Source: Stentor roeselii (taxonomy: Eukaryota > Ciliophora > Heterotrichea > Heterotrichida > Stentoridae). Taken from it: a DNA stretch of 64,000 nt. The notes below the pieces were generated by a model. That model was not told the origin of the DNA. It saw only the letters and a program-made list of their open reading frames with translations, and ran no database searches. The stretch is taken from positions 62,001-126,000 of the forward strand of contig RSEH01000063.1 of assembly GCA_006503475.1 (NCBI GenBank), written 5' to 3'. Shown in pieces: positions 1 to 64,000 of this stretch (the first letter of the stretch is position 1; the number at the start of each line of letters is the position of its first letter). The translations under genes were made by a program, and so were the position numbers.

Positions 1-445
1 TCAGCTTTGTGGAAAGGATGAAAGGTGTGAAAAATTCTGTCTTCTTTAAATGCAACTGGATTGTTATCCCTGATAAACTCAGAAGAAGAGAAAAACCGAA
101 TAACAGCGAAAAACTTGTAAAAAAGTTATTTGAACTTAACTGGGACTTGAATGAATCGAATAGTAATAAATTTGCTATTTTGGTGACTGAAGTGCTTAAA
201 ATGTCTTCTTGTTGAATTAGGATCATTGATAAAAGCTGAACTTGACGGGTTAAAATACCTAGATGGGATAAGAAAGACTTTAAACTTTGAGCTCGTATTG
301 GACTTGTAGACTTCCAAATGATGAAGTAGCTTTTAATGAATAACTTTTTCGGGGAAGATTTATAAGAATACGAGCAATCTTTGGATATTTTCTTATAAAA
401 ACCTGGAGATTGTTCTTCTTCGAATTGTTTTTGAGATAGGTCCAT
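1..445 (-). CDS. Edge-truncated minus-strand open frame, unknown product
   Basis: From an ATG at 445-443 the minus strand stays open for 148 codons without a stop and runs off the left edge, so only the 5' part is here. The start (MDLSQKQFEEEQSPGFYK) is charged; residues about 105-135 are Leu/Phe/Ser-rich and could be a membrane segment. The ATG is preceded by the A/T-rich leader seen at most starts here. I recognise no family. A shorter plus-strand frame (3-215) overlaps it, and the two cannot both be likely. The minus frame is preferred because it is twice as long, but in AT-rich DNA this is not conclusive. Confidence 0.45.
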   Translation of the reverse strand, partial: MDLSQKQFEEEQSPGFYKKISKDCSYSYKSSPKKLFIKSYFIIWKSTSPIRAQSLKSFLSHLGILTRQVQLLSMILIQQEDILSTSVTKIANLLLFDSFKSQLSSNNFFTSFSLLFGFSLLLSLSGITIQLHLKKTEFFTPFILSTKL

Positions 446-647
446 GATTGATAAATATAAACGAATTAATTAAAGTTAGAAGAATTTAATGAAAACTTTG
501 ATGATTCTTTTTCACGTTTTTATTAAAAAGAATGCATTTTTCTAAGATTTTTCTAATTTTTTTTAATGAATCTGAGGAAAGTATTCAATTTTTGTGTTTT
601 TGATGCAGTTTTTTTCTACTTGAAAGTCGAAATTTTACTTATAATAA

Positions 648-1142
648 ATGAAAACAAAACTAGTTGTTTTTAGCAGACTTGTTTGTCGAGATCAAGCAAC
701 TTCTCCGATTGTTTCTCCGAAAGAAACTGAAGAGGACTCAAAAGTTTCAATTATTTTGCCGTTAAATTCAAGTTTTGTAACGAAATACATTCAAAAAACT
801 GACGACCCTTTAAGCCCGAAGCAATTTTCAGTAAAAAAAAATCATTCTAGCTTCAAATTTCCTTTACAGTCAGGGAAAAATTTATTAAAGTCCTTACTAA
901 GGCCTAGTAATCAGGTCAATAATACTTCAAAAAACTACAGTTTAGCTAACTTGTTCAAACCTCGGATCATGAATGATTTTATTGAAAATGAATCGAGTAA
1001 AAGTCTTAAAAGAAGTAGGTCAGGAACTACCAGGAAAGTTTCAAATTCCAGAAACCTCATGACATCCAAGCACTCCTCCAGAAACCTCTTACCTCGAAAC
1101 CGAGCCGATTCCCGTCCCAAAAGGCGACTGAGAATAATCTAA
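648..1142 (+). CDS. Small basic Ser-rich protein, unknown
   Basis: A 164-residue uninterrupted frame whose start follows a typical TATAATAA-like leader. No domain is recognised. The sequence is Ser/Lys/Asn-rich and mostly low complexity; the last 45 residues are strongly basic (RSRSGTTRK, SRPKRRLRII), which could bind nucleic acid or simply be disordered. It is co-oriented with the coiled-coil gene 106 bp downstream. The intervening DNA is C-rich and G-poor, as in most 5' flanks of this window. Whether it is a real gene rests on frame length and start context only. Confidence 0.6.
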   Translation: MKTKLVVFSRLVCRDQATSPIVSPKETEEDSKVSIILPLNSSFVTKYIQKTDDPLSPKQFSVKKNHSSFKFPLQSGKNLLKSLLRPSNQVNNTSKNYSLANLFKPRIMNDFIENESSKSLKRSRSGTTRKVSNSRNLMTSKHSSRNLLPRNRADSRPKRRLRII

Positions 1143-1248
1143 TCCAGAGCCAGCCCATTCTTTTCAACCCTAATCCTAAACCCCATTCAACTTTCTAAAT
1201 TTTCCCAAAAGACCCATTCAAACATTCATATTTTGAATTCAAATAAAT

Positions 1249-2430
1249 ATGACGAAAATAGAGACCCGATTAGTCAGAACCGATTTTTCAAATCCATCAT
1301 CAGTTCAATGTAAAGTCCTAAGCGACGGTTCCGAAATCGGTACATTAAAGTCAACAGACTACAACGACGAAAGTAACTGTTTGTTACTTCCAAAGAGCCA
1401 AACAATAAAAATTCTAGTATTTTTAGACGATTCACTTGCAGGGTCAGTGTCTTTCTCTTCTTCACTTCTGACAGACTCAGGGTGTGTCTGGCTTCCAGTC
1501 CTTCCAGAAGGTTCAGACGATTTAATTGAAGAGCTTCCAGAAGAGCTTTCATCTCCAAAGATCCTGATGTACTTCGAGAAAAAACTCGAGGAAGTCCCTG
1601 AGCAAGTCGATGAACTCGTCAGTTTAAGAGAAGAACTGAAAATCGTCAGTAAAGACTATCAAGACCTGGTAAAAAACTCAAAGTTAAGAGAAATCGCGCT
1701 CATTAAAAATCTTGAAGAAAAGGAAATTGAGATCCAGGAATATATTCAACAACTCAGCAGGTCTCAAAGTCGCATTTTTACTTTACTTGCAGAGAAAAAA
1801 CATCTTAATGATAACTTGATCAGGATCAAGCAGGACTTGAACTTTAATCTTGTTAATGAGTTGAAGGAAGAACTGGAAATCAGTCGACAGGAACTGTTTA
1901 AATGTGAAAAAAGAAATGAAAATTTACTTTTGAAACTTGAAGAAGTTCATGGCGAGTGGAATTTTATTGAAGAGGAGTCAAAACATTTAAAAGAATCTGA
2001 ACTGCTTAGTCAAATAAACCAGATGAAAAACGAGCTGGAAATAAAAAATAAAGAAATTTCTTTGCTTAAAACACAAAATTCTGGAGTTTTAAATGAAATC
2101 ACAAATAAACACTCGAAAGATGAACTCAATGAAACTGTCAAACATGCCAAGCCGGCAAAGATAAAAGATTCAGGAAATACTTCAGTTTGTTTAGAACATC
2201 TTCATAATTCTCTTGTTGTTGACGAAGACTCGATTTTACAGCATTCATTTTTCGTTAACTCTTCTAAAGCGACTTACTCGAGTTTAAAGGAAAACTTGAG
2301 AAAAACACCTGAACCTGATAGAGCACGGCTTCCGAAAGGAGGAACTTTGGGAAGTTTAAGTAAGTCGAAGTTTTTACCTGTTGGAACCTCCAGAAGAGCG
2401 AACCATTCAGCAGAGAGACGAGGAAAGTGA
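1249..2430 (+). CDS. C2-like N-terminus plus long coiled coil, unknown
   Basis: 393 residues. Residues about 1-110 have alternating hydrophobic strands (IKILVFLDDSLAGSVSFSSS) that could form a C2-like beta sandwich; this is inferred from pattern only. Residues about 115-285 are a continuous heptad-rich coiled coil, and the last 100 residues are Ser/Lys/Arg-rich and probably disordered. C2-plus-coiled-coil proteins are frequent among ciliate cortical and basal-body proteins, but no specific family is recognised. It ends in TGA (2428-2430), and reading that TGA as Trp only runs into further stops in downstream A/T-rich DNA. The aspartyl protease starts 34 bp later. Confidence 0.75.
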   Translation: MTKIETRLVRTDFSNPSSVQCKVLSDGSEIGTLKSTDYNDESNCLLLPKSQTIKILVFLDDSLAGSVSFSSSLLTDSGCVWLPVLPEGSDDLIEELPEELSSPKILMYFEKKLEEVPEQVDELVSLREELKIVSKDYQDLVKNSKLREIALIKNLEEKEIEIQEYIQQLSRSQSRIFTLLAEKKHLNDNLIRIKQDLNFNLVNELKEELEISRQELFKCEKRNENLLLKLEEVHGEWNFIEEESKHLKESELLSQINQMKNELEIKNKEISLLKTQNSGVLNEITNKHSKDELNETVKHAKPAKIKDSGNTSVCLEHLHNSLVVDEDSILQHSFFVNSSKATYSSLKENLRKTPEPDRARLPKGGTLGSLSKSKFLPVGTSRRANHSAERRGK

Positions 2431-2464
2431 ATTAAAATAATGTGATCCATAATCAAAATAATAA

Positions 2465-3667
2465 ATGTTCATATTTGCTTTGGTATCACTGGTTTCCAGT
2501 CAGTTTTTAATTGAACTGAACCAGCCGAAGGACTCTTTTCGTTCTTTCGTGATTTCTAAGCTGAACAGGCCTTTGTTGAAAGGTGAAAGTAAACTTTACA
2601 ATCATAAAGAAGTAATGAAAAAATAGTTCTATTATTCAGGTTTCTTGCAAATTGGGACTCCTTTGCAGAACTTTTCGTTGATTATTGATTCTGGAAGTTC
2701 TGTAATTGATAAACAGTACACCTGGGTTGAGAAATTTAATTGTTCTGAATGTAGTTCTTTTAAACATCAATTTAACCCTTCTAAGTCAAATTCTTACTCA
2801 AGTCAGAATAAAAGTGTTCGCTTTAGCGTATTGGATAAATAGTATGGAGATGGCTCTTGGGCTGAGGGAACTTTGTCTAAGGATTTTATGTCGATTGGAG
2901 ATGTCAATGGTTTGGCTGCTGATGCTTATTTTGTTCTAGCTGAACATGATAATATGACTAGTGCAAGCGATTCTGATGGCCTGCTTGGACTTGCTTTTAA
3001 CACTTTGAGTGATGGGTATGATACACTAGTTGACAGTTTATTCAAGGCTGGCGCTATAAAAAAAAGGATCTTCGCTCTATACCTTAACAGACTAGGCCAA
3101 ATCGGAGACAAAGAAGGCTACGGAGAGAAGCCGAGTTCTCTCGAAATCGGAACATATAACATTAAGAAATACGCCGATGCAGACTCTTTAATGATTACTC
3201 AAGATATCGAAAAATCAAGTGGTTTCTGGAAGGCAAGAGTAAATTTCGAATTCATGGACTTAGAATTAAAACAAGTTCCAGTCATTTATGACTCAGGAAC
3301 TACTCTGGTTATAGTTGACCAGAACTCATACATGAACATGTTTGAGTACTTGATTGACTCTCATACCTGCGTCGACTATGGACTTATTATCTGTGAATGT
3401 GGCAGTCGGGATGATATGCCTTCTCTGAAATTTTATATAAAGGGCCATAAACTTGAAATACCTGCTGACCGGGCCTGGTACAGTGAAGGAAAATATTGTA
3501 TGTTGCTTGTGCAGCAGGCAAATATAGATTTCTGGATACTTGGATCTTTATTCTTGCAAAACTTTTATACTATACATGATATGGATAACGCCCAGATTAC
3601 ATTTGCTGTAGCTAAGGAATCGTTTTCAACTTTAGTGGCATTTGTATCAATGCTGCTGGTTTTATAG
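2465..3667 (+). CDS. Secreted pepsin-family aspartyl protease (A1), three 15-nt introns
   Basis: The frame is continuous (385 residues) only after removing three 15-nt introns: 2612-2626, 2702-2716 and 2828-2842. The joins restore family motifs exactly: DSGSS|YTWVEKF at the first catalytic Asp and RFS|YGDGSWAEGTL at the flap. The second catalytic motif is IYDSGTT, and near the C-terminus FWILGSLFLQNFY matches the family ILG..F...Y block. The N-terminus (MFIFALVSLVSS) is a signal peptide, and the hydrophobic C-terminal tail (STLVAFVSMLLVL) could be a GPI-anchor signal or simple membrane anchor. Likely a digestive-vacuole, lysosomal or surface endopeptidase. Two introns end in TAG and one in CAG; each carries an in-frame stop, so unspliced mRNA would be truncated. 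Confidence 0.93.
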
Positions 3668-4090
3668 TTAGATTATTAAAAGGATAAACTTTAATAATTA
3701 GATCAAAGGATAAGAATGAATTTGATAATATAAAAGTGATTTATTATATTATTGATTATGAAATGTACATTTTGTCTTTTCTAAAACGATTATATTCTTA
3801 AAGCGGTATCAATAATTTCTCTAAATCAATATAAGATTATAAAATCTCTCTTATCGCTTTCTGTTTAAATTCATGATTTAACTTAGTTTCCTAGTCAAAC
3901 TACTAATCACTTCATATTTAGTCTAATGATGATTTTTTTGTTAAAACTTATGATTCTGATCACAATCAGTGATAAACAATTATCTTTAATCCAAATTCTC
4001 AACGATATTAATCACTTAAATACTCAATCACACTACCAATCCTCTGAAAGATCGATTCTTTTATTTCTAATGTGATCTAAATAATTATCC
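3668..4090. other. Convergent intergenic gap, no gene seen
   Basis: 423 bp of AT-rich DNA between the ends of the protease and the ubiquitin-L40 gene. All frames are broken by dense stops and no RNA gene or repeat was recognised. Confidence 0.7.
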
Positions 4091-4907
<817 letters not shown>

Positions 4908-5357
4908 TTAAAATCTAAGCTTGCTAAACAAGAACTTGGTGTGAAGAGTTCCAGCTTTTTCTCCTTTCTTGACAGTTGCCTGTGAAGTGTACTTCTTAGT
5001 TAGAACATTTCTCAGTTCTTTTCTCAGCTCTTTTCTAGTCTGGACACTTCCCATTTTGGCTTCACTGACGACAGCTTTCAAGTCGAGGTCTCCACTGATG
5101 AGGTACCTGGTGGGGAGTAGATGTTGATAGTTGACGTATTTGACAAAAGCTGAGACTCTAGTTCTTCTTTCCTGCTTCTTCTCATGCATCTTAGGAGTGA
5201 TGAACAAAGGTGCCTTCTTCACTCCCGCGATCAGAGCGTGAGGAAATGAGCGGTCTTTGGTTCCTTCATCATAACATTTGACAACGACTGCTTTTTTACC
5301 GGCGTTTCTGCCAGATAAAACAACGACGACTCTGCCTGGTTTGATGAATCTCACCAT
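4908..5357 (-). CDS. RPL27: 60S ribosomal protein eL27
   Basis: 149 residues, slightly longer than the usual 136. The N-terminus MVRFIKPGRVVVVLSGRNAGK is the KOW-containing start typical of eL27 (MxKFxKPGKVVxVLxGRxxGxKA). Conserved blocks include SFPHALIAGV, FVKYVNYQHLLPTRY and the C-terminal FLFSKLRF. It is a large-subunit structural protein. Only 22 bp separate its start from the stop of the RRP12-like gene upstream on the same strand, so its promoter must lie within that gene or the two are transcribed together. Confidence 0.97.
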   Translation of the reverse strand: MVRFIKPGRVVVVLSGRNAGKKAVVVKCYDEGTKDRSFPHALIAGVKKAPLFITPKMHEKKQERRTRVSAFVKYVNYQHLLPTRYLISGDLDLKAVVSEAKMGSVQTRKELRKELRNVLTKKYTSQATVKKGEKAGTLHTKFLFSKLRF

Positions 5358-5379
5358 TTATTTACCTGGATTAAATAAC

Positions 5380-8300
5380 TTAACTAAATTTCTTTTTGCG
5401 CGCTTTGAGACCTTTAAGAACTCCTAGTTTCGCCTTGTCCACCACTTTCGAGAGTTTTCCAGAAGATTTTTCAGATTTTCTTTTATTTAGAATATCAGGA
5501 GTGTACTGAACAAAAGACATCGGCTTGTTTTTTTTCGAGTTTTTCAAGTTTTTCGATATTTTTTCAGTATTTTCATCAATTTTTCGCTTTTTCTTCGGCT
5601 TGTCGCAGTCAGAACTTAACTCGTCGTCATCTTCATTGAATACAAATTTTTCTCCTTGCATGTGCTGGTCTTGAAGCTTTACAATTTTTTTCTTCTTTTT
5701 TTGAGTGGCTGGCAAGTCGAGAGGGTTCATGAAATGGAATTCCGGAGGAGCTTTTTCAGTTTTTTCAGCTTTTTCTCTGATATTTCCGACTTTTTCTTCA
5801 TCGATTTGCATGTCGTCATCACTTTTTCCTCCCTTTTTCGTTGATTTCTTAGCTTTTTTCTTACTTTCACGGAAGATGTGATGTAAAAGTTTTAAATGTT
5901 CAGAAGGAAAAAGTTTTACCATTGTTTCGAATCCACATTTTTTTATGAGTTTTTCAATGAGGAACTTTATCAAGTTCTTTAAATTTCCAACAATTTCGTT
6001 ATTTTTCAAGAAGATTCCATTCACGATGCTTTCAGACAGGATACTTGCTGAGTTAGGGGTTAAGACTTGCACGATTCCTTTTAAAAATTTTAGGGAGGAC
6101 CTGACTACTTCTTTGCTGTTGTCCTTTAGCATCAGGACCACTACGGAGGCTAGGTTGAAAACGGCTGAGTCTTGCTCTTCAGTTGACTGGAACATTGATC
6201 TGGACTGCCCGAATGAGTAGTGCTTTACTAGAACCTTCAGGACTTCGACTGAGGCGGATTTCGTGTTGTCGATCTCGGATGCAAGGCCTGCCAAGACAGA
6301 GTTGTAGAGGTTCATGAAAAGGTTTTGGTCAAATAGTTTGTCGAATAAGGCGAATAAGCATGATTTGCTGACGTCTCGGGTTTTGTGGCTCTGGCCTTTG
6401 AGACAGTGCATTACTTCTATCAAGTACTTGTTCAGCATCGGCAGCACTCGTTCAACAGGAAAACGAATTAAAAGCCCTTGGTACACTTTAAGCCTTTCTT
6501 TCCTAGCAACTTCACTACAAAACTTGACCTCACTGCTAAAAAGAAGAGACTCAACAAGTGCCTCATCAACCAAAATCAAGCTTTTAATGACTCTATACGC
6601 TTTTTTCTGGTCTTTCCCCTCCGAGCTTCCCATATAAGTAGACAAAAATCGTATCAAAACATCTTTATCCGAATTCTCAAGTGAAGAAAGCTTAGAACTA
6701 ACTCTAACAAGAAGATCCAGTAGAAGTTGTCCTTCATTCGACTTATTTCCTTGCCGTGCTTCTAAAGTCTTCTGTATCAATCTTTTGCACATTTTATCAG
6801 CATAATTACATGACATTGGAAAGTTTTTCAAAAAAGTAAGAATCGGTTTATCCGGGCTTGCCAAGTAATTATTAAACAAAATAGGAACAATTTTATCTTC
6901 AACTTCCGTAAAAATCTTCAAGTTATTCTTCTTCAAACACCTATCAAGTCCTAAAATGACACTAGCTCTAATATCATTAGACTTTCCCATGACCTTAGTC
7001 AGCAAAGGTAATTTCCCCTGAAGTGCTTCCTGTTGTTGTGAGTTCCAAGTTTTCATATCACAAAACGATGGAAAGCAAGCCCATATCTGATTAATAAGAA
7101 TCGAGTACTTCTTTCCAGAGGCAATAAGACCCTGAGCCAAGTAGTTATTTTGAACGACTTCAAGTTGTTCAGCGACAGGTAAAAACTCTTGAAAAAAATA
7201 AGAAATATCTGAATTTTGCAAGTGACTCTGAATAACTGGCAGCAGCCATGACCTTGAATGTTCCAAATAATTCGGACTTTCAATAGGAACCAGATGTGGC
7301 CTTAAAGGCAAGATACTAAAAAACTGTTCACATCCAATCGTATTCACAACAGTCCCCATCAAACTTTTATACTTTTCATTATCAAACCACTTCAAAGCAA
7401 GTCCATCCAGTTCAATGATAAGTCTCTGCAAGACATGTGCACTTCCCAGTTGTTGACAATAAACTGAAATAACAGGAAAAATAATTTCAAGTATATCAGA
7501 AAACCTGTCATTAAGAAGATAAACCATTATCGCGTTGATTTTTTGAATTGGTTTCACGTTCTGGTCCTGAATGTTCAGGACATCGAAACTTAAAAGCAAC
7601 TCTTGAGTCGCGTCTAGTTCAGCTGCATGACCTGAATGAACACATCTGATCATCACGGATGTCAAAGCACTGCAAGCCGCATGTTGAACGTTGAATTGAT
7701 TTGAAAGTAAAAATTCAGAAATCGTTGAAATTCCTTGAGCGAGATTTTTGTAACATTCTGCACTGTCAGTCTTGTTGAAGTAGTTCAAAGCTTGGGTCAA
7801 ACATTGAACGTAAGCCACTTGAAGATCCTCGTTTCCTCCTGCGACAACTGGAGCTGAAAGGAGACTGGTTAGGTAATTTGATATCACGTCTCTTGGAAGG
7901 CTTAAACCTGCGAAAAGAGTTTCTAGAACTAGAAGAGCCTTGCATGTCACTTGAGATGACATCGTGTTCATGCAGAGATTTAAGATTTTATCTGTTAGGG
8001 AATATACTTCGAATAGAGGGACTAGTTGTAAGAAGATTGATAAGAAACTCAGGCAGTTTATGAGAGTCTCTGATTTTACGTGTCTTGTTTGCATTTCGAG
8101 GATTTCGGAGTATGTGGATGAAAGGTATTCTTTTACTTTTGGAACTGTTATTAGACCTTTTCGAAGAAGTTTGCTGAGAGATGAGCAGGCTTGTTTTCGG
8201 CTTGCATTATTAGCGTCAAGTACCAGGTCAGAAAGAGTGATAAATGTTTTAGTCTTTTCTCCCCAGGCTTCCCATTCTTCTTTAGTTATCACTTGAACTA

Positions 8301-8625
8301 GTCTTTCCAGTACTTTGACTGAATATTTGCAAAGGTATGCAGAGTCTTTATGGATCAGTGACAGAACTGATGATCTTATTGAAGAGAACTCTTTTTGTAT
8401 GAGAGCTACTGGAATTGCCTGCAAAACGCACGCCAGAAGCAATACTGATGCTTCTTGATGCACTTGGTCTTCGCGAGACTGAACCAGGTCTAAGATCGCT
8501 GCGTAGTAAAGAGTCTCGGATTTTGATGGAAGTGTCGAGTCCAAGGCTTTTAATAGCAGGTTACTCTTGATGAAGACTGGTTTGGACTCGGTGTGAGCTC
8601 GTACTTTCAAAAAGCAATCAGCCAT
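5380..8625 (-). CDS. RRP12: RRP12-like HEAT-repeat ribosome-biogenesis factor
   Basis: 1081 residues in one frame with no detectable intron. Most of the protein is a regular array of amphipathic helical hairpins (HEAT-like, about residues 1-880). The C-terminal 200 residues are extremely Lys-rich with an acidic patch (FNEDDDELSSDCDKPKKKRK), the layout of Rrp12 proteins, which assist nuclear export and maturation of pre-ribosomal subunits. Other HEAT-repeat nucleolar proteins are possible; the assignment rests on architecture, length (family about 1,200) and the N-terminal region. It lies head to tail with L27, a functionally related neighbour, 22 bp away. Start at 8625 follows TAATAA. Confidence 0.75.
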   Translation of the reverse strand: MADCFLKVRAHTESKPVFIKSNLLLKALDSTLPSKSETLYYAAILDLVQSREDQVHQEASVLLLACVLQAIPVALIQKEFSSIRSSVLSLIHKDSAYLCKYSVKVLERLVQVITKEEWEAWGEKTKTFITLSDLVLDANNASRKQACSSLSKLLRKGLITVPKVKEYLSSTYSEILEMQTRHVKSETLINCLSFLSIFLQLVPLFEVYSLTDKILNLCMNTMSSQVTCKALLVLETLFAGLSLPRDVISNYLTSLLSAPVVAGGNEDLQVAYVQCLTQALNYFNKTDSAECYKNLAQGISTISEFLLSNQFNVQHAACSALTSVMIRCVHSGHAAELDATQELLLSFDVLNIQDQNVKPIQKINAIMVYLLNDRFSDILEIIFPVISVYCQQLGSAHVLQRLIIELDGLALKWFDNEKYKSLMGTVVNTIGCEQFFSILPLRPHLVPIESPNYLEHSRSWLLPVIQSHLQNSDISYFFQEFLPVAEQLEVVQNNYLAQGLIASGKKYSILINQIWACFPSFCDMKTWNSQQQEALQGKLPLLTKVMGKSNDIRASVILGLDRCLKKNNLKIFTEVEDKIVPILFNNYLASPDKPILTFLKNFPMSCNYADKMCKRLIQKTLEARQGNKSNEGQLLLDLLVRVSSKLSSLENSDKDVLIRFLSTYMGSSEGKDQKKAYRVIKSLILVDEALVESLLFSSEVKFCSEVARKERLKVYQGLLIRFPVERVLPMLNKYLIEVMHCLKGQSHKTRDVSKSCLFALFDKLFDQNLFMNLYNSVLAGLASEIDNTKSASVEVLKVLVKHYSFGQSRSMFQSTEEQDSAVFNLASVVVLMLKDNSKEVVRSSLKFLKGIVQVLTPNSASILSESIVNGIFLKNNEIVGNLKNLIKFLIEKLIKKCGFETMVKLFPSEHLKLLHHIFRESKKKAKKSTKKGGKSDDDMQIDEEKVGNIREKAEKTEKAPPEFHFMNPLDLPATQKKKKKIVKLQDQHMQGEKFVFNEDDDELSSDCDKPKKKRKIDENTEKISKNLKNSKKNKPMSFVQYTPDILNKRKSEKSSGKLSKVVDKAKLGVLKGLKARKKKFS

Positions 8626-8696
8626 TTATTAGTGAAAAGGTCGGAAAGGCTGTGTTTTGATTATGGTAAAGGATGTAATCAAGTAATAAACCTAAT

Positions 8697-9752
8697 ATGA
8701 TGGAAAATGAAATCAAAAAAAAGTGCCCTGAGATCTATGAATTCGTTTCAGCCCATCCAAATGTGAACTGGACAGAAGTCTACTGTACTCTCGAAAAACT
8801 TTCATTCCTCTCGCCTCCCGACTCAATCGATGCAACATTAAACAACGCGATTCGGTTAATAGACGATATGAACCCTGACTCCTTCACAATCCTGACAGAA
8901 GTTCCCACTCTTCTCTACCTGAATTCCCTAGTATTTTCGCTATGCCTAAAGAAACAATCAGTAAATTCCTATATTGACACCTTCCTCGACCAACTTAACG
9001 ACTTATCCTTATTCAAAACCCAGTCCAGTTATTTGATTCCAGTTCTAGAATCCAGATTTTCTAAAAAAATTTCCTTACTTCACAAAATTTTCATGCATCT
9101 AGAAAACCTGTTCATTTCCAACACGAAAAAAACGATTCCTCAGTACTTAAGCGATTTATTCTACAATTACTTTATTTCAAGTAATTTAGACGAGTTATCT
9201 TCATCTCACGAAGGACGAGAAATCCTTAAAAAATACCCAAAGCCTCGATATTTTTACATTCCTTTTTATCATAAATTACCTCAGCCAGTCAATAATTACT
9301 TTGGAGAATACTTCAACGATAAAAGACACGGATTTGGACTAATTAGCTTGATGAATGGAGATCAATATAAAGGCGAGTTTTATGAAGGAACCATGCATGG
9401 CCAAGGTACTTATTATTGGGCTTCTGGAGGGTACTATGAAGGCGACTTTGTTAAGGGACACTTTCAGGGAAATGGATCTGAACATTTTTTATCTGGAAAT
9501 GTTTATACGGGAGAATTTTTTAATGGGAAAAAACATGGGAAGGGGGAGATGAAGTTTGGGAATGGTGATAGATATTTGGGGGAGTGGAGGTTTAACTACA
9601 TGGAAGGTGAAGGGGAGTTCATCTGGAGTTCAGGAGTAATTTTCAAGGGTTGGTTCTCTAAAGACAAACGTAAAGGTCACGGTGAGATCACAATGGAAAA
9701 CGGTACAAAATACGAAGGCGACTGGGAAAACGACGAGTTAATCTATAAGTAA
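8697..9752 (+). CDS. MORN-repeat protein
   Basis: 351 residues. The N-terminal 195 residues are helical and unrecognised. From about residue 200 to the end there are about six MORN repeats (YFGEYFNDKRHGFG, YKGEFYEGTMHGQG, YEGDFVKGHFQGNG, YTGEFFNGKKHGKG, YLGEWRFNYMEGEG, FKGWFSKDKRKGHG, YEGDWENDEL). MORN repeats bind lipid or protein and in ciliates often organise cortical, basal-body or ciliary structures. Divergent from the RRP12-like gene with 71 bp between starts; 13 bp before the USP gene on the same strand. A marked base-composition change runs through it: the N-terminal coding is C-rich, the MORN part G-rich. Confidence 0.9.
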   Translation: MMENEIKKKCPEIYEFVSAHPNVNWTEVYCTLEKLSFLSPPDSIDATLNNAIRLIDDMNPDSFTILTEVPTLLYLNSLVFSLCLKKQSVNSYIDTFLDQLNDLSLFKTQSSYLIPVLESRFSKKISLLHKIFMHLENLFISNTKKTIPQYLSDLFYNYFISSNLDELSSSHEGREILKKYPKPRYFYIPFYHKLPQPVNNYFGEYFNDKRHGFGLISLMNGDQYKGEFYEGTMHGQGTYYWASGGYYEGDFVKGHFQGNGSEHFLSGNVYTGEFFNGKKHGKGEMKFGNGDRYLGEWRFNYMEGEGEFIWSSGVIFKGWFSKDKRKGHGEITMENGTKYEGDWENDELIYK

Positions 9753-9765
9753 TAAATTACCCCAA

Positions 9766-10764
9766 ATGGAAAATCGTAAAATTCCCTTGAATCATCAATT
9801 AAACCCAAGCGGTTTCTCAAATCCCGGAAATTCCTGTTTCGTGAATGTAACACTGCATCTTCTCTCATCAATTTCCCCTCTTTTCCATCTTTCCTCAGAG
9901 TTCAACCTGACTCCCTGTCTAAACGCGATCGATTCAATAAAAAATTCAGTCCACGGAAGAATCCTGGAGCCAAACACATCTCTTTGGCGAGTAGTTGAGC
10001 TTTATTTAGGTTACTCTCCAAGAGCGATTCGTCAGAACTGCGCTTGTGAATTTTTAAGGTTTTTTTTAGTGAATTTAGACGAAGAACTAGAAGGCAAGTT
10101 TCAGAGAACTGTTCTAGAAGATGAAGACTGGGTGGAAGTCACTGCAAGGAATGAGAAACAAAGTTTTAACTTCAGGGCTCGAGGTAAAAGTGTCTTGTTT
10201 GACTTGATTGGACTTACTTTTAAAGTCCAACATCGCGCGAAGGGCTTAAGTTCGATGACTTATCAAGAAGAACTCGTTATTTCTCTGCAAGTCGCTGATA
10301 GTCTCGGTCAAGCTCTTGATCTTTACTTTGGAGAAGGCACTGTTGAAGAGTTTCTAGTTGATGGAGTTCCTAGTCGATGTAAAACTCGAACTTTTATTGC
10401 TGGGTTCTGTCCTTTTCTTATTTTTCATTTTCAGAGGTCTAGGGTGGAAAATGGAAAAGTTGTCAAGATCAAAAAGTTTGTTAGTTTCAGCAAAAGATTG
10501 AAAATTCCGAGCAAGTTTTTAACTCCCAGTCTTGACTTGGCTGTTAAAAATGGAGTTGTTTGTTGTCCTGAATATGAAATCAAGGCTGTTGTTGAACATC
10601 ATGGGGAGTGTGTGAATGCTGGACATTATACTTGTGTTGTTAAAGGAATCCGTGGATGGGTTTCTGTTGATGATAGGATTGTTAGACCGGTTTCTGAAGA
10701 TTTTGTGAGGAATCGAAATGCTTATATTTTGTTGTATCAACAAGTTAACAGAGAGTTTTTGTAG
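9766..10764 (+). CDS. Small ubiquitin-specific protease (USP, C19)
   Basis: 332 residues, close to a bare USP catalytic domain. The Cys box is GFSNPGNSCFVNVTLHLL near residue 15-32 (family GLxNxGNTCYxNSxLQ). The His box is GHYTCVVKG near residue 287, followed by WVSVDDRIV and a terminal AYILLYQ, the classic USP ending. It should cleave ubiquitin from proteins. The 13-bp spacer after the MORN stop leaves almost no room for an independent promoter. One CDS with no intron found. Confidence 0.9.
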   Translation: MENRKIPLNHQLNPSGFSNPGNSCFVNVTLHLLSSISPLFHLSSEFNLTPCLNAIDSIKNSVHGRILEPNTSLWRVVELYLGYSPRAIRQNCACEFLRFFLVNLDEELEGKFQRTVLEDEDWVEVTARNEKQSFNFRARGKSVLFDLIGLTFKVQHRAKGLSSMTYQEELVISLQVADSLGQALDLYFGEGTVEEFLVDGVPSRCKTRTFIAGFCPFLIFHFQRSRVENGKVVKIKKFVSFSKRLKIPSKFLTPSLDLAVKNGVVCCPEYEIKAVVEHHGECVNAGHYTCVVKGIRGWVSVDDRIVRPVSEDFVRNRNAYILLYQQVNREFL

Positions 10765-11561
10765 AATAGTTGATTTGGAGAAAGAGTGGATAAGTAAAAT
10801 TATTGAAAATTTTAGGAGTTTAGATTATTGATAATTTGGTTGGTTTTATAGTATGGGGACTGAGAAGATGTTGATTATTTTTTAGGTATTTTGAAATATC
10901 ACGATTATCTGGTCTTTTTTATCATTTATGTCAATATTTTCATTATATATTTGGCCTTACTTTAACACAATCTTTGAAATTGATTGAGATTTAAATCATG
11001 AACTTTTCATTTAATCGTAATTACCTTTCAACCTATAATATTTTTCGAAGGCCCCTTGATTTCTTTGTTAAATCTAATAGAATCTATAATTTAAATCTAT
11101 TACATAGCCAACAGTTCTGAAAATATATCTATTTCTTTAAACTATCCTAAACTATATCAAAAATCAATCAAAAAACTTTGATGAATACTACTATGAAACT
11201 CTCATTCCCAAACTTATCACCAAAAAATCCAACATATGATTAATAAACAAAACAATAAGCTTCTTTCATAAATTTTAAATTTAAAAAAAAGATTACTTAA
11301 ACAAAGAATTTTGTAAATTTCATTGAAAATATTTAAAACTATCATGAATCTAAATAGTCCGTTTTCCAAACCTCCAACCCAAACCAAAAATCCTCCAATA
11401 TTCCATTCCTCAAACAAAAACCTCACAAAACCCCACAACCTCCAGAATTAATCATCCAAATTCCCTAACACCTTAACACCCTAACACCCTAACACCCAAC
11501 CCAAAACCTTCCAAAAATCATCCATTCTCTCAAACATTCTTAAATAAAACAGCTAATAAAA
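10765..11561 (+). other. Intergenic gap upstream of the Polo-like kinase
   Basis: 797 bp with no coding frame. The first 100 bp (3' flank of the USP gene) are C-poor; from about 11140 to 11560 the plus strand is strikingly G-poor (5' flank of the kinase). It contains the telomere-like 8-mers at 11463-11494, listed separately. Confidence 0.6.
11463..11494 (+). repeat. Four tandem telomere-like 8-mers inside an intergenic region
   Basis: Units read CCCTAACA, CCTTAACA, CCCTAACA, CCCTAACA, followed by CCCAACCC. From memory, CCCTAACA is the telomere unit reported for heterotrichs such as Stentor and Blepharisma. The array lies 68 bp before the Polo-like kinase start, in an already C-rich, G-poor 5' flank, so a chance or composition-driven origin is possible. 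Elsewhere in the window single units occur at 59319-59326 and, reversed, at 7993-8000, both in coding DNA. Confidence 0.75.
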
Positions 11562-13190
11562 ATGCGAACATCAGACAAACTAGACGAAATCATTATCGAA
11601 GAAAAGATAATCAAAGTAAACGGCGACATGGACTCAAGATTCTACACAAGAGGTAAAGAACTAGGCAAAGGCGGCTTCGCCCGAGTATTCGAGCTGGTGA
11701 ACAACGAGACAAAAGTCCTGACAGCAGGAAAAGTGATTGAAAAGTCATCCCTGACAAAAGGCCGAACCCGTCAAAAGCTGATGAGCGAGATAAAGATCCA
11801 CCGGTCAGTACATCACAAGGGCATCGTCAACTTCGAGCACTTTTTCGAGGACGCTGAAAACATTTACATCTTGCTTGAAATCTGCAACAACGGCAACTTA
11901 AATGAAGTCCTGAAGCGTCGACGAAAAATGACTGAACTTGAAGTTCAGTGTTATTTGATGCAGCTTTTTGCAGTTCTAAAATATTTGCATGGGTTGAAGA
12001 TTGTGCATCGAGATATCAAGTTGAGTAACTTGTTTTTGAATGAAAACATGGAACTTAAGTTAGGTGATTTTGGACTTGCTTGTAAAATTGAGTTTGAAGG
12101 GGAAAGGAAGAGGACTATGTGTGGGACTCCGAATTATATTGCGCCTGAGATTTTAGATGGAAGAATTGGACATTCTTTTGAAGTTGATATTTGGAGCTTT
12201 GGAATTATTGCTTATACTTTACTTGTTGGGAAACCTCCTTTTCAGGGGGAAGATGCTAGGGCTACTTATCGCAGGATTAAGGCGAATAATTATTGTTTTC
12301 CTGATAATGTTACTATTTCTTGTGAGGCCAGGGATCTTATTGCTAGTATATTGGTTAATGATCCTAGTTGTCGACTTACTTTGAATCAGATTCAGGAACA
12401 TCCGTTTTTTATGAGGAATATTATTCCCAGGACTTTACCTTTGAGTACTTTGTGTGTACCTCCTTCGGGTGGTTATCTAAAACAATTCGAGACCAAAGGA
12501 GAATCCAAAAAAATCGAAGAATTCATTCCAATGTCGCCAAGAAGTGAAACCAGTTTAAACATCCGTGCGAATTTATCGCCAAGAGAAAACATATCAAGCC
12601 CACGACTTTTCACAGGTCAAAACAAGTTATATGTCTGCAACTCAAAACTTTCTCTCGAGTCGGACGAAGTATGGGTTGAAAAATGGGTCGACTACTCAGA
12701 CAAGTACGGCCTGGGCTACAAGCTTTCAAATGGAATGGTCGGCGCGCACTTCAACGACATCACAAAGATCATCCTCGACTCACAGGGAAAAGTTTCTTAT
12801 TTCGAGGGAAGGACTGGGGAAGAAGAATGCAAATTTTTTGAGTTGTCTTCATTTCCACCTGAAATTCACAAAAAAATCACGATTTTACAGCATTTTAATA
12901 AACATTTAAAAGCGGATAAAGTGCAGAGTGAACAGGTTTATGTTAGGAAGTGGGTATCGAACTCTATTGCGGTTATATTTAGACTTAGCAATAGAAATGT
13001 TCATGTTGTTTTCCATGATAAAATTGAAATTTTAGTCCAGGGGACTAAGAAAACTGTGGTTTTTTTGGAGAATAATACTCAGAGTCAGTATTTGGCAAAA
13101 GCTGTACCTGAATCTGGAAATCAGGAATTAATCAAAAGGATGAGATTTGTTAAAGAAATTTTGACTGGTATGGTTAATAAGAATCAATAG
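11562..13190 (+). CDS. PLK: Polo-like kinase
   Basis: 542 residues. Kinase domain about 27-285: glycine loop GKGGFARVF, catalytic loop HRDIKLSN, DFGLA, activation segment ending MCGTPNYIAPE. The C-terminus carries two polo boxes, the first starting VWVEKWVDYSDKYGLGY near residue 367 and the second VYVRKWVSNSIAVIF near 460, the phosphopeptide-binding module that defines PLKs. Expected role: mitotic and basal-body/ciliary control. No intron detected. Codon composition flips inside the gene: about 11950-12470 is G/T-rich (G14:C7 in 12301-12360), then about 12480-12800 is C/A-rich (G8:C15 in 12601-12660), at the linker between kinase and polo boxes. Confidence 0.95.
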   Translation: MRTSDKLDEIIIEEKIIKVNGDMDSRFYTRGKELGKGGFARVFELVNNETKVLTAGKVIEKSSLTKGRTRQKLMSEIKIHRSVHHKGIVNFEHFFEDAENIYILLEICNNGNLNEVLKRRRKMTELEVQCYLMQLFAVLKYLHGLKIVHRDIKLSNLFLNENMELKLGDFGLACKIEFEGERKRTMCGTPNYIAPEILDGRIGHSFEVDIWSFGIIAYTLLVGKPPFQGEDARATYRRIKANNYCFPDNVTISCEARDLIASILVNDPSCRLTLNQIQEHPFFMRNIIPRTLPLSTLCVPPSGGYLKQFETKGESKKIEEFIPMSPRSETSLNIRANLSPRENISSPRLFTGQNKLYVCNSKLSLESDEVWVEKWVDYSDKYGLGYKLSNGMVGAHFNDITKIILDSQGKVSYFEGRTGEEECKFFELSSFPPEIHKKITILQHFNKHLKADKVQSEQVYVRKWVSNSIAVIFRLSNRNVHVVFHDKIEILVQGTKKTVVFLENNTQSQYLAKAVPESGNQELIKRMRFVKEILTGMVNKNQ

Positions 13191-14361
13191 TGTGGGTTAA
13201 GTTTTAGGTTATTTTAGTAAAGAGTTTTTGGGATTTTTTGAGTGGATAGGAATTTTTAATAGAGTTTTATGGGTGAGATTTATGTTTGTGGAGTAGGAGG
13301 GTTTGGATTTATTATTTAGAAATTTCTGATTTTTATAGATTATTAGTCACTTTAAAATTATATTGATGAAGTATTCATTCAAAATATAGAGAAAATTAAA
13401 TAATTAATCTATTTACATAGGCATCATTGGATTGCTAGATTGAAATTATAACTAATCAACTAATTATATCTTTACTATTCTATTTATCATTCAATAATAG
13501 TTAATACTAAATAATCATTATAAATCTTTACATTTCTTTGAATTATTCTCATTTTTTAAGATCAATGATTAATCTTTGTTACCTTTCTGAGAATAATGGT
13601 TCTTTAAGTAATTTTTAATTAAATCCTGCTGATTGCTATAGTTGAAATATGATGAATAGATGGTAAATCTTAATAAATTAAGGTTTATTAGTATCAAAAT
13701 TTTCAAGGTGATATCATTTTATCATTTTATAATAAACTGAGCTGAATTCAAATTTTCAAGCAAAATTAGACGAAGCGGTTAATGTCTAAAATCCCAAAAT
13801 TATATTCAAATTTAAATTTTTCACATATACCAAATACTGAAATCATAAAACTATACTCAATCATTGATGCAACTGAAAATAAATTCTCTAGAATGCATCA
13901 GGTGATTATTGCTACTAATTTATATCTGATAGGTAATTAAAATCCAAGTACATGGTAATATCCGAATTTATTACATTCACTTTATAAGTTATAGCTTAGA
14001 AATTAAGAATATCAAGTTTTTTGCTGAAAATGTTTATAATTCAAACTTCATTAGTTTATTTTAGATCTTTCATTACATTTATTTATCTTGTATTCAATAC
14101 CATGATTTTAATAAGGTTGCTGAACATGAAAATTATTATCCTTCCTCAAGTGAATACCGCTGAGTAATTCATACGGAAGATTATTCATAATTATATGTAA
14201 TGAATACAGGAATTTAGAGTGAACCTAATCAAAGAGTAGAGAATATGAATTTATTAGACTGATATGAAAATAGGAATCATGGATTAAACTTAATATTAGA
14301 CAGCACTTCCTAGAAAATAAAATCTCTGTCTTATAAAATAACAACATCTAAAAAATTTCAT
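13191..14361. other. Long convergent intergenic gap
   Basis: 1,171 bp between two convergent genes, one of the longest gaps here. The first 140 bp are C-poor and G-rich; the rest is very AT-rich with dense stops on both strands. No gene, tRNA or repeat recognised. Confidence 0.6.
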
Positions 14362-15669
14362 TCATAAACTTGATTTAGTCTGAACATTTCTCAATTTATC
14401 AGCCGAATCCTGCTTAATTCCTTGAAACTTTTCCAAGGCAGTGACAATCATCTGGCCTTCTTCAATAGATATATTCGAATTCGGACATTTGACTCCTGAC
14501 ATAAGCAAAGCCCTTTGATAAGCACTAATCTTAAACCCAGGCGACATTTCTTTTTCCGCATAATTCCCTTCAAAAAGTCTTTTGCTAAGATTCACAAAAG
14601 CTCCTTTTATCATACTCTTCGCGAAAAGCTGCTGAAAATCTCGAAAGCCAACAAAAGAAACTTGCCCAAGAGTCCCGACGATGTATTTTTTTGCTTCGAA
14701 GTTGTCTTGAAATATCTTAAAAAACTTGAAAATTTCACAAGTTGTAATCAGAGAAATTCCTTCATCACATGAATTGAAAAACTTCTTCCAGAGACCTTCA
14801 ACGACGACAAGATGTTCATTGATCGTGATCATTTTTTCATCGAGTTTTTTTGGGTCTGGCTGAGATGTTATTGCTATTGAGTGGACTGCTGGGGTAAAAA
14901 TGCTGAATCGCTTTTGACCGACTAATTTAAGTTTTTGATGAAGTTCGTTTAGGATTTTTTGCTTTTTACGGTTTTGAAGGGCTGATTCGTTTAGTTGTTT
15001 GAGGATTATATCAGTCACCACCTCAGGTCTGAACATAGACAAAAAGTCTTGAAGTGAGATATCAACATTCTCAATATCTTTACATTCAAAAATCATAGAA
15101 AGTGTTTCTTTAAGAACCAAAGAATCAGTCGCAATTCCAAGAGCAAGTAAATGTTCAAGCAAGACCTTTCCTGAAATTTTACTACGAGCTTTCGTATCCA
15201 AAACCTTAAAAAAGTCACTTGCAAAGTTCATTAAATACCCTTCATCATTATTCCTTGAGTTATGTTTTTCCATCCACTTTTTACTGTTATAATGATTCAC
15301 CTTCTTGATGGCAATTCTCAGTCTTTTCTCAGTTTTCATCGGTGACCTAAAAACCCTTTTGTTTAAATCACAGCCACTGTTAGTTCTTTTCGTGTTCAAA
15401 GAGTCAACATCGAGCTTAGGCCTCGACTCTGAACAATTTCGCATCACTTGACGAATTGTTGGAATTGATCTGGGAGTTGATGACTTTCTTTGGCATTTCA
15501 GTAGTTCTGAATAATTTTGACTTTCAATCGCTGAATTTGAATGTTTGTGTGAAGGATTCAGAGGTTTATATGAAATGAATGAAGGTTTTCTTCTTGAAGT
15601 TTTGGTACGATGAGATTTTGGAGGAACTTCAGAAAAATCTTTCAGGAAATTTAGTTTCAGTTCAAACAT
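14362..15669 (-). CDS. EF-hand-like protein with basic disordered N-terminus, unknown
   Basis: 435 residues ending in TGA. Residues 1-130 are Ser/Arg/Lys-rich and disordered. Residues about 140-430 are helical, with segments resembling degenerate EF-hand pairs (FFKVLDTKARSKISGKVLLEHLL, and a later helix-loop-helix at LWKKFFNSCDEG), but without a full set of calcium ligands. EF-hand-like scaffolds of this kind are common in ciliate cytoskeleton and cilia. No precise family recognised; the domain reading is inference. Confidence 0.7.
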   Translation of the reverse strand: MFELKLNFLKDFSEVPPKSHRTKTSRRKPSFISYKPLNPSHKHSNSAIESQNYSELLKCQRKSSTPRSIPTIRQVMRNCSESRPKLDVDSLNTKRTNSGCDLNKRVFRSPMKTEKRLRIAIKKVNHYNSKKWMEKHNSRNNDEGYLMNFASDFFKVLDTKARSKISGKVLLEHLLALGIATDSLVLKETLSMIFECKDIENVDISLQDFLSMFRPEVVTDIILKQLNESALQNRKKQKILNELHQKLKLVGQKRFSIFTPAVHSIAITSQPDPKKLDEKMITINEHLVVVEGLWKKFFNSCDEGISLITTCEIFKFFKIFQDNFEAKKYIVGTLGQVSFVGFRDFQQLFAKSMIKGAFVNLSKRLFEGNYAEKEMSPGFKISAYQRALLMSGVKCPNSNISIEEGQMIVTALEKFQGIKQDSADKLRNVQTKSSL

Positions 15670-15823
15670 ATTATTAAAGATTTAAATCGATTTTGATGAT
15701 TAAGAAGAAATAGCGATTTTAACTAGGTGACTTTAAAATGATTGAAAAGTGAAGAATAAAGTAATTTAAAAGGATTAACTAAAAATTAGTTAATTAAACC
15801 CTTCAACATAAAAAATGATTAAT

Positions 15824-16834
15824 TTACAGAATCTCCTGTTCTAAGTCAAAAAACTCCATTTCCATCAAATCTGAAGTACTAGGTCTCAATGCTTGATTTC
15901 TATTCAAGCATCTCTGAATAATCCTCGCCAAGGCCGAGTTCCTTTTCGGAATATCAGGATAACTTTCATCCTTTAAAATCAACTGCAAGACCTTCTGAGT
16001 TTCATTCGAATAATTCGACCAAGGAGGTCTTCCAGTTGCCATTTCAATCAAAACACATCCAAAAGACCAAATATCTGCCGAAAAAGTATACCCTTCCCTT
16101 TTAACAACTTCAGGAGCCATCCAATAAGGACTTCCCCTGAGCGACTTGCAAAGAAACCCATCTTGTTCCTCAAACTTTCTCGAGCTTCCAAAGTCGCTAA
16201 CCTTGAGAACTCCATCAGAAGCGATTAAAATATTAGCAGACTTCAAATCTCGATGAACGATTTTATTACAATGCAAGTAGTTAAGTCCTTTAATAAGTTG
16301 TTTTCCGTAGTTTCTAATAACATCCAATTCCAAAGCGCCGTACTTTTCAAGAATCACTCTTAAGGACCCCCCAGGTACGAATTCAAGTAAAACGTCGATG
16401 GACTTCATGTCTTCTGACATGTCAGTCTGGTAGTACCTGACAATGTTTGAATGGTTCAGGTGCTTTAAAAGACTCACTTCTTTCTTCATGTTTATGAAAA
16501 CTCGCTCGATGCGCTTTGGATCATCGGACAACTACCTGAAAAATACTGTGAAGTGCTTCACGGCCATTAACTCCCCGGTCTTAATGTTCATGCATTGAAA
16601 CACCTGCGCATAGGCACCTTGGCCTATCAACTCTCCTCGTTTCCACTTGATACAGACTCCGCTTCGCGGAGTCGTTAAATCCACAAAAGTACTTTCAGAG
16701 CCACTTGCATTGTACAAAAGACTTCGACGAATCCTTAGCTGTTCATCTCGATGATGTAAACTTTTGGACCTTAAAATGTTGTACTCAGGACTGTTGGCTT
16801 CAATTGAGCCACGGTTAGAACAAGCACTTCCCAT
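15824..16834 (-). CDS. MAP3K/STE-type protein kinase with acylated N-terminus, one 15-nt intron
   Basis: 331 residues after removing the 15-nt intron 16532-16546 (GTATTTTTCAGGTAG on the coding strand), which joins AVKHFT to LSDDPKRIERV between the catalytic Lys and the helix C region. Kinase motifs: GQGAYAQVF, AVK, HRDLKSANIL, DFG, GSPYWMAPEVV; the last is typical of the MAPKKK/STE11 group. The N-terminus MGSACSNRGS is a strong N-myristoylation signal with an adjacent palmitoylatable Cys, so it is probably membrane-tethered. Start-to-start distance to the divergent zinc protein is 41 bp. Confidence 0.92.
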
Positions 16835-16875
16835 GTTTATAAAAAAATTTCTTTAATTTTAAAGATTTTTATAAT

Positions 16876-17661
16876 ATGGAAAACCCGATTTCTGATTTAT
16901 TTGAAGAAGTTTCGAAAATCGCGAATTTTAGACAACTTTTAAGAGATTCTGAATTTTTAAGTAATTTGGAGAGACTTGATAATAACTCGCAGATGAAGCT
17001 TCGAGAATATATTAGTTATTACTTTAAGTGCCATTCTTGCAAAAATCCACAGATTCGGTTTGAAGATGGAGGAAGGATTTGCTTTATATGCAACTATGCC
17101 TCTTATTCTTATGAGAGTAAGTTGAATGAAATTAGAGACCATTATGAATGTCTTAAGTGTTTCAAGATCTTTTCAAAGGATTTCTTCAATTGCTGCAGAG
17201 ATAAACATCTTTGTGGATATTGTGTTTCTAAAGAAGTAGCGAAAGGTCGAACACAATGTAGAATTTGCAACCAGAATTTTATTAATACTGAGGCAAGGCT
17301 TACTTGTGGTTTTTGCAATCAAATATTTCCTGCTAAAAATGTTTTTCAACTGAGATGCGGATGCAAATACTGTAAAAATTGTTTCACTAATGGAGCTAAA
17401 AAAAAGAATAGATGCGAAAGATGTCCAGGAATCAATATAACTGCATCTGAGATTTATGATTTTACTACCAGAGAACAGGAAATGTGTATCATTTGTGAAA
17501 CTAATCAACCCATTATTTCCAGAAAAGAAAACGGTGAAGAAGCAGAAGGAGAATTCTTTCGTAGAAAGTGTTGTTTCCTTGATATTTGCAAAGCTTGCAC
17601 TAAACGAAGCAATATCCCATATACCCTATGTCTAGGTTGCAATCGTAATAGTTTAAATTAG
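16876..17661 (+). CDS. Cysteine-rich multi-zinc-site protein, unknown
   Basis: 261 residues with about thirty Cys arranged mostly as CxxC pairs: CHSCKNP, CFICNY, CLKCFKIF, CGYCV, CRICNQNF, CGFCNQIF, CGCKYCKNCF, CERCPG, CIICETN, CKACTKRS, CLGCNRN. The spacing resembles successive RING-like or other treble-clef sites but does not fit one canonical RING. It may be a ubiquitin-ligase-type or structural zinc protein; no family named. It is divergent from the kinase on the left and convergent with the MORN gene 17 bp to the right. Confidence 0.8.
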   Translation: MENPISDLFEEVSKIANFRQLLRDSEFLSNLERLDNNSQMKLREYISYYFKCHSCKNPQIRFEDGGRICFICNYASYSYESKLNEIRDHYECLKCFKIFSKDFFNCCRDKHLCGYCVSKEVAKGRTQCRICNQNFINTEARLTCGFCNQIFPAKNVFQLRCGCKYCKNCFTNGAKKKNRCERCPGINITASEIYDFTTREQEMCIICETNQPIISRKENGEEAEGEFFRRKCCFLDICKACTKRSNIPYTLCLGCNRNSLN

Positions 17662-17678
17662 AATTAGTAAGGAAAATC

Positions 17679-18545
17679 TTATAATTTTTTGTATCTTTTT
17701 CCATGATTCCACACCCCATGAATCACTTTTCCGTCTTGAAACACAACTTTTCCAACTCCATGTCTTTTATCATCATGAAATTCACCTTCATAAAACCGTC
17801 CATCAGTCCAAATGAATTTTCCGAAGCCGTTCATTTTGTTATTTTCCCATTCTCCGAGATAATGACTTCCATTTGCTCTTTGATAACATCCTTGGCCATG
17901 AAATTGATTATTTTTGAACTCTCCGATGTAACAGCTTCCATCAGGCCAGTTAAATCGACCGTTTCCGTGTTTATTGCCGTTGATAAACTCGCCGCAGTAC
18001 TGAGCTGAATCAGGCCAAGTCTCGATTCCTATGCCGTGTTGAGCTCCGTTATTCCAGGTGCCTTCGTATTTTACTCCTGATTTACTCATAAATGTGCCTT
18101 GGCCGTGAACTACTCCTTGTTTGTAAGTACCTATGAAGTAATCTCCTGATGTGTAGACTACTCGACAGAAACCATTCAATTCACCTTCGAACCAGTGACC
18201 TTCTATTAGGCTACCGTCGTTTAAAACTTGAACACCTCGACCATGAGGTTTAAAATCTAGATATTCGCCTTGATAAATTGAAAAATCGTTGAATTTTATT
18301 GATTTCCACTTTAAATTTTCGAGAACTCCTGAATACTGAAAGGGTGGAAGACTGTTCCAGATGCTTAAAACTGTTTGAGACACTGGAAGTGTGATTATAT
18401 TTAAGGTGAAAGGGTAAAAGTGAATATCAATTGTGCTTTCGAGTCTTTCACATATTGAACCAGCTTTTGAGTTTATCTTATAGGAAAATTCAAATTGTGA
18501 CTCAAGATGTTTATCAGGTGCGCAGTGACAGTTAAAAGCTCCCAT
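17679..18545 (-). CDS. MORN-repeat protein with possible N-myristoylation
   Basis: 288 residues. The N-terminus MGAFNCHCAPD has Gly2 and nearby Cys, compatible with myristoyl/palmitoyl anchoring. From about residue 85 to the end there are about eight MORN repeats (YQGEYLDFKPHGRG, IEGHWFEGELNGFC, FIGTYKQGVVHGQG, YEGTWNNGAQHGIG, YCGEFINGNKHGNG, YIGEFKNNQFHGQG, YLGEWENNKMNGFG, YEGEFHDDKRHGVG). Probably a membrane- or cortex-associated scaffold. It has a different N-terminus and more repeats than the MORN gene at 8697, so it is not a recent copy. Confidence 0.9.
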   Translation of the reverse strand: MGAFNCHCAPDKHLESQFEFSYKINSKAGSICERLESTIDIHFYPFTLNIITLPVSQTVLSIWNSLPPFQYSGVLENLKWKSIKFNDFSIYQGEYLDFKPHGRGVQVLNDGSLIEGHWFEGELNGFCRVVYTSGDYFIGTYKQGVVHGQGTFMSKSGVKYEGTWNNGAQHGIGIETWPDSAQYCGEFINGNKHGNGRFNWPDGSCYIGEFKNNQFHGQGCYQRANGSHYLGEWENNKMNGFGKFIWTDGRFYEGEFHDDKRHGVGKVVFQDGKVIHGVWNHGKRYKKL

Positions 18546-18621
18546 AATAATTTAAATAACAATTTTCGTAACCTGAGTCATCACAAATCTTCATTAAATA
18601 ATAATCCTTACTACTCCTAGA

Positions 18622-19944
18622 ATGATATCCTCAAGAGAAAAAATAAACCTCTCTCAAAAAGTCTCTTTTAAAGACCAAAAAATCCAAGCATCAACTCCAA
18701 ATCCCCAAGTTTTTCACAGCCAGTCTCCATCAGACCCATACCTATCAAACCGATCAAGACCAGGGCGAATTCTTCTTCAATATCATCAACTTTCCTCAAA
18801 TTTTCCAGGCTTTACCTTCTCTAAAATTGCGCGATTCGAGTCAAACATATTCGAAAAGTTCAAAAGTAACTTCTACAAAGACCTTTCCCCTTTATTCAGA
18901 GCATCTTCGAGCAGGTCCAAAGAAACCGGAGAAGATCGAATCAGTTTAAACAAAATCATGAAAAATTACAGTCCAGTTGAAAAATCAATTCGACTTAAAA
19001 CGATTTCAATTCAAGAAGAGAAACATCGAGGAAAGATCAAACTGAAAAGAGACCAGATCTTCAAAAGTATTCAAATAGAAAAAAAAGAAAAACTCATTCA
19101 AAAGTTCAGAAAGTTCGAAATCCGCTACAATCGAAATGTAAAAAACATGCAGGACTCAGCAAGTGCAAAAAAAACTTGGACTGTTTTTTTGACTGTCTTG
19201 GGAAATGCGTTTATGCTCACCAAGGCCGTTGCGAAAAAAAGGTTTATAAAAAAAAAAGCGAAAATTTACTTGAAATGGCTTGAAGGGTTTTTAAAGTGCC
19301 TGGTTTTCATGAAAAGAGCAGCGAAAAGAGTAAAAAAAAAACTTGCTTTAGATGTAAAAAATATTCAGAAAATCACGAAAAATATCTGGTTTGTCAAATT
19401 TTGGCTTGCAAAGGCCAGAGAAAAAAATCGTAAAATTGTTGCTGATACAATTGATGAGATCTTGTTGAAAGTTTCTAGTTTTATGGTGATTAATCTTTGG
19501 AAATTTAAGGTAAAGTAAAGGCAGATCGTTCGGATTCAGAGGTTATTGAGAAAGGCGATGGCTGAAAGGAAAATTTTGATAAATAATTTACTGAATCATT
19601 GGGACTACACAGAACATTTCATGGCTTATGAAAAAACTCGAACAAAGTCAAAGCGACGAAAAGCGATGTTGATTCGAACAAGTATTCCATTTGATATCAA
19701 AGTTTCTATTTTAAAGCAAAAAATCAAGGAAATTATTCATAACCACTTAATCCGGGTACAAAACTACGAAATTATCAAGAAAATGAAAAAAAAACAAAAA
19801 AAAAATAAAAATTTCGACCTGATCTACTCAAGCTTTGAAAAACCGAAGAAATTAGATATTCAGATGGAATTCACCCCAGCTCTCTTCGAAACTCTTATAA
19901 AACAAGGGTTAAAAGAGAAAAAAAAGAGAAGAGAGGTTGTTTAA
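18622..19944 (+). CDS. Very basic IQ-like helical protein, one 15-nt intron
   Basis: Removing the 15-nt intron 19510-19524 (GTAAAGTAAAGGCAG) joins two frames into 435 residues. The junction LWKFK|IVRIQRLLRKAM creates an IQ-like segment. Residues about 110-420 are Lys/Arg-rich amphipathic helices with repeated Trp/Phe, like calmodulin- or centrin-binding cytoskeletal proteins; the N-terminal 100 residues are Ser/Pro-rich. No named family. Two other IQ-type proteins lie at 41284-43062 and 48314-49321. Confidence 0.75.
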
Positions 19945-19973
19945 ATCAAATAACTTGCTAATCATTAACTATT

Positions 19974-21404
19974 CTAAAAGACTATCATCATTATTCCAGA
20001 TAATAAGAGTAAAGAAGCATGTTCAAGCTTAGCGTAATCTTCAGCTTGATTCAATTCTTTCATTTCTTTGTTGTATTCAACAAAACATTCTTCTGCGAAT
20101 AGGTTTACTGGATAAGTATTGTAGAGCAAGGTGTAGTATTGACTTTGGTAATAGGATTCTTCATGGGAATATTCAAGGTGCTTTAGTGAGATCGGGTCTG
20201 ATCGATGGAGTTTGCAATATTTTTTTCCTTTTTTATCAAGGGCACAGGCGCAAGTGCCTTTAGTTACTCCGTCACTTGCTGTGCAATCTGAGTGTCTTTT
20301 GCATTTCTTTGGCAGTTTTCCCGAAGTCAATTGTGCAGGTTGGCAAGTTCCATTAAGTAAAATTCCTGAAGCACAAGCAACACTATAATCCGCCTTATTT
20401 CCTTCTGCAACCGAAAAGTACTCAACACATCTTCCCTTATTACAAACAGTTCCTTTTTCACACTCATCAATTAAGCTGCAGTAGCTATCTTCCGTTCTCA
20501 AATGTTGGCAGGTTCCATGATTACAAGACCATCCTTCTTTACAATCACTAGTTTTATTGCACTCTTTAGTTGAGTTCCCACGAGTTCTGTTCACAAAAGC
20601 CTTCGGGGCAAGGTTTTCGACACACCTGCTTGATGATAAGTTTGAATAAGAAAAAGAACAGATGTGGCTTGAGTTGCATGGATGTAAGATGTAGTTGTCG
20701 TCTTCTTCTTCTAGGCAGTCTTCGGATTCTAGTGAAGAGCAAGTCACCTTCGGGCAGGTTACTTCGTCAGGGTCTGGAGATGTCTCGTCTTCATCATCTG
20801 GACTTGATGGATCTGTAGTGTTTGATGTGGAATTTTCGGATGGATTTTCATCTTCTGGACTTGATGGCTCTGTAGTGTTTGATGTGGAATTTTCTGTTGA
20901 ATTTTGAGCTTCTGGACTTGATGGATCTGTCGTGTTTGATGTGGAATTTTCTGTTGAATTTTGAGCTTCTGGACTTGATGGATCTGTCGTGTTTGATGTG
21001 GAATTTTCTGTTGAATTTTGAGCTTCTGTAGAATTCGTTGTCGTGGTACTTCCTTCCTCAGAACTATTCCCAACAGAGCCTTGATCTGAAGAGTTATTAA
21101 CCTGAGTCCCTTCTTCATTAGAATTATTCTGATTACTAGTCTCCCCACCAGTGGCAGGATCCCCATCAGAGCCTTCTGCATTTGCTTTCACATAAGCGCA
21201 ATAATTCCCCTCAGCAATTTCATCCATCAGTTGTACAGACATAAACCCCTTGTTAATTTCATCATCCAAATATTGCTTCTTTCCAACATCCCCAAAATCC
21301 TCTCTACTTTCCCCTAACCGCTGAACTTCCAATCTATTATTTTCCAAGTCCTTCTGCCCCGCAAGTGTTAAAGCAACCAAAGCAAGAACAGCGACAACGA
21401 CCAT
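19974..21404 (-). CDS. Surface protein: signal peptide, glyco-stalk repeats, Cys-rich domain
   Basis: Start chosen at 21404 because it begins directly with a signal peptide (MVVVAVLALVALTLAG); an upstream in-frame ATG at 21446 would overlap the divergent pseudouridine synthase. About 476 residues. A Ser/Thr/Asn stalk (about residues 85-200) contains four 19-residue repeats of the type EAQNSTENSTSNTTDPSSP with several N-glycosylation sequons each. Then comes a Cys-rich region (about 215-400) and a hydrophobic C-terminus (ASLLLLSGIMMIVF) consistent with a GPI-anchor signal. Probably an extracellular, anchored mucin-like protein; no named family. Confidence 0.8.
   Translation of the reverse strand: MVVVAVLALVALTLAGQKDLENNRLEVQRLGESREDFGDVGKKQYLDDEINKGFMSVQLMDEIAEGNYCAYVKANAEGSDGDPATGGETSNQNNSNEEGTQVNNSSDQGSVGNSSEEGSTTTTNSTEAQNSTENSTSNTTDPSSPEAQNSTENSTSNTTDPSSPEAQNSTENSTSNTTEPSSPEDENPSENSTSNTTDPSSPDDEDETSPDPDEVTCPKVTCSSLESEDCLEEEDDNYILHPCNSSHICSFSYSNLSSSRCVENLAPKAFVNRTRGNSTKECNKTSDCKEGWSCNHGTCQHLRTEDSYCSLIDECEKGTVCNKGRCVEYFSVAEGNKADYSVACASGILLNGTCQPAQLTSGKLPKKCKRHSDCTASDGVTKGTCACALDKKGKKYCKLHRSDPISLKHLEYSHEESYYQSQYYTLLYNTYPVNLFAEECFVEYNKEMKELNQAEDYAKLEHASLLLLSGIMMIVF
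20801..21028 (-). repeat. 57-bp tandem repeat (four units) coding a glyco-stalk
   Basis: Four head-to-tail units of 57 bp encode 19-residue repeats in the surface protein at 19974-21404. Two units are nearly identical in DNA; the one nearest the C-terminal side is most diverged (EDENPSENST). Near-identity at synonymous sites suggests recent unit copying, so copy number may vary between strains. Confidence 0.9.
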
Positions 21405-21411
21405 ATTTATA
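21405..21411. promoter_or_regulatory. 7-bp divergent spacer between two start codons
   Basis: The sequence ATTTATA separates the ATG of the surface protein (minus) from the ATG of the PUS7-like gene (plus). It reads TATAAAT toward the minus gene and ATTTATA toward the plus gene, matching the A/T leader found directly before many starts here. Any core promoter must overlap coding DNA or lie within these few bases. Confidence 0.6.
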
Positions 21412-23116
21412 ATGGAGGCCCGTCTCGGAATCGTCCTTTTTCTCACTCAAGGCCCGTGGATCGGCGGCAAAGTAAAAAGCACAGAAACAGACTTCAAAGT
21501 GCAAGAAATCGACTTGCAAGGCAAAACATCAGAGCTTACAAATGAAGTCTTCATCAAAATAGAACCAGAAGTAAAGCCCAGTTACTTTCTCAGCAATGAG
21601 ACCTTCGACGCTCTCGTCAGCGGATTAGGACAAACTTCTGCAGATCTCTTGAAAGACTTGTTTGAAAGGATCAGGGCTGGCGACAGAGAAGCGATTATTG
21701 AGATTCCTTGTCCAGAACTTAAGGAAGATCGAGGAAAAATTCACTTTTTGATTAAAAAACTCACTCCAGAACTCACGACTTCCACAGAAGTTGAAAAAAA
21801 CGTGATAAAAGTTTACAGTAGTCAACTCGCTCATAGTTTTAATAAAAGACAGAAACTTGGACTTGACTCTCGAGGAGCTAAAAAACGTGAAGCGCCTTTT
21901 GTTAAGTTTTTAATGATGAAAAATGGTTTTGATACCATGAAAGCTTTGAAAATATTAGCAAAATGTTCAGGTGTTAAAGAGAAAAGCTTTGGAATCGCTG
22001 GGATTAAGGATAAATGTGCTGTGACAACTCAAAATGTAACGGTTTTCGCGAATTACTTGGAAAAGTTACAGTCTTGTAAACCTCCAGCAGGGATTTCAAT
22101 TGGAAACTTCCAGTTCACAGACCAGGCCTTGAAAATCGGTGACTTAAAAGGAAATTTCTTTGATATCATCATCCGAGAAGTCAACCCTGAAGCTGAAAAC
22201 CTGTTATCAGGTCTTTCATCAACAATAAAATCCTCAGGTTTCATCAATTACTTCGGAACTCAACGTTTCGGTAACTCTTCTTCAAACCCCACCCACAAAA
22301 TCGGTCTTTTTATCTTAAAGAAAGACTACGAAAGTGCAGTAAACTCAATTCTAGCTCCAAGGTCTTCAAAAAATCCAGAAGAAGAAAAAGCTCGAAGGAA
22401 CTGGAATGAATTTAAAGATTTGAAGAAGGCTTTAGAGGAATTTCCTCATTTTTGTGTAAGGTTAATCAGCATATTGAAAGAACTGTGCTTACTGGAATGC
22501 AGAATGCGGGGAGTAACTCTGCTTTTCTTAATGGAATCATGGCCTTGCCTCGTAATTCTAGGTTGTTGTATGGACATGCTTATCAGTCTTTCATTTGGAA
22601 TAAGGCTGTGAGTAGGAGAATAGAAATTTCTAAGGATACTGGTATTTATAAGTAGTACCTGGAGACTTGGTCATGGATAGTCAAATGCATGTCGCTTATT
22701 TGGATGAAGGAAATTATAGAAAGTTTAACATCACTGATGTTGTTTTGCCACTTCCGGGAAGTAAAGTTTTGTAAGATTTAAAAAGGATGCCGAAAAATCA
22801 GTTGGAACAGTTTTTTGTGGAGGCTCTTGGTGATGATGGAGTTGGGTTATGTGATTTTAATGAAAGTATCAAGTAAGGGGTATGAAGGGAGTTTGCACTT
22901 GTTGGGAGCTATCGGAAGGTTGTAGTTAAACCTGAACTTTTTGAATACCGAGTTTTTAAATATCAGAAAGATACTTTCGAAGAATTAGAAACAGGAGAGA
23001 TGACTGGAGTTCAAGTAAAAATATCTCTACCCGCCTCTTCATATGCAACAGTTTGTTTAAGAGAAATAATCGGAAGTGACTCGAACATGGATGTTGAGGA
23101 AGATATGGACGATTAA
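21412..23116 (+). CDS. PUS7: PUS7/TruD-family tRNA/mRNA pseudouridine synthase, four tiny introns
   Basis: 548 residues after removing introns 22456-22469 (14 nt), 22642-22655 (14 nt), 22771-22785 and 22873-22887 (15 nt each). Family motifs: FNKRQKLGLDSRGAKKREAP, catalytic FGIAGIKDKCAVTTQ (Asp near residue 200), INYFGTQRFG, then across joins HIERTVLTGMQ, LPRNSRLLYGHAYQSFIWN, VPGDLVMDS, DVVLPLPGS and EFALVGSYRKVVVKP, which run in the same order as in PUS7. It converts uridine to pseudouridine in tRNA and other RNAs. The reading frame between the first two introns is fixed by conserved residues, so their combined lengths are constrained. The divergent neighbour starts 7 bp away. Confidence 0.92.
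22456..22469 (+). other. Apparent 14-nt intron (GTAAGGTTAATCAG)
   Basis: Exon 1 reads ...EEFPHFC in one frame and exon 2 HIERTVLTG in another. The only GT...AG segment that joins them without a stop is 14 nt. A 16-nt alternative from 22454 gives an immediate TGA. Either a real 14-nt intron or a 15-nt intron with one base missing in this sequence. Confidence 0.7.
22642..22655 (+). other. Second apparent 14-nt intron (GTATTTATAAGTAG)
   Basis: Joins ...EISKDT to VPGDLVMDS, the conserved PUS7 block. The shift requires a length of 2 modulo 3, and 14 fits with canonical ends (an 11-nt choice ending at 22652 would give VVPGD and is less likely). Confidence 0.65.
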
Positions 23117-23129
23117 TTAGAGATAAAGA

Positions 23130-23864
23130 TTAACTACTTGAGATTAACCAGATTCCCAAAATAATTAAGATGATGATGATTGCTATCACAATCACCCATA
23201 CCCAGTTACTTTTACCAGACTCTTTCGGGTTTTCTTTCGTTGCAGAACAAACCACTTGGAGCTCTTCCTTTTTCTCAATCACTTCCTCTTTCTTATCTTT
23301 CAATAAACTATCTTTTTCATCAATTTCTTTCTTTTGTTTAGAAAGACTGTTGTCTTTGTCGTTTTTATCGTTTTTATCGTTTTTATCGTTTTTATCGTTT
23401 TTATCGTTTTTAAGGTTTTCTTTTATTCTTGCTTGTTTTTTAATTTCTTCTTCTTCAAACTCTTTGAAAATTTCATAAAGTCCGCAAATGTCCTTGTATA
23501 TGTTTTCATGATCTTCATATTTTTCATTAAGCTGATGCTCCTCCTTAGAAGTATTTTCTCCAAGTTTCTCTAATTCAGATATTTTTGCCCTTGATTCCAA
23601 GATTGTCGAATGACAAGAAACCAAGTTTCGATACTGATTTTTTAATGCGAAGTTCTTGGCTGATTGTTCCTTCGGAACCTTGTAATGAAGAACCAACTCT
23701 TGCACCCCTTTATGAAATGAGTCGATTTCATCCAAGGCATCTTGAAATTCTTCCTTTTGAAGTGTTCTTGCTAGTCTAATTTTGCTTGATAGTTCTTTTA
23801 AGTTCTTTGAAATATATCCGACGTTAGTTAAGCCTGTGGATTCAAGCGATTGGTAAGAAGCCAT
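23130..23864 (-). CDS. Tail-anchored coiled-coil protein with NDK repeat
   Basis: 244 residues: amphipathic helical/coiled-coil region (about 10-150), an Asn-Asp-Lys run (about 155-172), a highly charged linker, then one C-terminal TM helix (WVWVIVIAIIIILIILGIWL) followed by only three residues. This topology, with the bulk in the cytosol and a terminal anchor, resembles SNARE-like or other tail-anchored proteins, but no SNARE motif is evident. Convergent with the PUS7-like gene, 13 bp between stops. Confidence 0.75.
   Translation of the reverse strand: MASYQSLESTGLTNVGYISKNLKELSSKIRLARTLQKEEFQDALDEIDSFHKGVQELVLHYKVPKEQSAKNFALKNQYRNLVSCHSTILESRAKISELEKLGENTSKEEHQLNEKYEDHENIYKDICGLYEIFKEFEEEEIKKQARIKENLKNDKNDKNDKNDKNDKNDKDNSLSKQKKEIDEKDSLLKDKKEEVIEKKEELQVVCSATKENPKESGKSNWVWVIVIAIIIILIILGIWLISSS
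23361..23405 (-). repeat. 9-bp microsatellite-like repeat coding (NDK)n
   Basis: Five perfect copies of GTTTTTATC (plus strand), with one diverged copy on each side, encode the NDK run of the tail-anchored protein. Because the unit is a multiple of three, length changes would keep frame. Confidence 0.9.
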
Positions 23865-23885
23865 TTACATCAATCTTAAAGATGT

Positions 23886-24101
23886 TTACAGTAGTTGAAA
23901 AATCAAAAGCATCAAAGAAAGATAAAGAAGAACATTGAATGCCACATAATATAAGAAAATTAATAAAGAAGTAATAATTTTACTTTGATATTCAAAAATA
24001 ATATCCTGATATCTTTCATCTTCCCTCAATAATTTAATTTTTCTTTCATAACAATCCTCAAAGTACAGTCTTTCTTTATTTAATTTATTAGATGAACACC
24101 A
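23886..24101 (-). CDS. Possible small membrane protein without a clear start
   Basis: In the 325-bp gap between the tail-anchored protein and the RanBP2 zinc-finger gene, the minus strand is open for 71 codons. It reads like protein: a charged stretch (KERLYFEDCYERKIKLLRED) followed by a hydrophobic C-terminus (IITSLLIFLYYVAFNVLLYL). There is no in-frame ATG; the nearest (24102-24100) is one base out of frame and I could find no GT...AG segment that links it. It may be a 3' exon, a fragment or chance. The rest of the gap (24102-24190) shows nothing. Confidence 0.3.
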   Translation of the reverse strand, partial: WCSSNKLNKERLYFEDCYERKIKLLREDERYQDIIFEYQSKIITSLLIFLYYVAFNVLLYLSLMLLIFQLL

Positions 24102-24190
24102 TTAAAATATTTTATAGTTGTTAATCTATCAAGGTGAAAATTTAAATAAAGTAAAGCGGTTTTTTAAATATAACCTTTAATTCCGTTAAC

Positions 24191-24700
24191 ATGCATGAAG
24201 AAATTAAGTACCCTTTAGCAATAAAGAAAAGGGTTGCTGGAGACTGGAACTGCCCAAGGTGTGGAAACTTGAACTTTTCATTCCGTACGAAATGCAACAA
24301 ATGTGAAAGTTCGAAGCCTTTGTCTAACCCTTTCGGATGCGCTCTTTATTTATTTCCTCCTTCGATTCCAGACGACAATAGCGATACGAAGTGGATTACT
24401 CAAACAGAAACCGAATATGAAGGCTTTCCTGCCTTAACCCCTTTTTTGGATGAAGAATTTTACGAGCACCCTGGCAGCCTACACGAAAAAGAAAACAAGC
24501 GAAAAGAAAGCTCCGAAAACACTGAATTCAGCAGCGACTACGAAAAAACCACAGCTCAAATCCTTAAAAGGGTCAAAAAGCCGAGCACTAAAAAAGCAGG
24601 CGATTGGATCTGTTTAAAGTGTTTAAACCTGAACTTCTCTTTTCGCAGTTTTTGCAACATTTGCAGGAATTCAAAATCGGACTTCATCCAATATAATTAA
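24191..24700 (+). CDS. Protein with two RanBP2-type zinc fingers
   Basis: 169 residues. Finger 1 (about 17-45) is AGDWNCPRCGNLNFSFRTKC and continues NKCESSKP; finger 2 (about 138-165) is AGDWICLKCLNLNFSFRSFC then NICRNSK. Both have the W-x-C-x2-C-x10-C-x2-C layout with the internal Asn and aromatic residues of the RNA-binding subgroup (ZRANB2-like), so single-stranded RNA binding is plausible. The linker is acidic and unstructured. The Kelch gene follows 17 bp after its stop. Confidence 0.9.
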   Translation: MHEEIKYPLAIKKRVAGDWNCPRCGNLNFSFRTKCNKCESSKPLSNPFGCALYLFPPSIPDDNSDTKWITQTETEYEGFPALTPFLDEEFYEHPGSLHEKENKRKESSENTEFSSDYEKTTAQILKRVKKPSTKKAGDWICLKCLNLNFSFRSFCNICRNSKSDFIQYN

Positions 24701-24717
24701 CACTTTTAAATAGGAAT

Positions 24718-27700
24718 ATGAAAGTATTATTCACAGTTCTTTTCAATGTATTACTGGCTTTTGCTTGCAGTAACACGACACTTAAGGTGGAATCGATTCC
24801 AATAACAGACACAATGCCATTCAAGAGGTTGTATCATACAATGGACTACAATAAAAAGTCAAATACTTTGATCATCTTCGGAGGCCGAAGAGACCTGAAC
24901 CTTCAGTTTAATGATATTTGGGGATTCAATTTAGATACTCAAAAGTACTCGATTTATTACGCAACTAATGAGTTTCAGCCAGGTATTTAGTAAGTAGCTT
25001 CCAGGTCACATTCAGGATGCTTTGTTGACTCAGATAATGATTTGTTTTATGTTTTTGGAGGACTTTCTGACAAAGGTCCTCAAAATGATCTTTGGACTTT
25101 TGATCTTGGTAGCTATAGATGGAGAAGAATGAGTCCTAAGGGCGATAACCCAAGTTCAAGATATAGGTTTGGCTACACAAAATTTTTCAGAGATAATCAT
25201 TTAATCTTTGCAGTTTTCGGAGGATCCCTCAGCTCAGGTGAGTCAAATGATTTATTTCTGTAAGACCTACTCAGTTATAATGTGACTGAAAACAACTGGA
25301 TGAAGGTTCTTCCAAAAGAAAATTCAACTTTTCCTCCAAAGTTGAATAGTCCAAACATAGAATATTATGAAGATTGTTTATATGTTGTCACTGGGGATGT
25401 GACTTCTGCCGATTCAAGAGAAGAAAAAGAATTTCAAAGTTTTTTCAAGTACTGTTTGAATGAAAATGAATGGAAAGAAATAACTCCAAGCAATGCATAC
25501 CAATACCGTTATTACTCAAAAACTGCTGTGATTGAAAGTCACTTATATGTTCTTTTCGGCTGGTCCGACTCAACTTACGACGACATTTCTGAAATCAGTT
25601 ACTTTGACTTAACCGACGAGGAGAGTATCTGGCAAGTTCTAAACGTAAACAACTGTTCAGCTCTTGACTCTTACTCAGCAACAGTAGTAAATAATCAAAT
25701 TTACTTTTTCGGAGGTTACTCAGCAAGTGAAGTGGCTTACTTAAACCAAATGTTCGTGTTAAACAAAACCTCAGAAACTTGGACCTGCACTCAAATCAAC
25801 GACAACTACGAAGTCCCTCCAGCGAGACAGTACCATTCAATTTCCGCCATAAACAGCGAGTTGTACATCTTTGGCGGTCAGGGTGTTAACAGTTACCTGG
25901 GCGATATGTGGAAACTCGATAAAAACAAAGAGTGGCAGTCAGTCCACACCCTGGGGTCAGTTCCTTCTTCGAGATATGGACATAGTGTCGCTTCTACTGG
26001 AGACATCATCGTGCTTTGGGGAGGATTCTCTGATTCTGGATATCAAAACGACTTGTACGTCTTCAGCGCTTTGAATAATTATTGGAGAAAAATTGAACCT
26101 GATGGACTTTTGCCTAGTGGAAAACTTGGAGCTTGCTTGGTTTTAAAACTTCCTGCTATTTATTTGTTTGGTGGAAAGTCTAATGGAGGATTAAGTGATG
26201 AACTCTGGGTTTATGATACTTCGAATAATTCTTATACTGAGATCAAAGCTGAAGACCCACCTGATGCAAGGTATTATTGTGGATGTGAAGTTTTGGAAGA
26301 GAAACTCTGGGTCATGATGGGCACTGGAGCTTCGGATTCGCCTTTGGCAAGTATTTATAAGTTTGATTTGGTTTATTTGAACTGGACTCTCGTTGCTAAT
26401 GCGGATTACCCTCCTGAGGGTAGAAGTCTTGGAGTGGTTAAACATTTTAATAGTTTTATCCTTTCTCTTGGAGGGGAGGCTTGGACTACTGACCCTATGA
26501 ATACGGTTTATCTGATTGATTTAGAAACAAAGAACTTTACTTGTGTGGGGATCTTGCCTATTTATTTTTATGCTGGAGCTTTTGCATTAATTGAAACAAC
26601 TCTTTATCTCTATGGAGGCGGTTCATTTATAGGTGACTCGCTCCGTCTATCAGTTCCCAGCCTAAGTTTTAACTACATCGATCTAAAGCAACTCGAAAAA
26701 TTCAACGACATCTGCAGCCCAGGTAGTTACTACCGAACCGACAAAAAACAATGTGAAACCTGCAAAGCCGGTTATTACTCAGACACTTACATCGAAAAGA
26801 CCTGCAAATCCTGCCCACCAGGCACTTACAACTCCTTCGACGGAGCATCTTCAGAAAGTCAATGTTACCCATGTTCATACGGGACTTACTCCAACAAATC
26901 CAACGCGACTTACTGTCTTCAGTGCCCAGTAGGAAAGATCTGTCCAATAGGCAGCACGATTTATTACGACGAAGTCGATGCCACAACAGTAAAATCAGAA
27001 CAACCAGAAAATTATTCTCCAGATACTGAAAAGATAAAAAGACAACAAGCAGTAGTTTATTCTGTTATTTTTGGAATTTGGTTTATTACCTTTGTATGTT
27101 TCTTGACTTTTCCATTCATCCAGACACTAGCACGTGAATTTGACATGTTTTATGAAGAGCATAATTATAAAATGGAAGCTGATATGTTTATTAAAAAAAA
27201 TAAAACAGGAGGTGCTTTTTTTTGTGGATTTTGTTTCATCGCTCTTCTGATCATTGGCCTTTCTTGGATTGACTTCCTTGAAAACAATGTAATTGAAGAA
27301 AAAACTCTTCGGCCTATTGTTGTTTTAGATGAGTTGAAAAGTACTATCACAGGAACTTTCACTGTTTATGTGGACTTTATCAACTATGGAGGGGATTGCA
27401 AGAATATGACTAATTCAGAGTACAGTATTGTTATGCAGTCCAACACAGTGAAGGACTCTCAAGTATCTTTCTCAAAAAAGGCGAGTAAGAATTTCTGCAC
27501 AATAGAACTGACTTGTTCTGATTGTGAACTTGCTGTAGGAGACTATATTTCAATGAGTTTAAACCAGGCTGATAGTTACTGTTCCGCGATTTCCGTGAAT
27601 ATTACCTCAGACTCCTCGATTCCTGGGTATAAAAGCACGATGCAGACTTATCTGTCATCGACAAGTTATAAAATCTTCAGAGGATATGACCCTTCAATTT

Positions 27701-28173
27701 TTTACTTCAAGATGACTCCTTCTTACTTTAAATCGTATGCAGATGAATGGAGAGATAGTACAGGATATCATGTTTCTGTCGATGTTAACCCTGTACAAGG
27801 CTCGGAGTACCTGATATCTGAGTAAAAAATATTTAGGATTCCTTTCAGCTCAGGGCTTAACTTGAAGGTCAGTCTCGACCTGAACAAAGACGGGCTTTAC
27901 ACTGAAAGATCATATAAACAGACTGTTCTTGCTTTTCTTGCTACTTTACTTGGAAGTGTTTTTGGAATCATGGGAGCTTTTGACAGTGCAATGAGGATTT
28001 ATGAACAGACTGTTATCAATGTTGAGACGGTTTTAGAGAAAAATAATGAAAATAGTCAGATCATGGCTAATCGAGAAAGGTTTACTGAAATGCTTAGTAA
28101 AGAAAAAGTGGAAGAGGGAAAAAGTTTAGAAGAAAAAAGTTCTAATGGAAGTTTGATCACTCCTAGGGAATAA
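24718..28173 (+). CDS. Large Kelch-repeat membrane protein, three 15-nt introns
   Basis: 1,136 residues after removing introns 24983-24997, 25260-25274 and 27822-27836. Signal peptide (MKVLFTVLFNVLLAFA), then about eight to ten Kelch repeats (LIIFGGRRD..NDIWGF, FYVFGGLSD..NDLWTF, YFFGGYSAS, LYIFGGQGV, YLFGGKSNG) to about residue 655. Next is a Cys-rich CxxC region of the GCC2/GCC3 (ephrin-receptor-like) type (CSPGSYYRTDKKQCETC...CPPGTYNSF) to about 750. TM helices lie near 770-795 and 825-845, with a third near 1055-1077 after an extracellular-looking Cys-containing domain. Probably a surface adhesion or receptor protein. A related Kelch gene starts at 62501. Confidence 0.9.
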
Positions 28174-28187
28174 TTTTAGATAATTAC

Positions 28188-28703
28188 TTATTTTTCAGTC
28201 ATGTTCATTATCTTTAGAAACTCGTTGAAAGTGATCTCGACTGATCTTTCGCCTTTATCGTCCTTGTTTTTCTTTCCTTTGCTTATTTTCTTTGCGACTG
28301 TGATCATTTTTTCTACTTCTTCTTCACTTAGACCTTCCCCCAAGGAATTTATCACTTTTTGTAAACTTTCTTTTGTTATGTAACCTTTGCCTTCAATGTC
28401 TAGCATCGAAAAAGCTCTCACAATGTCTTCGTGAGTGTCAGGTTCACTGACTTTGTCGATTATTATGCTCAGGAACTCGTGAAAATCGATCTTGCCTGAC
28501 TGTGAAGTGCTTCCGACAAATCTTTCGATTTCATCCCGCGATGGGTTGAAGCCCAGAGCTCTTAAAGCGACTCTGAGTTCTTTTCCTTCGATTGTTCCAG
28601 TCCCGGCGATGTCAAACAGGTCAAAAGCTTCCTTAATATCTTTCGTATGTTGTGCGTTAAGCACTTCACGCCTTCCTGCGTTTTTATTTGAAGTATTCTG
28701 CAT
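28188..28703 (-). CDS. CETN: Centrin-like EF-hand protein
   Basis: 171 residues with four EF-hands, the usual centrin length. EF1 ([12 protein letters not shown]) and EF3 ([12 protein letters not shown]) keep most ligands; EF2 ([12 protein letters not shown]) is degenerate; EF4 has a Lys-rich insertion ([13 protein letters not shown]) in its loop. The line [26 protein letters not shown] is the signature of centrins. In heterotrichs centrin-type proteins work in basal bodies and in calcium-driven contraction of myonemes; which role this divergent copy has is inference. It is convergent with the Kelch gene, 14 bp between stops, and is the last of an eleven-gene minus-strand run. Confidence 0.88.
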
Positions 28704-28756
28704 AATAAATAATAAAACTCAAAGAAAATATAAAACCGATGACTTATTCCCAATTA

Positions 28757-29008
28757 TTAAGAACTCGGATCTTCTGATTTTTGCGTTTCTTCCAACGTCA
28801 GGTCTTTATCAAGTTCCGGGAATTCAAACCTAAGTCCTTCATCAGCTGGAATAGCCCTGCAAAGCGCGAGTGCCAAATAACGTTTCGGGTTAGCAGGCCT
28901 AACATTAATCAAATCTTCAATAGCAATTCCAAGATACCTTCTAAAGTCTTCCAGTTCTTCCTCTTCCATAAAGAACTCTTTATTGTTTTTTGCTGAAGCG
29001 ATGTTCAT
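28757..29008 (-). CDS. Small Dpy-30/RIIa-like protein
   Basis: 83 residues. The segment RRYLGIAIEDLINVRPANPK followed by RYLALALCRAIP fits the Dpy-30/RIIa dimerisation pattern (helix, L..L....RP.NP..YLA..L). Such small proteins dock on amphipathic helices in radial spokes and other ciliary complexes or in histone methyltransferase complexes. The match is by eye to a short motif. 35 bp separate its start from the sulfite oxidase stop, same strand. Confidence 0.65.
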   Translation of the reverse strand: MNIASAKNNKEFFMEEEELEDFRRYLGIAIEDLINVRPANPKRYLALALCRAIPADEGLRFEFPELDKDLTLEETQKSEDPSS

Positions 29009-29043
29009 CGAAGTTAAAATTATAAGAAAATGAACATATCTAA

Positions 29044-30501
29044 TTACGAAATCGGCTCCTTTGGAGATATTTTAATGCAATGCCAGGAGTTTACCAACAA
29101 ACCTCTGTAGTTCCAGACACTTCCAAGTTTTTCAGGCTGGGTGTTGCCTGCAGAGTCGACTGCTCTTACACAGACTTCGCCTTCAATATCTTCCGAAGGT
29201 ACCTGAGCTTTCCACAGTGTCCACCCGTATTCTTTTCCATTAGGCTGGTCATTTTTTTCTAATTCAGCTTCAACCCAAGAGTTTCCTCCATCAGGAGTGA
29301 CATCAACTCTTGAAATACCTCTTCCTCCACCTGAATAAGCAAATCCCGCCAATTCAACATTTTTGTTATTTTCAAAACTTGCTCCATCAAAAGGGTTTAA
29401 AATCATGCTTTGAACAGGGCAGTCATAAATTGGGACTCTTTTATCAAACTCGACATTTTCCATCGAGTCATTAGGTGAAAAAAGGCGGTAGTCTCTTCGA
29501 TGCCAGTTTAAAGAGCTTTCACTTTTGCTTAAAGTGATTCGTTTTACCCACTTGATGTTCCTGATGCCGATGTACCCAGGGACAATGAGGCGAACAGGGT
29601 GTCCGTGGTCTCTAGGAAGAATCTCGCCGTTCATTTCAAAAGCGAGGATAGTGTCTTCATCCAGAGCCTTTTCAATTGGAATGCTTGTGCCGAAAGGACC
29701 GTTGGGGTCAGTGTCATAAGCTTCTACATGTAAATGTCTGTACTCCGGATTCAAAGCGCCGAAGTGCCTGATGATATCTCGGACCCTGACCCCTTTCCAC
29801 TTCGCATTGCCAATAGCCCCTCCTTTCCACTCGACGCCTCTCGTAACACCCAACTGGTTCGCTTCTGCTCTTCGATTCCCTGCACATTGAATTGAACTTT
29901 CAACCTCAACAGATGAAAACTTACTGACCAGGTCGTTAAATTTTAAAGTCGAACATTTATCGTCTTCAAAAACGATTTCAAGTTCGTAATTTTCTCTTGT
30001 TAATACAGGAACTGGTAAATGGTTCCTGATAAAGAACTGCTCGTTTGGAGTGATGAGACTTTCCGAAATCCTTTCATTTGGCAACTCGCCGTTGAAGGGT
30101 TTTTCACTATGGATTAAAAAAATAGGTTCTCGTTGAGGGTCGTTGAGATAAGGGTCGTTGGGGTTAAGAAGAATTTCACCTTTTTTTAAGTTGCCTATTC
30201 TCATTGTTTCTAAGATCTGGTAAACTTTTTCTTGCTTGTGGATTTGGTAAAGGTTCCAAAAAGGATCTGCTGAACGACCAGCTGCCAGTAAGATTTTATC
30301 GCCTCCAGGGTGGATTTTAATGAAGTCTGTTATGTCGTAGATTCCTCGGCCTACTATCAACCAGACTGACTTTCCTGGACTTCGATGATTTGAGACTTCT
30401 TCTAGGGAAAACTCTGGAAGACCTTCTATGAACTGGCTTGGGTCGCATAGAAGGGATGATGATAGGAATGAGGCAGAAGCTGCGAGAAGTTTCCTCCACA
30501 T
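29044..30501 (-). CDS. SUOX: Sulfite oxidase (cytochrome b5 + molybdopterin domains)
   Basis: 485 residues. N-terminus MWRKLLAASASFLSSSLL looks like a mitochondrial presequence. Cytochrome b5 domain about 25-105 with haem ligands in HPGGDK and YQIH. The Moco domain follows: FFIRNHLPVPVL, SIQCAGNRR with the Mo-coordinating Cys (near residue 207), RDHGHPVRLIVPGYIG, and a C-terminal Ig-like dimerisation domain (GFAYSGGGRGISRVDV, DGGNSW). It oxidises sulfite to sulfate in the mitochondrial intermembrane space, the last step of Cys/Met sulfur catabolism. No intron found. Very secure. Confidence 0.97.
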   Translation of the reverse strand: MWRKLLAASASFLSSSLLCDPSQFIEGLPEFSLEEVSNHRSPGKSVWLIVGRGIYDITDFIKIHPGGDKILLAAGRSADPFWNLYQIHKQEKVYQILETMRIGNLKKGEILLNPNDPYLNDPQREPIFLIHSEKPFNGELPNERISESLITPNEQFFIRNHLPVPVLTRENYELEIVFEDDKCSTLKFNDLVSKFSSVEVESSIQCAGNRRAEANQLGVTRGVEWKGGAIGNAKWKGVRVRDIIRHFGALNPEYRHLHVEAYDTDPNGPFGTSIPIEKALDEDTILAFEMNGEILPRDHGHPVRLIVPGYIGIRNIKWVKRITLSKSESSLNWHRRDYRLFSPNDSMENVEFDKRVPIYDCPVQSMILNPFDGASFENNKNVELAGFAYSGGGRGISRVDVTPDGGNSWVEAELEKNDQPNGKEYGWTLWKAQVPSEDIEGEVCVRAVDSAGNTQPEKLGSVWNYRGLLVNSWHCIKISPKEPIS

Positions 30502-30591
30502 TTTTTATTTGTGAGTAAACCACTAGGAACTGGGATAAGTTAAGTTTTAAGAAGAATTGGGTGATGAATATTGGGATTATTAACTAGATTA

Positions 30592-31017
30592 TTAATTTGA
30601 ACCGTGCCTTACTCTACTGTCAAGCCATTTGTTTATTGATTTTTGAACTGAATGGTTCTTGATCCCTTCTTCTGTTTTTTCGAAACCTCCGAGATACTTC
30701 CCTGTAAGAAATACAAATGGAGGCTCTTTGATTCCGGTTAGTTTATATAAAGCTTTCAATAGTTTTTTTGGATTGCTGTCTGCTCCAATATTGTTTATCA
30801 AGGGTTTCGAATTAATAGACGAGAACAAATCGACAACTTGCTGGCATTTACATTCCTTATGGCATGCAGGGTATATATATATAACTACAACGTTTCTTTT
30901 TATCTCGTAATTAATATCATAAGGATCATCTCCAATAGATTCATCTAAGCTGATATCAATCAAACATTGAGAATCCTTTCTCTTTTTAGGGCAAAGCTTT
31001 TGACAAATCGATCCCAT
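30592..31017 (-). CDS. Glutaredoxin-like protein with acylated N-terminus
   Basis: 141 residues. MGSICQKLCPKK is an N-myristoylation/palmitoylation-type start. Residues about 40-125 follow a thioredoxin fold: VVVIYIYPACHKECKCQQVV, then TGIKEPPFVFLTGKYLGG, which matches the glutaredoxin/SH3BGR pattern (cis-Pro then F/I...GGF/D). A classical CPYC site is not present; Cys residues sit at PACHKECKC. It may be a monothiol-like redox or a non-catalytic glutaredoxin-fold protein on membranes. Confidence 0.65.
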   Translation of the reverse strand: MGSICQKLCPKKRKDSQCLIDISLDESIGDDPYDINYEIKRNVVVIYIYPACHKECKCQQVVDLFSSINSKPLINNIGADSNPKKLLKALYKLTGIKEPPFVFLTGKYLGGFEKTEEGIKNHSVQKSINKWLDSRVRHGSN

Positions 31018-31305
31018 ATTTATAGTAAAGACTCCTCAAACTTTATGGCTGTCTGTTTTATTACCCTCCTAATCAATCCCCAAAACATCCAAACCAATAA
31101 AAAAATTGAACTTTTCTCAAATCAAATTCCATTTATAGTGACTCCACAACCACCTTTGTTCTGATCCCATGCAATAAAAACCTCTTGATTCTCTTCTAAT
31201 TCTCCAAAACCAGCTAAAACTAAAACATTTCTCTAATCCCAAACCCATCCTTCTCATATCAAAATTAATCAAATGATTATCCTATCCTACTAATAAATAC
31301 ACTCA

Positions 31306-31959
31306 CTATTTGCTTAAGTCCTTTGCAAACTTCGCCAAGTTAGCTTTAGCTTTTTCACAAGATTTGTACAAATATTGAGCTTGCTCAATAAGCTTCTGCA
31401 TTTTGGCGTGGTTTTCCAGGTTTTGGGGAGTCATGTTAAGTTTATGTACAAGGTGGTCGTAAGGCTCGGGAGTGTCCAAAGCTAGAAAGCTCTGGAAAAT
31501 CCCTTCTTCACTGATGTAGTTGTTAATTTTCCTGAAAAGTTCTGATGAATTTACAGGGGATTTATACAGTTTCTTGACTAAGCAAGTATTTTTTATTTTT
31601 TGAAGGGTTTGTACAGGTAATTTGCTGTTATAGATCCAGTAGAACCTATTTTTTACAGCACTCGGGGCGCGTCCTGGCATGTTTTTAGCAATTTCTTTCC
31701 AATCATTTCCGATCTTGTAGAATAAGTTTAGCAGGGTCTGGTCTTCTTCGGAAGTCCAACGTTTTAGACTTTTTTTAGGATTTTTGCTTTCTTTTGCATG
31801 GACGGATTGGGTGTTACCCCTGTCCCCGGATGAGGTTTTAAGGAACTTTGTACAACAGGAATACTCTTCCTGGTCAGCGAAAGATTCGCATTCTGAATCT
31901 TCGTGAGAAGAAGCGGATGTAGGGGAGACGGCTTCGGGCATTTCACAAAAAGATTCCAT
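31306..31959 (-). CDS. Single Myb/SANT-domain protein
   Basis: 217 residues. One Myb repeat at about 66-118: KRWTSEEDQTLLNLFYKIGN, then DWKEIAKNMPGRAPSAVKNR and FYW, with the regularly spaced Trp/Phe/Tyr. The VKNRFYW recognition helix suggests DNA binding, as in R2R3-like regulators, though only one clear repeat exists. The N-terminus is acidic and Ser-rich; the C-terminus is helical. Likely a transcription regulator; target unknown. Confidence 0.85.
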   Translation of the reverse strand: MESFCEMPEAVSPTSASSHEDSECESFADQEEYSCCTKFLKTSSGDRGNTQSVHAKESKNPKKSLKRWTSEEDQTLLNLFYKIGNDWKEIAKNMPGRAPSAVKNRFYWIYNSKLPVQTLQKIKNTCLVKKLYKSPVNSSELFRKINNYISEEGIFQSFLALDTPEPYDHLVHKLNMTPQNLENHAKMQKLIEQAQYLYKSCEKAKANLAKFAKDLSK

Positions 31960-32109
31960 TTATAAGAGAAAAAGTTCTAAATGAGAATCATGGAAGGTTT
32001 TCAGTTAAGAAACAAAAAAAACGAAGAGGGTGTTTTTCAATATAAAATGTTTTCCAATGAATTAATTGTTACTATTTATATGATTTTTATTGTTACCTTC
32101 CATTATTTA

Positions 32110-33339
32110 TTAATGTCCAGGACTAAACAAGTTAGGATTCTTCTGCAAGAAAATGTCGAAATAAGTCGCTTTGGTCTTCTGGGTGTGACGCAAAAGATAA
32201 GAAGGATGCAAGACAACCGGAAATTCTTTTAATACCTGCAAATAACTAACAAAATCCTCAGGGTCTCCCATTTGCACCAGATGTTCCCTGGTGATTTTTT
32301 TATAATCTTTTTCATTACCAGGAGTTTTAACCTCAAACTCTTCATCCTTATCTCGATGCTTCAAATAAACCTTTTCAATTCCATCTAAAAACCCTAAAAC
32401 TCGATACTTCCCTTCCACAGGGAACCTGTTAACAGAAGTTTCCATCAGGTCAATTTGTTGAAGATTCTCACAAAAATCCTGAAAAAGTCCATCACTGTCA
32501 ATACTAACAGAAAAATCTTGCCAAAGTTCTTCAAAGTGTCCTTGAGGATTATTAACTTTAACAAATCCTTCCTTTTCAACCATAACTTCCTGTCCAAAAA
32601 TCGCGTTGATTTCCTATTTACTTAATACTTTCAATTGAAGTCTACTAGTCACTGTGTTTAAATTCGACCCTGACTTCTTTAAAATATTTTTCATTTCAAC
32701 TGCAGTGAGTTCCGGGTCATGCTCTGAAAAAAGACTTCTAAAGACATTAGAAACATTTAAAAGACCCGAGTCAAGTCGAATCACTTGAACCTCCAGCTGC
32801 TGAAGAAACTTTGGAAGGGTCTGACAAGTCATGACAACAGGGCACTTGTTAATAGAAACAATGAATTCAATACCTTTGTAAAACCCTTGATCGGGCTCTA
32901 ATATCACATCCACATCATCAATGAAAATAATGGTTCCTGAGTTTTCACCGTTTTCAATGGAAAAGGTCTGACTTGCCTCTCCTAAGACCTTTATCACGTT
33001 GATTCTGCTTCTATTCGCTGAAGTGTTCAGCTCTAAAAGCTTTAAACCGAAGTCAATCCCAAGTTGCCTCACGAAGTGAGTCTTCCCGCAACCCGCGGGG
33101 CCTTGAATAACAAAATTTTTTTCGTTTTTAGAGAAACTGGCTGTTTTAAATACAAGACGCCTTTTGTAGTCTTTTAGATATGAAGAAATCGTTGAGTAGG
33201 CCTGGGGATATAAAGAGTTTTCCTTTGGTTTTTCTTTGGAAATTGAGGAGAAGCAGTTTTGGATGGTTTTTTGAGATTCGCTTATTTTTGGTCGTTTTTT
33301 GATTGTGCTCTGGATGTTCCCGGTTTTTCTTTTCAACAT
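32110..33339 (-). CDS. ATAD5/Elg1-like AAA+ clamp-unloader-type ATPase, one 15-nt intron
   Basis: 404 residues after removing the 15-nt intron 32614-32628 (coding strand GTATTAAGTAAATAG), which joins SRLQLK to EINAIFGQ. AAA+ core: Walker A GPAGCGKT, LLELNTSANRSR, EASQTF, Walker B TIIFIDDVD, sensor-1 CPVVMTCQTLP, then DSGLLNVSNVFRSL, an order close to the ATAD5/Elg1 branch of RFC large subunits that unload PCNA. The N-terminal SQKTIQNCFSS resembles a PCNA-binding (PIP) box. It is much shorter than animal ATAD5 (over 1,800). A second, different ATAD5-like gene lies at 37679-38707 on the same strand. Confidence 0.8.
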
Positions 33340-33426
33340 ATTGACTTTGTAATGTGACTTGCGGATTAGATATTCGGATTCATGGTTTAATCATAGATAT
33401 TAAAAATGTTTTGTTGATTTCCGTTT

Positions 33427-34207
33427 CTATTTATATGTACTTCGGGGCTCTTCGCACTCGGGCAGTTTCCAGACTCCGGACTTGGACTGAATATTTAGTA
33501 CCTCGAGCTTTAGGATTGATTGGTTTAGACGTTTTTTAGTGATGTCGTTGTGCTTTGATGGAAGGTAAAAGATTGGAGGGATTGTCCTTCTTATTGTTTA
33601 CTCAGTCAAGATGTACTTCCTGTACGATTCCATTCTTTTAGAATGTCCAGTTTTCTGACTACCAGCTACCTTAATTTCATTTTCCAATCTAGAGATCTCC
33701 TCATCCAAGTCCTTTTTCTTCTTCATTTCAGTTTCCCTAACTTTCTAAAAAATCCCTTACAGCGATTTCTTCTCGAGTCTGCATTTTAAGTTCATCATTC
33801 ATTTTTTTGATATCTTGAGTGACTTTCATTTCAATTTTCTGCTGATTTTCAGACGTCTCTTTGAGTGTAACAATTTCATCCTTCGCCTTTTGTAGATGAT
33901 TAATAAGTAATCCAAACATTTTCTTATTCCTGACTTTTTCATTGCTCGAAGTTTCAATAGTAGGAGGTTTTTCTGTCTGTATTTCTACCCTACGAGGTGA
34001 CCTAGATCGTTTTTTCCTAAACCTTGGGTACTCCTGGGCTTCTTCTCCAGGTATTTTGACGACTAAGGTTTCATTGTCAGGTCTAAATTAATCTGACCTT
34101 TTTTTATGATAAGTATCGCGAAGAGTGCCTTTGACGACATTTCTTTCCTTTACCTTCGCATCGTATTGCTTTTGAAGATCTTCCGACTCCTCAACTGGTT
34201 CAGCCAT
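33427..34207 (-). CDS. PNN: Pinin (splicing/exon-junction-associated), three tiny introns
   Basis: Four exons give 244 residues after removing 34083-34097 (15 nt), 33745-33760 (16 nt) and 33587-33601 (15 nt). The joins restore the pinin/SDK domain: VRNKKMFGLLINHLQKAKDE (animal NRRIFGLLMGTLQKFKQE), a long charged helix, then SYRKYILTE|TIPPIFYLPS (animal KYIRTKTKPHLFYIPG). An Arg/Ser patch RKKRSRSPRR precedes the domain. Pinin associates with the exon-junction complex and SR proteins. The 8-bp spacer to PSMG2 upstream and 87 bp to the ATAD5-like gene downstream show tight packing. The 3' end is taken at TAG 33427-33429; a further 14-nt GT...AG there would extend it slightly. Confidence 0.9.
33745..33760 (-). 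other. 16-nt intron in pinin (GTAAGGGATTTTTTAG)
   Basis: The only 16-nt intron found here. It joins TREEIA to KVRETEMKKKK in the continuous helix of pinin; the shift of one base distinguishes it from the 15-nt class. Confidence 0.85.
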
Positions 34208-34215
34208 TTATTTGA

Positions 34216-34869
34216 TTAGTTCACTAAAACCCCCTGCCAGGAACTTGGAATACTCAGGGAAATGCTGAGATTCAGGACTAATGATAACCCTTCAGCGAGC
34301 TTAAAAGCGCCGGGTACGTCTGCAGGGACGTCTTTTCCATATACGAATAAAATGTTCACTGGAATGTCGGCTTTCATGCATCTTTTGCATAGTCCTGCAC
34401 CTTTTAAGAATTCTTTCACTGAGTCGAAATCTCTTTTTTCGGAATCCCAGTCTAGGTCACTTTTGGAGTTTTTTACGTAGAATAACTCGGAGTCTGACTC
34501 GTGAGCTTTCATTTCGTCCCAGTTTGATGCTGCTACTATTAGTTGATGGATTCCTACTTCTTTGCACCAGGATACTAGCTTGTCTATGAAGTCTTCTGAA
34601 TTCTTGCAGAGACTTCTTATCTGGAGGACTACTAGTGAAGGGCTAAAGTCAAACAACTCAAGCGGATGAGACAAGCAACTCTCCCCAAGTCCTGAATTTC
34701 CAACAAATGGGTAAAAGTAATCAGTGTAAATCCATCCTATCTTCTGATGTTGAGAACTGCTAAGCAACAAGTCCAAAGCAAGTGTCGGTACAGCTCCGAC
34801 TGAAACAGCAGGCATGACAAGAGTCCTTCCCGACAAAGAGAGCGGTCCATCTGATATAACTTTGAACAT
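34216..34869 (-). CDS. PSMG2: Proteasome assembly chaperone 2
   Basis: 217 residues. Family blocks are clear: LSGRTLVMPAVSVGAVPTLA near residue 13, KIGWIYTDYFYPFVGN near 43, VVLQIRS near 80, and a C-terminal IPSSWQGVL (animal IPSSWRLLFG). PSMG2 pairs with PSMG1 to assemble the alpha ring of the 20S proteasome. Its ATG is only 2 bp after the stop of the upstream gene (TAA-AT-ATG) and its own stop is 8 bp before pinin's ATG. Confidence 0.93.
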   Translation of the reverse strand: MFKVISDGPLSLSGRTLVMPAVSVGAVPTLALDLLLSSSQHQKIGWIYTDYFYPFVGNSGLGESCLSHPLELFDFSPSLVVLQIRSLCKNSEDFIDKLVSWCKEVGIHQLIVAASNWDEMKAHESDSELFYVKNSKSDLDWDSEKRDFDSVKEFLKGAGLCKRCMKADIPVNILFVYGKDVPADVPGAFKLAEGLSLVLNLSISLSIPSSWQGVLVN

Positions 34870-34871
34870 AT

Positions 34872-35657
34872 TTAGTTACTAATTCCTTTCAAAAAATTTA
34901 AAATCTCATGATTTTCCATTCTTTCTAAATTTTTCCTATCAAGATTCATCCAATTGTAACAATTCAATCTTTCAACTGTTTCAACCAATTTCAATTTTTG
35001 TTCATTTAACTTTTCAGACCTGAAAGACTCGATTTTGTTGGGAAAAGTGAAGATTAATTGACCGCTCTTGATGAAAAGTTCGAAGTTGTCCATCAGGATT
35101 TTTTTATTTGAGTAAAACTCGTAAGCAGATATGAAACTTTTCGAGAGATTCTTTAAATCTTCAATTGGCAGGTCGCTTGACAAGTGAAAGTCCAAGGAAA
35201 CTTCCAGGTATTCATAAACGTAGAAGAAATGATTGTCTAATAGGAACCAGCCTAATAAGGAATGATTTGAAGGATCATTAGCGATAATCAAGGAAAACTC
35301 TAAAGAGTTAACTAGTTTGAGTTTTTCATTGAAATCAGCGATTTTGCTAAATAAAAGCTTTTCTTTGTGCATTATTATGTTGAATGTATCATCTCTGTTT
35401 AAGATAATCTTGATATTTTTGTACTTCTTGTTTTTGATGAATCCTGTTTTCAGTTTTTCACACTTGTCGAAGTATATCGCTATTTTTTTATTGAAGATAA
35501 TCATGTAATCCTTTATCGATTTCTTATCACCTCCACTGTTTTCTTTGATATTTACAATAAACGGCTCTTGTCCAATAACATCAAAATCCCCAATCGAAGT
35601 CTTTAATTCTTCCCACTCTCGAAATTTCCTAATCACACATTCCCTGAACTTCATCAT
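34872..35657 (-). CDS. Unknown protein, possibly a degenerate kinase-like fold
   Basis: 261 residues, Phe/Lys/Asn-rich, no clear family. The stretch NHFFYVYEYLEVSLDFHLS followed by about forty residues up to NKKILMDNFELFIKSGQLIF has the rhythm of a kinase hinge and catalytic-loop region with all catalytic residues missing. Its position next to a TKL-like kinase fits a pseudokinase, but this is speculation from pattern. Spacers: 24 bp from the kinase upstream, 2 bp to PSMG2 downstream. Confidence 0.65.
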   Translation of the reverse strand: MMKFRECVIRKFREWEELKTSIGDFDVIGQEPFIVNIKENSGGDKKSIKDYMIIFNKKIAIYFDKCEKLKTGFIKNKKYKNIKIILNRDDTFNIIMHKEKLLFSKIADFNEKLKLVNSLEFSLIIANDPSNHSLLGWFLLDNHFFYVYEYLEVSLDFHLSSDLPIEDLKNLSKSFISAYEFYSNKKILMDNFELFIKSGQLIFTFPNKIESFRSEKLNEQKLKLVETVERLNCYNWMNLDRKNLERMENHEILNFLKGISN

Positions 35658-35681
35658 ATTATAAAATCTTTAACTCTAAAA

Positions 35682-37649
35682 TTAAATTAACCTCTCCAAT
35701 CCTTTAAAATTTCGAATAATATCATCAAGTTTTTTACAAACCTCAATCGCTGAAGGTCTGTCTTTAGGGTTAACTTTCCAGCAGTCCTTTAAAATCTGCG
35801 TAATCAATGGAAAATCTTCTTGAAACCTGTAGTCAATGACAGGTCTCAAGCCTTCCTTTTTGATCATTTTATGAACTAATCTTGCCTGATTCCTCGGGTA
35901 ACTCAGATCTTTTCTTTTATCTCCCGAGAGGGAAAATGGGTTTTTTTGAAATAAGACCCAGTAAAAAGTCATTCCGAAGCTCCAAATATCAGCTTCGAAG
36001 CCTGGGGATTTATTCTCGATCTGGTCAGGGTCGCTGTATTGCCAGGTGAAGCCTCGAAGGCTTTTTCTATTTAAAAGGTTAGCAGCGAGTCCAAAGTCAA
36101 TAATAACAGGTTGTCTTGAAGAGCCTTCTGTTTTTGGGTACTTGAGTAAGATGTTATGTGGCTTGATGTCCTGGTGAATCACTTGAAGACGGTGAATATA
36201 GGCAAGGCCTTTTGATACGTTTTTCATCATGTTTAAAGCTTCGAATAGGGTCAGTTTGTTTTGAGTCAAGTCCTTTAAAGACCCTCCGTCGACGAAGGGC
36301 ATGACTATGCAGTCCCTTTGTTTATATCGGACAAGTCCGTAAGTCTCGACCACGAACTGATGATGAAGTCTTTTAAGAATACCGAATTCATTTAAAATAA
36401 CAGAAAATGACTTTTTTTTCTCTTCTTGGATTTTTATCGCAACTTGCTCAGATTTCAACTCGTTTTTGAAAACACGGCCGAAACCTCCTGACCCGATTTT
36501 CATTTGCTTGTCGAGGTCTGGAAACTTAAAGCATGACCTGTCGATGAAGTCCTCTTCTAACACGTCTTTCATGTTAATTGAATGAAGAATCAAGATTTCA
36601 TAAGCGATTCTCATCTCGTTTAAATAATTTCCTGGAAATTTTAAAGTGAAAAGACGCTTGAATTGGGAAACCTGCTCGAAAACTAAAGCTAGACGGAAGT
36701 CAGTGATTTTTGAGGATTTTATAAATACTACTAGCAGCTCTGCGGGGAATCTTTTGAAGAAAATTGAGTTTTTTTCCATGATTCTGAACATTTTGAAGAG
36801 TTTTTTATTGAAAGATTCGCTGATTGGATACTTTTTTAGTTCGTTGCTGAGAAGGTTTGCAGGGTTGTAAGAATATTCACAGGTTTCTGGATCGAAAAAT
36901 CCTGAGTCTAGGTCGAAATAGTCTCGAATACATGAAAGGCTGTCAAGTTCGGAAAGGATCTCAGGAAAGTTCTGTAAAATAAAATCGCCTTCTTTTAAAT
37001 GATTGATGCACTCACAGTCTGAAGTTGATAAACTGCAGTCTGGACAGGAAATTGACTGAAAAGATGTGACAATAAGATTTTCTCTGTTAAAAATAGGATT
37101 TTCTCTGTTAAAAATAGAATTTTCCTCTAAAATTTCAATATTTCCACTGTTATTTTCAAGGTTTTTTCTATCAGATCTAAATTCTTTAGCAATTCGAAAA
37201 AAACTTTTAGTTTTATATTCAAAATTCAAGTTTCTATCACAATCGAAAACTTTCTGAATTTCTGACTGAAAAACTAGAAAAAGTCTTTCAAAGAGGTTTA
37301 AAAAGTGACTTGTATCGAAAAAGGAGGTATCCAGGGCATAGGAGTAAAAAATGAGCCTTCTTTGAAACCTGTACTTCAAGTTTCCAAGATCCAGGCGACT
37401 ATTCAAATGGTTGAGAATCCAAGGTTGTTTCATCAAAAGCGAAGGAAATTCGAATCGAGTTGTCATAAACCTGACCTGGAGACTATTCAAACTATTGATA
37501 ATCTTAACATCGAAATTTTCAGGTTTTCCATGAAAAACCAGAGAAGAAACAAGCTGAAACGAGAGCTCTTTATTTCCATTATTCACTATTTTCCCAAATA
37601 TTTTCCTAGAAAACTCTGAAGTAATCAAGTTTTCTTGAATGACTTCCAT
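35682..37649 (-). CDS. TKL-like protein kinase with large unknown N-terminus
   Basis: 655 residues. The first about 375 are helical and unrecognised, with a short Cys cluster (CPDCSLSTSDCEC) and a duplicated IFNREN motif. Kinase domain about 380-650: GSGGFGRVF, VAIK, catalytic loop HQDIKPHNILL (Gln replaces the usual Arg of HRD, catalytic Asp kept), DFGLA, and a non-canonical activation-segment end YSDPDQI where APE is expected. Likely active, but not regulated as an RD kinase. Best described as TKL/TK-like; substrate unknown. Confidence 0.85.
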   Translation of the reverse strand: MEVIQENLITSEFSRKIFGKIVNNGNKELSFQLVSSLVFHGKPENFDVKIINSLNSLQVRFMTTRFEFPSLLMKQPWILNHLNSRLDLGNLKYRFQRRLIFYSYALDTSFFDTSHFLNLFERLFLVFQSEIQKVFDCDRNLNFEYKTKSFFRIAKEFRSDRKNLENNSGNIEILEENSIFNRENPIFNRENLIVTSFQSISCPDCSLSTSDCECINHLKEGDFILQNFPEILSELDSLSCIRDYFDLDSGFFDPETCEYSYNPANLLSNELKKYPISESFNKKLFKMFRIMEKNSIFFKRFPAELLVVFIKSSKITDFRLALVFEQVSQFKRLFTLKFPGNYLNEMRIAYEILILHSINMKDVLEEDFIDRSCFKFPDLDKQMKIGSGGFGRVFKNELKSEQVAIKIQEEKKKSFSVILNEFGILKRLHHQFVVETYGLVRYKQRDCIVMPFVDGGSLKDLTQNKLTLFEALNMMKNVSKGLAYIHRLQVIHQDIKPHNILLKYPKTEGSSRQPVIIDFGLAANLLNRKSLRGFTWQYSDPDQIENKSPGFEADIWSFGMTFYWVLFQKNPFSLSGDKRKDLSYPRNQARLVHKMIKKEGLRPVIDYRFQEDFPLITQILKDCWKVNPKDRPSAIEVCKKLDDIIRNFKGLERLI

Positions 37650-37678
37650 AAAACTATAATAATCTAAAAAATCCTATA

Positions 37679-38707
37679 TTATTTATTGATTATCCTATTT
37701 TTCTTCTTATTAAACAAGGACCTAAAAGAATAAAAATCATTCAAATCGCCCTGGATTCCAAAACTTCTCAAATCATCGACTTTTCTTCTTACTTTCAAGT
37801 TTAGCTCGATAACACCCGGGTGCCTTTTAAAGATCTGGCAAAGCATTTCCAAGTAAATCAAAGGCACTTCAGCAACATCAACAATTTCCAAGTTTTCAAC
37901 CCAAATCTGAACAGTTCTCAATTCCAGTCCAATGAAAAAGTCAATGCGACTAACATGATTCCAAAGAAAAGTCAAAACATCAAAAGGTTCTTCAATTTCA
38001 CAAAGACTCGCCTCAATAATATTCCCGGGTATCAAGCTAATATTTTCTTTATTAAACCTTTCAGCTTGTTCTAAAACATTGAATAAATAAGTCAAGTTCG
38101 CTTCATAAAACCTGAACAGAAACAAAATCTCTGAATTAGAAAACTTCAGCTTTCTTCTGTCTCGTTCATTGTAAAGCAGTTGAAGATGGTCGATACTTGT
38201 CTCTAATTTAAGTACTTTAGTATCACGAAAGCTGATATTCCTTGGAAGACTTGTACAGGTCATAATCACTGGACACTTCGATTCATTTATAACCCACCTA
38301 ATTGCTTTCTCAAAGCCCATGTCGCATTCCAAGCTCAAATCAATATCATCTAAAAAAACCACAGTTGAAGTCAGTTCTTTTTGCAGTACTGCAAAGTTTT
38401 TTATTGCATCTGATAAGATTTTTTTTATGTTTTTCAAGTCTCGGCTGTGAGATGTGTTTAGTTCTAATAATCGGATTCCCAGTTGTCGCATTGTCTCGTG
38501 AACCACAAAAGTCTTGCCGCTGCCTTTGTTTCCTTGAATCACCAGGCATAACTCTGAGCAGAGCTGCTTTTTCTCGAACTGTGAGACCAGGTTTGTCATG
38601 AAATTCGCAGCGTTTGAGTTGATTTCTTGGCTTATCACGTAAAGGGTGTTTGAGTTTAGTTTCATCTGCTTGTATTGAACTTTTTGGTCTATTTTTCGCT
38701 TTTGCAT
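37679..38707 (-). CDS. Second ATAD5/Elg1-like AAA+ ATPase
   Basis: 342 residues in one frame. Walker A GNKGSGKT, LLELNTSHSRDLKNI, Walker B TVVFLDDID, sensor-1 CPVIMTCTSLP, then a helical lid/collar-like region. These blocks align with those of the gene at 32110-33339, sharing LLELNTS and (V/I)MTC.(S/T)LP, so the two are paralogues, but they are clearly diverged elsewhere and this copy lacks the obvious PIP-like N-terminus. Probably an alternative RFC-type large subunit or regulator of a sliding clamp. Confidence 0.75.
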   Translation of the reverse strand: MQKRKIDQKVQYKQMKLNSNTLYVISQEINSNAANFMTNLVSQFEKKQLCSELCLVIQGNKGSGKTFVVHETMRQLGIRLLELNTSHSRDLKNIKKILSDAIKNFAVLQKELTSTVVFLDDIDLSLECDMGFEKAIRWVINESKCPVIMTCTSLPRNISFRDTKVLKLETSIDHLQLLYNERDRRKLKFSNSEILFLFRFYEANLTYLFNVLEQAERFNKENISLIPGNIIEASLCEIEEPFDVLTFLWNHVSRIDFFIGLELRTVQIWVENLEIVDVAEVPLIYLEMLCQIFKRHPGVIELNLKVRRKVDDLRSFGIQGDLNDFYSFRSLFNKKKNRIINK

Positions 38708-39884
38708 GGGTCCCCTTAATTTATTATTTTGAGGCTTGAAAGAAGGCTTTACTGCCTTGGGTTTTAGACATTATTTTTTGGAATTAGAGGAATGGGGTAT
38801 TGGAAGGGTTTTTTTTCAGTGGTTTTAGTGGGATGGGGGAGTGGGATTAGAGATTTTAGGAGAGTTTTGGATTTATAGGGTGGATAGATAGTCGAAATCA
38901 TTAAGAGTTAATTTTTAGGTTAATGTGAAAGATTCAGAATAATATTTCTATATTTTTATGCTTAATTATTTGAAGGAAGGCTTTGATAGTTTCCTTGCAG
39001 TTTAATAAGATTTTTTCATGAAAATTCATATCGAAATTTACGAAAAAAATATAGAATAAATGCAGATATCATTAATTGCTTAAGATTTATTAAAGAATAA
39101 CAAGTAATCAAGTATAATCTCATATTTAAGGAATTTATCAGAGAATTCCATCATCTTGAAATAATTTTAAAGATAAACCTGTCACTCAAAACTTTAAAAA
39201 TGTTAAAATAAGGTTTATGATATGAATAATAGGAAATACTTGTACCAAATAAGTTCAGAAAATTTTAAGTCCTAGTAAACAAAAAAAATGTCAAAATAGC
39301 TCTATGTAAAATATCCTCTCAAAATGAAAAACCAAATACAAAATAATTCAAAACCATCATGTCAATCTTCACACTACTGAGGAACAATTCTGATTGAACA
39401 TGATCATCCTAGATAACTTATTAACTCTTCTTCTTTCCTATATTACCAAAATTAGATAGATAGATTAGACTTACTCGAGACACTATCTTTTCTCAAAGAT
39501 TTAAGGATACATAAATCCACTAATGACTGATTCTTGATCAAATAGAACCACCTAAAGAATTCTATTAATCTTAAAATCTTAAACCCCAAGATCCTTCTTC
39601 CTTTCGAAACTCTAAAATTGATAATCTAAAAATATCCTGCCTTAAACAACCCTCATAGTTAATTTTCATCTTAAAGTGAGATTCCAGCCTCCAGTCTCTA
39701 AATCTAATCGAAACTCAGAAACCCGGGTTGATTTTTATTCGAATAAACTTAATCCATTAGTTTCCAATTTCAAACCTGAGTCAAATCCAATAAACAAATA
39801 ATCCAAATCCTAAAATCCGATCAAATTTCTTCCTAACGATTTAAATTCCATGAATGATTTTAAACCATGCACTAATAAACTAAG
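38708..39884. other. Long intergenic gap between divergent genes
   Basis: 1,177 bp containing the 5' flanks of the second ATAD5-like gene (minus) and the Amt-like gene (plus). Plus-strand 38730-38890 is C-poor and G-rich, the mirror image of a G-poor 5' flank. The remainder is AT-rich with no coding frame or RNA gene seen. Confidence 0.6.
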
Positions 39885-41147
39885 ATGAAACTAATGTGCC
39901 CAGCATACTCCTCAGGAGGAGATATTCTCTTTGGTAACATTACCGTGTTCTTAGGCCTGGTAAGTCCTATTTAGGTCGGGCTGACATGTCTTGAGTATGG
40001 CGTGTCGAGGAAAAAGTTCTCATCTTACCTTCTTGTCAAGAACTTTTTACAGTTCTCTCTTGCAGTCATTGTTTATTGGCTCATTGGATACGCTTTCTCG
40101 TTTGGAGATGTGGACAGTGAATTTATTGGTGAAGAGTACTTCGGGGGTGACGACTGGCTTGAAAAGAGAGATGAAGGACATGGATTCTGTTTTTCATATA
40201 ATGTGCTTGTAGGAATCTTCGTGATTTTTATTGTCAATAATGCACTTATAGAAAAAGTCAGCTATATCACTTATGTCGTCTACCCAATCTGTCTTTTAAT
40301 CTGGATCTGGCCAGTAGTTGTAGCCTGGTCCTGGGGAAGTGGTTGGCTTCACGACGAGATCGAAGACAGAATGCTCGACTACGGCGGAAGTGCGACAGTA
40401 TTCACATTCGCCGGAGGTTTCGGTCTAATCGGAGCAATATTTTCCGGCCCCAGAAGTAAAAGATTCAAGCGACCAGAAAACTTCAGAATAGAAAGTGTTG
40501 AAATATACGTCTTAGGATCTTTTCTAACAATTTTAGGAGTTCTCGGAATCGGATACTCTCAGCAATCAATAAACGGTGGAATCGCATTAGCAAACATGTG
40601 GATCTGCGGAGCCGTCTCTTCAATAATCGGTTTAAAACTATTAACCATATACAAAAAAGACATAAGCGACCATTACATCGCTATTTATCAAGGCTTCATC
40701 GCTGGCATGGTCTTGATCGCGTCTTCAGCTGGCAACACCCGCCCATGGGTCAGTGCTCTTCACGGACTCATCTCGGGGGTGGTCTTTACTTTAGGAGTTT
40801 ATTTTGTGAAAGTGACGAAAATCGATGACCCTGCTAATGTCACTGCAACTTTTTTGATTCCTGGAATTTTTGGAGGCGTTTTGCCTGGATTCATTGATAA
40901 TGATAAAGGAGTCTATTTCGCTGGCTGGGAAAGTGGACAGACTCTTGGAACTAATGTTGTTGGAACTGCTGTTATTTTAGGGTGGTCTATTTTTTGGGCC
41001 GCTATCGTTTTTGGAGTTCTTAGGGTGGTTAATGCTTTGAAGCTTAAGGAGAAACATGGACTTGAAGGAGCTGTCATCACTCAGATGGGGTTCTGTAAAG
41101 GTGGACAGGAGGCTCAGGAGAAACATGGAACTGAGGATCAGAACTAG
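39885..41147 (+). CDS. Amt-family (ammonium transporter) protein lacking the twin histidines, one 15-nt intron
   Basis: 415 residues after removing intron 39960-39974 (GTAAGTCCTATTTAG), joining TVFLGL to VGLTCLEYGVSRKK. About 11 TM helices. Family blocks: WSWGSGWLHD, MLDYGGSATVFTFAGGFGLI followed by GAIFSGPRSKRF, YQGFIAGMVLI, KIDDPANVTATFLIPGIFGG. Aligning by eye with E. coli AmtB (LDFAGGTVVHIN and DDPCDVFGVHGVCG), both pore histidines (H168, H318) are replaced by Phe, while the Asp of LDFAGG is kept. It may therefore not conduct ammonia in the usual way; it could be a sensor or have altered selectivity. Confidence 0.85.
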
Positions 41148-41283
41148 ATAGATAGGTAGGGTAAATAAGCATTTGAGTAGGAGGTTTAAAGGTAAAGATT
41201 GGATTTGGTTAGTTTTTGGAAGGGATAAATTCATATTTAATCATATCTTCTACTTAAGATTCTCATGTTGAATTTAAAATACA

Positions 41284-43062
41284 CTAAAAATGACTGACAT
41301 CTACCGACTGTTCCTTCGTCGAAGGACTAACAGAATCAACAGTCCTGCCAGTTAAATAATATGGCCTGGTATAACTCGGAACATCCCCAGAGCCCATGGA
41401 AACCACCGAAGTAGGACTTAACGAAAAGTTTCTATCTCTTTTCGAGTAATTCCCCGGTGCAGCAGTCCGAAGAATCCTTTTATCTAATTTCAAAGGAGTC
41501 CATTTCTGAGGAACGAAGCCAGAATTATCCAAGCCTGGAACATAAGACGAAAATCTTCTGGCAACTGGAATCCATATCATTTTTCTTTCTTTCACTTCTA
41601 AGGGCTTAGTCGTCCTGCCTTCTCCAGGACGAATGTTTAAGTTGAAAACTTTCTTTTCTTGCTTGACTGTGTTGCTTGAATAATGAACCTTCCAGCTTGG
41701 AACTATTGGTTCTAAGGTTCGATTTATTGATGCCACTGTTGATAATAAAAAATGAGCGTTTTCTACTTCGGGGATGAATAAGGGAGGACTGGATTCAAGT
41801 GGGACATCACTAGGGCTATAAAGGCTAATCCTAGGTCCCATAACAGAAGTACCTCTAAAATGTCTAGTTTTCAGCTCCTTAGGTGTAGAAATACAAGTAT
41901 TTCTCGTTTTCGGTCTAATATCTCTAGAAAGACTTCTACCCTTAGCAAAAACCGAGTTCGTAAGATACAAAAGTTTATTCTGCACCGGATTATCATCAAG
42001 AGCTTCATGAAGTGCTTTTTCCTGCATCATAGGTAGAACAATCTGACTATTTTTCTGTGCTTGAATAGCATAAGCAAGTTTTCCCTTCGCAACTTTTTCC
42101 CTTATTTTCCGATCAATGATATCTTTAATCCTCTGGGCTTCTTTATAGTCCTCATCCTCTTCCGGGTTTTTTTCCCCATCAGTACCCTCATAGTCCTTAC
42201 GTGCTTCATCCATATGCTTGGAGTCCTTCGAGCTGCTTTCATGGACTTTTTTCTGATGACCTTTGGCAGGTCCTCCAAGAGAAGCAAGATATTTCTGATA
42301 AGCTTCTTTGTTCTGCATGGCAGCTTTTCGCCTTTTAATCCGAATAAACTTTTCCTTTACTATTTTAAAAGAAAGTTTTTTTGCCCTCCAGATTTTTTTC
42401 ACAGTTAAAATCGCGATGTTTTCCTTTATCTGCTCAAGACGCACCCTTCGGTACTCAAGAAAAGCTAAAAAGTCTCTTTTGATTTTGCAAGAATAGTTAA
42501 AAAGAACAGTTCTTAAATAGTTGCAAACGATTTCTTCTCTGATCTTTAAATGTCTCAAATACGCCAAATGCAACACGATCAGTTTTTTTCTAACCAAATA
42601 TCTGCGAAAGGCCGCCTGGATCTTCTTAATCGCCTATTTAGCAGGTACTGGAATAGTCGCAGTGCCCAAGGACAACATGCACAAATCGGTCTGTTCCCGT
42701 AAGTCTTTAATGACCCTTCCTGAGTTCTTTTCCCGGATCACGAGCATCAATGGCTCGACTTTAACTCGAATTAAAAAGCCTCGAACGATTTTTTGAATTT
42801 TTAAAGCCGCTTTTTCGCAGGTGAGTCTTTGTTTAGCATGTTGAGAAACTGCGTTTTCCACGATTTCTTCCCAATTTTCTTGGATTTGACGGCGCTTTTG
42901 AGTTATGTGTCGCACGTTTCGCTGAGTTTTCAATGAGGACTCTTTTTTTGATACCTGGTCGAACATTCGCTGATGACGAGATTTGTTTGCTGTTGCTTTG
43001 GTTATTGAACAGTCGGTTAGAAGGTAATGCAAAATCGAAGGGTTCGGACGTGGTGAGGACAT
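41284..43062 (-). CDS. IQ-motif protein, one 15-nt intron
   Basis: 587 residues after removing intron 42634-42648 (coding strand GTACCTGCTAAATAG), which joins TIP to AIKKIQAAFRRYLVRKKLIV and completes an IQ motif. Another IQ motif, ALKIQKIVRGFLIR, lies near residue 93. IQ motifs bind calmodulin or centrin. The middle is charged (DEARKDYEGTDGEKNPEEDE) and the C-terminal 250 residues are Ser/Pro/Arg-rich and unstructured. Probably a cytoskeletal or ciliary protein. Its ATG is 8 bp from the divergent GOST gene ATG. Confidence 0.85.
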
Positions 43063-43070
43063 TATAAGAA
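43063..43070. promoter_or_regulatory. 8-bp divergent spacer between two start codons
   Basis: ATTATAAG/A-type sequence between the minus-strand IQ gene start (43062) and the plus-strand GOST gene start (43071). Like 21405-21411 it is TATA-like in at least one direction and leaves no room for separate promoters. Confidence 0.55.
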
Positions 43071-44342
43071 ATGGTTTTTTTTGCTGTGGTTTTCTTTAAT
43101 TTGTGCTTTGCTTTGAATTTTGAATATTCTGCAAAATTTAATGGGCCGAGTTTGCAGTTTAGTAAAAAGTTCTCGATGTTTAAACTTGGTGATATGTTTG
43201 GAAATCGCAGTCCTTTTTTAAATGTTACTGTCGAACATGTGATTGGAAAAAAAAGCCTGTTTGCGGTGATGAAGGAAGAAGAATATCTGCAGGTTTACCA
43301 GGAGACTGACCCGGTCAGTGCTTGTAAAGGGAAGATTAAGTTTCAGATGAAATCTTTAAGTCCTGGGAAAAATTTTTATAGAAAAGTTGACTCGACTGGC
43401 CTGTACACGGTTGTCATGCTCGTTTGTGACAATGACCTCGAAGTAAAGTTAAATATTCAATCGATTAACCCCTTCGGCCACTTAACAGGCGGGTATGTTC
43501 TTTTATTACCAGTAAGAAAAACATAGTTCTATGTGGGAATGTCAATAATTTACTTATGTTTCTTTACATTTTGGGGATGTTCACTATTTACTTACTACAA
43601 CTTCGCGATTTCCATTCAAAAGTACTGCATTCCTTTGATGTTAACGGTCTGCATCTTGGAGCACTCTTTGAACTTCTGGTATTGGGACTACATTAACTTG
43701 ACTGGAAACTCTAGTGCTTCTTTACTCATCGTCACTGTTCTTGCCAAGTCTCTAAGGGACGCTCTGGGCAGGTCGCTTTTATTAGCAGCCTCTCATGGAT
43801 GGGGCATCGTTGATGACAACCCTCCTTTCGGCAAGTGCATTATTTATGTTTGTGGAGTTCTTTATTTTTTATTTGACGTCGTTTATGAAGGGTTTTCGAA
43901 GACTTATGCAGAAAATGAACTTTGGGTCCTTATGGCTACTACTTTGCCCCTTGTCTTGACTAATGCTCTCATTTTTTACTTTGTTTTTGCGTGGTTTGCA
44001 CAGGTTTATATGAGACTTCAGCAGATGGGGCAGGTTTATAAAATCACCTTGTTGAGGAAATTCGCTTGTGTCTTGTTTGTTGGAGGATTTGTTAGTGTTT
44101 TGTGGACTGTCGTTGAGGTCGTCACCAAAAGCTTCTTGCAGGTTGAAGAGTACTGGACCGGACTTTGGCTCTATATTGGAATTTGGGACCTTATCTTTAT
44201 GCTTATGACTGTAAGTTTTATGATTATTTGGAAAATTGATGAGAATTCACAGATTTTAGCACATGCTTATCAGATTAGAAGTGATGATGACCTGTCAAGT
44301 GAACGAGAAGGCAACATGGGAATAGAACTTTCTAAAAAATAA
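43071..44342 (+). CDS. GOST-family seven-TM receptor (TMEM87/GPR107 type), one 15-nt intron
   Basis: 418 residues after removing intron 43512-43526 (GTAAGAAAAACATAG), which joins GYVLLLP to FYVGMSIIYLCFF at the start of TM1. Signal peptide MVFFAVVFFNLCFA, a luminal GOLD-like domain to about residue 145, then seven TM helices. The (L/A)(L)P-F-Y-x-x-M-S-x-x-Y junction and ASHGWGIV motif are typical of the lung-7TM/GOST group, which works in Golgi and endosomal trafficking. Only 5 bp separate its stop from the next gene's ATG. Confidence 0.88.
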
Positions 44343-44347
44343 TAATC

Positions 44348-45070
44348 ATGGAAACCAAGCCGGTTAAACCTCTGATCGACTCCCCAAAGAAAACCCTAAA
44401 AGAGCTCTGTCCAGAAGACAAAGCACGTGTAGGACAATTAGTTCAAAAGCTAGCAATCGAGAAAGCCAATCGTAAAAAAACCGAAGAAAAATCATTAAAA
44501 GAAGAAAGCGAATTAAACCGTCTTCTAGACCTTTTAAAATCTGAACAAGCAAGTCTTTTACGAGAAAACGAAACAATTCAAGAGTCTCTCCTGACATCAA
44601 TGAGTCAAATCGAGTCTCTACAAAATTCTCAGATTTTACATTCGGTTGAGTCGAATTTTCATCAAAAAACTTCCAGTCAAGACATGTCAGTTTGCACTCA
44701 GTTTAAAGAATCTGTCAGTCTTAGTGTTCAAACTGTACCTGAAAGGGAACAACCACCGATAAGGGAAAAATTTGTGGAAAAGGAAAATTTTGAAAAGAAA
44801 AGATTTGTTGGAGAAGATATGAAAAGAGTTATTGAAAAAGCTCAGGAAACTTCTGCAAGACTTGAAAAGTTTTTTTCTTTTAATTCGGAATCTGCTGGAC
44901 AGTCGTTTTGGTCGGAAAAAGGAGAGATTTGTGGGAAATGTGAGAAAAGTTTTCAGGGTTTAGGGAAAAAAGATAGAGCTGAAAGGGATGAGGAGATTAT
45001 TGTTATTGATGAACCGTTTTATGACTCTCATCTTTTGGATGTTATTGATCAGATGGAAGATTTTGAATAA
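44348..45070 (+). CDS. Coiled-coil protein, possibly hinderin-like
   Basis: 240 residues. Residues about 17-105 form a coiled coil that begins LKELCPEDKARVGQLVQKLA; the LCPEDK...L...LA stretch recalls the coiled-coil of hinderin/KIAA1328-like proteins, a recollection I cannot verify here. The rest is charged and unstructured with one CGKC pair near residue 198. Starts 5 bp after the GOST stop on the same strand. Confidence 0.7.
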   Translation: METKPVKPLIDSPKKTLKELCPEDKARVGQLVQKLAIEKANRKKTEEKSLKEESELNRLLDLLKSEQASLLRENETIQESLLTSMSQIESLQNSQILHSVESNFHQKTSSQDMSVCTQFKESVSLSVQTVPEREQPPIREKFVEKENFEKKRFVGEDMKRVIEKAQETSARLEKFFSFNSESAGQSFWSEKGEICGKCEKSFQGLGKKDRAERDEEIIVIDEPFYDSHLLDVIDQMEDFE

Positions 45071-45829
45071 ATTAATAATAATATAAGTATTCACTATCAA
45101 ATCCAAAATTAGACTCATTTGGTTAAGAAAATTCAGACTGCGAGAACAGATGCAAGACTATTCCTCTGACTTTCATCAGAATAAAGTGGAAGGTACCTAA
45201 AAAATAAATCAAATAAAAAAACTCCAAGCTCAAACATTTGAATTTTTATTATATCCAGTTATTTAGAAGATTTCAGGAGTTCCAAGATTAGAAAAAATAT
45301 TTCTACTATTTAAACCCTTCAACTTGCCTTTCTTCTTTTTCGATTGTTCTTCTTGAATTTAGTAAATTACAAAAAGGTCTTTTGAATTTGGACTCGCTAC
45401 ACAAAAAGTTTGGTAATTCCTAAGATTGACGAAAATTTATCAGGCTTGAGATCACGAAAATTAATCCAGATCGAAATTTACTCACTGTTCACACAAATGA
45501 CAGGCTTCTTTTTAGAAATGTAATCTTTTATAATTATTTATTCGTTTGAGAGTAAAGTTCACTTATCTTTCTATAACTTCAACCAAGTTATTTCCTTTGT
45601 TCCTCATAAAGATTTTATCGAGTATTTCATTCGATGAAGTTCTTTCTTATTGAACCGTTGAAGTGATGCTGCTCAAATTTGCATCTTTCTGGTAATTTTA
45701 CTTATTAGTATTAAATTGATGCAAGATGCAACTTTATAGTTTTTGAACTGACTTATTAGAAAATTTTAAGTAAGGAAAATATTCATAATTATAATTTCTT
45801 CAAATAATTGAAAGTAAATTTTTTATAAA
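45071..45829. other. Intergenic gap with a possible decayed minus-strand gene
   Basis: 759 bp. On the minus strand one frame from ATG 45607 to TAA 45263 reads protein-like at both ends (MRNKGNNLVEVIER, KEACHLCEQ, FCVASPNSKDLF, SRNIFSNLGTPEIF) but contains about eight in-frame stops that no 15/16-nt GT...AG removal explains. It could be a dead gene or coincidence. Nothing else recognised. Confidence 0.25.
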
Positions 45830-46225
45830 ATGGAAATTATTAAAGAAATATGTCAGGACAATTTTATTCAAACCCTAGGTCTCAAGTATTGGAGTTCCGT
45901 GGATTTACTCGAAAGAGTAAATGATCTACTCACAGGAAACGCTTTTGTTATATTCCTCGAGAACTTCACAGGAAAACGAGTAGAAATAATTGTTAGAAAC
46001 AACGATAATTTAAAACAAGTCTGGAAATCAATCCAAGTATCCTACGAAAGAATGAAAAAAGGGGTAAACCTGAAAAATTTATCTAAAAGATTCGACTTAT
46101 GCTACAAAAACACGATATTCGACAAGGATTCAACAGTTTCTTCCCTTGGGTTGATTGAAAACGAAACAATAAAATTTAAAAGAAAGAAACCAAGAAAGGT
46201 TCAAGTACATCAAACTAAAGAGTAA
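45830..46225 (+). CDS. SNRNP25: Ubiquitin-fold protein resembling U11/U12 snRNP 25K
   Basis: 131 residues; human SNRNP25 has 132. Layout corresponds by eye: a short helical N-terminus, then a ubiquitin-like fold (AFVIFLENFTGKRVEIIV; LKQVWKSIQVSYERMKKG) and an ending FDLCYKNTIFDKDSTVSSLG + LIENETIKFKRKK, comparable with human YHLTSAGEKLTEDRKKLRDY + GIRNRDEVSFIKK. The conserved W-S-Y-V-W segment of the family is not present, so another ubiquitin-like protein is possible. If correct it is a minor-spliceosome component. Convergent with the next gene, 12 bp. Confidence 0.5.
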   Translation: MEIIKEICQDNFIQTLGLKYWSSVDLLERVNDLLTGNAFVIFLENFTGKRVEIIVRNNDNLKQVWKSIQVSYERMKKGVNLKNLSKRFDLCYKNTIFDKDSTVSSLGLIENETIKFKRKKPRKVQVHQTKE

Positions 46226-46237
46226 AGTTTAAAATAG

Positions 46238-46678
46238 TTATAATTTCGCAAGTAGAGTGTATTGAAAGTTACTCAGCTCTTGTACTGCAGGAGAAATAAG
46301 ATGATCTATCGGACCTTGGATGGTATTTAGCCGTTTTTTAACTTTTTTGCAAATAATAACCAGTGACTTGATTCTTGACCTTTTCATTGTTCCTTGAATT
46401 TCAGCTTCTAAAGTTGAAAAAAGAAGAGATAAACACTTTAGCATTATTATTTTTTCTTGAGCGGTTACTGCTTTTGCAAGTCGGGTTAAGTAATTTTCTA
46501 TCTGGTTTATGTCTGACTGAGAACGGATTAACTTGTTTCTTAGGCAAGTTTGAGTTTCATTCAGTCGGTCTTGAATATTTTTGTAGTTTCGTAAAGATAT
46601 TTCTTTGATTTCTTGGAAATTATCTGAACCGATTCCCAGTTTTTTACCGAGAGACACCCAGAACTCAAGTTCTTCCAT
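46238..46678 (-). CDS. Small helical protein, unknown
   Basis: 146 residues, almost entirely predicted amphipathic helix (EIKEISLRNYKNIQDRLNET, QIENYLTRLAKAVTAQEKII). No family recognised. It starts GTAAATG-style like its neighbours and ends 12 bp from the convergent SNRNP25-like gene. Confidence 0.65.
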   Translation of the reverse strand: MEELEFWVSLGKKLGIGSDNFQEIKEISLRNYKNIQDRLNETQTCLRNKLIRSQSDINQIENYLTRLAKAVTAQEKIIMLKCLSLLFSTLEAEIQGTMKRSRIKSLVIICKKVKKRLNTIQGPIDHLISPAVQELSNFQYTLLAKL

Positions 46679-46861
46679 TTACATTGGACATGGTTGGTAA
46701 AATGATTTAATTTTAATTGACACTGATGTCCATAACTCGGATAATAATATATTAAAATGATTACAGATGATGACTGTAAAAACTTTAAGCCAACAAATCC
46801 AATAAAAACTTCAACAAACAATCTTAATCCCCACAAAAATAAAATAAAGAATTATTAACCT

Positions 46862-47263
46862 TTAACTAACCTTCACAAATCCTTTAATTCCCAGTCCCTT
46901 CCTAATAAAAGCCCCAGACGCAAGTACAAAGATAACAAAATTCAATTCAAGGAACCAAAAAAACCCAGTTTTCTGATAATCAAGCACATTAGGAATCCGA
47001 TAATGATAAAACCAGAAGTACCCCATGACACAACTAACAATAACAACAGGTACAACAGCAATCCCAATAAAATAACTTGCAAACTTGACAGGAGGAGTAA
47101 AAGAAACAACAGCCTGAAAGACGATGATGACAGCAAAAGTTCCAATAATCCAATAATCAAAATCCGAAACACTTCCCACAAGAGCGACCCTGACGACAAG
47201 ATAAGCCAAAGCCGAGACCACTAAAACAAAGTGAATCCAGGCAACAATCTTTGCCCCTGACAT
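46862..47263 (-). CDS. Four-TM membrane protein, unknown
   Basis: 133 residues with four hydrophobic helices: about 6-30 (IVAWIHFVLVVSALAYLVV), 37-57 (YWIIGTFAVIIVFQAVVSF), 62-88 (FASYFIGIAVVPVVIVSCVM) and 101-119 (FFWFLELNFVIFVLASGAF). Very short loops. No family recognised. A 15-bp spacer separates its start from the stop of the upstream same-strand gene. Confidence 0.75.
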   Translation of the reverse strand: MSGAKIVAWIHFVLVVSALAYLVVRVALVGSVSDFDYWIIGTFAVIIVFQAVVSFTPPVKFASYFIGIAVVPVVIVSCVMGYFWFYHYRIPNVLDYQKTGFFWFLELNFVIFVLASGAFIRKGLGIKGFVKVS

Positions 47264-47278
47264 TTACTAATTAATTCA

Positions 47279-48271
47279 CTACAAATGACTATAAGGCGCC
47301 ATAGGCCGTGCATTTTGCAGTAACTTTAAACTTCCCCCGTGACTAAAACTGCGTTCATGAGGCGATATCGCTTTATACCCTGCAGCTTTCTTTTCAACTC
47401 CACGAATCACAGGAGTCTCTGCCTTGCACGTCATTTTCGAATGACTAGAGTTAAGATTCAAATGTCTTTCACTATAAGAGTTCACAATAGACATCTGTTT
47501 CTTGCGACTATCAACAGAAGTATCAAGTCTTCCCACAAGTCTCGGAGTAAAAGTGCACCCAAGGGTCTCCTGAACAGCTTTTTCTTCTTTTTGTTGAGTA
47601 ATTCGACTTTTCTTACTTTCCAGCCAAAACATATTCCTTTCAAGCACATCCATATTCAACAAGCTTTTCTTCACCACAACCGGTTCAGACATTTTGCACT
47701 TTTCAAATACTTGCGACCTGATATTTTGAATGTCTTCTTCCGCAGCCTGGTACTTTCCCTTCATGATCTGCACTGCAGCGTATTCAGGAGGCAGGCGCTC
47801 TTCTTCATGTTTAACTTCTTCTACTAATCGAATCACTTTTTTAGACTTTCCTGAATCATTTGCTTGTTTCAGGTCAAGTAATGAGAGAAAACTTTGCTTT
47901 GGAGTCATTCTAAGAGTAGAACTGGACCTTGAGGTGTTGAGAAGTTTAGTCGTGTATAAAGAAACACTTTCTTGACCCCCTTCTTTAATCTGCACAATTT
48001 CTTTTGAGATTCGGTTTATTCTTGGAACTCCTGTGATGCCTTCTGTTTCTTTCACTTGCTGCTTGTAACGTAATGAGTTTAGCTTTGCTTGGGACTTGGC
48101 GTGCTTTAAAAGAAGAGTGTTTTCGATTTTGTTTCGCACTCGAGCAATGGTCTCGACTGCGGAGGTTCCTTGCTTCTCGATGTTGTCTTGTTTTTTTTTA
48201 CGTACTGTTGAGTCTAGGTAAAGGCGGCTGTAGACTCCTCCTTGATGTGTTTCTTTGATGTAGCCTTTCAT
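47279..48271 (-). CDS. Charged coiled-coil protein, possibly ciliary
   Basis: 330 residues, Lys/Glu/Ser-rich with short coiled-coil segments. It contains LGCTFTPRL near residue 233, a motif type (xCTFxPxL) common in flagellar and other protist cytoskeletal proteins. No named family. Divergent from the IQ gene at 48314 with 42 bp between starts. Confidence 0.7.
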   Translation of the reverse strand: MKGYIKETHQGGVYSRLYLDSTVRKKKQDNIEKQGTSAVETIARVRNKIENTLLLKHAKSQAKLNSLRYKQQVKETEGITGVPRINRISKEIVQIKEGGQESVSLYTTKLLNTSRSSSTLRMTPKQSFLSLLDLKQANDSGKSKKVIRLVEEVKHEEERLPPEYAAVQIMKGKYQAAEEDIQNIRSQVFEKCKMSEPVVVKKSLLNMDVLERNMFWLESKKSRITQQKEEKAVQETLGCTFTPRLVGRLDTSVDSRKKQMSIVNSYSERHLNLNSSHSKMTCKAETPVIRGVEKKAAGYKAISPHERSFSHGGSLKLLQNARPMAPYSHL

Positions 48272-48313
48272 ATAATAAATAGCTTAGTTAACTCAGTTCA
48301 TTAAATTTTAATA

Positions 48314-49321
48314 ATGGTCTCAAGAGGATTTCACTCCAAGTGGACTGGAAGCAAACAGGTCTCTCCTAAACATGAATTTTGTGAAGATGAAAAAGTTTTA
48401 GAGGTTTTTATTTGTAAGGAAAAGAAAAATTGCGGCAGGGCTAATGACGAGAAAACTGAAAATATTCATTTTTCCTTTTTTAATAAAGATCTTCAGGCAC
48501 TTATCTTAAAATTCAAAACTGATGCTGTACGTGTTTTGCAGAGGTTTTTTAGGAAGAAACTCTTTCAGAAGAAGAATTTTTACTTTAAACGGGTGATGAG
48601 TAGGTGCTATCTGAGAAGGGTTTTACCGGCTTTCAACTATTTTAAGGTTTCGCTTGTTTTAGCTAGAAGAGCGGCTAGGGTTATACAGAGGTTTTGGAGG
48701 GATAAGATGAGGATGACTAGAAGTTTGAGAAGTTCTCCGTTGAGGAAACTTCTTGCGCATACTGTGTCGGTTGGAAGTAAACTTAGAAGAATCAACTCGA
48801 TGATCAGCACAGTTTACATAAATCGGACATTAAGCAGTCCTGAGAGTCAAAGTGCATTAACCCCCGACAAGAAAAAACTGAGCATCTTATACAACAAACG
48901 ATCATCCCTTCATTTCCACAAAAGAACTTCAAGTCTTCCAGACATTCTCAAAGACATCCTAAACGATGATCCAAATAGTCTCAGTAATGAAACCATTCCA
49001 GAAATACCTTTAAACCCTTTTCAAATCATTCCAGAAATCAGGACTCCTAAAAGCTTTGTAATGAAAAGAGAATCTTTTAAGGTTAGACCTCGAAAAGTAA
49101 AAAAAATGAATTTAGAAGAACTGGATAAAGCAATGGCTGTTGATTTTTTTAGATTTTCGATGGGCGGGACTGAAAGTTGTAATAGTTGCATTCCTTTTTT
49201 TGTGATAGGATCAGAATCTTCTAAGAATGAAGACTGGAAAAAGGCCAGGGAAGAGTTAAATGTAGAGTATCAAAGGATACTTGAGAAAATTCGTTCAAAT
49301 AAGGTAGTTTATTGTGATTGA
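48314..49321 (+). CDS. IQ-like basic protein
   Basis: 335 residues. IQ-like helices at about 74-95 (VRVLQRFFRKKLFQKKNF) and 115-140 (ARRAARVIQRFWRDKMRM), suggesting calmodulin/centrin light-chain binding. The remainder is Ser/Lys/Pro-rich. Ends in TGA followed in frame by TAA. Function not identified. Confidence 0.7.
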   Translation: MVSRGFHSKWTGSKQVSPKHEFCEDEKVLEVFICKEKKNCGRANDEKTENIHFSFFNKDLQALILKFKTDAVRVLQRFFRKKLFQKKNFYFKRVMSRCYLRRVLPAFNYFKVSLVLARRAARVIQRFWRDKMRMTRSLRSSPLRKLLAHTVSVGSKLRRINSMISTVYINRTLSSPESQSALTPDKKKLSILYNKRSSLHFHKRTSSLPDILKDILNDDPNSLSNETIPEIPLNPFQIIPEIRTPKSFVMKRESFKVRPRKVKKMNLEELDKAMAVDFFRFSMGGTESCNSCIPFFVIGSESSKNEDWKKAREELNVEYQRILEKIRSNKVVYCD

Positions 49322-49637
49322 TAATGAAGATATTTATTTAGTTAATCAAGAATTTTCGATAATTGAATTGTTAAATGTTAGACAAAGGGTTAGTATTAAT
49401 TATCTTTGATCTTGATATTTTTTTGAAATTCTTTAAAAGTTTTATTTGAAGAATAAGGCACTTTGATTGATTCATTACCTTCAAAAGCAAAAGATTATTT
49501 AAATTTTTAGAAGGAAGGTTAAATATATAAATTTTTGAAAGATCAATAAATCTTTAAATAAGCTTCAAATCAACAATCTTAATTAATCTCCATCTACCTT
49601 GTGGAAAACTAAAAAATCAATTAAATCTCTAACAAAA
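49322..49637. other. Intergenic gap, nothing recognised
   Basis: 316 bp of AT-rich DNA between co-oriented genes; only the A/T leader before the DNase II start stands out. Confidence 0.6.
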
Positions 49638-50672
49638 ATGTTGACTATTTTATTACTTGCTTTACCTTCAACCCTTTCCCTATCATGCCTAGATAGTTCA
49701 GGATCTCCAAAAGACTTTTGGATGATTTTAAAAGCTCCACAGTCAGCGAACGTTCCTCCAGTTCCAGGAAAGTCTTACATCTACCTAGACGAGTTGAACC
49801 TGGGTTATCGTTTCAGCAGCCAGCCTCTGAACATTTCAAGCGCAATGGTTTCAACCTTGACACAAATAAACAACGACTCAGGTATTTCTTTAGTCGCTTA
49901 CAAGTAACACCCAGACAGCGACTGCCCAGCGCCATCATGTCCAGTCTACAACTTTGGAAATGGACATATGAAAGGACTTTTGGCATATACTTCAACAGAA
50001 GCTATTTTTATCATTCATAGCTTTCCACAGTTCCCGAATATCAGCTCGGACTACAAAAGTAAGAAAAAAATAGTCACAATGGATGTAGACCCTTCTCAAA
50101 CTATTTATGGTCAAGATATGTTTTGTTTTTCATTGAAAACTAGCGATTTGTTTAACCTGGCTGGGCTGATGAGTATCGGTCTTCCAAATGTATACTCATC
50201 CAGAATAAACCTTCAAAATGCAAACATTTCTCTTCTAATCCATAACAAATCAATATCAAACGCGAAGTTTTATTCTGGTTTCAGTTTTTCAACTCCAAAT
50301 GGTTTCCAGTTCAAGTATTTTTCCAAGGCCGGAAGTTCAGGACTTGATATATTTGAATATGTGATCTCTCCTTTTTATAATGATGGACTAATGTGTGAAA
50401 CCTGGGGCAGACCTTGGGACTCTGACTATTGCCCCCCCAGTTATCGGTTTAAAAATTTGAATATTGATGAGATTTCTATTGGGAACTATTGGTGGACTAG
50501 TTATTATGACCACTCCAAGTGGGCTGTTGGACTTACTAGTAATTTAGTTTGCTTCTGTGATATGAATCGAATGAGTGATCAGCCCAATAGAGGAGGAGGA
50601 GCTGTTTGCATTGTTGATCAGAAACTATACAGTTATTATAAAAGCATTGCAACGAAATATGATAGTTGCTAG
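49638..50672 (+). CDS. DNASE2: Deoxyribonuclease II, one 15-nt intron
   Basis: 339 residues after removing intron 49904-49918 (GTAACACCCAGACAG), which joins SLVAY to NDCPAPS and restores the family YND. Signal peptide MLTILLLALPSTLS; then SCLDSSGSPKDFWMILKAP, SYIYLD, first catalytic His in NGHMKGLLAY, FIIHSFPQFP, YGQDMFCFSL, and the second HxK motif YYDHSKWAVG. DNase II is an acid endonuclease of lysosomes and phagosomes, fitting a cell that digests bacterial prey. Secure. Confidence 0.95.
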
Positions 50673-51080
50673 AATTAGATTAGTTTATAGAAAGTTAGAA
50701 GTTTTAGGTTTTTATTGCAGGCTGATGATTTAGTAGTTTGAGAGTTTTAATTTGAAGAGTTAATGGTTATGATGTGTAGAATATGTAGAGTTTTAGTTGT
50801 TTATTATCAGTCGAACTATCATTTAACCTCCCTATTTCCATAAGTCAAACCAAAAATAATATTAATTCTACCAAATTAAACATATCAAACATGATGATTC
50901 CTAAATCCCTCTCTAATAAAACATTTAACCTCAAGTAAAACTCCTTAAAATCATTCAATAAAATCCCTAATCTTTATAAACCAAACAATAAAAAAAGCTA
51001 AAATCCAAAATCACCTAAACCAAATAAACATTAATCCTCTTCACTCGAAACCATCATTTAAATCGATACCATTGATACAA
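50673..51080 (+). other. Intergenic gap with a sharp strand-composition change
   Basis: 408 bp. 50680-50805 (3' flank of DNase II) is C-poor and G/T-rich; 50810-51060 (5' flank of the next gene) is G-poor and A/C-rich. No coding frame or RNA gene seen. Confidence 0.65.
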
Positions 51081-52157
51081 ATGGGTTGCTGCCATTCCGA
51101 AAACACAAGTGTAAATCTAGGAAACCACGCAGAAAAGATAAAAGAAGCGATCGATTCAGGTTCAACCAGCCGTCTTCGAATGCTATTCGAGTACTACCAT
51201 AAAAAAGACCCAAACCCAGAAGTAGCCTACATCGACAAGACCATAGTAAGCATGAGTGGAATCGAGTTAAACAGCATGTCCTACTCTCTCTTCCTCGGAA
51301 AGACCTCAATGTTCAAATTCCTCTACGAAAGCGGAGGCTCAATCAAAAAGATGGAAGAACAGCTTGTTTCTCAGAAGATGAAAGGAATAAACCTTATCTG
51401 TTTCAAAGGTTACAAAGAACTCTTAGAGTTTTACCTTCCCATTTACCTGAAAGACTACATCAGCGTGCCTCAAAGCGTCAGAAGCTATACGATAGACCTG
51501 AAAGACAAGGAACCAAAACCTGAATTCGACCTCGCCATTCATTCCGCTTGCAGGGCTGGAATGGTCAATATAGTCGCTTACATTTACAAGTTCTTCAAAG
51601 ACAAACAGAACTGTCCAAAGGAATTCGACATTCATGCAACTGACGAGTTTAACGGAGAAGACTGCGCTCTTATTGCTTGTCGTGTTGGGTGCTTCGCTTT
51701 AGTCAAGTTTCTTTATGAAAATTGCTCGGTTTCGTTTAAAAATCTCAACTTTCATAAAGAAAATGCCATCATGGTCTGTGTCTCTGGGTGGAATAAACTT
51801 CCGAGTTTCGGGTATTTGGAAAGTATTGAATTTTTAATCAATACTGTTGGCGTTGATGTTTGTTATAATTATGAAGAACTACTTTGTATGGCTGATGGAA
51901 GTGAAATGATTGCACTTCTGGAAGGGGAACTTGAAAAAAAAGGAATTATGGCGAAGAAGAAGGATTTGGATTTACCTGTTTTAAGGGTTAATAGGGTTTG
52001 TGATACTTTTGATAGCAGTGAAAGACAGGTTTTTAATGATGAAACTTTTAAGTTGGTGCAACCTGATAATCCTAGCTTGATCAGCTCGATTTCTGATAAT
52101 GAAAGAACTTATGGAAGGAAATCGGATTTCATGAGTAGTAAATTAGAATCTGAGTGA
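51081..52157 (+). CDS. Ankyrin-like protein with doubly acylated N-terminus
   Basis: 358 residues. The start at 51081 is chosen because it gives MGCCHSEN, a classic myristoyl-Gly2 plus palmitoyl-Cys3/4 signal. About six degenerate ankyrin-like helical pairs follow (SLFLGKTSMFKFLYESGGS, LAIHSACRAGMVNIVAYIYK, CALIACRVGCFALVKFLYEN). The last 90 residues are disordered. Probably a plasma-membrane-tethered scaffold. Ends in TGA. Confidence 0.8.
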   Translation: MGCCHSENTSVNLGNHAEKIKEAIDSGSTSRLRMLFEYYHKKDPNPEVAYIDKTIVSMSGIELNSMSYSLFLGKTSMFKFLYESGGSIKKMEEQLVSQKMKGINLICFKGYKELLEFYLPIYLKDYISVPQSVRSYTIDLKDKEPKPEFDLAIHSACRAGMVNIVAYIYKFFKDKQNCPKEFDIHATDEFNGEDCALIACRVGCFALVKFLYENCSVSFKNLNFHKENAIMVCVSGWNKLPSFGYLESIEFLINTVGVDVCYNYEELLCMADGSEMIALLEGELEKKGIMAKKKDLDLPVLRVNRVCDTFDSSERQVFNDETFKLVQPDNPSLISSISDNERTYGRKSDFMSSKLESE

Positions 52158-52654
52158 GATAGAATAATATTTAAGGATTGGATATTGACATGTTGTACCT
52201 CTAGAAGGCTTGGGAAAATAGAATAAAAGGAAAATAAAGATAATTGAATGAACTCCTAGTTGAATGATTTCCTAAGTAGAAAGCTAACTCTAATGAAACT
52301 CTAACTATATAAGTAAACTTCAATTCTTTCGATATAAAACTGCTCGTATTCGATAACAGCCTAGTAATCTTCAGCAAGTGGGTCTCTAAACTCCCGAAAT
52401 CATTATTAATCCGTTTGAGTTTCTAAAAATAATACAATTTCATTAACCCTAATTCTTGAACTTTCGAAATACTAATTCCAAGTTTTTAAAAGTTTAACAT
52501 TCCATCAAACAACTAATTAATAAAAAATATTCTGATAATAAGAGGATTACTTAACTCTGTATAGGCTTAGTTCTTTCTAAACTACTGAAAAATCTATTAA
52601 TCCAAAACTTGAAATCCTATTTCCTTAGATTATCAAACTTATGGTGTAATAAAT
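52158..52654. other. Intergenic gap, nothing recognised
   Basis: 497 bp before the giant surface gene. AT-rich, no open frame of note; the last 250 bp are G-poor, as in other 5' flanks. Confidence 0.6.
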
Positions 52655-55600
52655 ATGTCTCTCATAGTCCTATTTGCATTCATCTTGAAGAATGTTCATG
52701 GCGCATCAAGTGTACCAAAAATTCTAGGCTGGGGAAATGTAAATAAAATATAGGTAAAGACAACTTGCACTGGTTTTAAATTAGAGTTATACTCTGACCC
52801 TGGCCCATATAATGAATATGCGATTATAAGAATACTGAATTCAGGTACTACTCTTTATTATGAAGAGTCAATCAAAATGAATGGGAACCAAAGATACCAA
52901 AGTCAGATGATCACTTTCTTGTCAGTGGGTAAGTACAAAGCTCAAGTCTATGAACAAAAAGTCAATGGAAATTCAGGTGCTCTGCTTACTCCTACTTTAA
53001 TAGATACCTACACTGAATTTGATGTTACAGAAGGCTCAAGTTTATCATACATCAATGTAGTTGCATCTCCTTCAAGTGTAAGCGCATATGAAAACTTCGA
53101 TTTAGTCTGTACATTTACTGATGGGTGTTCTGCACCAATGACTACAAGTTCAACTATATATGTTTCTTCATCAACACTCACTCTTTATGGGACTCTTATG
53201 GGAACATCGACAACCTCTGGTATTACTTTCCCAGTTTATGCAACTGCTCTGGGGACTTATTCAGTTAATGTAACAATCGGAGCGATATTCGGTACAGCAT
53301 CAGTTACGATCCTGACAAATAGTCTAAATTACATTTCAATCACTCCAGCAGTATTTTATATCTAGGCTATTACAACCAAGTCTTCTATCTCTGTCCAGGT
53401 TGGCGTTTATAACAACTCAGGGTCGCTTTTTACTACTTATCCTTCTTCAACAATTACATTGGCTCTGAGCACTGCAAATTTATTGACAGGGTCAAAAACA
53501 TCAACTACCAGCTCTGGAATTGCCAATTTCACTTCACTAGGAATCGCAACTGCCGGTACTTATACCTTGACTGCATCATTATCAGGTGTTACTTCAGCCA
53601 CTTCGTCTATAGTAGTATCAGCTCCAGCTTTATATAGCATAACTCTAGAAGCTAAACCTTCATCTCCTTCTGCAAGGTTCCCATTCAATATAACAGCCAC
53701 TCTGAAAGATCAAGACGGAGATCCTTTTACAGCGTCCTCCTTGACTCTTTCAGCAAATCCTTCAGTTTCAGGGACTACTTCAGTGACGAGCACTTCATAT
53801 ATGTTCACTTTTACAGTTACTGCAACTTCTTCAGGGACATATACATTTTCATCCACACTTTCTGGAGTGACTGGAACAATAACTGTAGGGGTTTTAGAAG
53901 ATTCAATCTTAATAATTTCTACAACCCCAAGTTCAACAGTAAAATTTATTCAGCCAACTTACACCACAACAGCAATTTCTGTTGAAGCAGGTGTTTATGG
54001 AAACTCGGGGATTCACATACTTCTGGGATATTCCTTTACACTCACTCTTGAAATTACTCCGATCTCCTCATTTTCAGGCACTAGTACTTCAACTACTTCA
54101 TCAACAACAGGAAAATGTACATTCTCCAATATCAAAATAAACAATCCTGGGACATATCAATTCAAAGCCACTTACACCGGAATGACATCGGTACTTGGCA
54201 CGAATATCACAATTAGTCCGTTTACATTAGTCTCGATACAATTATCTTCTAGTGTAACTGAAATAAGTGCTTACTTTTCATTCACTCTATCAATTTCACT
54301 TTTGAATGAAGTTAATTCTGCATATACCACTTCAACAACTGTTACCCTTGCAGGAAGTTTAACGTTCGGTGGATCAACTTCTCTAACAACTTCATCAGGT
54401 TCCGGCACTTTAAGTGTCTATGGTATAAAACCAGGCAATCTTTTATTTACTGCTGAATCAAACGGAAAATCCGCATCAGTAACAGTAATAATAAAACCCA
54501 ATATAATGAAATTTGATTATATCGGCCCAACCGTAATAACTCCGTAGCCCACAACAACTTCCTCAGTCTTTGAAGTAAAAGTTGGCGTTTATGACTCGAC
54601 AGGCACCTCCTACATAAATTCAGGGCAACTTTCAATAACTTTATCTTTATCGCCATCAGGAACGATATCAGGAAGCAATCCGGTTAGTACTTCATCGACT
54701 TTTCAAAGTATTTTTACAGGATTGTCAATTACAACTGAAGATACTTACTATATAATCGCATCTGCAAGTGATTTATCTTCAATCACTTCGTCATCATCAT
54801 ATACAATAATAGCACCAGTCCTTTCGACGATAACTGTTACATCTAGCACCTCAACTCCAACTGCATATTTCGACTTCACAATAACAGTAACATTAAAAGA
54901 CCAAACCTCTTCACTATGGACAACAAGCACATCAACCGACTTATCAGGATCAAACCTATATTCCTCATCATCACTCACCCAAACAATCACAGGAGGCACC
55001 GGGACATTTTCCGTATACGTGACATCCTCTGGTAATATCACAATGACAGCAACTAGTTCAACCATATCAGGATCCTTGACATTAGAAGTGAAACAACTAC
55101 TCCTAGTGGTCTCATTGAGTTCAACAGTAATAAATAATCAGCCAACTTTAACCAACAGTGTTTTTAATGCCACTGTGAAGATCAGAGACTATAGCGACAC
55201 CCAAGACCTGACATCCCGAGGGTCTTTCACGATAAACTTAAACACTGTTGATCTCACAGGAGCGACGACATCAGAGATCAACTTATCAGCGACTTCAAGT
55301 TCAGGGTCCGTTTCTTTCAGTTCATTAACGATTTCCAAGAGTGGAAGTTATAAACTCTCTGCAACTTCAACTGATATGGTCACTGGAAACTCATCAACAC
55401 TGACAATAGCAGACCTTGAATTAACGACTATCACATTGTCGAGCTCTAATCTAATCCCGACTATTTACTTTGATTTTACGATCACTGCGACTTTAACAGA
55501 CCAATCAGGAGGATCTTGGAGTAATTCAACGTTGCTTAGCTTGACTCCTGTGAGTCTGGTCTCGGGATCAACTAGTGAAACAGCGACAGGAGGGTCAGGA

Positions 55601-58600
55601 ACTTTTTCTTTATATGGGATAAGTGCCGGGATTTATACTTTAACAGTCAGCAATGGTTCAGTTTCAGGAACAATTGACATTGAATTTAAAAAACTTGCTT
55701 TGGTCTTTAGTTTATCTGGAACTTCAGTACTTTTTATTTAGCCTACAACAACAGAGAGCGTTTTTGGAGCAGTTGTGAGTATTAAAAGTAATGATAAGAG
55801 TTTGGACTATGGAAAAACAGATACTTTTAATATTCAACTTTCAATTAATAACAATGGACAACTGGATGGGGTGAAAAATGTGGTTTCTTCGGGAAATACA
55901 GCAAGTTTTACTTCACTTTCAATAACATCAAGTGGAACTTTTGTGATAACTGGATCAGGAACTGACATGATTGATGGCCTTTCTGATAGTTTATTGATCA
56001 ATGCAGCTGCTTTAGGAAGTATAAAAATTACCACAAATACAACAACTCCTTCTGCATTCTTTACATTTGAGTTAAAATTAGAACTGCTGAGTGATTCAGG
56101 ATTAGTATGGACATCAACAAGTAGTTTAAATATTGAACCTTCATCGTCATTAGGTGGGACCCTTTCACTATCAACAAGCAACGGTACATGCTACGGTTAC
56201 ATATATGCATTAACTTCAGGACCTTTAACTGTGGAAGTAAGCAGCGGGTCCGTGACTACCTCAAAAATTCTCACAATTCAAAAAGACATTTTAAAAATCA
56301 CTCTAGTCTCTTCAACTCCTCTCTACACAAATTCTTATTTCTCAATAAACGTGAAGGTCTATGACTTCGAAGGCAACTCTCTTGAAGACCAAAGAGGAAC
56401 TCACTTAATTGATTTATCAGTCACTCCAGGTACCCTTTTAGGTACAGTCTCAGGAAGTACTTCATTAGGTTCTATTTCTTTCACGAATCTTCAAATCACT
56501 TCCTCTGGGCTGAACACTTTAAAAGCTTCTTGCACTGACATGGTTCCTGATACGATGGATTTTACTATTACTGCCTTGGCTTTGACTAGAATTGAAATCG
56601 ATTCTTATCCGTCTACTTCTCCTGCCTTTACTTTATTCTCTGTCGTTGTCAAGGCCTATGATCAGACTGGTCTTTGGACCAGTCCATGCACAGTGACTTT
56701 GACTGGAAACTTGGAAATTGATGGGGATTTAAGTCTTAGTATCACTGAACAAGGGACTTTTGAGATTTATTGCAAAGAGGTTGGAAGTTTGAATTTGAAG
56801 GCTGAGACTGAAAGTTTTAGTCATTTTGTTGATATTGAGATTACAAAGGATTATTTGAAAATTGAGTCTTTGAGTAGTGTGGTGAGAGTTATTTAGCCGA
56901 GCTTTACTGTTGACTCTTTTGATGTTCAAGTTTGTGTTTATAGTGATGGACTTTTTAACTCGAAAATAGAACTTTATGGAAATTTTTATGTGCAGCTGAG
57001 TTTGGATAATTCTGGAAGTTTAAGTGGAAGTGATGCAGGAAGTACGGTTAATGGTTGTGTTGATTTTTCTGGATTGAAAGTTAGTAGTCCTGGGGTATTT
57101 GTACTTACAGCCACAAATCAATATTCATACCCATTTTCTTATTCAAGTTTGACAATAAATTCTCTAACTATCACCATAACATCAGACTACGACCCCACAT
57201 CTTTCTTCGACCATTCACTATCAATAGAAATAAGAGACTACCAAAGCAATCTCTACATCCATTCACTTCAAGTAACTTTATCCGCCTCAAACAGTATAAT
57301 CACCACGAATCCATTAACAACCTCATCCGGATCCTGTTCATTTTCCCTTTACTTCACCCAATCAGGCCAAATTCAAATTTCCGCATCTTCATTAGGCTAC
57401 ACAGGACAATTATCCCTTACAGTAAACAAGCCAATCTTAAAGCTTTCAATGATTCCTCCATCAGTACTTTTTACTTAGCCCTTCCTCGTCGTTTCCGAAT
57501 TTTCCGTTTCCATATCCATAAAAAATTCAAACGAATCTAAAACAGAGCAAAATTACGGTCCTCATTCAATCACCTTATCAATATCTCCATCTTTTTCCTC
57601 ATTCCCATTATCAAGCTCTTCATCCTCAGGGGTAGTTTCATTCACTTCACTAAAAATCACAACATCAGGAACCTATTCATTAACCGCTTCAGCGACTGAC
57701 ATGATTTCAGCAGATTCTTCTTCTTTTACAGTCTTAGACCTTGCCCTGACAACGATGAAGATGGCTTTTAACAAAGTGAGTCCTTCAGCCAATGAAGACT
57801 TTAATGTTTTTGTTGAGCTTTTTGACCAGCAGCCTGTTTATTTCTTGAGTGAAAGCTCAGTGAGTCTTTCAGGAGACTTAAGCATTTCAGGGTCGATCTC
57901 TGGAAATACGAGTACAGGGTTTGTTACTTTCGTGATTCATTGTTTGAGTCCTGGAAGTTTAACTGTCACTGCAGTGAGTGGGTTGATTTCAGTGAGTGAA
58001 ACGATTACTATCAAGCCTCAAAAGTTAAATTTTTCAATCACTCCTCCTTTATCTGTGAAAAGATTTGAAAGATTCGCTTTTGAAGTGTCGGTCTTTGAGA
58101 ACTCATTGACAGACTTGAGTAGTTACGGACCTTTCACAATAACTATCACTACAGACCCGTCGACTACAGTGGTTGGGGCCTTGGTTCTTTCGACATCTTC
58201 AAGTAAAGCGAGTTTTTCAAATATTCAGCTTTTTGAAATAGGTTCATTCAAGCTGGTCGCAAGTTCTTCTGACATGTCAAGCATTTCAACCAGTGCAATA
58301 ACAGTGAACATCAACTACGAGCTTTTAATTGAAGTGGAAGTTCCGAGTTACACCCCGATGTTGAAGTATTACTACCAGTTCCCTGTCACTGTCCACAACC
58401 TAACAAGTTCAGCTCCGTTATCTTCAGCTTCCGTGAAACTTTTCATGAATTCCACTCTCATCGCGACGCAAACTACGAACTCAACAGGCCAAACTATCTT
58501 CACATTACTTTTCCAGACTTTAGGAAAAGTCACTCTTAGATTTGAATGCGATATCGCTAGTCTTAACAAAGAACTTCAAGTTATTGTCTCTGATAATCAA

Positions 58601-61600
58601 GACGATCTTTGTATTATCGCTCAGAATGCTTCAGTTTGTATGACTTGTGTCCAGAACAGCTTTGTTATTAATGGAACTTGTGTTTGCTTCCATAATGGAA
58701 CATTTTCTAATACTAGTGGAAAATGTGAATGTCCTCCTGCTCATAATCCTGTTAATAATTATTGTATTGATTGTGGGTTTTACTTTAATGCTTCGGAAAT
58801 TACAAGTAATTATGACAGGAGCTTTAAGGTGGTCTGGGTTTACTTTGATCGTAATGTGAATAGGAAAAATTTGAATGGTTGTCAAGATATTCTTGTTAGT
58901 CCTGCATATTTTTTAGAACCTAGTGTCTCTTGTTTGTGGATTTCTGGAACTGTTTTGAAGATTGTGATTGGGGAGTATACTGATCTTACTTATGACTACC
59001 TTGAAATCGATAACTACAAAGTACAAGCAATAAGCGACAAATGCGATGTATACATAGAAGACCTTATAATTCCAATTCAAAAGCAAGTGAATATCACAAC
59101 TCCCTTCACAGAAATAACAGCGCCAGATACTTTTTCAATTGCATGCACAAAGTCAAACCTTCTGATCTCATCAACCCTAATAGGGAAAAACGTGACATAC
59201 GTCTGGTCAGTAACAATAACCCCCAACAATTCATTAGTTTCCACCTTCATTTCATACCAGACATCAAGTGCAATAAGCATTCCCTTCACAATGCTATCCG
59301 AGTCCATCCTAAATCTAACCCTAACAACCAAATACGAAGGTCTCGAGAGCACATACATTACAACCAAATCAGTAAAAGTAACAAACGATCAAAATCTAGA
59401 CGTTTACCTTAACACCCAAAGTTTAATAAAGCTTCGAGTATCTCAATCTTACACCCTAGTGGCAGGTGTTGACTCATCCTGCGGTAACAGCGAAACATCC
59501 TACACTTACAAATGGACCTGCAACGACAGTACTCTAAACATTTCAAATTTTCAATCAAATTCAACCCCAAACTCCTTGACCATCGCGAAGTACTCATTAA
59601 TTGCTTTAAAATGTTATACCTTCCAAGTACTCGCATCTGATGGAAGTCTTTCCGGAACTGCTGAAACTGTAATCTGCATGATTCAATCCGACCTTGTAAT
59701 TGTCCTCAGTCGGTCAAGTGGAAGTGTCAGTCCATCTGTTGACTTTATCGTGAATTCAACAGTCTCTGACCCAGACGACGCTTTAGCCGTGATTTCAACT
59801 GAATGGTCCTGCATCGAGTCTTCAACTTTCTGCCTCAACAAAGACAACTCTTCCCTTTCACTTTCCCAATCCTCAGGTAATCTTTCAGTATCCTCTCTTC
59901 GAGAACGAGCCTTGTACCAATTCACTTTAAAAGCCTTCACATCTCTAAAAGTCAATTACGCCTCTTTACTTATTTATGTGGACCCTTCGATAAAAGGAGA
60001 AGTTCTGATTTCAGGCCCACTTGAAAAAATCAACCCAGACTACATTTACAACGTTATTCCCAAGTTTACCTTACAAGGCAAGCCGGAATTCAAATGGTCT
60101 ATCACGAATGGCGAGGTCGATTCATCTCAACTGACTCTAAGCAACTCTTTTGTAGGTCTTCCTGAAGCAAGTTTAATACGAGGAACTGGGTATTTACTGA
60201 AAGTCCAGGTAAAAAGCAGCCAGTTTGAAGGTACTTTGGAAAGTCAAGTCAACGTCAATACCAACAAAGGACCTGCTTGTTCTGAGATCACTTATGAGAC
60301 TTCAGCGGATACTATTGAAGTCTTGGTTTCTGGATGTGTTGACCTTGATGATGAAGACTACCCTCTTGCTTATCAGACTGGAATGGTTTTTAAAAATAAA
60401 ACTGTCTGGGTCAATGCTCTTAATGGTAATCCTTGGAGTAAAGTTAAACTTCTCCCAAGTGCTCAGAAGGTCGTGGTCAAGGTCTGTGATGCTTTAGAAA
60501 CTTGCACTTTCATTGAAAAAGAACTGAAAGTGCAGAATCGTCTGCTGGAAGAAGACGATTTGATGACTGTCATGCAAGAAACAAGAGACTCTCAAAAAAT
60601 CCCGAATATTATTCAGGTTTATATGGAAAAAGACATCAGTTTTGCTACTTTTTTGTTTTTATATGAAAAGTTTTATGGGTATTTCAATGCACTTGAAATG
60701 AATCTTCAGAATTTTCAGATGTTTTCGAATTGCTTGAATTGTATCCTTGCTTTGAAGGATAAAGCTGTTGATATTGTTGAGAACTCTACTTTTATTACCG
60801 CTTCTGTTGTTGGTAGGCTTGGAAAGAGGCTTAAAGGGTCGGATGTTGATGATTTGATTCGGGCTTATGAACCTTTTGTTAATTTCACATCGTTTGATGC
60901 TCTTAAAGATATGCTGCTTGTTATTGCTGATTGTTGGACTACTGATTTGACTCCTAATGCAGAAATTACTTATAGTGGAACGATTTCTTATTTTAGGGCT
61001 AAGTTGATTGGAGCTTATTACCCTGGAAGGCTTATGAAAAGTCAGAGTTTAGAAGTATTGGTTTCTAGGGAAACGGCTTTTAGTTACTCGAAAGTTTATG
61101 ACTTGACTGTTTTTGTAATTCAGGTGAATCAGAGCATTTATTTGATTACTAATTCAACGGTTTCTGCTGATTATGAAGATTACTATTTGCAGCTTAGGAG
61201 TTTGAAAGAAAGTGGAGTAAGTTTCAGACAACCTGTATCAATAACCCTAAAAAACTCCTTAAAACTATCATCAGCAAAATGCGATTCCACATCTTCATCC
61301 TGTAAAGTGACAAAAGTAAACAACACTCACATCCAAATAAACATCTACAACTTTTCAAACTACGAAATAAAAGACTCTGGATCCGCCTGCACATTAAAAT
61401 CGACTCCAGTTTACATAATCTCAAGTCTTTCATTTTTCTTCATAATCGCGAGTATCTGGGTGTATCTGAAAGACCGTCAATACAAATACGAGCACATAAA
61501 ATTCTACCGTTTTCTAGCCCTTTACCCCTTAACCTCGATTTTTATCCCTCAACACAACCCGAATCGCGTGATGGCCATGAGCCATCTTTGTGCCTGCAGC

Positions 61601-62131
61601 ACTTTCATGCTAGGAGCAATCGGATTCACCTACAACGACCTAGAAAAAGATCTAAATACCTTCAACATTACCATCGGAGACGTTACTTTCAAACATCTTG
61701 CTCGAGGACTCATCGGTCTTGGCCTTGTTCAAATTTTATCGATTTTCAATTTAATCGTTAAAATCAATGGAAATATTAATAAAAAGTTGGAGTATGTTGC
61801 TGTTACCATCAATTTTTTATTCACTGCTATTGGCGCTGGGGTCGTTGGAATCACTTGCTTGTTTATGTGTCCTGAAAGTTTTGATATCTGGATTGTTAAC
61901 TTTGGGATTTTTATTTGTTTACATTTATTTGTGTTTGAAAGTAGCTACTCTGGAATTTCGGTTTGGTTGGTTAGGAAAAGAGCCTCTGGTGTCATTAAAG
62001 TCACTAGGGCACCTGAGGATTTGACGAATTTTTCAAAGGATTTTAAGATTATTGCTGAAGGGGCTGCTGATACTTCGAGACATTCGAAGAAACTTGATAG
62101 AACTCAAACTAGGAGTTTTATTAATCCTTAG
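52655..62131 (+). CDS. Giant surface protein: Ig/filamin-like repeats, REJ-like region, ~5 TM (polycystin-1-like)
   Basis: One gene of about 3,118 residues. Stop-removing 15-nt introns: 52739-52753, 53351-53365, 54533-54547, 55727-55741, 56882-56896 and 57464-57478; two further stop-free 15-nt introns are inferred at 53939-53953 and 55127-55141. Signal peptide MSLIVLFAFILKNVHG; then to about residue 1900 alternating beta-rich repeats (SGTFSVY...G, GSYKLSATSTDM) rich in Ser/Thr and N-glycosylation sites. Next a Cys-rich stretch near 1940-2010 (CMTCVQNSFVINGTCVC), a region near 2090-2490 resembling REJ domains (YVWSVTI, YTYKWTC, EWSCIES), and about five TM helices near 2880-3055 with NRVMAMSHLCACSTFMLGAI comparable to polycystin-1. 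No PLAT domain seen. Likely an adhesion or mechanosensory surface protein. Confidence 0.85.
53939..53953 (+). other. Inferred stop-free 15-nt intron (GTAAAATTTATTCAG)
   Basis: Lies at the same repeat position as the stop-containing introns at 53351 and 54533; removal gives STTPSST|PTYTTT, matching the neighbours (GPT|PTTT). It ends in CAG, so it does not break the frame and retention would add only VKFIQ. Confidence 0.75.
55127..55141 (+). other. Inferred stop-free 15-nt intron (GTAATAAATAATCAG)
   Basis: At the homologous repeat junction; removal gives SLSST|PTLTNSVF. Retention would add VINNQ. Ends in CAG rather than TAG, so it is invisible to frame-based gene finding. Confidence 0.75.
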
Positions 62132-62500
62132 GTAATAGATTAGGTTGATATTTAGGGTTTTTTGCTTTGGTTTTAGATATGGTGATGCTTTTGAGAAATA
62201 TAAATTTAATTTAAGAGAGTCTATGTGTTTGGAATTATTGTGAATGATCATTGTTTGTTTATAAGAGATTATATATAGACCTTGGGTAGCAGGAAATTGA
62301 TTAAATAAATATTACGCACTTTACCAATGATCTAGAAAATCTCATCTAATAATCACTTTTCATTACTCAACATCAACCCAGGGTAAACTTATCAATAATC
62401 CATGGAAAAAAATGATAATAAATCCTTAATTTGAAAATCTCATCAACTTCTTATATAAAAAAATCTCTTAAAAATAAAAGCTCAATATAAGAATATAAAA
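62132..62500. other. Intergenic gap, nothing recognised
   Basis: 369 bp between co-oriented genes. The first 120 bp are C-poor and T/G-rich, the rest AT-rich. No frame or RNA gene seen. Confidence 0.6.
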
Positions 62501-64000
62501 ATGATCTTTTTCATATGTTTTCCTCATCTTTTCCTAGCATTTCCCGTAACTTTCATTCCTGATACAAAGTCTCCTCCAGCAGCGCGAAGTGAAGCATTTA
62601 TGGACTACTTACAAACCAGGTCATCTTTAATAATCTTCGGAGGGTGGAACGGCGAAACATTATTCAATGATCTCTGGGAATTTTCCATACTTTCTTTCAC
62701 CTGGTCAAAAACCCTATCATCATCATTCGAGATTCCACGTAATCTTTAAAAAGAGCCAAGAAGCAGCTTTGGAGGATTTTCTAGTCCAAGTGAGTCGAAG
62801 ATCTTTATTTTTGGAGGAATGACTTCATCAGGACCTGAGAATGATTTCTGGGAATTTGATTTCAACAGCATGAAATGGGAGAAGATTAAAACATTTTCAA
62901 CACCTTCTCCTCGTAATTGGTTTGGATTTACTTCTTATTCTATGTTCGGTACGATTTTCTTTATAGTGCAAGGCGGGTCTACTTTAATTGGAACTGTTAA
63001 TGAAATGTTCAGGTGAGAGATGAATAGATTGAATTTCACTAGTCTTCAATGGGAAAAACTTCCTGGAAATGGAGAAATTCCTGAATCTAGTGATGGACCT
63101 GTCTTGGAGTTTTATGAAGGAAAGATTTTGCAAGCTGCTGGAAATCCTGTTGGTGGAAAGGCTTGTTTACCTTACTTGTACAGCTACTCTCTTGAAAATC
63201 TTGAATGGTCTGTTATTTCGGATAAAGAAAGCTCGTTTGAATGTGTAGGACTAACTCAAAGTTATATTTACCAGAACGAGTTATTTATTGTATTTGGCTG
63301 GAATTACCTAAAAAATAACGACTCTACTGATTTGTACAAGATAAATCTTGTGAATGAGAATAAAAAGTGGGAAAAACTTAGTATTTGGCCTGAACTTGCT
63401 GGAGATGCTTTTTGTTTTACAGTAGTTGGAAACTTTGGGTACTTTTTCGGAGGGTTTAGTTTAACTCTTCAAGTTCATACTAATAAAATCAGCAAGATTC
63501 AGCTTGAAAATCTTCTTCATTTTCCTTTAAACCACAATTTTTTAATACCAAAGCCCAGAGCCTTGCATTCAATGGTTGTTTTAAACACGAAACTTTATGT
63601 CTTTGGAGGAGTTGACTCTAGTTTGCTTTTTAATGATCTTTGGACTTTTGATATCTTGAATAACCTGTGGGAACAAGTCTTGGTGAAAGGAGATGTTCCA
63701 GCTCCAAGACATTCTCATGCAGCTAATTCTGAGGGTGATACTTTTGTTGTCTGGGGAGGGGAAGGGTTGAATGGATTATTAGATGATATGTTTATTTTTA
63801 ACTCAATTACTGAAACCTGGACACAGCTTACCTCTTCATCATCAATTAAACCCAGTCCAGCAGCAGGAGCTTGTTTGGCTTTAAAAAACTTTAAAGTTTA
63901 CATCTACGGAGGTAAAAGAAACTCAAACGTTTCTAATGAGCTCTGGGTTTACAATATCGGAAGCAACTCATTTCAACTCTTGTCATTCGGTCCTGTTAAG
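62501..64000 (+). CDS. Second Kelch-repeat secreted/membrane protein, cut by window edge, two 15-nt introns
   Basis: After removing introns 62739-62753 (GTAATCTTTAAAAAG) and 63013-63027 (GTGAGAGATGAATAG) the frame is open for 490 codons to the window end. Signal peptide MIFFICFPHLFLAFP, then Kelch repeats (SLIIFGGWNG..NDLWEF, IFIFGGMTSS..NDFWEF, YVFGGVDSS..NDLWTF, FVVWGGEGL, VYIYGGKRN..NELWVY). The joins restore repeats (FEIP|QPRSSFGGF and VNEMF|RLNFTSLQW). Domain order and spacing match the Kelch gene at 24718, so a Cys-rich and TM region probably follows to the right. Confidence 0.88.

What the first reader, a model, noticed from the sequence alone, without database searches (positions are those of the whole stretch)
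53351..57478. 15-nt introns recur at the same position in tandem protein repeats, two of them without stops
In the giant gene, GT...AG 15-mers sit at homologous repeat junctions 582-600 bp apart: 53351, 53939, 54533, 55127, 55727, 56882, 57464, all phase 0. Five end in TAG and break the frame; two (53939, 55127) end in CAG and do not. At about 56313 and 58056 the homologous junction has no intron. GTACTTTTTATTTAG (55727) and GTACTTTTTACTTAG (57464) differ at one base. This looks like duplication of repeat units with their introns plus sporadic loss, and it shows that stop-free 3n introns exist and escape frame-based annotation.
Basis: partly seen in the sequence, partly recalled or inferred. 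Interest (0 to 1): 0.8.

Follow-up and report, generated by a model that had tools for sequence, protein, structure and literature searches.

The report
Stop-free 15-base introns between repeats
A giant gene of a ciliate carries 15-base introns between most of its protein repeats, and two of these, like many in eight sister genes, contain no stop signal, so they cannot be seen from the reading frame and would leave no premature stop if the cell failed to remove them.

Summary
Confirmed and enlarged. All seven GT...AG 15-mers lie where stated, in phase 0; five end in TAG, two (53939, 55127) in CAG; two junctions are flush. A profile built from TAG junctions found 83 homologous junctions in nine paralogous genes of the same genome. 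76 carry a GT...AG 15-mer at the junction: 46 TAG, 29 CAG, 1 AAG, so 39% are stop-free. Stop-free and TAG sets are not distinguishable at the free positions. All 30 stop-free ones keep GTA and A at position 10, which protein-level selection would not explain. An aspartyl protease in the window has a stop-free 15-mer, 2702-2716, inside its catalytic motif; solved pepsins and a same-genome paralogue lack it. So stop-free 3n introns are very probably real; no RNA was available. A unit tree supports an old intron copied with the repeat, while stop status shows no phylogenetic signal. Stop-free 3n introns and repeat-junction intron arrays are known in other ciliates; this is a new variant and a natural test of translational control of splicing.

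The parts
52655..62131 (+). giant gene; spliced product 3118 aa, tandem two-domain repeats followed by a C-terminal region shared with paralogues
52739..52753 (+). N-terminal 15-nt intron GTAAATAAAATATAG, phase 0, TAG (outside the repeats, not in the finding)
53351..53365 (+). junction intron GTATTTTATATCTAG, TAG
53939..53953 (+). junction intron GTAAAATTTATTCAG, stop-free (VKFIQ if retained); removal leaves this junction 2 aa longer than the profile
54533..54547 (+). junction intron GTAATAACTCCGTAG, TAG, no A at position 10
55127..55141 (+). junction intron GTAATAAATAATCAG, stop-free (VINNQ if retained)
55727..55741 (+). junction intron GTACTTTTTATTTAG, TAG
56317..56318 (+). homologous junction without intron (SST/PLYTNS), flush
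56882..56896 (+). junction intron GTGAGAGTTATTTAG, TAG, the only one of 76 with GTG
57464..57478 (+). junction intron GTACTTTTTACTTAG, TAG
58051..58052 (+). last junction, no intron; also absent at the matching last junction of C50, C490 and C264a
2702..2716 (+). stop-free 15-nt intron GTAATTGATAAACAG (VIDKQ) inside the catalytic motif DSGSS/YTW of a pepsin-family aspartyl protease, 2465-3667; independent support that stop-free introns exist in this genome

Best explanation
The 15-mers are 15-nt spliceosomal introns of a ciliate with the standard code, most likely a heterotrich. They sit in phase 0 in an inter-strand loop near the start of an immunoglobulin-like domain of a two-domain repeat unit. 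The ancestral unit already had the intron. Unit and gene duplication copied it, and it was later lost precisely at a few junctions. The spliceosome recognises GTA, A at position 10 and a pyrimidine plus AG. Whether that pyrimidine is T (in-frame TAG stop) or C (no stop) switches often, so about two fifths of these introns are stop-free. If one is retained, five residues of the type V-x-x-x-Q are added in a loop and no premature stop arises. Shown here: position, length, motif, stop-free count, flush homologues, tree. Inferred: the organism, actual splicing, branch point, order of duplications, harmlessness of retention.
For: Junction scan: 77 of 83 junctions have a net insert of 4-7 aa and 76 of those 77 hold a GT...AG 15-mer at the junction; the 6 flush ones hold none. 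GTA 75/76, A10 74/76; in the stop-free set 30/30 for both. TAG and stop-free sets do not differ detectably at the eight free positions (permutation p = 0.57). GTA is 16% of Val codons, CAG 37% of Gln codons and 35% of codons start with A in these genes, against 30/30, 29/29 and 30/30 here; the scan asked for GT, AG and (where several fitted) GTA or GTG, but no junction was lost by this except C264 12073, and A10 was not asked for. In eight of the genes in-frame stops outside the junction introns are four N-terminal introns of the same motif plus two at or past a gene's apparent end. Independent gene: aspartyl protease 15-mer 2702-2716; the four printed alignments to solved pepsins show a five-residue gap at that place, removal closes it in the two printed again and raises gastricsin 1avf from 107.1 to 116.2 bits; the paralogue at C30:116928 reads flush DTGSSYTW. 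The motif agrees with Stentor introns: 92.8% are 15 nt and 90.9% of all are 15 nt with A at position 10 (PMC9505925, section 2.1 read). AU content 74.7% here against 75.6% there. In the Stentor coeruleus homologue P0001 I saw no V-x-x-x-Q insert at a junction among the profile hits, most of them weak. Tree: intron presence 4 changes (shuffled 6.8), stop status 27 (shuffled 23.8).
Against: No RNA data, so splicing and its efficiency are not observed. 53939 keeps two extra residues after removal. Two of 76 introns lack A10 (54533 and C88 9126). C264 12073 has a 5-residue insert that is not a GT...AG 15-mer at the junction. Only 5 of 80 inner branches of the unit tree have SH-aLRT of 95 or more, so the count of losses is approximate. 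In 16 stop-forced phase-1 or phase-2 introns predicted elsewhere the base before AG is T in 6, against 46 of 76 here (p = 0.10): weak, in the direction of selection for stops in phase 0. The share with a stop here, 46 of 76 (61%), is close to the 59.2% that PMC7858049 (passage) quotes for 3n introns of Paramecium, where stops are thought to be selected (though Paramecium has one stop codon only).
Confidence: 0.88

Rival explanations
1. The stop-free 15-mers are former introns that changed TAG to CAG and are now translated as five extra residues (exonised introns).
For: They read through in frame, and the loop at the junction might tolerate five residues.
Against: All 30 keep GTA and A10 although 16% of Val codons are GTA and 35% of codons start with A. 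Free positions vary as in TAG introns. Stop status switches about as often as random labels on the tree, so a one-way decay does not fit. The protease case would break the spacing of the catalytic motif.
Confidence: 0.06
2. The stop-free introns are optional: spliced in some transcripts and retained in others, giving loop variants that surveillance cannot see.
For: Splice motifs are kept, no stop arises on retention, and the junction lies in a loop. PMC7858049 (passages seen) proposes such a use of stop-free 3n introns in Halteria.
Against: No sign that the retained peptide is conserved: 29 different 5-mers among 30.
Confidence: 0.2
3. TAG is read as an amino acid here (for example Gln) and all 15-mers are coding inserts.
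For: TAG and CAG differ at one base and sit at the same place.
Against: Outside the 76 junction introns, eight genes (27,466 codons) hold 5 TAG, 0 TAA and 1 TGA in frame; four TAG are N-terminal introns of the same motif, and the other TAG and the TGA lie at or past the apparent end of gene C88.
Confidence: 0.01
4. The introns were inserted repeatedly and independently at the same site of each repeat, rather than copied with it.
For: Intron sequences show no similarity that follows unit relatedness (rho -0.06), and unit trees are weakly supported.
Against: One site, one phase, one length in 76 of 83 junctions of nine genes, with few presence changes on the tree. The free positions may simply be saturated.
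Confidence: 0.1

Closest known systems
15-nt introns of heterotrich ciliates (Stentor, Blepharisma)
   Same: Length 15, GT...AG, A at position 10, about 75% AU (Stentor: PMC9505925 section 2.1 read; heterotrich length: PMC9942806 and PMC11441545 passages)
   Different: Here they recur at homologous repeat junctions, and stop-free members are counted by homology, not by a broken frame
Stop-free 3n introns of other ciliates
   Same: Length divisible by three and no in-frame stop. Selected against in Paramecium (PMC5485702, PMC5014332 passages); common in Halteria, where 12.8% of 3n introns hold a stop (PMC7858049 passages)
   Different: About 95% of heterotrich introns are reported as 15 nt (PMC11441545 passage), so avoiding length 3n is hardly an option; stop status here has no phylogenetic signal
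Tetrahymena LRR genes with tandem 90-bp exons
   Same: Arrays of equal exons separated by introns of one phase, explained by unit duplication (PMC6564038 passages)
   Different: Phase 0 instead of 2, exons of about 570-585 bp, immunoglobulin-like units, 15-nt introns
Invasin/intimin-type immunoglobulin-like repeats
   Same: AlphaFold model of window 56024-56602 (pLDDT 89.7) gives two beta-sandwiches; first PDB hits are intimin, InvE and InvD
   Different: Fold resemblance only (TM by query length 0.28-0.55 in the 50 rows shown); Pfam finds no family in this stretch

Membership tests
heterotrich 15-nt spliceosomal introns | length 15 (or 16) nt with GT...AG | tested here: met
   76 of 83 junctions hold such a 15-mer; only 15-mers were looked for, and net inserts are 4-7 aa, mostly 5
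heterotrich 15-nt spliceosomal introns | A at position 10 | tested here: met
   74 of 76
heterotrich 15-nt spliceosomal introns | AU-rich | tested here: met
   74.7%
heterotrich 15-nt spliceosomal introns | removed from RNA | not testable with these tools
   no RNA reads; indirect support from flush homologues
heterotrich 15-nt spliceosomal introns | the organism is a heterotrich | tested here: inconclusive
   genome unnamed; standard code, motif and a Stentor homologue at 23% identity
stop-free 3n introns | no stop in frame with the upstream exon | tested here: met
   30 of 76 junction introns and 2702-2716
stop-free 3n introns under translational control (Paramecium type) | stop-free 3n introns are rarer than expected | tested here: inconclusive
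   T:C before AG is 46:29 against 305:60 at free positions, p = 5e-5, so C is not avoided; but T is 6 of 16 in phases 1 and 2, p = 0.10
tandem exon duplication array | introns of one phase at homologous repeat junctions | tested here: met
   76 of 76 phase 0 at one site of the repeat; the scan looked in phase 0 only, but 76 of 77 inserts are explained by it
tandem exon duplication array | introns inherited with the unit | tested here: inconclusive
   presence follows the tree (4 against 6.8 shuffled, 0 of 1000 as low), tree support low

The most novel reading that the evidence does not exclude
In this lineage, where nearly all introns are probably 15 nt and so 3n, in-frame stops in introns are not under selection at all: TAG versus CAG at the 3' splice site is a neutral choice, retention is not policed by translation, and the fidelity of splicing rests on the splice signals alone.
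Probability: 0.35. Interest if true: 0.75.

Novelty: new variant of a known kind. Interest (0 to 1): 0.55.

Why it matters
Any annotation that finds introns only because they break a frame will miss about two fifths of such phase-0 introns and, if the same base profile holds, about two thirds in phase 1, inserting false 5-residue peptides even into catalytic motifs. The arrays also give a controlled natural experiment: dozens of introns at the same place of the same repeats, some with a stop and some without, so retention rates of TAG and CAG junctions in one transcript would directly test whether translation polices splicing in heterotrichs.

Tried and rejected
TAG as a sense codon, chance, and near-identical introns as a trace of duplication were rejected. 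Whether phase-0 T before AG exceeds that of other phases stayed inconclusive (6 of 16 against 46 of 76). Those 16 are predictions of my own simple gene finder, out of 18 in phases 1 and 2; the 2 without an in-frame stop were dropped; four of the 16 lie in a low-scoring gene or have a weak motif (window 22771, 22873, 49904, 63013). Not in the 83 junctions: three further CAG junction introns (C264 814 and 1990 below the 25-bit cut; L019 minus strand 1957), and one weak hit each (27-41 bits) in five other paralogue loci that I did not put into the table, of which L012, L014, L016 and L017 are flush and L019 is the CAG case just named; L010 (C262) also showed a third hit at 26.0 bits that is absent. 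Pfam gave no family above its cut-off for the repeat units. P0002 and P0003, two weaker protein hits, were not followed. Slabodnick 2017 and Jaillon 2008 were not seen (the first is not held; the second is known to me through papers that cite it). Searches showed no title or abstract on such arrays in a heterotrich, but listed 20 of 59, 20 of 675, 6 of 6, 12 of 180 and 10 of 17 papers, and the library lacks most subscription papers.
Full report
What is there. The seven 15-mers are exactly at the stated places and all are phase 0; an eighth lies at 52739. Removing all eight leaves a 3118-aa reading frame ending at 62131. Two homologous junctions, 56317/56318 and 58051/58052, are flush. The gene belongs to a family: the genome search listed 34 matches in the same unnamed 44.4 Mb genome, a lower bound, since 30 of 155 candidates were scored.

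Junction count. I built a protein profile from TAG junctions of five genes with their introns removed and scanned raw frames, stops as X, of nine genes (win, C50, C490, C264a, C264b, C119, C201, C88, C262; at least C88 and C264b are cut at the 5' side). At 25 bits or more there are 83 junctions. 77 have a net insert of 4 to 7 aa relative to the profile, 6 are flush. 76 of the 77 inserts hold a GT...AG 15-mer at the junction: 46 TAG, 29 CAG, 1 AAG. By gene, TAG/CAG/AAG: win 5/2/0, C50 7/2/0, C490 6/4/1, C264a 5/5/0, C264b 1/1/0, C119 2/3/0, C201 9/4/0, C88 9/8/0, C262 2/0/0. The stop-free share is 30 of 76, 39% (95% interval 29-51%). As the profile was made from TAG junctions, it can only favour those. 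Left out are three weaker CAG junction introns and single weak hits in other paralogue loci, four of them flush.

Why the stop-free ones are introns. Their base profile cannot be told from that of the frame-breaking ones (permutation p = 0.57). All 30 begin GTA and have A at position 10, the branch-point place of 15-nt Stentor introns (PMC9505925). The scan asked for GT and AG; where several 15-mers fitted it took those with GTA or GTG; it did not ask for A10. If they were translated, no reason in the protein would hold codon 1 to GTA (16% of Val codons), codon 4 to a first A (35% of codons) and codon 5 to CAG (37% of Gln codons), while the peptides are nearly all different (29 different 5-mers in 30). 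Removing them makes the junction match the flush copies in the same gene, apart from two extra residues at 53939.

A second gene says the same. In the window's aspartyl protease (PF00026) the stop-free GTAATTGATAAACAG at 2702-2716 splits DSGSS/YTW. The four printed alignments to solved pepsins show a gap of five residues at that place, drawn one residue further on, which is an equivalent placing. Removing the 15-mer closes the gap in the two alignments printed again and raises the best score from 107.1 to 116.2 bits. A paralogue in the same genome reads DTGSSYTW without a break at C30:116928; it is one of four pattern matches that fall inside protease matches, of 29 pattern matches in all against 14 for the reversed control.

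Not a code change. Outside the 76 junction introns, eight of the genes (27,466 codons) hold five TAG and one TGA in frame: four N-terminal TAG introns of the same motif, and one TAG and one TGA at or past the apparent end of gene C88.

History. On a tree of the 83 units (quick search, 5 of 80 inner branches with SH-aLRT of 95 or more) units of win, C50 and C490, and less clearly C264a, often group by position, so much of the array is older than these gene copies. Intron presence needs 4 changes (shuffled mean 6.8, 0 of 1000 as low). Stop status among the 76 needs 27 (shuffled mean 23.8, 977 of 1000 as low), so it carries no phylogenetic signal. The pair 55727/57464 proves nothing: 24 of 2850 intron pairs are that alike, similarity does not follow relatedness (rho -0.06), and the second sequence recurs as a predicted phase-2 intron of another gene.

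Place in the protein. AlphaFold (9 window rows, pLDDT 89.7) puts the junction, between residues 98 and 99 of 56024-56602, in the loop between strands 88-94 and 106-113. The first solved matches are intimin and invasin-type adhesins with immunoglobulin-like domains. Five retained residues there could be tolerated; that is inference, and the protease case shows that stop-free introns also occur where they would hardly be.

Are stops selected? C is commoner before AG than at free intron positions (T:C 46:29 against 305:60, p = 5e-5), so stop-free ends are not avoided relative to base composition. But the fair comparison is with introns in other phases, where T gives no stop: 16 stop-forced phase-1 or -2 introns predicted in 316 kb have T 6, C 7, A 3. 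T against non-T: 6 of 16 and 46 of 76, p = 0.10. The share with a stop, 61%, is also close to the 59.2% quoted for Paramecium 3n introns (PMC7858049 passage), though Paramecium has one stop codon only. The question stays open.

What is known. Stop-free 3n introns are selected against in Paramecium and yet common in Halteria, and repeat arrays with introns of one phase are known from Tetrahymena LRR genes (passages seen). Introns of Blepharisma and of the karyorelict Loxodes were taken from RNA-seq with the program Intronarrator, so stop-free introns need not escape such annotation (PMC9942806 and PMC11441545 passages). New here, as far as the listings of searches show, is the 15-nt junction array with freely switching stop status.

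Noticed in passing
window 2465-3667: Pepsin-family aspartyl protease with two TAG introns (2612, 2828) and a stop-free one (2702) inside its catalytic motif; 46 matches in the genome, with 24 TAG, 5 TAA and 2 TGA counted inside them in all.
   Followed up: partly
window 52739; C490 3184, C264 6193, C201 981, C262 8180 (gene-strand coordinates of the assembled loci): A phase-0 TAG intron near the N-terminus recurs in several paralogues, apparently just after the signal peptide.
   Followed up: partly
window 54533 and C88 9126: The only two of 76 junction introns without A at position 10; both end in TAG, so the frame demands their removal.
   Followed up: no
C264 12073 (gene-strand coordinate): A junction without intron but with a different 5-residue insert a little downstream.
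   Followed up: partly
C264 about 6058-6106 (gene-strand coordinates): Two paralogues lie head to tail with under 50 bp between stop and predicted next start.
   Followed up: no
window 19354-19368: A further stop-free intron candidate (GTAAAAAATATTCAG) proposed by the simple gene finder in a gene without Pfam match.
   Followed up: no
window 22771 and 22873: Two predicted phase-2 introns ending in AAG, an end seen once among the 76 junction introns; the gene scores low.
   Followed up: no
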